From positions 47,812,847 through 47,876,846 of the forward strand of contig OX359248.1 of the NCBI GenBank assembly GCA_947179485.1: 64,000 bases of DNA. Direction: 5' to 3'. Source of the stretch: Allacma fusca (taxonomy: Eukaryota > Arthropoda > Collembola > Symphypleona > Sminthuridae). Shown piece by piece: positions 1 to 64,000 of this stretch (within the stretch, counting starts at the first letter, position 1; every line of letters begins with the position of its first letter). The notes beneath the pieces were generated by a model, which was not told the DNA's origin, searched no databases, and saw nothing but the letters and a program-made list of their open reading frames with translations. A program made the translations under genes and the position numbers.

Positions 1-1565
1 GGAGTAACTAAAACACTAAAAGTATCCAGTTGTACACACTCACACAGGACGACATGGGAAAACCTTGTATAAAAATATCCCAGCTTCCTATACATGCCGT
101 AGATATTGGTGGATTGTCATGTACTTATATGTATCTACTGTAGACATACTGTTTGGTACATATGTATGTCTCTGCCCTTATCTCGGAATTGTGTAGTTAT
201 AGACAGAGAATTAATTTCAGGTTACGATTTCACGGTGACTCGATCATTCTGTCAGGGTGGTACGCAGTCTGCACGGTTTGGTAAAAGATGCGAATGGATA
301 CGTTCCATTCAGTAGAGATAGGATATGAAGGAACTAGTTTGAACAAAAGCAAGCTCAGGAGAGAATCGATTCTGTGTGTTCTACTAACAATCAGCGTGTT
401 GGGATAAGAGCAATTCTTTGACGACATCTTTGTCTGGCGTTTCGGTAAACGCTTGATTAGCATAACAGTAGCGTCGTCGTACCATTTGATTCTCTCGCAA
501 ATGATCTCCTTTGAACGACGACGACGAACACTACAACTACTGCTACGACAGTCGTATGCATAAAAAAAAGAGTATAAAAGTCGTGTCGTCAGTCTCTAAA
601 CATCCAAAATGTAGATATACGATACAATAGAGATCTGTACACTTTTATACTATTGTACACGCAAGTGAGGATCTAAATTTCAAGTGTACACATCTGAGTC
701 ATAATGTCCCAATAAGAGTTTGATCTGGTTGATGTGCACTTGGTAGCTATTCTAATGCTGAAGGCTTTTTCATAGCATATCATTTTTGAGCTTGGGTGTT
801 GTTGGGGAGTGTTCACTACTCTTGATTTCTTCAAAGCTCTCTGACTCCTCGAATGTTGTTCTAATAAAAGATGGGAATTGGAAAAGGTTGATTGTACAAA
901 GAGTTTTGAGATGGTCGTAAAATCGCGTAATCAAATCTCTGTATAGGTGCGAATGAACGGAGACTGATGGTCGCTATCACTGGTCCACTCCACTGTGTCT
1001 TCTCTCCCATAGTATGACATACAAGATTACTAGACTGTACAGTTTGTTAAAAAAACAACATGAATATTGTTTTTGTGCAGGGAGATATGTAGATACTTAT
1101 ATCTACACTTACTATAGATACATGAAATGACATCCCCATCCTATAGGTACATGCATACAAGATACAGTTAGTTTGCATTCCGAGAGTAATGCTGCAGTAT
1201 GCAGACGGGCCTACGATGGAGGATTATGAAAGGTAAAAGCTACAGTACACTCATCATTGGATGTATATTGGGGTATGGTTACTATTAGGTAAACAAACAT
1301 CAAGTTTTACCTCTATACCCTGGTTATATATCTATATAATTATGTATCCCTGCTCCTTCCCTTCCAACCTAGACTTGCTCTTTTAACTAAAGTATAGGTC
1401 CATGTACAGTACAGAGAGGAGGTACTGTGCACTAAATGCTTCTCTCACAGATGTGCCTATGTTGGAGATGTTGGGGACCGTGTGAAAGTTTGCACGATAA
1501 AAGTTTTACAATGTGGCGTCTCTTATATAGTGGGTATATATTTTGTATGTGGGGATGTACGTCAT

Positions 1566-1611
<46 letters not shown>

Positions 1612-2251
1612 TGTGTGTATGAGTGTATGAGGATAAGGGACAGAAGTGGTATGTTTTCAGTGGTTGGTTAAATTGTGTCTGTTCAAAATGAACGCCGTTG
1701 GTTTTTGTTGTGGTTTGCACATGCACGGTCTATGTAGATGCTGACGGACACTTTCGCAAATAAAACTTGCAGAAGAGAGAAACGAGTCAAAGGATTGTTC
1801 TTTCTTGATCAATAAGTCCATATTGGCAATTTTTTTTGTCGATGACTCTACCACTACCACCGCTACAACTACTACTACTACTACTACTGCTTACTTATAT
1901 GCAATGGGTAGTTAAAGTCCACTCTAGTGTACTGCTGCTGTTACTGCTCCTACTGCACTAGTAACTGCTACTGCTACACCATCATTGATATTGCACATTC
2001 CTGGGAGTTGGGCTCTGAGGCTTATACCTGCATATGTACATGCATACATAGGGTCATGTAGTTAGCAATAGGAGTGTGATTGCTCCTCATGATGGCCGAC
2101 TTGGGATCTTGCATGAATTGCTGGGTGGAATTAATGATAGAAAATATAAAGCTGATGAGCATGGAGTATATGGGAGAAGTCCAGGTTATCATATGTTGTT
2201 GACCTTGGCCCTTAACCACGTTCATGTCCCACACCACGACATGACCAACAG

Positions 2252-2282
<31 letters not shown>

Positions 2283-4389
2283 TCTTTCGTATTACCAACG
2301 AGAGTCATCATCATCATTTTATTTGGAAAATTTCTCTGATTTTATTGTCATTGAAGTTAATATGTGCGTTAGGAGCTTGTCGCAATCAGAGTGTCTCCCT
2401 AATGTCCCATCCAATTCTCTCAGACCACATGCTAATAGTTCTATTACAGATATCACCACTACATACTCCTGCATTGCCAGAGGAACTCTCCTGCTACTCT
2501 ACATATGTATGTATGCTTCCATCATCTAAGTATGACGTATATACCGGCCCTCCCTTTCATCTCCGTAAATTTTTCTCTCACTTTGAGAGTATTACGTTTT
2601 TTTTATATATTATTTCACAGAAGCAGTCTCCATAGTCCGTCGGCAGATTCAAATTAGTTTCATAAATTGGAAAACGACGAGAGAGCTAAGTTAATGTGCT
2701 CTTGTGTGGAGCTTTTTCTCTTGCATATATATAAGTATTATATACTTCTTCGGCCGTATGTTTAATTAAGGGAGAAGTCCTCATAAGTTTTTTTTTTTTG
2801 CATTATAGAGGCATGTACTCCTAGACTTTATTATTATTATTCCTTGCAGGGGTTTTCGTGTGACGTTACTGTGTCACAGAATTTCTAAAGGCAATTTTGT
2901 TTGTAGATGACAGGGCAGTCACATTAATGGGCCTTATTCTGGTTTGGGTTGGAGAGTATATGTACATAATTATGCATGTATGTATGTATGTATGTGCATG
3001 CATACATAAAGAAAGCAACTTGTAATAGCCTTCGGCTCAGTGGTCCTATATTTTAGTATTAGACATTACTTTTCGGGATTATTTGAGCTCCCCGGACTTC
3101 TTGTGAACTCTGGAGGATTTTAGGAGCCTTTTTTATTACTTAACAGTTATTTGTATGCAGTTATAGGCATACAGTTTACACATATGAGTGTATTCACATT
3201 TACAGCTGTTTTGTACGTGGGCTTATATATGGAAATTTGTTATTCATCTTTTGGGATGACGTTTCTTTTAAGTTGAAAGGACTCCGTGCATATATTAAAT
3301 ATATTATTCAGTGTGGGGGCGAGACTAGTATCTTTGTGTTTGATCCTTTGGTGATGCTTACATATGTGTAATTACTATTAATAAAAAGGCCTGTCTATAG
3401 TTCCCATCCCTCGCGTTTCAGTTCCCTTGATTAATAAAATATTATATTTGAATAATTCCTAAGAAGTGAGTCCTCCTGCTCCGTTTTATTTTCGCTTGAG
3501 CTCTTTCCAATCAAAGTTTTACATTTAGTTGCGAGAGATTAATGTGTGCCAATCCTCCATGATTATGCAGGATGACAGTCTCTGGATGTCTGTTTATATG
3601 TATGTAACGCACGTGGAGACTATATGGATAGACATGTCACCTCATGGATTCATTATAGAATTTGAGCTGGAAATAAGTTTGGAAGACACGTATTTGAGCT
3701 GGAAATAACTCCCTCGCCTTGATAAAATGTATAGATAGAATTTGAATATTATTTGTAAGTCTCTTGTGTCCCTTTCGTCATCTTCCTTTTTGCTTGCTTG
3801 ATTTCATACTTGCTATCGCTATAGAGACCTGTGGTGGGTGTTTTGATCTAAAAGTAACTTTTGAATGCAAATGTACTTATACATATGTTTTTGTGTGTTC
3901 ATATTCAAGCGTAGAAAGCTTAGATATCTGTATTTAATTATATACATACATAGACTGCTCTGATGATAACCACGGTGATGTTTGAACGCCCTTGCCTTCC
4001 CCGAAAATAATTTTTTGTATTGTGTAGATTGTCTGTATAGTCCTGGGAAATGTAGATTTTCCTTGACATTTACCAATGTTTCACGTTACGATGCCTTGGG
4101 TTAATTAAGGAAAAGCTCTCACCCAAAAGCCTTAAGCTTCTGTATGTAATTACATAGCTTGTGCACTGGTTAATTAATTAATTGTATTTCTTTGCGTAAA
4201 ATGAAGTGTACTCTTAGAGTTTTGGAACAAAACTTGTTCAATGCTTAGTTACCTTCAGGATTTTGTTCACACATAAGTTTTCCCCTTGTAATCCTGAAAA
4301 TTGCTTGAGGAACGGAGCTCAAGTGTAAGAGGATTACGGGGATTGTTTGGAAGTTCATTAGTAAAGTTGTACATTTTCTATTTTTGCAG
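1..4389. other. 5' flank or upstream intron of the convertase gene; no exon recognised
   Basis: No frame here reads as a convertase signal peptide or propeptide start, although the first recognised exon (4390) begins mid-propeptide. The stretch is therefore probably intron, with the 5' exon or exons upstream of the window, or a short exon I failed to see. Visible content is a (GT)n run at 1569-1618, a CTA triplet run near 1870-1890, a (TC)n run at 2255-2281 and TATG repeats near 2965-2995. Short ORFs in this stretch show no recognisable domain. Confidence 0.6.
1569..1618. repeat. (GT)n microsatellite
   Basis: About 50 bp of GT repeats with one TTT interruption near 1608. It accounts for the poly-Cys/Val reading frame there. 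Confidence 0.9.
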
Positions 4390-7300
4390 ATCGGGAGTCT
4401 GGACAATTATTTTCTGTTCGAGCATCATCAAATCAAGAAGCGTTCCTTGGGTGCCAGTCAGGCGCATCACCAGTTGCTTGCCGACGATCCTCATGTGAGT
4501 TTTAAAATTGAATCATTTATATATAAATTAATAGATTAGTAGTTATATGGATACATACGTAAGTAGTTCCTTGTTCATTTGTACAAGTAGATATAGGTAT
4601 GTATACATAATTATATATGTATAAATGTATGTATATTATAAGTAATTATACTTAGGTATTTTGTGACCTGGTTGTGAGATTTGTATGTGTTGTGTACCTA
4701 CCTTTGTAAGACTAGAGAGCGTATTTACTATTTACCTAAATGTAATTAATTAGGGTTGTATAGCCCTGTAAACTACTTGTAATTAGATAAGATGTATACC
4801 TGCATTAAATTAATTACAATGTGTACCTGTGTTTAGTTAAGGACAACACTACGTACGTGCGTTTAGTTAATGACAATGTGTCTTCATGTAATTATTGGGA
4901 ATTATGTACTCTTGTAAATTACTTTAATGTACTGCTGTCCTTTTGTTTTCATTTTAAAAGTAGTTTTTTGTGCGAGATTTGAACTGGAGCATTAATTCAG
5001 TCATCCTTGTTCTTGATTTTAGTGCCTATATAATATAGTGCCTATGATACTGTATAATGAAATGTACCCTGATTGATGCTCTAGCATTACTTTAATTTTG
5101 GAATTCGAAAACCTGTGAAAATTTAAATAGAGAATCAATGATTCGAGAAAAGAGATATTGTATTATGAACGTCTATTATTATGACGCGCCGTTGCCTGGC
5201 TGCGTAATCAGAGAGCGTGTAAGTCACTACAGTAATGACTGTCAATGAGAAAGAAGCAAGTAATCGTGAATCTAAGAATAAATGTTGCCTGAAGCTCTTC
5301 TTGACTGTAAAGTACGACCGCGTGTGTAGTATGAAATGAAATGAAAAACGAGATGTTATTGACGAGAAAATGATCAAGGCTTAAAATTGAAAAGTAGGAC
5401 TCGTGAGTGACTGTACTCTCTAACTTGTAGCATTTAACTACGGTATACTCATAAGTACTGTATAGTGGAATAGTTCTGACGAAGGAAAAAAATTCGAATT
5501 CTACAGAATCATTTTTTTTGCACTATTCTTTTGGCAGCTCTCTATATGCGAACTATGCCGTATGTAATTACCTGTAGATGGAATTAGGTACATGATGATT
5601 TGCTGATTTGATTGAAATGATCAGTTTGTTGTATGTTGATATTTTGCAAACGTCTCGTGTGCGTTGTGCCTCGCCTCCGTACCACGGCTTGGCCTGGTTG
5701 TCTTCTGAGTATAGAATAATTATTGCAGTTTTAATTTCATCACCAACTCAGCTGTATGTATAATAAATGACGTGCATCCTTGCATGTTTCACGTATAATC
5801 ATACAGGGCGAGGCTCTCTATTTTTTCCATATGATGTAATAACCCAAGTCAAGTGTGCATAATTGTTGGAATGGCAAATAGATATGTACGGGAGTGCTTT
5901 TTATTTGAGTTATTTTTTTCCCTCTGTGTCTGGTGTTGGGATATATATATGGGACAAGACCGGAACTGCTACCCTCACCTTAACAATTACAGTATTTCAC
6001 TTCCCGTCCGTGTATGTCATCATCGGCAAAAATATTACTGTACTACTTAATTTTTAGCAAAGCACTTGGCTTTGTCATGACTTTATTATTATGATGTCCC
6101 TCCTGCCTTGGTCCCCCCCTCTCTCTCTCTCTCTCTCGTTGTTGAATTTCAAAGAGCCATTATTATTGCTGCAAGATTGGATGCGGAGGCTTAAGCATAA
6201 TTTTTATGGATGTTTTCCATTCCATCCCAGATTTCCAATAGGTGTTGTATCCCTGAGTAATAGATAATTTTATGGGATATATATGTGCACATATTTGTAT
6301 GAGTCCCTCAGAAATAGGGGAGCTATATTAGAGATTTTTGAGATGTCATGAGATTGGTTCGTAATGTCTGTATGATGTATGTACGTAGTATGTAATTTGT
6401 GTTGAGTGGAGGTTACAAACATTCTATGATCATGATCCTGGTTGACTGGGTGGGCAATATTCCATGAGTGCATGTGTTTGCAATCTGAATTCTTTCCAAG
6501 CTGTTGGCACGGAGTCAATTTGAATCGGGGGGGATGATGGAAAGACAAAGGATGTTGTTACGCTTGCACATTTGATAATGATGCAGGACGATGAAATGAA
6601 TGGATTTTGCTGTATTGAATAATACTAGTATTTATTGAATGACTGGCATTTTCCATCCTGATCCCATACAATGAAAGAGTATTATATCACGCCAGCGTTC
6701 ATGCTTAATTATTAAATAGTATACTATATCATAGTTTTGAATTTGTGAATAGATACAAATACATTTGGTACATTGTAGCCTCTTGCGTAACCTCAACATG
6801 TCAATTTGTTCCCATGTACTATGTTTGTATTTATAATCATGTGTGCAAGCGACAACTGTCAACTTCCGAAATGCCAGTACTACCTTGAACTAGATTTATT
6901 CGTTGCTTTAGTAAACATCAAAAAATACCTTTAGGATTATGAACGGACACAGTAAATGCCTTCGGTCAGTATAAGTGCTTAGAATTCTTGTAAAGTAAAA
7001 TTCACATTATAAACTTGAAGAGATGCATTCTAAAATGATACTTCCATTTTTTTGCACACGTTTCTTTTTTTTATGGCAGTATTTACCCCAGCAACAAAAG
7101 TTTAGCATTTAGCCTTAAATGTCAAAATTAAGTTGTCTTGGCTCAATTAGTAGGATTTTGATAGGAGTTAATAAGTTGATGTGGGTATACTTACTAAGGC
7201 AATTAGTTATTATTGGCATTGACTACAACCTCTAGGCCAGCAGGACCACCATCTGAATGGCATCATCGTAAAAAGAATTTTTGTAGATAAAAGGTAGTTA

Positions 7301-9012
7301 TGTATGGGGCTGATTGTAGCTCCACTATAGCTAAACATGGGAATGGGAAGAACATTGGATTGTGAAGAACGAGAAAGATAATATCCAGAAGTCGTGTGTA
7401 ATAGTAGAAGGAGTATATGTGAAGTTCAGATGTTACCATATGATAATGACTCAAGGATGGCACAGTAGATGATCTGTTCATGAGATGTTGCACAATAAAG
7501 GTACGAATTTTAAAGTGCTTGTTACAAGCTGTATATTTTCTCTGTTGAGAATATATAAATATAAAATTACGTAAATATATATATATATAATAGTTGTAGT
7601 ATGTAGGATGGTGTGTTGTCTTATATTTATATTTCAGTTTCGGCTTCCTGTAGACAGGTAGCGTGGTTGGGAATTTCGAGGTATTTTTACCACATCCTAG
7701 TTTTTATTCCTGTGTATTTACAAGTATGTGTGTTACATTACAGAGAGCACGCCAAAGTTTTTATTGTTTGGATTCGTGAGTAAGTTAAGAGTGAAGATGC
7801 ACACAATAAAGTCTTTATTTGACTTGCCTCTCACGAAATGATGTTACTAAAACTTACTTCATATAGGTACTTATAGTTGCTACTACGAAGCGAACTGGAA
7901 AAACAAGCAACCTTCAAATAACATCAGAGTTCATCACTTTCATTGGGGCTCTTTGTAGGGTCTCAATACTATGTGATGTGGTGGAGTTTACTCAGATTCT
8001 TCAGATACAAGTTTCTCAATTTCGTATCTTTTCAAATGCTACAAACCACTTTGGAATTTCAATTGCTGGTACAATAGGATACTTGGGATGTTCTAAATGG
8101 TAGTGGAAATTGGAGTATTTGAGAGTGTAATTTTGCTCTCCTGTGAATCCCCGTTATTGGCCCGAACTTGGAACGCTTAGTTTGTCAAGTCTGACGGGGT
8201 ATTTCATTGCATTTAAGGGCAGGTTGTAAGTACGGGGGTGTTGTAGAGGGATTATCCATGACTTTATGAAAATAGGATCGGAGGTAAGCTTCCGGCACTT
8301 ATTTACAGACGTTTCAGCAATATGTGACTCTACTTCAGCCACGGAGAGCGGATGTTGCATGTTATTTGCGAAACAGGTTTCACAACCCGTGTGTATGTGT
8401 CACATTACTTGTAGTTTACACTTAAGTTCGTATGTAATGTAGATGGATATATTTATTAGCAATGTTTACATGGGGAATTTGATATCTAATACACTGTATT
8501 AAGGCATTTATAAGTAAATAAATATCGTAGTCCAGAATTTGTACTGGAGTTTGAGCTTTAGAGGTGGTTCTATGTTATGGATGTATCCAGAGTCACCGTT
8601 CAAAATCTATAGAGTTACATATGTCAGCTCGTACAAGTTACTAGCTACTTGTTGGCTGGAGTTGTTATTTTGTTATATTTGTGTGTGTGCGTGTCGTGTG
8701 TGTGTGTGTGTGTGTTCTTTTGTAATAGTAAAAGTGTGTCAACGTCAACTATGGTTAGACAAATCCCGGATTTATATTGTGAGTTAAGTAAGTGTGGGCG
8801 AGCTAAATCTGATTCGTTATATTTGAACTCTTTTTCTCTAGGTCCACTGGTTTGACCAACAAATAGAGAAGACTCGAGTGAAGCGTGATTTTTCGTATTT
8901 TGAAGGACCTGCGGGAACTGGAGGTCCGTACTTTGCTTCAGCACATCATCCCTACGTGTCGTCATACCCCAATGGATTTGGTGATCCGCTCTTCAAGGAG
9001 CAGTGGTACCTG
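4390..9012 (+). CDS. Fur2: Convertase exons 1-2: C-terminal half of propeptide and cleavage site
   Basis: Exon 4390-4494 reads [20 protein letters not shown] and on, matching the furin-family prodomain block around the internal secondary cleavage site, here IKKRS. Exon 8842-9012 supplies [16 protein letters not shown], so autocleavage is expected after RVKR, followed by the start of the mature enzyme ([10 protein letters not shown]). Both exons are phase 0 at each end (35 and 57 codons). The acceptors are TTGCAG and CTCTAG, the donors GTGAGT and GTAAGT. The intron between them (4495-8841) is 4.3 kb. Confidence 0.92.
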
Positions 9013-12000
9013 GTAAGTTTATTTTTGTGCGAAACTAGTTTCTTCTGGTTGGATTAAATGGAATGAGGAGTCTAAAAAGTAGTAGACTCAAAGTATAACG
9101 GTGAGTGAGGGAAATTGAAATGTATTGTATTGTGTAGTCACTGTCACTGGGAGAGATAGAGTAGAGAGACATGTACATATTAGCAGATTGAGGGAGAGAG
9201 AGAGAGAGAGTTAATGTGTGCGGTACTGAAAGGGAAAAGTTTTTGGTGTGTTGCTCTGTATTTGTTTATGAGTCGGCATGTGCTACTAGTGCTATGTAAA
9301 TTGAGTGGAATTTATAAGGAGCCATAATTTCATCGACTTAAATAGATTACACTGACGTAAATGATGCTGGTTGATATTCCGAGGAAATGCCACTTGGAAG
9401 GACAAGGACTTGGTGGTTGAGTTAAGCATGTAACATAGGTACTCTTTGGGATCTCTAAGACTGTAGTTTTGAAGATACCAAACTACAATTGGTTCACAAA
9501 CAACAAACGGAGCTACAGTGAATTTCCGAGGGAGAGGTTTTCCCAAGATAAGATTCATTTATCTCCTATAAGCACACAATACCATTTCCTTTAACTGCCC
9601 TGTGTACAATTCCTTTTTCACCCACACCACAGCTGGGGAACTGCCCATGATTTTATATTCTGCATCACACTCTCATGTACACGGACGTCTGCATGTCTGT
9701 GAGTAAAGTTTCAAGTCTACAAGTTTCTTTCAGACACTTATTGAAAGCATTAAGTTTCCTGCAAAACTATTCACAACCTGAACTCAACAGATATTGTTAT
9801 ATACTCACTGAGCTGAGTCGTTATGACATGGAAATCCAATACACCCTGTGCTAATCCCGTTATAGTTAAGAGAATATACCTATACTTATGTGTTACAGTA
9901 TCGCTAACGTTTGTTGTACTTGTATATATAAATATAGTCATTCCATTATTTATACTTTATAGGTCCCTTGTTCCTTCAAGTTATTTAGAGAATTTCGCTA
10001 TATGGACATTATCCACACATAGGGCTTGAAATATTTATGGGATAGTGTGTGGAGTTGTGGAGGTTCCGTCCACTACCTCAAATTACTTTTTTTTTTCTAC
10101 TATGATTTACCCTTATTGTGAAGACCATCCCCGAAGAAGAGGAGAGTAGTAAAATATGGAAGGAATATTATTAAACGAAATAATAATAAGATATTTTTTT
10201 TTTGGAGCTGAAAGAAGACAAAATATGAGGTTCAATCCAAGGAGTGTACTTTAAGGCTTCCTTAACGATACCTCCCCGAAATGGGATGGAATTGTTCCGC
10301 CCGGCTTGACTCATTTATAAGGAAATAATTTCAAAAAATTGGACGGTATTTAATGTTTACTGTGGAAGTCGGAGTATGAACTTTGTTTGGAAAGCAGTGC
10401 ACAACTATGGGAAAGTTGTAAAGGTCGTAAGGATATGGAAAGAGACGACGAGAGTGAAGATTGAGATTGGATTGGGGAACAAAAGCTAGACGGAGCAGAA
10501 AATGAGAAATAAATGAGCTGAGTAAAGGATACCTACTAGATCCTTGCAACACTTACTGCGCTCTGTATCTCTGTACTGGCTTAGAGTATATTGCCAAAAT
10601 CTGGATGGAGAATACTCTACTGTACATACATACGTGCAATATGATTGGGTTCCATGCTCTGAATCTACTTTTCTATGACACAATTTTCCGGGACCTAGGT
10701 ATTGAATAGTGTCTATGTGTACAGATATGTGTGAAAGATTCTTACAGTGTATGAGTCTATATGTACATAAGTATATGTAAGTAAGTATGTATCTATTATC
10801 TATGTATAGATACATACACAAGTTGGACTTGATTCCTGACTACTGTAAGCAATCCGAGACTTTTGTCTGTCCCTAGTCGGTTTCTCCTTTGCATGTCTTG
10901 TGAAAATCGTATTGAAATGAAAAGCATGTAAATTTACCGGAACGTTTTTCCTTCTTACGTAGTTATTACTCGATTCCCTTTTTCCCCGGCTCGTCTCCTC
11001 TTTTTTTTCTCACCATTCTCAACTGCTCTTGTAAGGACTTACTTTCCACTATCCACTACATCCTCCCTGGGCTCACTGTTATAGTCTTCTTCATTTTTGG
11101 TACGGGTGCTGTACTACGACTACTTCAGTAATAATTCTCTTATTTCTTTCTCCGTCTAGATCATAAAAGTCACATTATTTTTCCATCATCTATGCTTGTG
11201 TAGTTTGGTAGGGCTTTCCATTCAAATACCTCCTCTTCCTCTGTGTCTGTCTCCTTTACTTACGTAATTTCTTCTTTTTCCCCCCTTTTTTTTAAAAACT
11301 AAGTTATGCCCAGTATAGTGGAGTATCCTTCTCCCTCGTCTTTGAATCCTCGTCGTTTTCTTTCTCTCTCCTCTACTTTCTATCGTGTCTCTTGCCGAGT
11401 CTTCTTAAATCATACCTGCCCTTTAGTTCAAGATCGTTTCTATATACTGTAGTAGTAAGGATAGCTAGCTATGTATATATGTAGCATCTATATGAGATAG
11501 GCATTAGCCTCATTTTCTTGAGAGTTGAAACGCTGTCATGGTCTACTGTCATCTCCCTCATTTTTAATACTAAATTATATTTAATAGTGTGTGGATAATT
11601 AGGAAAGTCAACTTACTGAGGAGGAGAGCTAAGATTTTATACAAAGCTCATCCTGTGTTACTAGTTACTTTTCTTGTCATGTCTACATGCATGGCATTGA
11701 AAATATAAGTAATGCTCTTATAAGTAATTTTGTATACTTATACACTCTTTTAGTTCAAGATGACAATGGTAGTTATGGATTACGAAATACTATAAAGATC
11801 ATCCAAGACCTTAGAATTAGAATGAGATGCTCAATGCTCATTTGGTTTGTTTACCTTTTCCTAGACCTTCGCTCGAGATTTGATGTGAGCCATGGCTCTC
11901 ACTATGTAAGCTTTGTCATAAATAAATACATACATATATATGTATCTCCGTACATTGACAAATACATACATAGACCTACCACACCACAAGCTCACTATTA

Positions 12001-14248
12001 ACCGCACAAATAACTCTGTAATTTGTTTTCATCCCTAAGGTTATCCTCATACTACTCTGTAGGGAGGATTATTTGAAGTACAAAAGTGTACTTGTTGATA
12101 TATGTACACAAGGTGCAGCTATGTGTTGTTTGTGCAAATGATTTGAAATGTTTCTTTTTGATATGGTTCTGTATAATATAATGCCGGGACTAAAGTATCT
12201 ACTTGTGGCACCCTCACTCACTCCGTGTATACTTATACTTATACAGCCTTTGTGGACTCTGTGTTTGTTTGGTTGGGGAGCGTGTCTTAAGCTCTGCCCC
12301 TGAATTATCATTATGGTTTGGTTCTGTGTGCTTAATGCAGTGTGAATCAAATGACTCTTTTGCTCTTTTTGAGGAATGAAAGTGTTTGCTTGCATGAGGA
12401 GACTACACAAGTGTCAGTTCGAGGGAGCTCTCTCAATTGAATAGACAGGGAAATGACACGTTGATCAATTTGAAAGCTTATTTGGATCTATTTCAGACGA
12501 GTGGATCAAAGGACGGCTTCGACATGAATGTCCAATCTGCATGGAAACGAGGCTACACCGGCAAAGGAGTCGTCGTCTCCATACTTGACGACGGTATTCA
12601 AACCAATCATCCCGATCTGGCGCTGAATTATGTAAGACTTTCCCTTTAATATCACTTATACACCGAGTCATTTTATTTCTATACATATACGCTTGTAAGT
12701 ATCTATTTGTATGACGGAGCTGATAACTACTCTGTTACTATGTACTAGAAGAGATTTAAAGTTCATACGACGGCAGTCCCAGAGTCTGCCTGCAGACTAC
12801 TCCTGCTGCTACTGGTGCTCTATTAAATTTTGATAAGGTTGAAAGAGGAAGTGTGTTTCTATAGGTACAGTTCCTGAGTCCTTATTTGAGTACATATGAG
12901 TGGATATCTACATACGTTAGATCCGTCTGTTCATAGCACATGCATAATCCCTTTGGATATTAAACCACGTCACTTACTTACTAGCCGGGAGTCCCTAGTC
13001 AGAGGGACATTAGGAAAAATAAATCCTATCAAGATTCCCTGCGAGCTCTACAACATGTAATCAAATAATTGACTTCAAAGGATAGGATAGGATGGGATGA
13101 AGGAAAAAACTGACGAAGAGAAGATCAACTTGTACCTATGACTGTCGGTAGAAAATAATGGATGTAGCATTTACATAATAGCTACTAATAGTAGACGAAC
13201 ATATGTACGTGACTACAGGTATGTATAATTACGTATTACATTTTGCTGCCGATATCCAAAGATCTAATCTTTGAACTAATGGAAGTATCTACTGTTAGGA
13301 GTTGCAATTCTACAAATGGAAATATGTACGTATGTATATAGTAGCAGTTCATTTATTGTCGGTGTAGGTAGGTACTTACCATAATAATAAAGTATTAATA
13401 GGAAAGTATGGAATATGCGCGTATATGGATCATTCATGGAGGGAGTAAGTACCTATATAATAATAATTACACTCCGTTGAACGGGCTTAAATGACTGAGC
13501 CAAAAGGAGGAAATCTTTGGACAGACAGGTCCTTGTCCAACTCTGATTTGGCTCGTCATGTGGAACTTACATATATGCGTCAGGCGTCAACTTGACAATA
13601 GCAATACGATATATTTTTCTGTGGAGGGGCGATGAAAGGAGTAAAAGTGGAGCAAACATTGTAATTACACATTTTCTTCGTCGTCTTCCTCTTTTTCTCC
13701 TTTCTCTCGCTCTCTCTCTCTCTCACTCTGTCTTCCTTTCTTTGGGACTGGATCTTGTTCCTGCCGACATCTCGGAAGGAAATTAGTCGCTAGGGAGGAA
13801 ATGAAATGATTTTCATGGAATGTGTAGCTACAAGTTAGATCTAAATGATGGTGGAGGTACCTAAGACTAGTATGTGTGTGTGTGTATGTGTAGTGTAGTA
13901 CCTTTATATAATGCAGTGTAGGGCTGAGAAACGAATGGGATTCAATCAAAGGACAATAGTTGTGTAATTCCATTCACATTCTCATCCTTAGCACTGTACT
14001 CCTCCATCTTTATTAGTGCTAGTACTTTGTGTAGGAACTATACATATTTTGTCCTTACCTATTGCTCCCTGGTGCTGTTATTAGAGAGCAAGTACTTGGA
14101 AATCGGTCACATTCAGCTGAACTGGATTTACACGGATCCCGTACACTATACTTTTATATATGAGATATAGAACATGCATACGTACAAATGCAATTTCATA
14201 TGTACATAGATATGTATGTATATATGTGGATACAGATAATTGCAAGTC

Positions 14249-14285
<37 letters not shown>

Positions 14286-15015
14286 GCATTGAAGTATCTG
14301 TAACATGAGCTGATGGGCAGAAAACAAAACTGGAAAGAGGAGTACACTCCTGTATATTACTTGAAGCTCCGTGCACATATGGTAGTAGTACTAGTAGTAA
14401 AATACGGAGACAAGACAGTATAGAGTAACGGGAAATTACGTTCTCTCCTGACATTTTCCCGCCGTCCCTCCACCCCAAAATTACGTCTTTTTCTAGCTTC
14501 TGCCTTCGGAGTGAGCTCTCCTGAGAGACAATTGTTTCTGGGATGGGAGATGAGACTATGGTGTTACGTACTCCGTTACGGGCATGTGTAGGCTTAATTT
14601 CTTCACCATGGGAACAATGAGGGCTGATGGAGAGGCTCCTACGCTATTTGAAGGCGATTTTCTTCTTTATTAGTCAGGCCTTTAATTTTACATTGAGGAT
14701 AATTTCATTAAGCCATAGAGCTACACAGCTCGTCTTTTTCATTCCAGTATTTATGTGCATGCGCCCCAAGAAATGGGGAACTAAAGAAATTCATTCCGGA
14801 CAAGGGAAGTAGAAGACTCTCTCGAAAGGTTAAGAATGTCACGGGTTAACTGACTTCCATCCTTGTGCTGATGCTCATCTTCCCATCTCCTTTGTATATA
14901 CAGCCGGTCTAGTTAGAAGCGGCCCTGGAACCTTTTATTATGCAAAGGGGCATTCCCAATGGGATTTCTTTTGATTGGAAATGAAGTTGGAATTGGATGA
15001 AGAGAGAAAAAGAGT

Positions 15016-15046
<31 letters not shown>

Positions 15047-18000
15047 CGAAAAAATATCTATATATCCATTATTACACACGCTCACATGGAACACATAGTA
15101 CTAGATTGACATGGGTGGAATAATCGATGGAGGGTGGTATGGAGCAAAAAAAATGCAATTCTTTTCCTCACTCAGAAGATCAACATCATGTAGAAGAAAA
15201 GATCACCATCAGGAACTGACGGGGAGCAGTAAATTTGGGAAGTCTTTGCTGATGCGTGCGGAAAGGAACGGCTCGTTTGAAGGGAATAATACGAGATGCC
15301 GGAACCTTGGACACTGTTCGAGTGCCGTAACCCTTTTAGTGGTAGCACGATTGTCTACTCTGTAGAAGAAGATCCTTGCTAATGTGTAGCGGAAGAATGA
15401 TGCTATATACATACATACATGTGTATAAAAATGCTTTGGTAGTATTCTGTGTACCTATCTCCGGAGCTATCAAAATGACTCCGTGCATAAGTATTAAGGA
15501 TTGTAAAGCAGATGGAAAGGATGTTGATGAAGAAACATTATTATGGCTGTCTCCCATTCTGGAATCAGTGAGCAGAAGGGAATTCGCAGGAGTAAAAAAA
15601 AAAGAAAAAAAAAAGAAAAGAAGCGCTCCATGCTCTCTCCCCATTTTTTCTCATTTGTGACTCTCCGGTCGGACTGGAACGTAGAACTAATTTATGACTT
15701 GAAGAAATTAATTACTACAGTCTTGGGAGCGAACCATTCCGCGAGAAAACTTAAGGAGAGTGAGGGCAAAATAGATGGGAACTAATCACATATGATCGTG
15801 CGTGTGCTTTCTTCCATGTCCCAGTATTTGCTCTGTCTTTGTGGTGATTGTCTTGGCCCCGGCATGCATGCATGTACACAACATCTATAATTTATGGATA
15901 CATGCATATACATACATAGGTACTCTATACTTATATGTAATTATATAGTTTGGCGGAATAGGTATTCACTCATATAATGGGACTGTTGTGTATTTTATTT
16001 ATAAGGACAATCATAATAAGAGTAAAATTTGACTTGTAATGGAATCCTCTTTTGAGGAGAAAAATGAACATTGGGGTAAATGACACTGTGTCCGAAATAT
16101 TTCTCTCTCTCTGCAGAGGCTATGGGTATAAGGTATAGTCTCTTTGAGGGAGACTTCACTTTCTGTAGGTGAATGCAATGAACGTATTTTAGCACAGGCC
16201 AAGTTTGAAATCGTACCCTGATGAGCCGTTCCTTTTTTCTTGGAATTTTTATTATGTCTATGATTATAGTTTGTATAATGTATAAGTATAAGTATCTACA
16301 TATGTACATATATGGTGTATGGTGGTGTGGCTTGCGGGAAAAAACATTTACGAAGACGAAAAGGACTTGGAGGGGAGACTTGTGTATTATTACTATTATT
16401 ATTATTGTGGACATTTATAAAAGTTATTGCTGACGTTCATAACCCTGTGAGTCTAACATCTTTTCCTTGAGTTGAGTGTCTACAGCCCCATGTAGAGCCT
16501 TTTACATGGTTTCATATGGAATAAACCAGAATAAAATGATCATCAAGATTTTTTTCACTTATTTTTTTCCCTGGAAATTTCCGAGATAACTGCCGGCATC
16601 CCTCCTGATAAATATTTCATATTGTGCTCCCTCCTCTTACCACCACTCTGACTATCTTTCTCTCTGCCGTTCTTTCCCTTTTGTCTCTTTCGGTTACTTT
16701 TGTGAAAGATGGGGAGGACATAGTAATCCTGGGATCTTATTATGCAGGGACTGTGCTGGACTCGAGCTGAGAGCCCGGAATCTCGGATATGTTTAAATAA
16801 CAATTGTTCCTTTATAACTATGTACAAACGTGTAGATTTTAGAAACATGCATCTATGTATGTATCCTATGTGTGTATCTATGGAGCTGTAGCCATGGTAG
16901 TGTATGTAATGATCACTGGAGAATTTCTGCAAGGACGGATGAACCCGCTTATCTCCTTGACTTGAACTCATAACTTGCTGAGGAAGTCATACATTGGAAT
17001 CCCAGTGTAGTTTTCCCCAATGTAATGTCTTTTTTTTTGTTGAGAGAGAGAGAGAGAAAGAGAGAGAGAAATGAGTTGGGCTTAAGGAAAGCCCAAGTGA
17101 GGTCGTTTTTTACGTTTGTTTGATTTAATCTCACATTAGTGATTCTGATTGCCTCCCGTCATTTCTCAGGCATTTGGGTTTCGTTATTTTATTCTCCTCC
17201 CTCCTTTTGGCTACTTTTACTTGTGAGGCGGGGAAGTAGAAGTTATGGTAATTTTGTCTGTAAGTGCTTCAATGTATACCTTACCTATGTATGTACGATT
17301 ATTGAGATTTCTCCCTAGGGAGTCTCAGTTTTAGTTCTTCGTCCAAGGCGGGCTTCAGGATTATATTCAAAGAGGAGTGAGCTTTCCAAAACACCTCTAA
17401 GATTTTTGCACTTTTTTTTTTGACAGTGCCGCATATAGGGATGTGTACATACATTTGTACCTTGTTTGAACATAGGCGCTGGAGTATGAAGCGTTTGTAA
17501 GTATATGCAGTGATGTTCAGATCGGATTATTGTGAAAATTTGAAGGAGAGGAATATTCGGGGAGCTTCGACAGTATTTGACTTTCCCCTTAGATCTTCTT
17601 ACCTTTGACTACCGACCCCATTCTTGGCATCTCCTCTTGGTGGTAGATTTCAAGGGGAAGATCTGAGATTTTAAGGAAAAACTTGTCTTTGATCTCTTCC
17701 TACTAGAAAGAAGTAATCCGGGCTTGCAATTGTATATTTTTCTTTTCCTGTGTAATACCTTTTCTCTTACCTCCCAACTTTCTCTTCCCCATTCCTTTTT
17801 GTAGCCTAGAACGGAGCGGAGGACGTGTGAGTTTCGTTTCATTCCCAGCACACATTAAATTTACATTTTTTCTTATCAGGTTATAATTTTCCGGGAACTT
17901 GCTCAGTCTCTGTGAGATTGTTTGGGCTTACATGTAGGTACTTTTTTTTTCCACCCTGCAGGTAATATTGGATGGCTGAGCTTGGGCTCGGGTGTAGGCA

Positions 18001-21000
18001 TGAGATTTCCTTCACGTGTTTACACATTACTGGATATGATAAGCATAAATTGTTGGGATGTTTCCATTTGTTGTCATATATATATATATATAAAGGCACA
18101 TTTTTAATTTCATGTATAAATTTTAGAGTGGATACTCTCCTGTTATAGATACTTACATGTTTTTTATTTAAAATGCCTCTCGTAAGGTATCATGGACTTT
18201 GCCCCTATTCTACAAAGTGTTCGTATAGCTATTTTACATATCAACGTCAAGACTTTTTTTTTAACCCACATCCTCTCAGTTCGGTTGTGTACCGGGGAAA
18301 TTGGAATTCTTCATGTGGAATTGAAGATAATAAAGAAGGGCTTTGTACTCTTTCCAAGAGCTTATAGAATTCGGGTAATAATAATAAAATGTGGGGAGGC
18401 TCTTTGAGCCCTGACTTTTCATTGATATGGTATGGAGGGAGGAAGAATGGTAAAAGTACCATATGATGATGATTATGTGGGGAAAAAATTATGGATTCCA
18501 TACAAACTTGCGAATGTACGGAGTAGTGCTTGACTGTGTGAAAGTACAAGTATTGACATACTTATCCCTCTCTCTCTAGTCTCTCTCTCTCTCATCTCTC
18601 TCTCTCTCCCGTGGAATCTCGGAAATGGCTGATTGTCTGTTGACGAAATTTAGACGCTGGTTTATCTCCCGTCGGTATTTGTATAGCTTGTCGTAATTTA
18701 ACATGGTATTTACATTTTACAGAGGGAATGGATAAAATCTTTTATTGTTTAAACAACAGAGATTGTTGCTCGGAAGGTCCTTTCAGGAATTCGTTATTCC
18801 GTTGTTTCACTCCTCAAAATTCTCACGGAATATCGTAACAAGAGCTTACCAGCACTTACATATGTATGTATGTACCTACCTTGTAGGAAATTTAAAGTCT
18901 GGTTCTGACGGTTGAGGAAACTGAACTTGTATATGTATGATATGATGGTTTTAGTGAGCCCTGGAATAGTAGTACATGACTCGAGTTCGGAGCTCTACTT
19001 ATTTTGTGGTCACACAAGGAGGAGTAAACCAACCAATCCAATGTAACTAATTGACATGTTAGTGTCAGTGGAATTTTAATGCTAGAATTTCAAATGGAGT
19101 CAGAAGTTACTCTGGATGGGTGTTGGGGTAGGAGCTGGAAATTCCCTGGGAGCTGTGAGATGTTCCCGGGATGGTTTTAATGGTCGTTGTGCTATGTGTG
19201 GGAGAGAATCTCATTTGTCGAATTAACTGGAATATAGGGACTTAGTTTTCCGTTGTTATTGATGGATGAAATTAATTCAGCCGAGTAGTGTAGTATAGGT
19301 ATAATTATAGCATTTCCAGTGATTTAATCCTCCGTATATGTAGATAGAGTACATGCAATGTATGTACATATGTACATTTGTATTTACATGGATGAGTACG
19401 TATGTTAGTTATGGGTGGAGTGCTGTAGAGACATAAGGTCCTTTTAAACTGTACTTATGGCTTGAGACCCACTGGTTGTAGAGTACAGTTGGTTTATAAA
19501 GGAATTAACCCGAAATGGCTCAGGATTTGACTCTTATCAGGAATACTCCTACGAAGGGACAAATCAACATTGGGATGAGTAGGAATTTGTCCAGATATTT
19601 TCCCCTATGTATAGAGGAAAGGCATGCTTAAGAAGGAGGTCTTTGATAGTGAGAGTAGACTTTATATATTTATCTATACTTATATAGCCACACCTTCACT
19701 TTCACTATGAGCTTATTTCGGGGATATTCATGAGAAGGATTTAAATAGAGAGATGAAAGAGTCTCTCCCGAGTTGGCTCTGTTTGTTTTTGGGTGAAATT
19801 TTGTGACGCTTTGAAGCATCCCGGACCAACTCTTCATGTCAACAGCCTTGTATGAAATCAAATAATGAAACATGTATGAGGGAACACTGTTTGTTTTCCT
19901 CAAGTGCGTGATTGGCCTCGTGAATTAATGATTTTCATGTCGCTCTCCTTCTCTCGCAACTCTTCACTTCATTTCTTGCTTTTTTGCTCTCTCACACAAA
20001 CACACTCTACTATATGTATATTGATTATATGCATCTACATAAAGAGACTTTTAAGCTACCAGCTACCATGTAAGATATAATCCAGAGTCCCATAATAAAA
20101 TCCTGAAGCTAGCCTACTATGTACATGTATATTGACGGTGTAGAACCCCAAGTGAGCATCTGCTATCTATGAGGGGATCAACGTGAATATATATGCGAAT
20201 TTTCTTTTAAAGTCCAGCAGTGAGGATGAATCTCCAATACTGGAATAGGAACATCTACTGATGTTAAATTTTGATGCCGAATCTCCAAATATTTCCGTAC
20301 ATTCACCCACCGCGGGCGAACAGATTTGAAGAGACTGAATTTTGCTTCTTCACCGAGGATATGCTATTATGTATATTTACGTAGGTGCTTGTAAATAATG
20401 ACGTCGTTCCTTGTTGTGGGGGTAAATGGAGGATTTCTCACGAGAGCTTTTCCAGCCATTTAGTCACTTCCTTTTTTTCCCCTTCCATAACTTTAAGTCC
20501 AGACATGATGACTCTCTACTACTTAACAATTTTTACTCGGTGAGTTCCCAGTTATGTACGTACTACTACAAAAGATTGTTTCTCTTACTAAGTTAAAAAA
20601 ACTCAATTTTTGTCTACCCACTCCCTCGGATCCTTTCAAGCTCTCCAAAGTTTCTGCAATAGTTTTTTTTTTGAGAGCTGAGCTCCTGTAGGAATCTTGT
20701 GATTCCCTTTTTTAAAAGCGTCTATGCATTTTAGATTCCATTAAAGAAAGAACCTTTCCTAAGTTTCCCGAGAGTGAGAACTAACACGTGACTGGTGATA
20801 ATAGCATCCCGGCCGTGAAGGAGCAAATTTAGCCCTGTGCATTGGCACACCGATGTATTTGCAGAGACGTTGAGTAGAGCGTTTAGTTTTGGTGTACAAG
20901 ATGATAGATGCTCCGGTAGAGATGTTAATTTTGAAAATTTTGAAAGTAATCCACTCATTTTATTTTTATTGATACTTGCGAACATTGAATATATGTAAGT

Positions 21001-24000
21001 TTCCGAAATAGTAAAGTTTTGTTGAATACTCGTCGGCCACTTTGACTCTTCACCGATGGCTTCCCTTTGCGTGTTTTTAAATCATATTCCTGCACTACTA
21101 CTTATACCTATGGATAGCTGGTGTCATTTTTCTGTACTTATGGATACCTATATCTACCTATACGTATGTACACATGTGTGTATGTATGATGGGATGTTTA
21201 TGAAGACAGTAGCAGTTGGAAGGAGATTTGAAGAGACGTCATCATTACGTGTAATAGTATCATGATCATCATCTGCTGAAGAATCTCGTTGCTACAAGGT
21301 TATTTTGACCATCTTTGGGATGTTTTGGGTGCAGTGTCTTGGGTGTATTTTTGTGCCTGTTCAGGAGTTTCACAGGGGAGATAATCGTATGAAAGGCCTT
21401 CAAAATTATGCTTCCGTCTCTACTTGGCACAGCACTTTTACTTGAAGAGAGATGCCTCTCCTGCTACGGATTATATTGTAGTAATAGCTACTCCCTACTC
21501 TTAAGCCAGTCTGGACTACAGATGCATGTGCGTATGTACATATGTAGTTTATATGACGGGGAAGCCCATCCAGAAAAGCCGCTTTATTTCCATTAGTTAA
21601 TAATTTTTAGCATTTACGTCCACCATCGAGATACGTACGATTACCAAGTGCGCTGTTAGGACTTAATGGTACGGAGGTTTGATCCTATCTTTGGAGACGT
21701 TTCCATGGGAAGAGCTTACTACTATCAACGTTGGGGACGGCTCCACGGAAAGGGAAGGGAGCACACATATGCATGTTTCCTTACGAGGAAAAGAAATATG
21801 AGCCTTCCCGAGGCTCCTTCACGATCAAGAGTTGGGAGTTGTGACGGGAGAGACAGAAAGTCAAATTTATAGAGGTAACGACGCTAGGACATACTACTAC
21901 GTGGAGGAAATATCTTTTATGCACTATTTCCCGTCTGATAGGGAACTTTGTAAGTATGACAAATTTGGAAGACGGCTTTGGCAAGATGTAGATATTTGTT
22001 AGGGAACCAATCTTCCTGGCTGACTGCAGGCCCGAACCTACTACTAATCATAGATGAAAGAGAGGATGCTGGAAGGAAAGTGACTACTGGTCTTGGAACT
22101 TGGTCGATTACATGCTTCTGGCCAATTGCCTAGCACTTTCCATCTGTGAGTTTAATTTGGAGGTCTGATGGAAACCTGAGGGCTACGTACGTACATATAA
22201 GTACATCTGTCTCTATCTATATGTAGGCAATGATTAGTAAATCCGTGCCTTCGGGTTCTCGGAAACCTGTGTACATCTCCCTATTTACTATATATGAGCA
22301 ATTACATGTTATGGTTCTCCTATAATACACTATACTTATAGTATTTACGGAAAGGATTTGGGTCCTCCTATTACTTTCCCTTGTTCGTTCTTGTAGTGTA
22401 CATGCTCGTTTGGAGGTCATTGGAACATTTGTGGGCAAGCTGCATTTTGACCAAAACTACGTGCACAATTGTGTATAGGGGGAAAGTTTCCCGCATTCGG
22501 ATTGTGCACAATTGTTTCCAACAGACGTAGGACTTTGCCACAAGGATTTTGCGAGGATGACGATCGCCCATCATGTACATACAAGGCATGTTTGATGTAT
22601 CTACTTATACATAGAACTATAGACACTACATAAGTATCTGTACTTATGTGAGTTAATAGTGCCGCTCTGCCATCACCATGTATCCGACACTCGAATCTGT
22701 GCGGGATCACCCCGTAACGGACCAATGGAATTTGTGCGCACAAATGTTGTGCATATGTTTGGTGCAGTTGTGCACAATTTTTAATTTTTTGACAAATTGT
22801 TTCTGGCAACAAATGGTGTAGCAGACATAGTCATCCCTTCCTTCCTGTTAGTTTCGTCTTCTGGTTCCTGTAACCATAATTTTGGGATAAGGCTTATGAA
22901 GTATTGTGAAAATTAATCCGTATTAAATGTGGCACAACCCTGTTTGATGGAGACATTTTTGTATTGACCAAAACTCCCAGAATAAATGTTAGTCTTGGAC
23001 TCTCCTCATTGTCCACATTTTCCTCACTTTGCTCCCTTTTACAAAACATTTTTTTGCTCCCATGTGTTGCTAGCTATATGCTCATAATTTCCAATACGGG
23101 TGCTTGTCGGATGACGCAGGTCAAATAAAATTTCCTACAAATGTTATAGAATCCATGACATTGGTTTACAGGACTTTATTTATTTCACAAGCTGAATTAA
23201 TATGCAAGTTTTTGACAGATGACAGCCTGCCAACATCAGTCACTCAAACAAAAGCGTTAAGGAAAAAGTTTGAAAAAAAAAACTTTATGGGAGTATATAA
23301 AATTCTTGGATTTTGAAACCCTTGAAAAACTTCGACTTTGCTTCACATTGGTGAACCATGTGTGACCCCAACTTATTGACTTGGGCCAATGAAGCAAATT
23401 TTTTATAAAATTTGAAATAATATTGTTTGCTAACAACTGGGAGAAATCCAATTAGTCACACTCCCTTATGAGGGTTAGAGGGGAGGAGGGAAGGATATGA
23501 TCCACTCTGTGGATAGTTTATACAATTGTATGTCAATTTGTAAGTAGTAGGTGTGTTTTGTACCCATAAAGCACGTTCTGGAAGGTGTTAGTTCCTCTCT
23601 ATAGAATGTGGGTATATCAGGTATCGAAGTGTATATATCTTCTTCCTGTCTCTGAGATTTCCCAGCGCTAGTTTTCTCCTTCAAGTGATCTTGTACAAAT
23701 CATCGATGGATGTTCCTCTGATTTATTTACCCCATTGAAGACCAGTGAAGCACCCAATAAACTTACGAGCTGGTTTCACTTCCTCTGTGTATGTATTAGA
23801 TTGTGTGTGTGTGTGCTTTAGTGTCTTAGAATATGTCTAGAGATATTTGGGGGTATGGGAGTGTGAAGACACGTACTAGTATAGACACCAGTTTGTGGTG
23901 TGCATGTCACCAGGAGAGTTGATTTATTGCCAGGCTGCCAGGGTCCTTTCTCACTCTCAGACTCTGACTCGTTTTACTTGGAGGCTCCCTTTCTCCTAAC

Positions 24001-27000
24001 GATGTTGTTTACGGCTGGGTAGGTTCTCTCTCCTCCGTGAGTCAGGACTTGATGAGATGATTTTGTCAATTTCAGGATCCACGGGCGTCCACGGACATCA
24101 ATGACAACGACAGTGACCCCACGCCGCAGGACAATGGGGATAATAAGCACGGGACGAGATGTGCGGGAGAGGTGGCAGCCACAGCTGGAAATAACATTTG
24201 TGGGGTTGGGGTAGCATATAATGCCTCCATTGGAGGTGTGAGGATGCTCGACGGCACTGTCAACGACGCTGTGGAGGCAAAGGCCTTGGGACTCAATCCG
24301 GAGCACATTGACATTTACTCCGCTTCTTGGGGACCCGAAGATGATGGCAAGACTGTGGACGGACCAGGACCATTAGCCAGACGGGCATTCATTTATGGTG
24401 TCACAAATGTAAGTATGATTACGTATTTTCCCGTTAAGGATATCTACTTATCTAATTATTACACATACTTACATATATAAACTTCCAGGCATCTTCCCAA
24501 TAAAAAAATGACTATGTGTGCTGCCCATTAAGGAACATGACCATGTCATGTAGACACTTGTGCACGTACAGTAAAACCTGTATATAGTGACCACCTATAC
24601 AGTGGTCTCCTGTTCACAGTGGCCAATATCGTGTGTCCCCGTCATGCGCCCTATGTTTTAACATTACGTTAACCCTGTATACAGTGGTTTTCTCTATAGT
24701 GGTCCCCTGTCAATAATGGTCCCTGGTTTATGTCCATTCATAACGAAATGCATGCTTCGAGCTCTGAATACAGTGGTCAGCATTAAAAACCATGTGCACA
24801 CGAAATCGTTGCTCATAATTTCTATAGATTTCTAAGATTATTCTAGATTACGGTTTCTTAAATAAAGCATATTCCCGGTACCATACCTCCATACCACGCA
24901 CAGTTCAAAAACACTTTGATTTCCATTTCGAAAAATAGAGAATATTAGAATTATTGGAAAATCTCAAATTGAAATTCGTGTAGGCAGGATTGCCAGCAAG
25001 CAATGTTTGTATTGAATCTTGGAAGAAAAAATATTATATTTGTTTAAATTATATTTGCGGAGAATCTGCCGGCGTCAATAATAAAGTAATTTTACGATAG
25101 TTGGAAACTATTTCACCTAGTATTCAAAAACCATATTTAGAATTACTATATAGAATTATCGTTATACAGAATATCTTGCTCAACACAAGTTGAAAACTTT
25201 TAAACGGTCAAAAATTAATGAATATGTACAAAAAATGCGACCAGATGTCTTCTTAAACGCGTTAAAATATTCATTTAATATACATATATACCCTATATTG
25301 TGGTACATGACCACTATACTGAGTATAGTGGTCACTGTACATAGTGGTCAAATATTAGGTTCCCTAGAGAAACCACTATATACAGGTTTTACTGTAGTAC
25401 GTGCTTCCAAGTTTCTTCATATTTCATTACTGTTAAGGACCTGTCCCTGTGCATACAAATGTATCCACAACCTATGCAAATGTCGTGTGTGCTCTTGGGA
25501 AAGTGCTTTCCTTCACCAAACAAAGTAGGGTTAGTGGTTGGAAAGGCTGGAACAACCCAATGCTTTAATTAGGAACAACATTGGGTTTACATTCTGAATT
25601 CCCAATGTTTAGGTGTATTTACTCGGACTGGAATGTACACAAGAGGGTATGGAAGTAATTACATTTGTACATACAATGGTACTTGATACGATGAATAAAA
25701 TACAATGAATTCACAAATTAAATTGGTAACGTAATAAGTACTACATACCACCGCACCAAGTCCTGCACTTAGAATACACTTGAGCAGAATGTTTCATATA
25801 TACATAATTACATAAGCACGTAGAGTAAATAATAAGTTTAGACATGTGTCCCATCTGCCCACGGATAGGAACTTAATACTTGATTATATTATGCATTGTA
25901 TAGTCATTATGTATGTATGTAGTATGTATAAGTATACACTCACTCCCAGAAGTACACACAGAGAGTTGCGAATTCCGCCAAAACCAACATAACCATTTTA
26001 CTTAAACTATATGTTTACTTTGCTTAAAAGGTATTATTATTCCACTTTCACATTTACATTGAATAAGATCCTATTGAGGACGCCAGGAGCATAGGGAATA
26101 TTGTAGAAGATTTGGAAAATCCCTCTTGCAATTTATTCTGGAATGACAACATGAGTACAAATATTTTTTTATCATTTTAAAAAAATGTAGTAACAACGGT
26201 GGAGTTCTTCTTTTTTTTTTTTGAGGGAATTGGATGGAGATGTTGAAGGCTGGGTCGGATAAACTCCCACTGGATAACAGTTCCCTAAACTGGACTATTT
26301 TGTGTGGGCTTGTCGGCCTTTACTTATAAATTCTATATCTATACAGTATACATACTTATTTATAATTTATTGAATACATTAAACTTCTTGCATCCGTCTG
26401 ACGACCTCTCAACCGAAGCGCCTACTGTACATACATACATAAATACATGTCATGGAATTACTTTTAGAAGTTCTACCACTAAAAGCCTTTAGAGTCAAGG
26501 GGAGTGAGAGACGAAAATAAACATCTCAAAGAATTTAAAAGTGAAAGGGAAACTCTAGGAAATTTTGAATAAGCAAATACAAATTTTATTCATTTATTAA
26601 AATGTTTCAGAGGTTCTTTTTTGGTTTACCAATTATTTCTAAATATGACTTTTCCTTTTCAAATGATGTGGACAAGTCCGTGTTTGCTTCTTATCCGAGA
26701 TGAAACGATCTCTTGCATTATGTCTGCACCAAGCGAGGGAATTTACTAGAAAAGGGATTCCTGTCCGTTATTGCTTCTTTTTATGGTTGCGCTACTGACC
26801 TTCCAATTTATTGGAGAACTGGAGATAATTTTGGGGGGAGATACCAAAAGGGTAGCATATATACCCAATACCTTAGATACTGTAATGTGGATGTAGTCCA
26901 AACTCATTGCAAGGCCCGTGTCTATGTATTTTTGCTGTAATAGAAGGAAGCCCTAGATAGAGCTTTTCCGCAAAGATTTCTTTTGTGAGAGTAAAATCGG

Positions 27001-30000
27001 AGCCAGTCAGGGATCAATCAAAAGGAAGAAAGTAGTAGCGCTATTGTGTTGAGAGGATATGGGATGATGAGTCAAGCTAAATCCGTCTTCCGGAATTCTT
27101 TTGATGCCGTCGACTCTTATTATGGGTCCATGTACTTACTACCATTGCTGCATGACTATATATTTATGAGAATGATTGGGGATTGGGGCAGGGAATTTGT
27201 CTTCGAATGCTTATACAGTGGTCTACTTTCCCTCATTATTGTCACGTCTTCCATCGTGTTAACATTATGTCAGGAGAGTTCTTGATGTTGGGTACTGGTC
27301 CTCCTCCCTCCCATTCATTCTGAACCGTCAGACTCTCTGGTTGAACAGACCCATGGAACAGTACATGCGAGTGTATTATATGCTATTGTGAAAAATGAAT
27401 GGGACAGTTTGTGGAAAAATTCACTACCACAGGAGATTCCGTAGAAAGTGCTGGGCTTTGTTGATGGAATTGATAGAGCAAGTTTTGTGAGTGGTTCTCA
27501 TCTTTTTTATAGGGTCGGAGAGGCTTGGGCTCAATCTTCATCTGGGCATCTGGGAATGGCGGACGTCACACGGACTCTTGCAACTGTGATGGGTACACCA
27601 ACTCGATATTTACCCTGTCCATCTCATCCGCAACTCAGGGCGGCTACAAGCCCTGGTACTTGGAAGAGTGTGCATCCACTCTGGCCACCACTTACTCCAG
27701 TGGGACTCCAACCCTGGACAAAAGCGTCGCCACCGTTGATATGGATGGACGACTCCGACCAGATCATATCTGCACTGTGGAACACACTGGCACCAGTGCT
27801 AGTGCTCCCTTGGCCGCTGGGATTGCTGCATTGGCCTTGGAAGCCAATCGGAACCTGAGCTGGAGGGATTTACAACATTTGGTTGTCATGACAAGTCGCT
27901 CCCATCCTCTGGAGAAGGAAGAGGGCTGGTACGTCAATGGCGTGAATAGAAAATGTAAGTTGGTAACCGTTTCCATTGTTCTTGTCCCCCCTCCCCAATA
28001 TCGAACAACGTTTCGTCATCCGAGCTGCGTGCAAGACAAGTACTAATCCAAAGACTCGAACTTCAACCTGAGTGACAATAGTCACAATTATTTATTTAGA
28101 ACCAAAGCTTGAGCTCTCAATTATAATAAATAACTGAGCTAGAGTTTTAGTTAAAGCAATAATTAATGGAAGGGAGTAACTTGAACTAAGCTTTAAATTG
28201 AATTTGTATGAACATATATGTATACATGTATTAGAACCAAGCGGAGCTATTTGAGGAACTAATTTCAAAAATAGGAATCACTTTGAAATGTGCTTGAACT
28301 TTGTTTGACGGGACTTGAACTTAAGCAGAGCTCTGAGTTTTGTTTGTATACCTATATCATTGTATGTTTTCGTACTTATGTGTATCTTTGGAGGCTTGTA
28401 CATACGTGTTTACTTTATTTGATTGGGGAATATTTGTAATACAAAAGGAAAAGTTTTACAAAAGGTAAATAAAAAGTGTAAAACCGGAGCTATGCTGAGT
28501 GAGCATGAAGTCTCTCCAGTAGTTTACTACGGAGAAATGTCGTGCCAGGAATTAAATTTTGTGTATAGAGGGAAAGTTGTTGAGAGGCTGGTTTGCAAGG
28601 TGTTGAATAAGTTTGGAATGAGATAACATTGTGTCCCTATGTGGGCTGATGAGTTCTATTGTACAAAGTTTTATTGCTCTAAGGAAAGTAAATTGCAAGA
28701 CGAGCAATTTTATTTCCTTTATTTATAACGTTATGTGTACGTGTGTGTGTGGGCGTGGGTTTGGTATATTTAACAGCGATGATAACGATTTTTTCTTCAG
28801 TGTTATTATTGTTGTTTACAGTCAGTCACAAGTTCGGTTACGGGTTGATGGATGCCGGTGCCATGGTGGAATTGGCGGAGAACTGGGCTGGTGTGCCTCC
28901 CCAGCACATTTGTAAATCACGGGAAATTCGTGAAGACAGGGAAATCCCAGGGGCTCATCTGGGCAAAGTCAAAGTTTTTATGGATGTGGATGGATGTGCA
29001 GGCACCAATTCCGAGATTCGCTATTTAGAACATGTTCAGTGTAAGATCTCTTTGAGATTCTTCCCACGTGGAAACCTCCGGATTCTCCTGACGTCTCCCA
29101 TGGGAACAACTTCTGTCCTACTGTTTGAAAGACCCAGGGACGTGTCCAGCTCCAACTTCGATGACTGGCCTTTCTTGTCGGTTCACTTTTGGGGTGAGCA
29201 GGCTCACGGAAGGTGGACGCTAGAGATAATCAACTCGGGCAGTCGGCGTATTAATCAGCCAGGTACATACCCGTTGGGAACCTTTGTAGCTTCTGTAAAC
29301 TGTTCCTTGGTTTTATTTTACGCCGTTTCAGCAAAACTCAACTTTTTGTCTGGTTTAGTCTTAGTACAGGCTACATGGAGAACATCCATATAGGCACAAT
29401 TGACAATTGTTAGTACAGTATAACAGGGAAACTTTCTACTAAAATGTTTGTGAATTATTCAGGTGAGAACATTATTTGCTCCGGAAACATTCTTGACACA
29501 TTTCTTTCTATACCCATACCCGGATACAATGGTAGATAAAACGTCGCAATGACTGAACTAACTTGCTTTGCACATTTAGAACGACGTTACAAGAGTTCAG
29601 ACTCTCTTTTGTCACTTTGAATTAGAAACATAAGCTAGATTCACGTAGTAATAGTTTGACTTAACTTGACTCTTGTTCCCGTCAACTTTTAACTTTTGTA
29701 AGAGGAGAAGCTCTCCCTCGGGGGGACTGTTACTATATAGTAGGAGCTATCCTCTTCTCTTTAAATTCAGGGTAGAATTTCTCTTGTAATATTATTCATG
29801 GTAGCATGTGTTGACACTGTGCTGGTACATGTTCGGAGTGGTAATGAGTGTTTATGGAACGGAACGAGATGGTACATGAAGTACTTTATATAAATGTAAG
29901 GAATTATAATTATAAAACGAATATTCAGCAATAATAATTTTCTGTATATTGACTTCAGTCGATTATATGCTCCTTTATGTATGTATCATCCACGTTAGTA

Positions 30001-33000
30001 TTTAAAAGTTGGGTAGGCTGTAATGCCTGAATGTTAAAATATAATAGATTTTGATGTTTTTTTTAATTGTTTGTTGCTAGTTTTTAGTGTTGTAGTATTT
30101 TTCAGTATGGTTAAAATTTTGTAATGTGTGAAGTAAGTATAATATTTTCATGAATTCTTTAATTTTTATACAGGAATACTGAAGAAATGGCAGTTGATTT
30201 TGTACGGGACAGATGTGAATCCTGTTAGACTTAGATCTCGCTCGTTGAGTGCTTCACCCACACAGCAGCAACAACAGCAACAGCAGCAACCTCAAAACTA
30301 TGGTGGTTCAGGAAGTCAGTTACAGTCGCAGTACCGGCCAGTACCCCTCCCAACATCCCAGCAACAAGGTTCCTTAATCCCTCGATTCATTCCTCAAGAT
30401 TATTTAATTCCTGGAGCTTCGGAGACTATTCCTCAAGTACAAAAGCCACATATGGTGCGTTCACAGTGTACGAACGATAACTGGATCCCTGATCTCAGCA
30501 TCTGCGTCAATGACTGTCCAGATGGATATCACAGAGGTAAAGACTTTGATGATGTATCCAACGCGTCTGTAATGACTATACCTTGTGTACTATTATTATA
30601 GCTTATAACTGCATGCATAATTACTTATTGTAAGCTGAAACTGAAGACATGGTTCACAGTTCCGCGGGGTTGATTGTATGCAAATGAATTCATACGCTTT
30701 TATATGTGGGAAGTGGAAGTTAGAGAAGTTGAAGTTGGAGAAGTTGTGGTGGGGTCGTAAATGTGACAATCTCATTAAAGACTTTGGAGATGGTTTGTGT
30801 GGTTCGTTGTCATGTCAAAACCTGCTGGCAGTGTGGGGTTAATTACGATGTATTAATGGTTCTACAGATGCGGAGAGGAAAGAGTGCCTTTCCTGCCCTC
30901 AGAGGTGTAAATCCTGCTACAATGGGACGTCATGCACTGCTTGCGAGCACAACCTAGTTCTTTTTGAGACTTCCTGTGTTCCTGTCTGTCCGGATGGTTA
31001 CTATGAGGCGGACTCCTCCTGTGAATTATGCGACTTGTCAACCTGCTCAACTTGTGCTGGGCCTTTGGGGAGTGAGTGTGTTCGGTGCAAGGAAAATCTA
31101 TTCCTCCATGAAAATAAATGTTTACCCCACTGCCCTGGCGGTTTCCGACCCACCGATTTCAACGAATGTACTAGCTGTCCAATGGGTTGCCATTCCTGCG
31201 ACGAGAGTAAGTGTCTTTACTGCCGGATAGGGTTCGAAATGCGTGAAGATGGTTCGTCATGCTATGAAAAAAATCCGGTAAGACATGTTTCAGACTTCGC
31301 GACAATTACAAATCTGAGTAATCGTGCTTAACTTTGTGCTTTATGTATAGAAATTATTTGCCCTTTTGTTTCTGTGTCTCGCAGAAGAGATATTTGTATT
31401 TTCTTTTAGTTAGTGTTACGATTTAAATCTTCTGTTTTTATTTGACATTACAATTATTTTTAATGCATAGTATACTACCTGCTGCTACATTTGTAGTTGC
31501 TTTTTAATTCATGGTTACATTTGTTGCAAATGTAGCATTTATTTTCACAGTTTTATTTAGTGTTACTGTAATCGTGTCGCATTTTCTTTTACCGCTTTTG
31601 TAAGTTTTGTGGGAATGACGCTAACTGAAATGGCGGGGTATATATCTAATGAAATGTGTTTGTTTTTTTTATTACAACAGCCATGCCCGGCAAAATTGTA
31701 CCTGAACCCAGAGACGAACGTTTGTTCGGGATGTGGTAATCCCGAGTGCTTGCACTGCTCAGCTGAAGATCAGTGTATGTATTGTCAGGAAGGGTACCTT
31801 TTGTACCAAGGACAATGTATTCAACAGTGTTGGGACGGTCTGTTCCCTTCCTTAAAGAGTAATGAGTGCATGAAGTGTCCCAAGTTATGCACCAAGTGCT
31901 TGTCTCCTGAACAATGTACGAAATGTCGGGGGGATGGAATGCTGCAAGAAGGAAAGTGTCTCCCGCATTGCTCTGACGGGTAAGCCCACGCAACCGGAAT
32001 ACTAAATAATGTCCATCGTCTTAAGTTTTGTTTTTACTGTTTCCGTACTTTAAGCACTCTTTTTACTTTGCTCCAAAACCAGTACGTATCATGTGTATCT
32101 AGTAGATATGTGAATGTGGGAAGAAACCCAAGTAGTCACAAGATACTGAAACAATGCTGCATTACAGAATACCTATATACTGATACAAGTATTGTAATAC
32201 GTATATTTTTCCTCTCAGTTCGTAATAGTATACAAGTTTCTTGTGTCTCGAGTCTACAGAGTCTCTGAAATATATTTTTGGTATCATTGGTCGGTGATCG
32301 TAATGTTATGAAATTTATTTGGGACGAAAAAGGAGTTATTGCAAGAGCAAATGGTACTGACAAAGTTATCCGACTGTCGTATGATCATGATCCTTGGGAT
32401 TTGTACAAGTTGCTCAACCGTATACGTATCTATTTCAAGCTAGTCACTACAAATGGAAAAGCGTCTCTACAGCATGATTTATGTGGACATGCAAATTGGA
32501 GCTTGTTCTCTTCTCTAGTCGTTTGTTACGGTTTGGGCTAATATTTGAGTTTTTGCTACTTCATCAGCCCTAGTACTATAGCTACTGTTAACAGGGTGGA
32601 ATTGATACGGAACTCTTGTCATCTATGTAGTCATTAAGTATATTCTAAAGAAGATTTTTAATATATTCCCTCCTTATAGTATATTCCTTGCCTCGCCGAT
32701 ATTTTTAAGGGAAAAAAGTTATGCCGGCAGGCACAGGGAGAAGGCTGATGAATAATTTATGAATGTCTCATTTTTAAATATCCACACATATGGAATTTTC
32801 TTTTTAACTTTTTTCATTTTAACTTTTTAATGCCGTAATGTACCAAGTTTTGGATTGTGAGACGCTGAAAGGCTTTAATGTAAAAGTTTGATGTTATATA
32901 GGTACATGTATCTGCGACTTGGGATGATGGCATGCTTTTATTTAGAAGAGCTACATAAAATGAGTTAAAATGAGCAACACATTTTCTATTTGCCAGATTC

Positions 33001-34433
33001 TTCAACGACTTGGGCACTTGTTCGAGATGTTCCCCAGACTGTAAAACTTGCATTGGACCCACTTCCTCAGATTGTGTAGCTTGTAGTCCAGGCTCAGTGC
33101 TCACGAAGGGAGGGAGCTGCGTTCAAACTAATGCCTTGACGCAGGATTATAGTAACAGCAGTAGGCAGATCATTACTAGATGTCCGGATGGGTTCTGGCT
33201 TAATAGTGTCAATGGCTGTCAACCATGTCATACGACATGTTCAAAATGTAACGGTAAGTATGGAGGAAGATGATGTGATCCATAGGGTGTTCTATGCTTT
33301 TCCTTAAAGAACCTAAAATTTGGCATAATTGGGAAAGTTTTGATCATAAGTTGAGGAATTAAATTTTGATTGAAGGTTTGGCTTAAATTTTTTATGTACT
33401 TACATTTAATGTGGTTTCCAGGCGGGTTGCCTTATAACTGTCGAAGTTGTGTCGCTCCACTTCGATTAGATCGAGGAAGTAGTCGTTGTATTCAGTGCTG
33501 CGAGAGTACGGAAGACTTGGACTGCTGTCACTGTGATGCTAAAAGGCATACGCAAAGTATTGCCACTCCTTTGACTGCGAACTATAATGGTAATTTTGAA
33601 TTACTCTCTGGCACGTGTTATTAATGACTTTATAGTATAATTCACGGTAATGAATTTGAGTGAATATGAAGTACCTAAACTACGTAAATGTGATGGGAAA
33701 ATTAATTAGAATTCTTTTGAGCTCATTTTGAGTTGGCTTTTTGGATTGAATGTTGTTCACAGAAGGTATTTGGATGATGTAATTAAATGAAAGGAAATTG
33801 AAACCAGAGAAAAGTAGAGGAAGGATGATGAGATGAGCGTTGTGTGCCCTCACACGTATCGGGTGTGTGGGTGGAGGAAGGTGATGATTGACGGAGTAGG
33901 AGGAAATTCTTGAACTGAAGCATCTCGGCATTTTGATAGGAAAGTGCTTTTTGACACGGTGTCTTTGTGTTTGTTTTGTAGGCGAGTGTCACTTTGTGTC
34001 ACGTCGTGTCTCCGAGTCCGACGAGCGTCAGCTAAGTTCGGGGAAATGGAGCGACTCCATGGTTCTTAGTTTCTTCTGGTTGTCAGTCTTCTGCATGGTT
34101 TCTGTACTCATTATTTTCTCGGTACAGAGAAGACGCCGACGGTATCACATCTCTCCAGCTACCGGCTCAGATTTTCATGCCTTTGAAAATATAAAGACGG
34201 GAGCAAGTCACTTTAAATCTACTTCAAAGTACGTCCCAGTGAGTCTACGGGAAGATGCACAATACTGTGATGACAATTTCGATAATTGTAGGCCACAATT
34301 CAGTGATAGCCATCGTCTCATCCCGCATGGTCAGCATGACGGGGGTGTCCATTACAGAGACATGGACTTAGACTACGATGACGATGACCATTCGGAAAGT
34401 GCGGAAGGAGTCCCACTCGTTTTAAAGACTTAA
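4390..34433 (+). CDS. Fur2: Furin-like proprotein convertase, type I membrane form (Fur2/PC5-like), 5' partial
   Basis: This encodes a calcium-dependent subtilisin-like endoprotease that cleaves secretory precursors after dibasic sites in the trans-Golgi and endosomal route. Exons are 4390-4494, 8842-9012, 12497-12631, 24076-24408, 27513-27954, 28822-29262, 30174-30536, 30868-31277, 31681-31979, 32997-33253, 33422-33589 and 33982-34433. All introns are GT-AG and phases match at every junction. The total is 3,576 nt, or 1,191 codons plus TAA. Domain order, numbered from the first visible residue, is: end of propeptide with RVKR at 47-50, catalytic domain (Asp123, His162, Asn263, Ser343), P domain, poly-Gln/Pro linker, cysteine-rich furin-like repeats, transmembrane helix (about 1068-1089) and a cytoplasmic tail of about 100 residues. 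The membrane-anchored repeat-rich layout matches Drosophila Fur2 and vertebrate PC5B better than furin itself. The signal peptide is not in view. Confidence 0.93.
4495..8841. other. Convertase intron 1
   Basis: This intron is 4.3 kb and AT-rich, with a (CT)n run at 6119-6137, an (AT)n run near 7575-7590 and a (GT)n run at 8681-8715. I saw no exon, RNA gene or bounded transposon in it. Confidence 0.7.
9013..12496. other. Convertase intron 2
   Basis: This intron is 3.5 kb, with a short GA run near 9190-9210 and T/C-rich sequence around 10,980-11,400. No coding exon or bounded mobile element was recognised. Confidence 0.7.
12497..27954 (+). CDS. Fur2: Convertase exons 3-5: subtilisin-like catalytic domain
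   Basis: Exon 12497-12631 carries the catalytic Asp in ILDDG (codon 12587-12589). Exon 24076-24408 carries the catalytic His in KHGTRCAGE (24148-24150) and the [17 protein letters not shown] block. Exon 27513-27954 carries the oxyanion Asn in WASGNGG (27555-27557) and the nucleophile Ser in HTGTSASAP (27795-27797). Asp-His spacing is 39 residues and His-Asn is 101, both close to human furin (41 and 101). Asn-Ser is 80 against 73 in furin, an expansion of about seven residues just before HTGTSA. All catalytic residues are present, so the enzyme should be active. Confidence 0.95.
14249..14285. repeat. (CT)n microsatellite
   Basis: A nearly pure CT run with one TTCT interruption. It creates spurious Arg/Glu-rich reading frames on the minus strand. 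Confidence 0.9.
15019..15046. repeat. (GA)n microsatellite
   Basis: A pure AG run within intron 3. Like the other dinucleotide runs it produces a spurious Ser/Leu frame on the opposite strand. Confidence 0.9.
24569..25394. mobile_element. Tc1/mariner-superfamily (pogo-like) MITE in intron 4
   Basis: Inverted ends begin CAGTAAAACCTGTATATAG and continue TG on both sides, giving 21 matching bases. Each end is flanked by TA (24567-24568 and 25395-25396), the TSD of the Tc1/mariner superfamily. Subterminal copies of CAGTGGTC/GACCACTG recur inside the left 200 bp and right 100 bp. The 826-bp body has no transposase-like frame, so it is a non-autonomous copy. Subfamily assignment to pogo/Tigger rests only on the terminal style. 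Confidence 0.8.
25397..27512. other. Rest of convertase intron 4
   Basis: This stretch is AT-rich with no recognised gene. A 79-codon open frame at 27046-27285 has no recognisable motif and is not supported as coding. Confidence 0.6.
28822..30536 (+). CDS. Fur2: Convertase exons 6-7: P domain and glutamine-rich linker
   Basis: Exon 28822-29262 starts mid-codon (phase 1, reading [13 protein letters not shown]) and contains the P-domain core [21 protein letters not shown] and [14 protein letters not shown]. Exon 30174-30536 closes the P domain with [11 protein letters not shown], then encodes a run of nine glutamines (QQQQQQQQQ) in a Q/P/S-rich linker of about 70 residues. It ends in the first Cys-rich motif, [12 protein letters not shown]. 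The RGD commonly found in the furin-family P domain is RGN here ([11 protein letters not shown]). Confidence 0.9.
30868..33589 (+). CDS. Fur2: Convertase exons 8-11: cysteine-rich furin-like repeats
   Basis: Four exons (30868-31277, 31681-31979, 32997-33253, 33422-33589) encode tandem cysteine-rich modules of the CxxC...C...CxxC type. Examples are [54 protein letters not shown] and [11 protein letters not shown]. In PC5/PC6-type convertases this region holds the enzyme at the cell surface or matrix. Internal phases are 0, 2, 1 and 1 and all are satisfied. The last module ends [18 protein letters not shown] shortly before the transmembrane exon. Confidence 0.9.
33982..34433 (+). CDS. Fur2: Convertase last exon: transmembrane helix and acidic cytoplasmic tail
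   Basis: A hydrophobic span starting [16 protein letters not shown] is followed by a stop-transfer cluster QRRRRR. The tail contains two YxxPhi-type motifs (YVPV, YRDM) and an acidic serine-bearing stretch, [15 protein letters not shown]. This resembles the casein-kinase-II acidic cluster that returns furin to the trans-Golgi. The assignment of sorting function is by analogy. The stop codon TAA is at 34431-34433. Confidence 0.88.
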
Positions 34434-34470
34434 AAAATTTAAACACTGATTATTGTGAGTTAACTATAAT

Positions 34471-34476
34471 AATAAA
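34471..34476 (+). terminator. Polyadenylation signal of the convertase gene
   Basis: A canonical AATAAA lies 38 nt past the convertase stop codon. It implies a very short 3' UTR, though a later site cannot be excluded. Confidence 0.5.
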
Positions 34477-36389
34477 AATAACTATATTATAATATGTGTA
34501 CTGTAACGCTTATTGTCAAAGATCAATTTTTTCCTTGCAGTATACAAGTAATTCTGTGTACTAAACAAATGAAAGTAGGAATGAATTTTGTTTAGAAGTA
34601 ATCTGCGTTTACTGTGCCAATTTGTGCAAAGTATATTATACAAAAGTAAAGTGACACAGATCCGGCTAGAACGTATGCAAAAGTGCGGCAAAGATGGAAC
34701 AAATTTTCTTAAAAAAGGAGAGTATTATTTAGGGAAATATTTTACATGTCGAAAATGTTTCCTTGTGTGTACTTATATTATAATAGATAATTAATTACAG
34801 TATAGGGAAAGTGTACGTACATTAAAGACACGTACCAAACAGTAGGACAACCATTTTTGATTACCAAACTCCAGATTTTACTGTCGAACAAATGATATGA
34901 AGCGCTTTTTATGATTTCCAATCCATAATATATTACATGTAGAATTGAACGTTTTATTATTTTTTTCTTGATGTAATAATTTTAGAAGATACTTTACATG
35001 TACTTCCTTGTACATATTTACATTAAAAACATTACCACGAGTTTCTTAAAGATTTAACTACTCTTGATAATTAAAATGAATGTTTGGTGGTGTTTAGTTA
35101 ATTGTAGAGTAATTAGAAAAAGAAAACATTTTAGTCGAGTTGGCTGGCAATTTCTACACGAGATTTTGAAATGTATTGGTAATAATAAAATTTGACTATT
35201 ATTTTTACTCTTAATATGATCTGTAAAGCAAATATTGAAATTATTACATGAATTTGACAATTCAAAGGAATTTTTCGGGAAAGCTCGTACTACAAATACT
35301 ATAAAACCGTGTATATATTATTATTCAAATGGCTGTGAAAATGTCCCACGCAGACGTGTAAAAACTTGAACAAGGGCGAGTTGTTACTATATAGAAGTAA
35401 GTACCTTTTACTATACATAAATAATTTTAAGGCGAACGTGAGTCTTAATTAAAAAGGATGGTAATTATATGTACGATATACAACTTTGTAGCAAAGATGT
35501 TTTTATTATTCTTCCAATGCCGAAATCGAATGTGTATAAAGAAAATGTTGATTGTGATTTTCGTTTTCTTGTTGATGTTTTCACGTAAACCGAGCGAATG
35601 ATTTTGTTGTCAAATTGAATGAATGTGCACATCGTTAATTACTTAAATTCTAATTAATATTATTATATTATTTGTAAGAACGACGACTTCAGAATTATAT
35701 TATAGTCAAAAGTCAAGAGGGTTGTTGAGCGAAGCATATTTGTACGGTATATGGTGCTATGCTCATCCCAAGTATTTTTTCCACGACCATGCATCTCCAA
35801 TCTCCACAACATTTATTATGAGTGTTTACAAAAATCTTCCTTGAGAATAAAACCTTCGTGAATCGATTTCCCAATATATTCTTTATTACAGCATTAGCTA
35901 TCTCAAGCACGGTGGTGGCTGGTGACTGATTTTGCATTCAGCATTCATACATTTATGCTCAGACAGCACTCATGAATATATTATCATTTGCATGAAATAG
36001 AAGAATCAATAGGAGCAATCAAAACATCTGTTTAAAAATTGATAAATTAACTGAAGGAAAGGGCATGCTAAGAAGCTTAGCGATTAACTGTAAGTTTGTA
36101 GCCACTTATTATTTCATAGAAATAATTGCATTGAAATTGAAAGTACGCTACTAAATTGTACACAGATAAATAATTTTCTGCCTACTGAATGGTCTCTAAG
36201 CAGCATTTGTAACATAGTAATAATTAACAGCTTTATATATTTTACAAAAACAAAGACATTCGTTTTAATTTTGGAATTGAGGCCTATTTTTAGTTTATAA
36301 TGAGTATAAACACTTCCACTTATAGTGAAACCAGAGCTCAGCCTATTAGCTGCACATTAATTGCACAGCATTAAAGGACCAATTTAAAA
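34477..36389. other. Intergenic, between the convertase and the MAM-like gene
   Basis: AT-rich sequence. One minus-strand open frame at 35713-35937 (74 codons, with VLEIANAVIKNIL and NKCCGDWRCMVVEKIL) has a more protein-like composition than its neighbours. It could be a stray exon of an unidentified gene, but no adjoining exon was found. Nothing else is supported. Confidence 0.5.
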
Positions 36390-39300
36390 TTACCGAACGG
36401 CACAAAATGTTAGTACCAAGAGAAACGAAAAATAAATATTTGGAGTTGACATGGACGACCCAGGCGACACAATTGGTTTAGCGGTCGGAGAAGCTGTTGT
36501 TCGGTGTTTTGGAGTAGTCGTTTCCAAATAGTTGGCTCTAATTCGGTCAATCAATATAAAGCCCTCGACTCCAGACACTATTCCTTCAACCACAAACTGA
36601 AATAAATGAAATTATAATCAGTAAATACGACGAAATTAATTTCGCTATTTTAGTCAACAACAGGAGACAAAAATAAACATTAGTTTGGATAAACTCAAAA
36701 TATACTGCATAAAGAAATATTCAAGTTGTTGTAATGTAGCGAAGTACGCACTGTATTTTTGTACGTCCTGAGAATTTTTCTTATGAGTAAATCAATTTTT
36801 CCGGGAGGAAATATATATTAAGTTTATTTTGCTGTCACACTTTACGTAAGCATAAACTTTCGCGTGTGAGCTTATGTGTGAGGCATTAATGTTGCATGAC
36901 TAACTTTCACCGGCTCCCCAAATTTTCTCCCGGTGCATGATCTTACTTTAGAAACTCTGGGCTAGATTTCATGATCTGATAAAATCTTTCAGGTAATATT
37001 ACTTACTAGTTCACTCTCAAGTGCTCACTTATTGTTAGTTTGCAGTACATGTAAACTTTTGCGTCGACCAGTGTAATTACGTAATAATTACATGTCCACA
37101 AACACGAGATGTGAACACACCAAACAGCGAAACCACTTTCAAATAAACTCTTGACTTACAAAAATCAGAATTTAGCATACTTTTTTTCCAACATGAAGAA
37201 TCATATTTCAAGTTTTTGTAAATTAAAATATTTTCAAAGATCGTATGATTCCACGAGTAATTCACTCCTCAATGTAATTCTTCCGCTACGATTTTGTACA
37301 CGAAAAACCATAATAGCTAAAAACTTTTTCTTTTCCTGCCCGAAAATAATTTCGAAGTTTTTGGCTGTTACTACCTTCAGTTACAGCATTTAAGTTTGCT
37401 CCAATTTATGGAATAGGTATAACTCCCCTCCGAGTAAAAGATTCCAGGTAGGAGTTCAGCTCAGATACTCAAATTGCTGTTCCCCGTCTTTATGCCAATT
37501 ACCCGACCCGGGTAACCGAAATTATTTTTCGTATGACTTTAAGCTTGGAATAGAGGCTCAAAGCTTACATCATTGCAGCTTGTTTTTTTGTACTTACGTA
37601 AATGTCAAGATGCGAAGGATACGTTTTGGTACATTTTTAAATACACTCTAATAGAAACTCTAATACAAAAGAGGCCCAAAGAACATTCATGTTCTCGTAC
37701 AATACGTAATTCACCTACAAATAAAAAATAAAAAGGAGAAGTAAATCTCGTTTAACCTAGGGAAAAAATGTCATTAAAGAGAAAGTGCTCTTGCAAAGGG
37801 GTATTCCAACGCCATGTACTCCTCAATAAAACAGAATTACCATACAAGGGATCTTTTATTACGAGACTCCATTGAACTTTGCAAGTACATACTGATATTT
37901 CCTGTTTACAGATAAATTGTACCAGGTGTACATAGAAATTGAGGCCCATTGGTAATTTGACAGCGACCAAATTCTCACGTCCAGACTATTATGCCTGGTT
38001 CATGGGGTAGTTAAGTACTTACAAATTTATGTAATTACATTGTCAATTTTTCCTATTTTGTAAAATCATATTTTTACGCTTTTGGCTATATTTTCCCAGT
38101 ATAGGGTCTGTTTGCAGCTCAAATTTTTTTTTTTCGAGCTTTATTGCTAAACATATTTATTAAAAGCCCTAAATTATTAAGTAATTTATAACCAAGTTGC
38201 AATTTTAACCACATCTCTCAGTGACTCCATTCCAAAATTAATAACACTGGTTATTCGTAGTCAATAAATAAACAACAATCCAGTCATGACATCCTTCCAG
38301 TTGCTAATTTCGAGAAAGAAGTGACATCTATTATGGTACACTGACTTTCAAGAAAAATAGTAAAAAGGCCCAAGAGGCTCAGCATTGACCTATGACCCGT
38401 GGTCCTAAACGGGGTATACCTTGGTCTACTATTTTGGGAGGGTCTCTGTCTCCACGAGGCTCATGTCTCAATATGCCCCTCTTATTACTGCCCAAGAGTC
38501 AGGGACTAGTGAACATTGGACGCGGTAAGGGAGCGAACCTTTGAATTTCAGGGAGCGAAAGTGATTGCGTGTCTGTGGAGGGGAAAAAGCTTAAATAATT
38601 TTAGTTTACTTAAAATAAAAACGTAATGACATAGTGTCATCTTGGCATACTTAAATAGCGTAATAGCCGATTTTATTCTTAATATTTGGGAGGTATTTGG
38701 TAAGTATTTAATTTCTTGATTTTTTCAGAGTTTACACTAAATCCTATGAGTCTTGATATCTCCGTTTGAATTATTAATTTTGCGTAGGCTGTGTAAGTCA
38801 TAATAGGTACGAAGTCAAGATTTGTGGATGTTGTTGGATTTGAAAAGCTTAAAATAGTTATTAATTTGCTACAGGATTTGAAGAAGGAACTCTACAAATC
38901 AAAATGGAAATGAATCCGGAAACAAGTTTACGTCTTTTTGAGGAAGGAGCAACGTTTGTTTTTACAAACGTCCCCCCTGGGACTGAAGTTGGAATTGACA
39001 TGCAGAGCTGGAATGCAGGAGAAAAATTCCGAGGAATTAAAATGATTCCTCCTGGTATTCATTTTATGTTTTTCAGGTATGACTTCAATTTTTGATGACA
39101 AGGTTTGTTCAATTTTAGTAGGAATTTTTAAGTCAAGGCGAAATGTTTATTGGTTGTTTTTGTTGAAAGTGCTGTCAACAAAGAAGGGAATGTGGCTCCT
39201 AGGACTGGCTTCTTCCATGTTTTTGAGAAAGGACAAGTCATTGTGAGGAAGTATGACCCTGCTGCGGAGGATATTTCGAGGATGGGTAAGGAGAGGGTAA

Positions 39301-41043
39301 ATTGAAGGCTTGTAATTTATGTTGTTGCCTTAAATTGTAGCCTATGTGCTCATTAATTTTGGGGATCTTTCCAGAGCTGAGTGAGGACACAGTGAATCGA
39401 TTTAAATGTAGTTTAAAATCAATGGACCAATACCTCGGTGCGTATCCTTATGATGTATGGAGGAAGTGGGTGTCTCTTACAAACCGTCTCACTCGTAAGT
39501 GATTATATTCTAGGAGGAACTATTCCAGCTTAATTATTGCATTCATTCATTTGACTCCGTCTGTTAGTTATTTGCTAGTAATTACTTGTTTCGGAGAGTT
39601 GTAACCAAGATTTCTATGAAATCGGTTTTAAACTTGGTATTTCTTTGCAGCGGAAATTTTGAAGCGATTATCACCAACAAGTGGAAGAATTTTGTCAGCA
39701 CCGGAGTTAATATTAGATGAGGATCAGTCGGAACCTCCTGGGGATCCTAAGCGAACCAAATTGGAGGAAGCGGAATCAAAGTTACCTAAAATGACGGAGG
39801 AGCCGTCATGCAGAATTAACTACACTCCGATCCCTACGAAAGTATACCCGGATGGAGCAACACCATCGGAAATATCGAGACACTCAGTGGACGATAGCTT
39901 CAGATTTGAGCTGTTTTTATCGTCTTATACCAAGTAAGAGGAAATCATTTGCGCTTGATTTGGTCTTGCTTTCAAATTGTAATGACTTTCAAAATTAGTC
40001 GGAAAATAAATGAATGCACGTTTTGTTTTATTATAGACCTGAAGAGTTCCTCGCCGAGCTGCAGTTTGCTTTTGTGAACTTCCTAGTGGGTCAAAATTAT
40101 ACATCATTTGAGCAATGGAAGTCACTTGTGAAACTAATAACATTCTCTGAGAGTGCTATTTTGAAGTATCAAAGTATCTACTCAGACTTTCTCTCTGATC
40201 TTTATTTTCAAATTTCAAATGTTGATGCTGACTTTTTCTCTGATATTGTAACCAGTAATAACTTTATATATTCCTGTATTAGTCGTTTGCATCGTAACAT
40301 TTTAGAATGTAATAGTGTTGAAACTAGGCTGCGTTCAAAGATTGAACGATTTTGTAATTTCCTCAAAGGTAAATTTGGGTGGATATTTGAATATGAAGAA
40401 TGCCCAGAAGATGAGCAACCAGTTGTGGTTGATTTGTCGTAAATTATTTTATGTATCTTTAGCCAAGAGTAAATAATCTTTTTGTCGTGGAAATATCGAA
40501 TATAACAATTCTATTTTTACCCTAGTAAGTACATCCTACATTTAATTTTATTAAGTTTTTAATGAAATTCGTTAGTACCCTGCTAGTTGGATTTATAGGA
40601 ATTTCCATCATAACAAATTCAAATTTCCATGGGGTTGATGACTTGATTGTAAAAAGTGGCGGGCTTTCAGGCGAATTTTTCAACTGTATCATTGCTCCTC
40701 CACTGATCCAGTAAGTAATATCTACTGATGATATTAATTGGGCCGTTGAAGTAAATCGGAATAAAGCTGAATTTTCTGTTGAATTCAATTCGCTGTTACT
40801 TTCAGAGAGAATCGCCCAAATTCCTTCCGCATTTTTGAAAGCCTCAAATTCAAAATCTTTGGGCAAAATGTCATGGAGAATATGCAGAGAGCCACCATTC
40901 TGGTAATATTGGTAACCGCCTTCGAGCTTCCAGTTATAGAACAAATCGGTATCCTTGTCAAGATCTGCGCTCCATCCCACTGTCACTTCACTTAAGTAGA
41001 AGAAGACCAAACATAAGCACAAAAAATACACTTTTTTATCCAT
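36390..41043 (-). CDS. Secreted MAM-like protein with probable GPI anchor; two exons, host of AAR2
   Basis: Exon 1 is 41043 down to 40579 (155 codons). It starts with a clear signal peptide ([19 protein letters not shown]) and continues with a MAM-like beta-rich segment ([41 protein letters not shown]). The donor reads AGG|GTACTA. Exon 2 is 36596 down to 36390 with acceptor TTTCAG. It continues in phase 0 as [20 protein letters not shown], the typical closing strand of a MAM domain. A Ser/Thr/Pro stalk and a C-terminal hydrophobic tail ([15 protein letters not shown]) follow, as in GPI-anchored proteins. The total is 223 residues. The usual MAM cysteines are absent from the mature part. If the intron is not used, exon 1 alone reads 173 residues to a stop at 40522. 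Function is unknown; it is probably a cell-surface adhesion protein. Confidence 0.6.
36597..38903. other. Intron of the MAM-like gene, upstream of AAR2
   Basis: This stretch must hold the AAR2 promoter and 5' UTR. A possible 3' splice site (TTGCTACAG, ending 38874) lies 29 nt before the AAR2 start codon, suggesting a leader intron. No other gene was recognised. Confidence 0.5.
38904..40442 (+). CDS. AAR2: AAR2 splicing factor homologue
   Basis: AAR2 is the U5 snRNP assembly factor that holds Prp8 in the cytoplasmic precursor before Brr2 joins. Exons are 38904-39076, 39170-39285, 39375-39494, 39651-39933 and 40037-40442. They total 1,098 nt, or 365 residues (human about 384), with all phases matched. 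Diagnostic blocks are [33 protein letters not shown] and [20 protein letters not shown] near the N-terminus. Later blocks are [37 protein letters not shown] and [14 protein letters not shown]. The chosen ATG sits in AAAATGG and gives the expected N-terminus; a second ATG follows two codons later. The whole coding sequence lies inside the intron of the minus-strand MAM-like gene. Confidence 0.95.
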
Positions 41044-43706
41044 ATTTTTTTAAAATTCGAAACTCGAATTTTTCCCTGATTTTTTGGAGAGAAATAAGCA
41101 CCTCGGAATACGAAGAAACTCACAGTTAGAACAGAATTTTCAGACTAAGGATGGCAATGCCGTGAGTTTCTAGTGCGTGAGTTATACGACTGACTTTTCC
41201 TATGTAATTATAATGCACGAACAAAATATTTTTGGGGCCAATCAGTGCCACGATGATAGCACTAGTCAACTAAAATCCATACTCTATTCTAAGACAAGTG
41301 ACTCAGAGTATAATAATATATATGTCGTTCTTAGTTTTCTGACTCTCATAGCCCTTCAGTTATTCAGCATGTTAATCTTAGAAAGAATAACTTGACAATG
41401 ACCTGCAACTAGAAGCTAAGACTTAGATGAATGCGTCTGGATAATTAATACATGCCGAGTATTTAATTTATCTACCACTTTTGTAGACAGCAAAGCGCAG
41501 CTAATATCACAAAAATACCTCCCGTTTTGTAAAAGTACGTACATACGGATTTTAATCACGTACGCACAAGTTTTAAGTCAAAATAGGTCTAGTAGATTTA
41601 CTTAATGCCTCTGGAAGGAGAAGGATTAACTGCTACATTGAGATATAATAATGTGGAAAGTAGATGCATCAAATTGAATAGGCTACTTATTACTTGTAAG
41701 TACTTAAGTGACATGCACGAAGTCGTTTAAATCACGTTTTAAATATATATTAACGTGAGGATATCTTGAAAACATGTATTTGATTGGCCTTGATCTCAAG
41801 ACTTATCTTAATCACTAAATCATTCTTATCCATACTAACACCTTTCTAGAAATTTAACGCACTACAAACAAACATTACATTAGCTGTTATATCGTTATTA
41901 ACATTCATTTTGTTTAGGCATGTTATTTCGTGGTTCCTTCGCTGGACATGAACAACACTGATATAAGACCGAACGAGCAGTAAATGAATGAAGGTTAAAG
42001 ACAGCATAGCAGATATGTACAGTGCACCATCACTTTTAGTCCTTTGTATAAAAGCACTCTCACTTCATATACTTCTCAATTCATATAGAAGCACACATAT
42101 TTCAACACTTACTATTCACTACACTTACATTTCTAATGTACTACAATGTTAAAGTTGTATCCTCATAAGAGCGTAATAATCAAATTGAGCTTTAAGATTG
42201 GCTTTTGTAATGTAAGTGCAGTGTACCATGATCACATAGATGTTAAGGTTCAAATTTCATAAAATATGATACTACAACATATCCAACATTTAATTTTTTT
42301 ATAGCAAGTATAATTATTTTACTTCAACGGAAATCAAAAATTCTTCCTTCTTCGATCCTACCTCACATCTGATCCTGAGACAGAATTTCTTGAAACGGTT
42401 CTCCCTGCGTTCAATGGTCGTGTCCATAATTCTTAACGTAGCGATCTACCGAATGCATTCCTGGAAAGCTCATAAAATTTCTGACAGACGAGCGTCAAAA
42501 AATTCTTGAAAATACTGTACATATATAATTGTTTTGGTGTGTGTCGTTTTTGTTGAGCTTATTCTGGGATTCTCTTTTGATCTTAGGAGTAGGAGGGGAA
42601 GATGATCGGATTCGTGGGTGTCTCTATAATTTGTAGATCATGAATCTTCATTTTTCTTGCACATCGAATATTTCTGGGTTTATTTTCCTGATTAGTAACG
42701 TTTTTAGGGAAAATGTTGTCCCAGTTCCTTTACATTCCGGGAAAGTATTATGTTCATTTTTGTGTTGGGTTATCAGGGCTTCCGGTTTCAGGGGAGTTGC
42801 TGACATTCTGCCGATCGAGTGATTTGTTAGAAAGTTCACTTGACTACCTGGTATTCTATGGTATTTCCTGGTTTGTTATTAATGTTCCAATAATTATTGT
42901 TTATACGTCATATCTCGAAAACCGTTATTTAGTAAACTAAATTATAGCTGTGATATATTAGATCAGGGTAGAGATTCACTTTTTAACAAGGATTATATTT
43001 TATTCGCAGTAACGTTTCGAGCTTTGACTCTTCGTCAGGCAAATGTTATGCTATATGTAGTTGTATCATTAAATGTATTGCATATTACAACCAATAAATT
43101 TCAAAAATTGAATCTTATATATATTTCACTTCGCGTCTTTAAGTTTATTAATAATTAACTATAGCTGTGAACTATAATCTTTAAAACTGAAACAGTATTA
43201 TGAATTAGGAGGTGTACGTAACTCAACAAAAGAGTGGAAATTTCGGACTAAGTTTAAATAATTGGTTATAATAAACACGCGTAAATTTAAATTAAAACAT
43301 GTATATAATCAATGTCAAATTCAAACTTCAGGCATTATGTACATCATACGATTGAAATTACAGTATTAAATCCCCGCAATTTGTTCTAATACTGATGCAA
43401 ACTAACAGCTTTCGACAATATTCAAAATTTAATAAATGAATTAAAGCCTATGGGCGGTAGTGGTACAATCTTCAGGGACTTGGTTACTTAAACCGTTTCG
43501 TGTTACAATCCACGGAAGATCCTCATTCGAGTGATGAACGCAAAGCCCAAATGGCGGGTAAATCAGCGCCATCGAAATCTAAAACACTACACATACAAAT
43601 ATGTCCACTTTTCAAATGTTTAGTCATAAGCAATACATGTTAATCGTTATTACCAGGATTTCCTTTCCCAGTTTGCACTATGTCGCAATCATGAGATGGC
43701 AACATA
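41044..43706. other. Intergenic
   Basis: This includes the presumed promoter side of the MAM-like gene. AT-rich, with only short unsupported frames (for example 42640-42940, both strands). A phrase at about 43013-43046 (AACGTTTCGAGCTTTGACTC, then TTCGTCAGG) resembles motifs seen at the ends of degraded retroelements. No element boundary could be drawn. Confidence 0.5.
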
Positions 43707-43714
43707 GTTTCAGT

Positions 43715-44193
43715 CAAAGATGCTAAACTGATTATGCCTATCCTACATCCTACCTATACATTTAGTTTAGGAGGGGCCTTCCTTCTCGCCTATTTGTGCA
43801 ATTGTAGGGCCTATATCCTTCCCTACAAGTAGGCATTTACGGCTGCCTACATTTCTGCCTATATAGGGATACGGAAAGTGTTATCCCCTTCCTACATGTG
43901 TCCCTATACTGCAGAATCAAAGTATATTTTTATTGAAATTCACAAATTACATTTTACTGTGTTATTTTAGCAAATTTATTTTGGACATATAACATTAGTT
44001 TAGAAAAAATTTAGGCTATCCCTCATATGCAACAACTATTCAGCAAACATTCGCAATTGTTTGTTACTAAGTATCATATATTTAGACAAACTGATTTTGA
44101 GTACTTCTTCAAAATTAATGTTACTCATGCATTATGTGAAACCTCGTATTGATCGGGCTTATTGCAAGTTACAGTAAATATCAGCAATCACAT

Positions 44194-44235
<42 letters not shown>

Positions 44236-44592
44236 TGTACTTAGTTATGTATGGATATTATTTTGAATGGAAAATCTCACATGTCCCTGCAGTAGCTTGA
44301 TATTTCAACGTTTAAAAATCGTTATGGATTGCATTGAGGTAAGACTTCCATAATGTGACATTAGTTATGTATATACATCCTACATATTTGCCTTCATACA
44401 AGCATGTTCTCGTGTTGCCTACTTATTTGCCTATATGACCGCGTGTATGCAGGCGTGCATTTCCTATTTATAGGCATTTTTTCTGCAAAAATCAGTGCAC
44501 CCTATTTTGCCTATAATTTTTTCTGAAAATAGCTCGCACCCTATAAATAGGCCTACAAGTAGGCCTACATGTAGGATAGGCTAGCATCTTTG
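43715..44592. mobile_element. hAT-like non-autonomous element with 8-bp TSD
   Basis: The exact 8-bp duplication GTTTCAGT flanks it at 43707-43714 and 44593-44600. The ends are inverted: CAAAGATGCTA at the left and TAGCATCTTTG at the right. The repeat resumes further in as CCTATCCTACAT, after an insertion of about nine bases in the left copy. The 878-bp body carries many subterminal GCCTAC/GTAGGC copies in both orientations and an (AT)n run at 44197-44230. It has no transposase frame. An 8-bp TSD with a CA...TG terminus fits the hAT superfamily. Confidence 0.82.
44197..44230. repeat. (AT)n microsatellite inside the hAT-like element
   Basis: A pure AT run of about 34 bp. Confidence 0.9.
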
Positions 44593-44600
44593 GTTTCAGT

Positions 44601-45300
44601 AGGTATCCAACTGCAAACCATTCAAGACAATATTACGTATTATTATATATTATGTTATTTGAGCACTGGAAGTTTGAGGAGCCAGAAATTACCCATTGTA
44701 ATATTACTAGGCGCTGTAATTTTAATGGACCATTAAGTAAAATATGTAAATAATACTCGGGATTTAAATATATCTGGGCTTTTAATAATCTGCGACGTAA
44801 ATTTCGGTTTATAGTTTATAGGGATTCAGATTTCCTAAGAACTATATAAAAGCGGACCAAATTTATGCGGCTGTATTACATATCCCAAATGAACATACAA
44901 GTATATTACCGAACGATGTGCATTCGGCGGCTGGTTGTGCTTCGGTGCTAGCGACGGCATCGGTTTCATCGAATGACACATGAAGGATGTGCCTGTTTGT
45001 TTTTGTAGACCCGCAATACGCGATGGAACGGGAACTCGATATTGATGTGGCGGTCCCAATAACATTCACCAAATATAAGTTGAAGGAATCTATATCAGCG
45101 GCTTTGATTACTGCGGCGACATGTCGGATCTTCAACGGCTGGTCCACTCCGCTTTCGGAAGTTATTCTGGAGAAATTTAAAAATTTTAAATAGCTAACAT
45201 GTCAAACTGGTTGAAAACAACAATAGTTCCGTTACTACTCCTAAAGCATCTGAAACGTTTCAAACTTCCAGCAACATGGTAGGCCATCGTTTTGTCAAAA
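44601..45300. other. Spacer between two transposons
   Basis: Two overlapping open frames on opposite strands (44863-45147 minus, 44987-45193 plus) lie in a patch of slightly higher GC. Neither has a motif I recognise. A decayed exon or transposon scrap is possible. Confidence 0.4.
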
Positions 45301-45308
45301 TTGAATAC

Positions 45309-45590
45309 GGCTGAAGTAAGGCAGTGGCCGCTCATTGGAGTATGCATGCTGAGTATGTAAGTGAGTATGCATACTCATTATTACAGCCGTACATATGCCT
45401 GCATACTCAGGAAAAACCAGGGTTGAACATCCCTACACTGTAAATCTCACGAGTATGCATACTCACATCGCATACCTACATAGCATACTCACATAGGATA
45501 CTCAACATGCATGCTCACGAGTATGCATACTCACATCGCATACTCAGCATGCATACCAACATCGATGCACATGCATACTCACATCGATGC
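45309..45590 (+). repeat. Left inverted repeat of the Merlin-type element
   Basis: It begins GGCTGAAGTAAGGCAG and is followed by arrays of the 14-bp palindrome GAGTATGCATACTC and variants (CACATCGCATAC, CAACATGCATGC). Relative to the right copy it has about six extra bases (TGGCCG region) near position 45325. The inner limit is approximate because the repeat grades into divergent palindrome copies. Confidence 0.85.
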
Positions 45591-45825
45591 ACACACTTGC
45601 ATACTCACATCGATGCGCTCTCGCACGCAGACTCATAGAAAATCGTGGAAGCTATATTTTTAGTCATACATCCGTTGGCAGTTAACAATTCAGTCTTTAC
45701 TGACGTGCCGGTGTGTAAGGTGGTGTGATTATTGTTTACGAGTCCAAAGAATATATCGAAGAAAACGTAAGTCTGTTGTCAGTTCCAGCATAAAGTCAAT
45801 TGTCGAAGAAAAAGTGTGTTGTCAG

Positions 45826-46161
45826 CAGGGACGGGAAGGGGCTTGAATACGAATACTTTTTAAAACCTTGAGATACAAAGGAAATACTTGACAAATGGCT
45901 CTGTATGGTCGAAACAAATTTTCAATTTTTGTTATTTTTTTCGGATACTAATTCCGATTCCGATTCCAATACTTTTCTTTAAGCCCATTTTTTAGGTATT
46001 GTAACTATCCAATTTCAAAAATTCTTTTTAAATTTCAATTCTACTATCGTTGATCTAGTTGTCTATACTTACAACTTATCAATGCAACTGTTCATTTGCA
46101 TACAATCGAGGTAAAAAGTTTTTGGGGCACTGTGAAATTCGGATTCCGATTCCCGTCCCTG
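45826..46161. mobile_element. hAT-like MITE nested in the Merlin-type element
   Basis: The ends are CAGGGACGGGAA at the left and TTCCCGTCCCTG at the right, a typical hAT terminus. Flanks are GTTGTCAG (45818-45825) and GTTGTCAT (46162-46169), an 8-bp duplication with one mismatch. The 336-bp body is non-coding and rich in CGATTCCGATTCC. The insertion interrupts the degenerate GTTGTCAG-containing repeat that continues to its right, so it is younger than its host. Confidence 0.75.
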
Positions 46162-46251
46162 GTTGTCATGTCGTAGTGTCGAGTCAATTGTCGAAGAAAA
46201 GTCTGTTGTCAGGTCCAGCGTCAAGTCAATTGTCGAAGAAAACGTAAGTTT

Positions 46252-46478
46252 GTTGTCAGGTCGTAGTGTTGAGTCCATTGTTGAGTCAAGTGTGAAGTCA
46301 GGTCCAGCGTCAAGTCCATTGTCGAAGAAAACGTAAGTCTGTTGTCAGGTCGTAGTGTTGAGTCAATTGTCGAGTCAAGTGTGAAGTCAGGTCCAGCGTC
46401 AAGTCCATTGTCAAAGAAAACGTAAGTCTGTTGTCAGGTCGTAGTGTTGAGTCAATTGTCGAGTCAAGTGTGAAATCG
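46252..46478. repeat. 89-bp tandem repeat in the Merlin-type element
   Basis: Units start GTTGTCAGGTCGTAGTGTTG at 46252, 46341 and 46430. The third unit is cut short at about 46478. Degenerate pieces of the same unit (TCAATTGTCGAAGAAAA) precede it from about 45,770, on both sides of the nested MITE. The array sits just upstream of the transposase remnant. Confidence 0.85.
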
Positions 46479-46523
46479 AATAATTTTTTAACGAATTACT
46501 AATTCAATCTTACGTAAATAATC

Positions 46524-46964
46524 ATGAATCTGATACTTACTCCACTTCAAGTTCAGGAATGTCTAGCTAAGGAAGGGTTTAGCGTAACGTCTTGGGCCCG
46601 ACTAGTGCGAAACGATGCAACAGCCTTCGCTTTTGAAGTCCATACAGGATTAATTCCACTGGAGCCTCCCATTTGCGATACGTGTCACCTACCTATGAGG
46701 CTCACTACCCGGAGGGCTCGCGTGAATTCTGTGAGTTTGGGGAAGCAGTGAGTGTGCCCTAAGGTTAACGGGCAAAATAGGTGCCGCAAGGAGATTAGCG
46801 TGACGGTGGGTACGTGGGTAGAGGGGGCACAGGTTGGGCTATTGAAGGCCTTTGAAATAACCATTCACTGGTTTTTCCAAACGCCTGTGACAAGTGTGGC
46901 GGGTCAAGTCGCCGTTTCTGAGGCGGCAATAGATTATATTATTGGGTGGGAACCGCTTTGGTAG
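46524..46964 (+). pseudogene. Merlin (ISXO2/IS1595-like) transposase remnant, N-terminal
   Basis: One frame reads through a UGA at 46749-46751. Upstream is a first zinc-ribbon half, CDTCHLPMRL. Downstream are RCRKEISVTVGTWVEGAQVG and FQTPVTSVAGQVAVSEAAID, matching the zinc ribbon and helix-turn-helix part of Merlin/IS1016-type transposases (CRKEISVRKGSWFEG-like). The UGA occupies the place where the family usually has Trp in a WxC motif. The frame loses similarity after DYIIGW and stops at 46962-46964. The catalytic DDE domain is missing. Confidence 0.75.
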
Positions 46965-48502
46965 ACGGTAAATTAAATACGAATGAAGTACTTAATAATA
47001 ATTGCTTTTGCTCATTTGCGTATCACCTAGCACTGACTGAAACCGTGATCAGTTTTGGAACACCTGGAGCATCCATGGAATCGATGGAATTACAATAGTT
47101 TTTTGTTACTGAGAATGCATTAACATTCTGGCTAAACGCCATACATGTCCAGTGTATCTGTACATATATAATTTCACTGTGCACACATTTATATACCGAT
47201 TTGTACAGTACCTTTCAAATCGCTCAGACTTGCTGTATTAGTTAGTTTTTTAAAGATTAAAAAAGTGCATTTCACAATATGTGAAACGAAAGACATTTTT
47301 ACACAGGTGAAAATATTGGAAACAATCTTATCCTTATTGCACAAAACAATTGCAAAATTTACAAATAATGCTAATTCAAGTGCGAAGTACTTAGTTCTAC
47401 CAGACAATTCTTGACACAATAATGAATGCCTAAAGGATATCTAATAAAGCATGTAGTAGTCCAACCGTTATTCACCGTCGTCATCACTCATACGTGTCCA
47501 ATCATAAGGGCCCCAAAATGTTAGAAAAGTCATCACCTTGCTTTCAAATCATCTTGTTTCTGCTTTCTCCACACATGATGGTCTAGTTCTAACATTCCTC
47601 CAATTATTTCTTAGGCAAAGTTCCTCGGGAAATTATGTTCATCTTCAACGACATGAGCAAAATCCACTGCAAAGTATGGCAAACCTTTGAAGACCGCCTT
47701 TGTTACATCTCGTTTTCGCACGTCTACTTGTTTTTTATTGTGACTCGTGGTGCTTCTACTGGGGACATTTTTTTTCCCGCCGACAATTCTGTCCCGTCTC
47801 GAAATCCTCTGGACAAGAAAGTTCGTTCCCATTCAGTACCGACATTACATGGAAAACAACTTTGTCCCGAAACTGTCCCTATTGAGTCCCGAAAACCTCG
47901 GGACGCCCCATCCCAAACAGAAACTCTACTATGAACTAGTGCTCTCAGGTAGGCACTATTACTTACACTTTATTCATAATTTTGCCTCTCTTGATTGCCA
48001 GAACTTACTTTGTACTTACTCACGGGCTTCATGGTAGCTATATTACTAACTACTGTCTCAAAATTTTGAGTCGGAACGTAATACTTAGTCTTTACTTATT
48101 TGTTTGTGTATGTAACCCAAGTAATACTTACTCATTTTGAAACATAAATAATATAGTGCATTTTTAATTCCAGGTTTGAGCAACAATTCTAATCCCGTCA
48201 AATACCTATTACAGTGATTACCATTCTAAACTCGATTAAGTAATTCAATGTTTTAAAACAAATTCCTTCGAAATAAATGTTCTTAGCACAGCTCAACCTA
48301 TAAATACACAAATCCAGATCCATTGTGCTCGATTTTTAGTTCCAGTTAGAGGGGAGAATTCATTCCGAGCTAACGGTCCGAAATCCAGTCATGCTCTGTC
48401 TGTGTATCTAATCTTGATTCTGCAAGTCACAAATAGTTATTTTTATGTTCCAAAGCAATTATTAACATCTGCAATAGTCATTTATAATTCCGGGGAACTT
48501 TT
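46965..48502. other. Non-coding interior of the Merlin-type element
   Basis: In a normal Merlin element the DDE catalytic domain would be expected here. None of the frames I read (for example 47635-48037) resembles one. A C/G-rich patch at 47760-47900 has inverted CGGGAC/GTCCCG words and could be another decayed insertion. Confidence 0.5.
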
Positions 48503-49150
48503 TTAGGAACACCTTACATGCTCTTCTAAATGCATCAGGTTATGCTGATTTTTTATGTGCCTTTTTAAATTGTCTTTGCGGGATGCCCGCACTCCACATA
48601 TGGGACATTTCGGTTTATCCTCCTCGGACTTATGGCCTTCCATATGCTTCGACTTTGAGTCAGTGTTTCTGAATGTCTTACCACACACTTGACACTTCAG
48701 AGACACTTTCACAACCAGTGCCAGCGGGTTCTGAGCGGGCAAATATTCCGGCAGCTGTGGGTTCCCGCCGCGTATATTTTCCGCCACAAGTTGGTTGGGA
48801 GCTACTATGTCCTCCGCCAGAGGTGGGTTGGGGGGTTCAATATGTTCCTCTGGGGGCGGGTTTGCACCTGCCATATCCTCCTCTAGTGGCGGGTAAGGAT
48901 CGGGAACAATTATCCCAGGATTCATCGGCCTAGCCGTTGCAGATTGCCGGGCTGTAACCCGTAGTCCTTCCGGTGGGGTGAAATTAGGTGGTCTCTTGTC
49001 GTAAAACACTACGACAGACCCCACAGGCACAACATTGCCACCACTCATCAAACAAATGGGACAATATTTCACCCCACTTTCTTCCAAATAAGGAAAACAC
49101 TTCGTGTGGACAGCACCTCTCCTACATTCTGACCGATCAAGTCGTACCAA
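48503..49150 (-). CDS. C2H2 zinc-finger protein carried inside the Merlin-type element
   Basis: An uninterrupted 215-codon frame. The N-terminus has a Cys/His cluster (CRRGAVHTKC, then CPIC). The middle has about five tandem 11-residue repeats starting Asn or Tyr (for example NPPPEEHIEPP, NPPLAEDIVAP, NQLVAENIRGG). The C-terminus has two C2H2 fingers, CQVCGKTFRNTDSKSKHMEGH and CPICGVRASRKDNLKRHIKN plus QH. It lies entirely between the inverted repeats, convergent to the transposase remnant, and ends about 155 bp inside the right repeat. Its function is unknown. It may bind the palindrome-rich ends, or be a captured host gene fragment. Upstream exons in the 49,151-49,300 stretch are possible but not seen. 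Confidence 0.65.
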   Translation of the reverse strand: MVRLDRSECRRGAVHTKCFPYLEESGVKYCPICLMSGGNVVPVGSVVVFYDKRPPNFTPPEGLRVTARQSATARPMNPGIIVPDPYPPLEEDMAGANPPPEEHIEPPNPPLAEDIVAPNQLVAENIRGGNPQLPEYLPAQNPLALVVKVSLKCQVCGKTFRNTDSKSKHMEGHKSEEDKPKCPICGVRASRKDNLKRHIKNQHNLMHLEEHVRCS

Positions 49151-49304
49151 CTACCCAAACAAAAAATCGGAACACATTAAACACTTCATCTTGGCACTTG
49201 ACTGCAACACTTGAATGACTAAATACTGAAACTTGAACCATAAGAGACTTGACTGAAACGTATGTGAAAAATTCGATCCTCATCGGATGAGTCACGTTGA
49301 TTGT

Positions 49305-49611
49305 ATGAGTATGCATGTGCATCGATGTGGGTATGCATGCTGAGTATGCGATGTGAGCATGCCTACTTGTGAGCATGCATGTTGAGTATGCTATGTGAGT
49401 ATGCTATGTGAGTATGCTATGTGGGTATGCATGCTGAGTATGCGATTTGAGTATGCATACTCGTGAGATTTACAGTGTAGGGATGTTCAACCCTGGTTTT
49501 TCCTGAGTATGCAGCGTGAGTATGCAGGCATATGTACGGCTGTGATAATGAGTATGCAAACTCACTTACCTACTCAGCATGCATACTCCAATGAGCTGCC
49601 TTACTTCAGCC
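49305..49611 (-). repeat. Right inverted repeat of the Merlin-type element
   Basis: This is the reverse complement of the left repeat, with one extra unit of about 14 bp (GCATACTCACGCT type) and more TATGTGAGTATGC copies. The inner boundary is approximate. Confidence 0.85.
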
Positions 49612-49619
49612 TTGAATAC

Positions 49620-50171
49620 AAGGCTGCTATCACTTCTGTAATAAATAACACTAATTTCTTACACTTACTGCATTTATTGTTATATTGGACACAGTAATAG
49701 TTTAGAACTGAATGCAATCAACTACGATAGTTGAGGAATGGCTTGGAAGCCAATGACATCAGTCTAACAGAGGTTAGAGAAAGATAGATACTATGTCCTT
49801 TTGGATGTTTGCTAGTTAGTATGTACCTAACACACTTCTAATTAAGTGTATTTACTGATTATATCGTGATAGGTTTGCATATGACAAGTAGTTAGTGTCC
49901 CCAGTTCGGCGTGGGATTTGCTCTCCTGTTACCTTGCTCACTGTTATCCAAAGATTAAGTAAACTAGGTTACGGTTACCCCGTTACTACAACCTATCTGT
50001 ACGTTTAGGTTCCGTAGTGGTTTGTGGTTGTTTTTCATCTCGTTGGGTAGGTAATTTATTGGATGTCCCCAGCACATTGACTGCAGGAGTGTGCAAAAAG
50101 ATCCTGGCATAAAATTTACGTTCATCGAAGAAAAAACTAAAAACTAGAAATAACTAGAAATTAATCACGAC
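49620..50171. other. Spacer between the Merlin-type element and the Tc1 relic
   Basis: No gene recognised. The part after about 50,085 may already belong to the degraded Tc1 element, but no terminal repeat was found. Confidence 0.5.
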
Positions 50172-50453
50172 CTCATATTTCAAAAAGACAGTAATGCAAA
50201 GCACACTGCGAAATCTGTGAAGGAATGGTTCCACAACAACCGAATCAATGCCCTACTTTGACCAGCCCAGTCACACGACTTGAATCCCATCGCTTTTTTG
50301 TGGGATGTATTGGACAGATGTCTCCAAAATTTGGACCAACCTCCGACGAATAAACGTGTGCTAATGCAAGCTCTACATGAATAATGGGCAACTATACCCT
50401 CCAGCGATACCCAAAAAGCTCGAGTATTACCTTTCGAAACGTATTTATGAGAT
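50172..50453 (+). pseudogene. Tc1-like transposase, C-terminal relic
   Basis: The frame reads LIFQKDSNAKHTAKSVKEWF, then SHDLNPIAFLWDVLDR and further C-terminal sequence. This is the Tc1 DD34E catalytic core (FQQDNDPKHTS...SPDLNPIENLW type). Two in-frame stops interrupt it, one in the LL-stop-PAQS stretch and one at HE-stop-WA. The catalytic Glu of PIENLW is Ala here. No inverted repeats could be matched around it, so only a fragment remains. Confidence 0.85.
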
Positions 50454-51191
50454 TATTAAAGCTAAGGCGTTACATTTTTGGCTAAGGTGACCTCATTGAA
50501 GCAGGATGATAAATGAATAAGATCCTCATTATTAACTAAATTCTTGTAGCTTACAATAAATAGGCGTTTTAATTATATTTGCAACAAAAGAGGTCAAAAA
50601 CGTGTTGAAAAAGGGAATTTAAAATTACATTTGTTATCCCGCACGGTTCAATTACGCCCAAGTACATGACGAAACTATACCTCTTAATAGCTTGAAAGTT
50701 GCATCAAACGGCAAGTTTCGCCACTTCACGTTATACCGACACAACGTACATCGAGTTACGAAAAAGCCTCGTGTATATAACATCTTCACATACATCTCGC
50801 TATGCCTAAAGCTATGCTTATGCTCCGTCGTATGTAACATGACAATGTGCAGCAGATGCCCAAATATAACGTTTCCGAGTATATGGAAATATAATTTCAT
50901 GAAATATATTTAGAAGAATACCCACACGTATTATACTCAAATATGCTTAGTATCTATACATTCAGTAACGCCTTGTAGAAGCACAGATAATTTTAAATGA
51001 ATGGTTTCTTTTCCATTCTACCGTATGATTTATTTACATTTGTAAACAATACAAATTAAGCCATACAAACAATTGACAAGTAGAAAAACATCCATGTATT
51101 GAATCGCATATATCATTACATTACAATCGAAAATTAGAAGATTGTAAGAAATTAGTCTCTTCCCACTTGGAATGTAAGGTGGACGTCTGGA

Positions 51192-52082
51192 TTAGTTTGA
51201 CTCGATTTCAATGTTATCATTAACATTTAAAGCACTCCGGACACGCTTGTTAGACCTTTTGTGGTGACCAAATTCGTCGTAATCACTTCGATACGACTGA
51301 AGAATTTGTCGTACGTCAGACCGAATTGTTTTCTCGAGCTCATCTACCTTTGCTTGGTAAGGGTTAAAGCCCTCACAATTGAATTTGTCTTCGAATTTCC
51401 TCAGCATTCCGGCTCGCAACGTTTTGACAACAACAGCTAAACACAATATATGAATGAATTAAATTTGTAAATGTGAAAACTATTTAATTAATGTGCGATA
51501 TACCTTGAGCAATTGCTAGCGACTCTGGTGGTAACTGCTTGCGAACTCGTGCAGTGGATGTCAACGGTCGGTCCTGCTACAAAAGAATTTTAAACAATGT
51601 TTCAGAATATAAAAACATTTCTGTAATTTACCTGGACACCAGTGAGAGTAAAGCCACGCAAATCTTTCAAAGAGTGAAGACCTTCAAGCACCACTCTAGC
51701 TATGGTGCGCGGAATTTCAGAACCAGAGATTTGGGACAGCACGATATGTCTCATGAAATACTGATAGTCTCTTTCACCCACAGGAACGTTCACATATGGC
51801 TAGAATAAATCCAAACATTTATTTATTGCAAAAATGCAAATGTACAAAATCCTTCAGGGAGGTGGGAGGAAAAAATACCTCTTGTGAAATCAGTGAATTT
51901 TTCATAGATGTTGGAGGGTTCTCCAAATCATGGGACCGCTCCACAGATTCTGACGTTTCAACCTTGTCCTTTAAAATGGTAACATTCGCATCTAGGGAAA
52001 TCAATAATCCTCCCATCTTCTCACTTAACTCCTCAATCGCAGCATTTGTTCCTTCAACCTTATTTCTCGTTGATTGCGTCAA
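51192..52082 (-). CDS. Accessory gene of the two-gene transposon (coiled-coil/DUF4806-like), 5' end unresolved
   Basis: Exons can be joined on the minus strand as about 52082-51879, 51799-51632, 51576-51504 and 51436-51192, with GT-AG ends and matching phases. The protein has an N-terminal heptad-like region (NAAIEELSEKMGGLLISLDA), then DYQYFMRHIVLSQISGSEIP, a Lys/Arg-rich part and a stop after NIEIESN. The middle resembles the DUF4806-type proteins often found near such transposases, which is a weak resemblance judged by eye. A further upstream exon may be 52232-52169, but the join was not solved. No internal stop was seen, so this half may still be expressible. Confidence 0.5.
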
Positions 52083-52957
52083 TGATTGAAGGGATATATA
52101 ATGAGGTTAATAGATGTGAATTTTAATTCCAAAGCATTAACATAGTCAACAGTGATATGTGTGCGTACCTCCTGCAAGAATTTCGATGTTTTCATTCAAA
52201 GCATTATTAGCTGGAACCACATCAACATTCAACTGTCATACAGAAAATTAACAAATATTTGTGTTAATCCAAGTTTAAAAAATATTTGTTAACAGCACAA
52301 AATACTCAAGAGTTTCTAGTCATGACTGGAAATATTACATATTTCCTCCATAGATATTACATATATACAGGTCATACCTTCTCTACTAAAATCCGCTCCA
52401 CGTCGGTGTGCGCGACCTTCAGTAATGGACCAAATTACGCGGGTTGACCATTCTCATCCGTGTAATGAAATACACCGTTCATTGCAATATAATTACAAGT
52501 GTTTCTCTCTAGATATTGTCTACACACCAACCAATATATGATTTAGAAAACATTAAAAATCTGGAACAACTTCACCAAGCTTATTGAAAGTGTGATGGTA
52601 CCACGCTGAGCATGCAACCAATACTTGTGAAAGTTCCACATAGGTGGCATGACAGGAAGCTCACGTTTACTTGAATATGTTTAACAGTGTATTTTGTACT
52701 TACATAACTTTAATTTAATTTCGGAATTTCACCTTCCTCAAGTCTTCTAAAATTTCTCCACGGACATTAAGACACCGGAAAAGAAAACAACGTATTGTCG
52801 AAAGGGCTGCAGGTAAGGCAAATACAATTAAAATAAGGAATTAATTGTTAGCTGACGCATTTCATATAAGGATGCGAAAATAAAATATAATAAATTTATT
52901 TAACAGATATGCCAGCAGAATTGTTGACTACAGATAATCACATTTTTATCAGAAGAG

Positions 52958-55197
52958 ATGCTAACAATTTATCAGATGACTGTTATGCAGAAGTTGTTGA
53001 ACCTCAAATTGAATTTACCTCAAACGCAACGACTCGATACAAGATTAGTGGAAGCTCTTGAAATTAATTACGAAGCTCAGATCGTTCAAGAAAATCTATC
53101 ATGCACTACAGAAATAACTATCGACAGGAATCTGGAAGAAATAGTAAGTTCTGTTTCTCAAGTCAGGACTGGAGAAAATCGCAATGGTACCGATTTAACA
53201 CCGCTTCATACCGTCAGCCTGAAATTAGCAACTTTAGCAAACGAGCATAAGCTCACAGATGCAACAATCAACGCTATGCTTAAAATAATGTCGGAAGTGA
53301 CCATGTTCTACCCCACAAGTATTCCTAAAAATATACGTGTCGTGGAGGATTCCATCTGTACCGGTGTGTTTGACTGCGGATTGACTTGGAAATGCCGTCT
53401 GTGCCAAAAATATAAACGTTACGACATCTTCGATAAAAATATTTTGCGCAGCTGTTGCGGTAATAAGATGGAACCTGGAACTGACCATTACGTGTACTTT
53501 AACGTTGCTCAAATCCTCGCCAAAAATATATACCCTGTTTGAACATATTCAACTAGATGATTTGTTGACCAGAAAACCGCTTCTCCGCAAGTTACGTCAA
53601 AAAATGAATTTCAATGCAGAAGATGTGTCTCTAACCCTTAACATTGACGGAGTTAACTTGTCTTCAAGCTCAAAAAGCACTTTATATCCCCTGCTTGGAT
53701 TTTTAGATGGGACAACACGTAGTGTAGAAAATGAAAATATTCTAATGTTCGGGTTTTGGCTTGGCCCATCAGGGGGGAAACCGGACGTGGAAATATTACT
53801 TAAACCTGTCATTACGCAAATAAAACATCTCGGTGAGCAAGGCTTCCAATGGACAAAAAATGGCATTTGTCGAACTTCGAGGGTAATAATTTCTGCTTGT
53901 GTATGCGACAGCGTGGCCAGACCAGTATTTCAGGGTCTTATGCAGTGGAATGGGCTTTATGGATGTTCTTATTGTCTTCATAAAGAAAGTGGACATTACT
54001 ATTCCCCACATATTACAAGTGATCTACGAAGTAATGAAGAATACCGAACATTATGTCAAATGATGTCAAGAAATGTTCCAGTGAATACATTTGGAGTACG
54101 TTATGCATCCCCATTTACTGAACTGACATACTTCGACATGATTTTAGGTAACACAATAATACTAGATTTTCCGGTCATGACCTGAAATGTAGTGAAAGTT
54201 AAATAAAATTAATAATAATACTTAAATAAACTGAATTTATTGTAGGTTTTCTTCCTTGTATCATGCATACTGGATATCTTGGTGTATGTCGAACTTTGAC
54301 AGAAAAACTTTTGACGAGCAAGCCAGACAATCATTACTATATATCGCCTAATGAAATCCCGCAAATATACAACTACTTACTCGCAATCAAACCACCCTCA
54401 AGAGTATCAAGAACGCCGAGATCATTAAAATTGTTGGCATGGTACAAAGCACACGAACTATCCATGTGGCTTCTTTATTATTCTCCACCGATACTGTAAT
54501 CAATACTACCTCAAGAATATTTTGAGCATTGGCTGAGTTTAATTCGTGGCCTGAGTTTTTACTAACAAGATATAACAGAGCAAACATACGAGAATCAAGA
54601 TGCGAATTACAAATATTCTATGCAATGACCTTGAGGCTATACGGTCAAACCACTTGCAAATACAATTTTCATCTTACAAGTCATCTGGCTCACATTGCAT
54701 CAAAAATTGGTCCACTACAACACTACTCAATGGCTCCTTTTGAAACATTTAATATGACATTGAGGTCATATATTTCATCGTCTTACGAAATGGGTCAACA
54801 AATTGCGAAACGGTATTTTAGAAATCTACAGTGTAAATTTTTGAATAGTTCATCGCTCATAATGCCCCAAAAAACGGGTCGAACCTTTTTGCATGCTAGG
54901 AGAATTCCCAACGAAAACACATTTTGCTGCCCAAAAGACTCATGCACACTTACATACCTAATAAGAGCAAGAACTTATAAAGGCCCTCCATTGGTGTCAT
55001 TATTTGGCGGAAAAGAAAGCAAACGAAATTCTTGTTGTTACGTACTTAATGATACACGTGTAATTGAAGTCGAATACTTTGTGAGTACTGCCTGCAACGA
55101 TGAAGTGTTTGCAATTGGAACCATAAATACACTAGTTCCTGCATTTAATTTATGGCACTACAAAAAAGTAATCTCTAACTGCAAAGGATATTGTTGA
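52958..55197 (+). pseudogene. Tnp2-like transposase pseudogene
   Basis: The order is a zinc-binding segment (WKCRLCQKY...CCGNKM), then LNIDGVNLSSSSKSTLYPLL, GCSYCLHKESGHYY, FDMILGFLPCIMHTGYLGV, PPSRVSRTPRSLKLLAWYK and HYSMAPFETFNMTLRSYISS. These are the blocks of animal proteins related to Tnp2 of CACTA elements. An intron at 54148-54245 (GT-AG, phase 1) is consistent with a real gene. Three breaks are visible: a one-base frame change at about 53,520-53,540, an in-frame TAA at 54497-54499 and a frame change near 54,550-54,560. The last frame ends at 55197. It is therefore a recently broken copy. Confidence 0.78.
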
Positions 55198-55429
55198 TGT
55201 TGTTCTAAAAATTGTATGTAGGGGCGATGTGTATTTTGTAAAATTTTTAAGCGGAACTGAAAATTACAAAGAATAATACCTTTCAGGTCAAAACCAGAAC
55301 CTTGGTTACCACGCCGTTTGTCATTACATTTATTAGTAATTAACGTGAAAAATGATTAGTAAAACATGATATGAATTAATATTATAAGTTGGTTGTTGTT
55401 TATTATTGTTAGTCATGATTGCAAATGTA

Positions 55430-55490
55430 CCAACTGCAATGTGACGGAGGATAGATTCATTGAATCTATCCTCCGTCACATTGCAGTTGG
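55430..55490. repeat. Perfect 30-bp-arm palindrome with 1-bp centre
   Basis: The arm at 55430-55459 begins CCAACTGCAATGTGACGG and is an exact reverse complement of 55461-55490, with a single T at 55460. It lies about 230 bp inside the candidate right end of the two-gene transposon and just after its transposase pseudogene. Confidence 0.95.
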
Positions 55491-55722
55491 TTATATTACT
55501 TTTAGATACGTATTTATACATTCGAAAGTATACTGCTAAGGTATCGAGTGCTTTAAATTGCAGTATGTCCCGCTGTCAGTCACTATGAAATATGCCTGCA
55601 ATCGTATGTCTAACCTTTTGTGTTATACTGCAATACAGTTTGATACAACTACACGTACTACAGTACCAGACTAAGCTATAGCGATGGGTCACAAAATGTA
55701 ATGCATTCATCGTGCGGGATTA

Positions 55723-56054
55723 GCCTAAAACTGTTTGAAAAAATTAATTTTGGCGCTGGGTTCTAGAAACTTTAAATGACAGTTTGCATATATATTAGAC
55801 GATCCCTGCAATGGTATTGTGGAGACGCCAGCAAAAATATTAAATAACTCTGGTATACCCAACGTGAGGACAAAATGTCCTCACCGCCTGATTTGGTTAA
55901 AGTTTACCGTTTAATTACTAACTTAATTAATTCAGGATTACAAAAAAAATTGTAATCGTTCCTCATCTAGTTCTGAATTGATCCCCAACATGATAATGAA
56001 TTTTGGTAGTTCCTATAAGCCCCGAAAAATTCTGAAATAGAATAACTTTTGCCG
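55723..56054. other. Spacer between transposons
   Basis: Short AT-rich sequence with no gene or repeat boundary recognised. Confidence 0.6.
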
Positions 56055-56062
56055 ATATCCAC

Positions 56063-56708
56063 TATAGCTCCTTATTGAGTGATTACCTTGCGGAACCGTA
56101 CTCGAACTCGTACTCGAAATCGAAGCATCGAGTATGGACTCCAATCCAAGGTACTCGTACTCGCCACATATACGAGTACTCAGGAAAATACTTGAAATAA
56201 GCGACCGAGTTCCAGTTCAGAACCCGAACTTGTTTCATACTCGCGAGTACGGAACTTTAAATACCGAAATCCCGTACTCGTACTCGTGCCGTGACTCGAG
56301 TCTTCATACTCGAGTATTTAATAATAACAAGACTGTTTTGAGCAGTGATTTTTTAGATTCCTTTAATTTATCACAAATAATTCCCCAAAAATTTTAAATT
56401 GAACATGCAGTGCCTTCGTCTCTTTACTGGAAATTCAGAAGTTTGCAACACTTGTGTGCACGTGTACGCGTACTCGTATATTGAGCATGTGGTACTCGAA
56501 CTCGAACTCAATAACCCTTATTAGTATTTTTATTGGACTCGTACTCGTTTGATACTCGTACTCGTAAGTATGTGAAAAATCGTTACCCGTACTCGAAACC
56601 CATTTCAAGTATCGAGTATTCACAAAAATTTGACCGTACTCGACTCGAACTCGTACTCGACTCGTACTCGATACTCGCCGGTATACTCGAACTCGATAAG
56701 GAGCTATA
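56063..56708. mobile_element. hAT-like MITE with ACTCG repeats
   Basis: The exact 8-bp duplication ATATCCAC is at 56055-56062 and 56709-56716. The ends are TATAGCTCCTTAT at the left and ATAAGGAGCTATA at the right, an inverted repeat of about 18 bp with one mismatch. The 646-bp body is packed with TACTCG/CGAGTA words in both orientations and has no transposase. Confidence 0.85.
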
Positions 56709-56987
56709 ATATCCACCATTTACTATTTAAAGTAAATGTGCATAAACAAAGCATTGGGGCTCTTTACATATTACTATACCTATGTACCAAGTTCGAATCT
56801 CGGCGGAGGTAAATTAGTCTTGTGATTTTTTTGTTAATTTTCATCGACAAAATTTACCTTATGTTCTAGAAGACATAATTTGCCCCCGCCGATTTACAGC
56901 CTAGGCGGGATTGATTATCCAGGTCAGAATTGGACTTCCCAATTTTCTGTGTTTAGAGTTGGACAAAGCTAAGTATCAGGGTGGAAG

Positions 56988-57806
56988 TAAGGTATGTCGA
57001 TAGAAAATGCCCTGCAGTATTTGCCCGCCCAACTGAAAATGACCAAAATGCCTGCCCACATGCCCAATTTTGGGCACATGGGTAGCTTTTGAAAATGCCC
57101 TAATTTTGGGTATTTTTAGCAGACCAAGCTGGGCTTTTGGGCATTTTTACGGCACCAAAATTGGATCACTAATTTAGATTCAGAACGTCCAAATGTATAG
57201 GAGCTCAGTGATATAATTTATCTATCGTATGAAAATAAATTTCAATCATAGCATGACTGATATGCAGAATACAAATATATTCGGCCCTAATTACTGGAAA
57301 AAACGATTCGAGTAAAAATCAATGTATATCCTCCACACAGGTCCCCAAATATTGATGTGTAGTAGTCAAGTAGTGTATAGTCAACACGTGTAGACGCAAA
57401 TTACAATACCTATACATTACACCCACCCATTACCTATATATGTATATACAAAAAATTACTGTATGGGTGTGTATAACTATGTGAAACATGATTTCTCTTC
57501 AAATTACAACCCATACAGTAATTTTTTGTATATATATATACACTATGTTATATTACATTTATATATATATATAATATAATAAAAAATGTAAATAATATAT
57601 ATATATTACATTTATATATATATAATATAATAAAAAATGTAAATAATATATATATATTACATTTATATATATATAATATAATAAAAAATGTAAATAATAT
57701 ATATATATATATATTACATTTATATATATATAATATAATAAAAAATGTAAATAATATATATATATATATATTACATTTATATATATATAATATAATAAAA
57801 AATGTA

Positions 57807-57846
<40 letters not shown>

Positions 57847-58143
57847 CATTTATATATAATATAATAATATATAAAATAATATATTAAAAAATATAAATAT
57901 ATACACAACAGGCACATATATATAATATTATATGTGCCTGACAAGGCATTTTTGAACGCTTTTTCAAAATTGCAGACATTTTCAGGTCGACTGCCAAATT
58001 GACCAGTTGTAAAATTTTATTCCACTATTCTGCCCGATTGTCCTCGAATGAAAATGTTCAAAATGCCCTTGTCCAATATGCCCTATTGTGCCGCCCTCGC
58101 TCTGAAATGAAAATGCCGGGCATTTCCAAATCGACATACCCTA
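56988..58143. mobile_element. Non-autonomous element with GGTATGTCGAT ends
   Basis: The left end TAAGGTATGTCGAT and the right end ATCGACATACCCTA are inverted copies. The match extends into AAATGCCC. GGAAG flanks both sides (56983-56987 and 58144-58148) and may be a 5-bp duplication. Inside are repeated GCCC/GGGC motifs near both ends, a hairpin at about 57450-57530 (ATTACTGTATGGG and its complement) and an AT satellite. The superfamily is unassigned. Confidence 0.6.
57552..57895. repeat. AT-rich tandem array, unit 51-57 bp
   Basis: About six units begin ATTACATTTATATATA and contain AATAAAAAATGTAAATAATA. Unit length differs by the number of TA steps, for example starts at 57552, 57605, 57656 and 57713. 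The last unit is degenerate. Confidence 0.88.
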
Positions 58144-60597
58144 GGAAGAAGTGACCGGCCACATCTTTGTACATTCGATGATCAATTTAAAAACAAATTT
58201 TTCAGTTTTTACCGATTTTTTGTCTTTTCCCGATTTTTTGGTCTTTCTCGATTTTTCGGTTTTTCCCGATTTTTCTGTTTTTACCGATTTTTCGGTTTTA
58301 ACCGAAATTCGATGTCAAATAATGACAACAACTCTGTACTACCTATTAGCGTTGTCTACTAATGGTAGTCGAAAAATTTGATAGGAACCGATTTTCGGCT
58401 TTAACCGAAATTCGGTTAGTTTCATTTATAGACATTATTTATATGATATTTAATGCTTTGACAAAAATTTGAGCATTTTTCACGCTCGAAACTTTAAATA
58501 AGCGAGTATTAAAAATTTGACCTCATAAGGTAATATTTGGAGAGCCCCAGCTCCTATTCTTATAATGGGAACTTTTTGTCCTCGCGTTGGGCCCAGGCTC
58601 AATGGAATTTGTTGGGTATACCAGAGATAAAACACAAAAATCTCTATCCGGAGCCAAATTAAAAGAAATGCGGTAAGGGAAAAATTTTGTCCAAAATTAA
58701 GGTTGTAGGATGCGAAATGTTTCGTCACGTGATAAAGTATTTGAGTTGCCGGCATTTTCGGAAAATCTGGTTGAATTATTTGACCAGTCTTTTTTCCATT
58801 ATTTAGAATTTTAGCCAATATGTGCTATAACATGTTCTTTCCATAATTATTTATCAAATTACTAGCACACTGAATGTAAAAAAAATATTGCAAGTGGTGA
58901 GTTCGAGAATCAAAAAAATTGTCGACATTGAGCCCATGAAAACGCGTGTGCTCAACACGTGGTACTCTTCTGGCCTTAAATGCATACGAAATACATAATG
59001 GACTGACTGAGAGTTTTGCTAAGGACTTAGAATGCTACTTGGGACTATTAGAGGTAGAGGACTTGCCTGTACACATTGCCTGTACGTAGACTTATTATGA
59101 TATATTATTATGTATTCCTTTTATTGAAATTGCATGTAGACGTGGGTTTAATATGCAATAGACAATTTGATCTCTTTAACGACGATGCTGCTGCAAGGGA
59201 TGACGTAGAACGCTAAATATTGTTTTGATCCCTGAATTAAAATACCGGTCTTATTGAAACGAATGTCATTATTTACATATATATTATTTATTATTATACA
59301 TTTTGCTACCTTATGCGTTTAGATACCTTATACATATAGATGATTATACGTTTAGCTGATTTTTTATGCGTATTCAGCTTATACGTTTAGCTGTTATATG
59401 TTTAGCTTTTATGCGTTTGGAGGTGTAATCCACTGGGACGTCTCAAAATGGAATGCAACTTTGTTGCAACTGGCTACTCAAATTTTTCTGGTTGAATGTC
59501 TTAAAATCACTACGAATTTTTCCATTTCGCCAAGAAGCATGTTCAGCTTACATAATGGGTAAAAATTGCTGATTTGTGTAAGTCTAATGAAGTGTATTGG
59601 GATGCAAGTACTGAAAAAAGCCTTTCTTTGAGAAAGACTTACTCGATTCCTGTATGTCAAAATTTATTAAAAGATTTATAAGTTGAACTGTTCCCTACAA
59701 AAGGAAAAGTTATAGTCGTTGATGTTTAGTATTTTAGCTGGGGCAGCAAAACGGTCAGATAAAATTAGACAGCATGAAAAACCAACCGTTATTAAGAGCT
59801 CTTGATGATAAATTTCATTGAAGACGTTAAAAGAAACCGACGGCATACTGCCTCTATAGTATTATCTTTATATTTTATGCACAAATGCAGCTACACAATA
59901 TACAACCCTTATAGCGGACAACTTCTAATGGCATACTATGAACCCAAACCCATTAGCAGGCACTTCTTGCAGTGATTATATTACGTATAGCGGTTGGATG
60001 CAATAAAATGTAAATGCTCTGAGAATACGAATGCTCATTGCTTAAATAAGTACCTAAAGTCAATGAGAGAAATTTCAGAGGAACAAATATGACTCAATTT
60101 GGTAAACAGCACTTGCTCTCTTATCTTAATGCTCATATTTACTATTATGGCTCTTCCAGTCATTAGCAGGCGTATGTATGTAACTGGATTCCGGAAGAGG
60201 TAGCCATTATTTATGATCATCAGTCAACATTTTCCTACGATTTACCTTAACATTTAAACATCATGCGTATTTAGCATTATTACACATCAGTACATACATA
60301 CGGTACACCATTCTAGTTTACAACAGTTTCCCCTTCCTCTGACCATAATTTAACCAGCACTGGCAGTCACTTCTGTAAACTTCAAAGTTTCACACCTTTA
60401 TTGCTCGAAAGTTTGTTTACGAGTTTTATTGTCCTTATACAGTTCATTTCCAAATATTTCGCGAGCACCAGGCTCATGCTGTCGTAGAATTTCATTTTAA
60501 GTACCTATCTACTCATTGTATACGTGCCGGTGGTCATCGTAGTTATTCGTCGTATTAAACCATTTCATGGAAGCGGTGCCCCTGAATATCAATCAGG
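58144..60597. other. Intergenic, upstream of the receptor gene
   Basis: It holds a degenerate short tandem array of TTTTTCCCGATT/TTACCGA words at about 58,200-58,310. A second array of ATACGTTTAGCT words lies at about 59,311-59,420. The receptor promoter must lie toward the right end. No other gene was recognised. Confidence 0.55.
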
Positions 60598-63500
60598 ATG
60601 CTTAAGGGGAAACTACTTCTCATCTGTGTCTTCCTGGTCCTTCAAAGGGTCTGCTATATCTGCACTGATGATATTAAAGGTACTGGGGTGAACATAACGG
60701 TATTAATCAGGCTGGTAATTTTATTGCACCTTTGTCTGAGTGATACTGAAGTAAAAAAGGGAAATGCTGATTATACAGTGCACTATATTCCATATGTAAA
60801 TTAAAACGCTGCATGGAATTATATATTCACTGCACTCTCGTTTTGTGAGGAGCCCTATACACTATATGACGAGTAACATTTGACCACTACAATGATATCC
60901 CCAATAAGGAAGACAAAAATTCATGTTTTTCTAGATGAATTTTTTTCCCAAATATTTTTGCCCCTATTGAGAAAAAATTGCATTGGGGTCTCCTATCATT
61001 GCAAAAATCTAGAGAAAGTAAAATTCGCTGCTGACAATAGTAGGCTATCAAAATGAGAAAAAATCACGGTTTCGTATAGAAAAAATACTTTTTGTAAAGG
61101 AAGTATCTTATACCCGGAGCTCAATGTACTGGTCTGTAATCATGCGATCAGCGAGTTGTGAGGAGTTAATTCATTCATGGGAATTAAAATCTATCTGTAC
61201 ACCTGCGCTCGTCGGAAATATTATCAATTTTTATCTTTGCATTTAGTAATTGCTCCTCATGTTCCTCCGAGGATTAGCTGGATACAGCCGGAGTTTAATG
61301 ACACGGACGTTAAGGAAGGAGTCGTTGAGCTGAACGTGACGTCCCTGGCAGACCAGCCAAATAAGAATTGCTTTATTCTTAATTGTCATGCGGACTATCC
61401 CATTTCCTGGTTGTATGAAACGAAAACGGTACACTTATTTATTCTAATGCTTGTAGGACTGAATAGTAATTTATAGCTTTTTAGTGGTTGAAGAAAGTTT
61501 GTCTTCGAATGGACTGAGTAATTGCGTAACCTGTAAGTACTAGTAAGCTCTGATAAGTTTCAGAATTTTAGTACATCCCATGTCGGGACCTCCAGTATGA
61601 ACCTACGGAATGTGAGGTTTCCCTAATATGGACTTTTAATCAAATTGTTTCTGGATTAGATGCCTGTGGTGGAGATACGCCACTCTCGAGGAAGGAATTT
61701 GGAAGAAGGTCAGGGCAAATACATTTATAATTCCCAGTTTCATCTCTGCACTGTGTCTTCATTATTTACTGGGTGGTACAACTGTACGGGAACCACACAT
61801 CCAATTATGCCCGGAGAAAGTAATGAGCCCCGAACTGGTCTCTACATATTTCTAAGAGATGGTAAAAGTTACAGATTGTTTTAACACCTGTGAGATAATC
61901 AGTTGTTTGAATGTATGGAGTCCACGTGCTATGCGTTGCAAAAGTTTTACAAGCCAAAGTAATAAAATTGTTGAATTCTTTTGGCAATAAAATATTTATG
62001 GTAGTCAATTAGGATTTCTGATTTTTTTCAACAGGGGGAGAAAATCGACTTCTGTGGCGGAACAGCATCAAAATTGTAAACATGCCGGCTAATAGTGACA
62101 CAGTTCTGCTTCCTTGTATCATTGACACTTCCTTGAAAGACACTCAAGTTCAGCTATTTCATAAGGGCAGACTGGTGAGTCTTGTTCTTATACAACAGCC
62201 GACTTGTAGTAATTATAGGAATAATTTGAATTTAAATAATGTAATAAATATTTGTGTGCCATTTTATTATTTTTACTTCGACCCTACGATCTGTTGTTAC
62301 TTGCAAATGCCAAAATGAATATTCCGTATTATATAGTACAATGACACTGTGTACGATCCTAAATCCGGCTTTCAAGTCACTTTAAAGAAACCTTTGGACC
62401 CAAGGGGTGTCAGCTTTGAGTGTAGGGTTTTCCACGGTCAAATGGACAATGTCAGTCCGGACTTCCAAGTTGTTCGTGTACATCCGGAAACAGGTATTTT
62501 TTATAGTTCAGAGATACCTGCCCTTTGGAAATTTATATGTCAAAAATCGAATGTAGATACTTTAAAACGTAGACGTGGAAATCGAACCAAAGACAATTTC
62601 CATCCCCAAGGGTGATGGAGATAATGTGGTTTTGAAATGTTCGGCAAAAACTGCTATCACGATGAGCAGGAACGGTCACGATATTCACAATAAGGTCAAG
62701 TTTATCAATGGCAGACATGTCTTGGAAATGGAATCGGATAGGATGGGAGGACTCTACTCGTGCATTCGTGGAGGACCCGAAAATGGCAGTGACGTCTTGC
62801 ACAATGAACGAATTGCCAACTGGAATGTGGTGTATTTTGGTACTTATCGAATTATCATATAAGAAGCAATTATTTATTTTCCATTGTATTAACGCGAACA
62901 TGAGTCCGTACTGACGTTTTTTCTTTTTCATTATGTGATTAGACCCAGGCAGACAAGTTGAAATCAATATGACGAAACTAAGTTCAAATAAAATTCAGTG
63001 TGATGCTGGCCGTGGTTTCTCAGATGTTGAATTCAGGCAAAGCAAGTGTCATACAGGACCAGAATGTAAACAATTAGAGTCGTCCTGGAAGAATCGGACG
63101 GACCGATGTGAATCTTACCCGCCTAATGTTTGGGAGCCAATGACAAGGCCCTTTCAAGGTTGTGGGAGATCTTCTCGTAGTTGCAAAATCTATTCCGTTG
63201 AGTCATCTGGATTTGTACAATGCTTTGCTAAGGAGCTGGATTGCGGGGGTGTGGGTGACAGCAAGATTAATTGTGATGGGAAAATTACTTCCGTTGTTGC
63301 AAAGAGATCGCGATCAACTCGGCGTAAGATTAAAATGCTTCTTTGAGCTCATGTCTTGTACTAAAATACTGAGGTGACAAAATGTTATTGTGTGAGTTCC
63401 AACTAAAATATTTTATTACTGTAGGTGTAACGCCTATAGAAATATTACAATGCACTAGTGTTAAACAGATACCGTTCTCAAAATTCGGCCTTCTTTCCGC

Positions 63501-64000
63501 CGAGGGGATGTGTGCTATGATTAACAGGAAAAATAGTATTTGGAAGATACAATGTTATGCAAATCGGCGCTATTTCATCGGTGGGCTGAGATGGGAGTAT
63601 TCCTTTAGTAGCAATTGGACCGAGACCTTCCCTATATACGATAACAGGACTGTGAAAGGAGGTTATTACTTTAAATCACTTTCAGTAGCTGGTATGATTT
63701 TTATAGCAGAACTCAATTGATGGCCTAAAAAATGTATGACACAGTTCCAGGAATACTTTCCAGCATCAAAGAAATATTCGACGGGGACAATATTAAATCA
63801 ACGCTAACATTTTTTATGGAACAAGAGCCTTCCCAAGACTTTGAAGGTTTCATGCATTGCCTCGCGCCCAAATTTGGTGAAACTGGGGAAGAGAGAATCT
63901 TCACAAAAGTACAAATGAGAAGTATGGAGGCTGTCACATCAGAAATATATCAACATTTACAAAAATCTAACATCTTTGTTTGTAATTCAAATTATGAAAT
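60598..64000 (+). CDS. Pvr: PDGF/VEGF receptor-like (Pvr-type) ectodomain, 3' partial
   Basis: Exons are 60598-60679, 61247-61428, 61572-61616 (tentative, 45 nt), 61660-61861, 62035-62174, 62337-62493, 62573-62839, 62943-63323, 63425-63691 and 63751 to beyond 64000. Phases match throughout, giving about 657 codons in view. The start ATG opens a signal peptide (MLKGKLLLICVFLVLQRVCY). Ig domain 1 has Cys74/Trp82 (NCHADYPISW) and GWYNC, then GLYIFLRDG, the VEGFR/Pvr linker. Domain 2 has LLPC, YDPKSGF and FECRV. Domain 3 has LKCSAKTA and GLYSC. The later exons are cysteine-rich and divergent. This order is that of invertebrate PDGF/VEGF-type receptor tyrosine kinases, but the transmembrane and kinase exons are outside the window, so a kinase-less relative cannot be excluded. 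Confidence 0.75.

Follow-up and report, generated by a model that had tools for sequence, protein, structure and literature searches.

Does a zinc-finger gene found between the ends of a Merlin-type transposon belong to the element, or does it ride there as a passenger? We addressed this question for one element in the 64-kb stretch of DNA analysed here (the window) and for its relatives in the source genome. We put the probability at roughly 75% that the window holds the decayed remnant of a two-gene Merlin, whose second gene would encode a protein that binds the arrays in the element ends and helps the transposase.

The element is fully bounded, as the preliminary description had stated, by an exact target-site duplication (TSD) and by inverted repeats of 273 and 306 bp (Table 1). 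In their alignment, 256 of the 267 columns without gaps are identical; of the gaps, which measure 6, 13, and 26 bp, the larger two correspond to one and two 13-bp units. All 24 exact occurrences of GAGTATGC in the window lie inside the two element ends. A search for homology between the left and right 5' leaders returned, among the matches listed, only matches of 8 to 12 bases. Excerpts of PMC8101967 describe the Merlin superfamily by 5'-GG ends, TSDs of 8 to 9 bp, terminal inverted repeats (TIRs) of 24 to 462 bp, and a DDE_Tnp_IS1595 transposase, with internal tandem repeats in some families. The window element ends in GGCTGAAG, with the 5'-GG of Merlin, and its 8-bp TSD is of one of the two Merlin lengths, 8 or 9 bp.

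Table 1. Features of the window element (positions are those of the window)
Feature	Position	Strand	Details
Merlin-type element	45309-49611		4303 bp; decayed copy, F1 family
Left target-site duplication	45301..45308		TTGAATAC; identical to 49612-49619
Right target-site duplication	49612..49619		TTGAATAC; identical to left copy
Left terminal inverted repeat	45309..45581	+	273 bp; 5'-GG; 13-bp GAGTATGC arrays
Right terminal inverted repeat	49306..49611	-	306 bp; 13-bp GAGTATGC arrays
Nested hAT-like MITE	45826..46161		ends CAGGGACGGGAA/TTCCCGTCCCTG; flanks GTTGTCAG/GTTGTCAT alike at 7/8
Minisatellite	46162..46474		89-bp unit, 3.5 copies
N-terminal Merlin transposase remnant	46524..46964	+	in-frame TGA 46749-46751; DDE part missing
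CWF19L2 C-terminal pseudogene fragment	47548..47745	-	in-frame TAA; Pfam CwfJ_C_2 4.3e-14
Accessory (zinc-finger) gene	48503..49189	-	RING-like Cys/His cluster, 11-aa repeats, two C2H2 fingers; one TAG

The claims that this is a Merlin and that its transposase survives as a broken N-terminal piece both held. The stub matches the transposase of family F3 with an E value of 1e-10 (database size 1e6; 54.7 bits, compared with a maximum of 23.9 bits among 300 shuffles), and it shares 83% amino acid identity over 105 aa with a second relative (L066) and 53% over 117 columns with a third (L070). A six-frame domain scan found no DDE_Tnp_IS1595 in the window element; this domain is carried by the stub's sister transposase clade, of which the window copy keeps only the homologous N-terminal part. 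In the F2 family, a scan of L092 returned PF12762 at 2.5e-6 (28 bits versus a 27-bit cut-off) together with C2H2 domains. The F2 transposase is divided between a 62-codon frame and a 300-codon frame, and an intron or a defect must therefore be assumed. Structure prediction without an alignment gave a mean pLDDT of 40 for the transposase stub and likewise for the zinc-finger protein, and these models were set aside.

Much of this architecture is shared with Mutator-like elements (MULEs) of the Muta1 type. In the excerpts of PMC5225508, mosquito MULEs show 8- to 9-bp TSDs, long TIRs, subterminal tandem repeats of 9 to 15 bp, and host-fragment derivatives; their MULE transposase has a zinc domain, and those excerpts do not mention a zinc-finger accessory gene. 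We rejected this identity, which is extremely improbable, because the window stub matches the DDE_Tnp_IS1595 transposase clade and no MULE domain appears in six frames of the window element at E values up to 1.

The 215-codon zinc-finger frame reported previously is indeed present: it runs from stop to stop at 49150-48503 on the minus strand and encodes two C2H2 fingers (Pfam 2.6e-8), with a first internal ATG at 49048 that would leave 181 aa. It is not intact, however, since the ATG of the conserved gene lies at 49189 and an in-frame TAG at 49153-49151 cuts that gene. We considered that this TAG might be spliced out, and we prefer a nonsense codon because homologues have a plain residue there, a tyrosine in the case of F2. 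Frames of at least 215 codons arose in 0 of 500 shuffles of the whole element and in 2 of 1,000 shuffles restricted to the region of the frame, which is richer in GC, so frame length alone is modest evidence for the gene. The protein's match to zf-RING_2 is weak (0.085).

Relatives of both genes were counted across the 393-Mb source genome after manual merging of rows, 47 transposase rows into 37 loci and 31 plus 22 zinc-finger rows into 30 loci, with weak generic C2H2 matches retained; all zinc-finger counts are lower bounds, as 150 of 425 candidates were scored. A related zinc-finger locus lies within 12 kb at at least 15 of the 37 transposase loci, and the two genes are convergent in every one of these 15 pairs (chance expectation, 0.07). 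Nine of the pairs belong to a single family (F2), and about five independent lineages are represented. At the other 22 transposase loci, no zinc-finger locus was found among the candidates scored. A line at 44% transposase identity, picked after the data had been seen, divides the loci, with 14 of 16 paired above it and 1 of 21 below it. A transposase as the only gene, a trait described for Merlin though hardly a defining one, does not apply at those 15 or more loci, which have a second convergent gene.

Apparently full-length copies with both genes, which the preliminary description had proposed to look for, do occur. Three F2 copies (L092 to L094) look complete, with GG ends (GGTTGGAT), exact TSDs of 9, 8, and 8 bp, a transposase frame, and a 270-aa protein that carries a RING-like cluster and two C2H2 fingers. 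The zinc-finger frame and the 300-aa transposase frame are 100% identical at four loci, and the inverted repeats of this family, at about 800 bp, exceed the TIR range given in the excerpts of PMC8101967. An F3 copy also ends in GGTTGGAT, with its 5'-GG; we found no TSD for this copy. The zinc-finger proteins of F1 and F2 are homologous over their whole length (E, 5e-11), and in other families, where this gene is also convergent to the transposase, the proteins are 33 to 46% identical. Copies lacking the zinc-finger frame had been named as a refutation of the preliminary reading. Three 10-kb pieces (L068, L069, and L071) do have element ends without a match to the zinc-finger gene or the transposase stub, and appear to be fragments of element ends or shortened derivatives. 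The genome thus holds convergent gene pairs, conserved proteins, and complete-looking multicopy members with TSDs, and the window copy is decayed.

These data bear on the earlier suggestion that the zinc-finger frame is a passenger or a recent capture, that is, a host gene picked up as in Pack-TIR elements. Animal Pack-TIRs exist (PMC8277862), and the window element does hold another host fragment, from CWF19L2. Parts of the element also appear to move between copies: between the window and C9 copies, dS is 0.54 in the zinc-finger gene and 0.15 in the transposase stub, so that the two genes within an element may have different histories and recombination between element copies is likely. Against capture stand the presence of the zinc-finger gene in sister copies and in diverged families and its uniform orientation. 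Because it is common to several families, any capture must predate them, and it is now a gene of the lineage. We rejected the passenger reading, which is highly improbable, on this genome-wide co-location with the transposase. The host-derived passenger in the window element is the CWF19L2 fragment, which matches human CWF19L2 (8.9e-17) and has its best genome match, a candidate parent, at C10:30707154 (E, 2.4e-31). It resembles animal Pack-TIRs in placing a host gene fragment between transposon ends; 323 of 370 of those are hAT or Tc/mariner elements, and the word "Merlin" is counted 0 times in PMC8277862.

Selection on the zinc-finger frame, another earlier suggestion, is supported for the lineage and not for the window copy. 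Its dN/dS is 0.31 between the window and C5 copies (0.20 to 0.48) and also between the window and C9 copies (0.20 to 0.47). Against C1 and C12, the values are 0.55 (upper bound, 0.87) and 0.51 (upper bound, 0.86). Within F2, they are 0.40, 1.06, 0.43, and 0.80, all with intervals that include 1. For the 11-aa repeats, pS-pN is 0.27 (bootstrap, 0.03 to 0.55) and a position-3 permutation test gives a P value of 0.09, which is only suggestive of purifying selection.

What might the second protein do? The three families with located ends carry tandem terminal arrays, GAGTATGCAT in F1, GAGGATACAT in F2, and GAGGCCACAT in F3, with units of 13, 26, or 27 bp that fit GAG...RCAT. Their comparison yields 7 invariant columns, a number reached by 0 of 3,000 shuffles; when only the F1 half-site was shuffled, the three-way score was matched in 200 of 3,000. 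Element interiors hold one site of this type in 3.6 kb of F1 and none in 5.8 kb of F2. Of 11 loci scanned, 7 gave a match for the last finger (L067, L079, L090, and L101 gave none). Five of these (window, L080, L092, L106, and L082) have the contacts R-D-N-R, which we take to be a GAG-reading set; L091 has K-A-N-R, and L066 has R-D-N-Q. The arrays had been called plausible binding sites for the protein, and the R-D-N-R finger with GAG arrays in three families agrees with this. Two further lineages show no such array in the pieces examined: those from L090, L082, and L091, without located ends, contain no GAG...RCAT array, with single sites, one per strand, in each of the L090 and L082 pieces and none in L091. 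A GAGAGTCC array in L090 and L082 was rejected as a terminal array because it sits on the side of the zinc-finger gene opposite to the gene's start.

In the mechanism that we favor, gene 1, for a DDE_Tnp_IS1595 transposase, is read inward from one end and gene 2, for the accessory protein with its two C2H2 fingers and RING-like Cys/His cluster, from the opposite end. The gene 2 protein would bind the tandem GAG...RCAT end sites through its last finger and help the transposase by recruiting the ends or bringing them together, as do the Myb-like protein of Harbinger and TnpA of En/Spm. The window copy is unable to move itself and would need proteins in trans. Array binding with help to the transposase is the most likely role, as judged from finger and array sequences, although the arrays may be binding sites of the transposase itself.

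Gene 2 of a two-gene Merlin could instead counter host silencing or regulate element transcription, with the transposase reading the arrays. A RING-like cluster would be compatible with a role as ubiquitin ligase, weak as its domain match is, and the F2 zinc-finger ATG sits 2 bp inside the inner edge of the inverted repeat, which places the arrays upstream of it. The lineages that have the gene and no array in the pieces examined point the same way. We consider this role somewhat unlikely, since the R-D-N-R finger and the GAG arrays of three families point to direct recognition of the ends; regulation and transposition help are, moreover, not mutually exclusive.

A two-gene Merlin helped by its zinc-finger protein would join a small set of eukaryotic two-protein transposons. 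In MuDR (mudrA/mudrB), convergent genes start at two long inverted repeats, and TnpA of En/Spm binds short repeats in subterminal arrays; the transposases and accessory proteins of both are unrelated to those described here. PIF/Harbinger likewise has a second, DNA-binding protein, which is Myb-like, but its transposase superfamily and DNA-binding fold are different (excerpts of PMC9710019). For a Harbinger-like mode, in which the accessory protein binds a subterminal motif and transposition depends on it, the finger and arrays of the three families are only sequence correlates. Tentatively, and at a little less than even odds, a Merlin lineage may have acquired a RING-like/C2H2 factor that is dedicated to recognizing GAG...RCAT arrays in the element ends and is needed alongside the transposase for movement, a two-protein design invented independently of Harbinger, MuDR, and En/Spm.

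Our elements share GG ends, 8- to 9-bp TSDs, long TIRs, DDE_Tnp_IS1595, and tandem repeats with described Merlin elements but differ in their separate convergent C2H2 gene, as the Merlin elements in the excerpts of PMC8101967 have no separate conserved second gene. Those excerpts do report a dinoflagellate family with a 1-kb open reading frame overlapping the transposase, judged to be due to chance, and copies with zinc domains within the transposase. We found no description of a Merlin with such a second zinc-finger gene in the searchable open-access literature. Descriptions of Merlin name a transposase gene, and here a convergent second gene is kept across several families of one genome, which suggests that surveys based on the DDE domain alone can miss it. 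These families lend themselves to studying what makes transposons take on a second DNA-binding protein; because finger, predicted triplet, and array vary between them, the pairing is testable in vitro.

Protein searches of viral and prokaryotic collections found no relative, and patterns built from a Merlin motif had 0 hits there. The end motif matched 18 contigs of the viral collection, with GAGTATGCATACTC at 0 of 18 loci. A tblastn search of plasmids with the transposase stub gave three matches at E values of 2 to 4, and the two that were inspected look, by their translation, like GlxA-type regulators.

The window copy also contains three features that the preliminary description had overlooked, namely, the CWF19L2 fragment, the 89-bp minisatellite, and the nested MITE, which we take to be hAT-like from its end motif.

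The element under study, a decayed copy of the family designated here F1, has 5'-GG ends and inverted repeats of 273 and 306 bp that agree at 256 of 267 ungapped columns; the gaps in their alignment measure 6, 13, and 26 bp, the latter two equal to one and two 13-bp units. These long repeats, with the exact target-site duplication (TSD), confirm the fully bounded element of the preliminary description. All 24 exact occurrences of GAGTATGC in the 64-kb window lie within the element ends, as do seven of eight matches to a 14-bp palindrome (≤2 mismatches; shuffle mean, 0.19). The CWF19L2 fragment inside the element carries an internal stop and lacks six residues relative to the human protein; a genome search for its domain (PF04676) gave four matches, this one and three more (best, C10:30707154). 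An 89-bp minisatellite adjoins the nested MITE. In the proprotein convertase region, a Pfam scan of the frame at 33900-34430 gave no match.

Features of the window
Feature	Coordinates	Strand	Evidence
Merlin-type element	45309-49611		exact 8-bp TSD TTGAATAC on both sides
CWF19L2 C-terminal fragment	47745-47548	minus	CwfJ_C_2, 4.3e-14; human CWF19L2, 8.9e-17
Nested hAT-like MITE	45826-46161		7/8 flank bases agree
Other DNA transposon remnant	52928-55197	plus	frames weakly matching Transposase_21 (0.017) and DUF4218 (9e-4), both under curated cut-offs
Animal proprotein convertase exons	27513-34433	plus	Peptidase_S8, P_proprotein, Furin-like_2; ~11 kb from element

The N-terminal transposase remnant (the stub) bears out the earlier Merlin assignment: it matches the transposase of family F3 (the copy at C8:19.73 Mb) with an E value of 1e-10 (database size set to 1e6) and 54.7 bits, where 300 shuffles peaked at 23.9. 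Against the transposase of a further family, F2, alone, the match is weak (1e-3, 24.3 bits) and lies within what shuffling gives (up to 26.6 bits in 200 shuffles). The copy at C12:33.3 Mb is 53% identical to the stub, and the same region of this copy continues into sequence with similarity to the F2 transposase (2e-12). Judged by this homology, the stub is Merlin.

The accessory zinc-finger gene (gene 2) contains a 215-codon frame with two C2H2 fingers (Pfam). No frame of this length arose in 500 shuffles of the whole element, though 2 of 1,000 shuffles of its own region reached it. Although this gene had been described as intact, an in-frame TAG (49153-49151) interrupts it downstream of its start ATG (49189). 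At the aligned position the homologs hold tyrosine (F2) or methionine (C5 copy), which makes a nonsense mutation the preferred reading of the TAG. Upstream of it, the gene encodes two cysteines belonging to a RING-like cluster; zf-RING_2 scores 0.085 with and 0.86 without them, both below cut-off. Between the clusters of the protein are 11-residue repeats (18 lag-11 identities versus 5.9 expected; 0/2,000 shuffles).

We searched the 392.7-Mb source assembly (91 contigs; window at C12:47812847-47876846) for this gene. Close copies lie at C5:17.48, C9:25.06, C1:33.25, and C12:33.31 Mb; distant relatives elsewhere have open 279-codon frames, and several adjoin DDE_Tnp_IS1595 matches. In searches with the F2 proteins, a zinc-finger locus lay within 12 kb of 15 of 37 transposase loci (chance expectation, 0.07), a count that excludes the window copy because its stub was not among the genome matches to the F2 transposase. 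All 15 pairs are convergent and 14 fall within 6 kb. They belong to F2 (nine), F3 (C8:19.7), C8:70.6 and C8:20.8, F1 (C9:25.06 and C12:33.3), and C1:16.9, or roughly five lineages; segmental duplication may account for some of the F2 loci. At a line set after seeing the data, 14 of 16 transposase loci at least 44% identical to the F2 transposase have the zinc-finger gene, versus 1 of 21 below it. The zinc-finger gene is thus a second gene of the Merlin lineage rather than the passenger first proposed.

Complete-looking copies carrying both genes exist. The F2 copies L092 (C8:2.2), L093 (C8:11.64), and L094 (C1:25.47 Mb) have GG ends, different insertion sites, exact TSDs of 9, 8, and 8 bp, respectively, and inverted repeats of ~800 bp (98% identity in L092 and L093). 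In L092 the zinc-finger protein is 270 aa long and has two C2H2 fingers, and the transposase frame spans 300 codons (DDE_Tnp_IS1595, 2.5e-6, 28 bits; cut-off, 27). Because the N-terminal part of this transposase is a separate 62-codon frame (ATG 1525), an intron is presumed between the two transposase frames. Both frames, zinc-finger and 300-codon, are 100% identical at four loci. The ATGs lie 2 bp (zinc finger) and 85 bp (transposase) inside the inner repeat edges, and the two F2 genes therefore have nearly the same upstream DNA, as do both genes of MuDR. The F3 copy has GG ends, inner repeats of 1,007 bp (99.9% identity), and outer repeats of 330 bp (89.7%); no TSD was found around it. One 286-codon frame spans its transposase N terminus and most of the DDE part, a detached stretch of the same frame adds 74 codons, and its zinc-finger gene is split into two frames. 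A 170-codon ATG-initiated frame lies 3' of the F2 transposase (L092, 3463-3972, plus; L093, 4887-5396, minus), with a near-identical frame in L095; it has no Pfam match and is a possible third gene.

Nei-Gojobori dN/dS for the window zinc-finger gene was 0.31 against both C5 (0.20-0.48) and C9 (0.20-0.47), 0.55 (0.37-0.87) against C1:33.2, and 0.51 (0.29-0.86) against C12:33.3. The zinc-finger lineage was constrained; the selection proposed earlier is supported for the lineage but not for the window copy, whose nonsense codon shows decay. F2 against four relatives gave 0.40, 1.06, 0.43, and 0.80, every interval including 1, a pattern that young or decaying copies should show; the stub gave 0.55 and 0.57, with intervals including 1. 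Because dS between the window element and L066 (C9:25.06 Mb) is 0.54 in the zinc-finger gene versus 0.15 in the stub, these copies look like recombinants that likely exchanged halves.

Merlin as presented in PMC8101967 is characterized by 5'-GG ends, TSDs of 8-9 bp, and a transposase, whereas a separate convergent zinc-finger gene is present here. The main text of that paper mentions no second gene, ORF2, accessory, or two genes; it reports zinc domains inside some Merlin transposases and a dinoflagellate family with one 1-kb ORF overlapping the transposase, judged chance. Among the titles listed in searches of the open literature, none describes a two-gene Merlin.

The terminal arrays are GAGTATGC in 13-bp units (F1), GAGGATACAT in 26-bp units (F2), and GAGGCCACAT in 27-bp units (F3). 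In the two ends of each family, GAG...RCAT occurs 10 and 6 times in F1 (irregularly spaced), 10 and 10 in F2, and 6 and 7 in F3; the interiors hold one (F1) and none (F2). Aligned three ways, the cores share at best seven invariant columns (0/3,000 with all three shuffled). Shuffling the F1 half-site alone reached seven in 200/3,000, so the F1 link is weaker (separate two-way test, 0.015). At C10:62.84 Mb (L069 3477, 4212, and 6529), three direct-order F1 ends, each preceded by TGAAACGGG, suggest tandem duplication of an end.

A C2H2 pattern scan matched the last finger in 7 of 11 loci and left it unmatched in L067, L079, L090, and L101. Its predicted contacts are R-D-N-R in the window, L080, L092, L106, and L082, and R-D-N-Q in L066. 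R-D-N-R contacts read GAG. A table in PMC5260015 includes RSDNLVR among designs for GAG-containing targets. The gene 2 protein probably binds the terminal arrays and helps the transposase; the main rival is that the transposase reads the arrays and gene 2 serves regulation or counter-silencing. GAG...RCAT arrays were not seen in the pieces of L090, L082, and L091 examined, where element ends were not located. The more distant convergent pair at L091 (C1:16.875 Mb) combines K-A-N-R contacts with a different set of frequent words, ACCTGTAC and GGGTGCTCAC, and offers a natural test of finger-array covariation.
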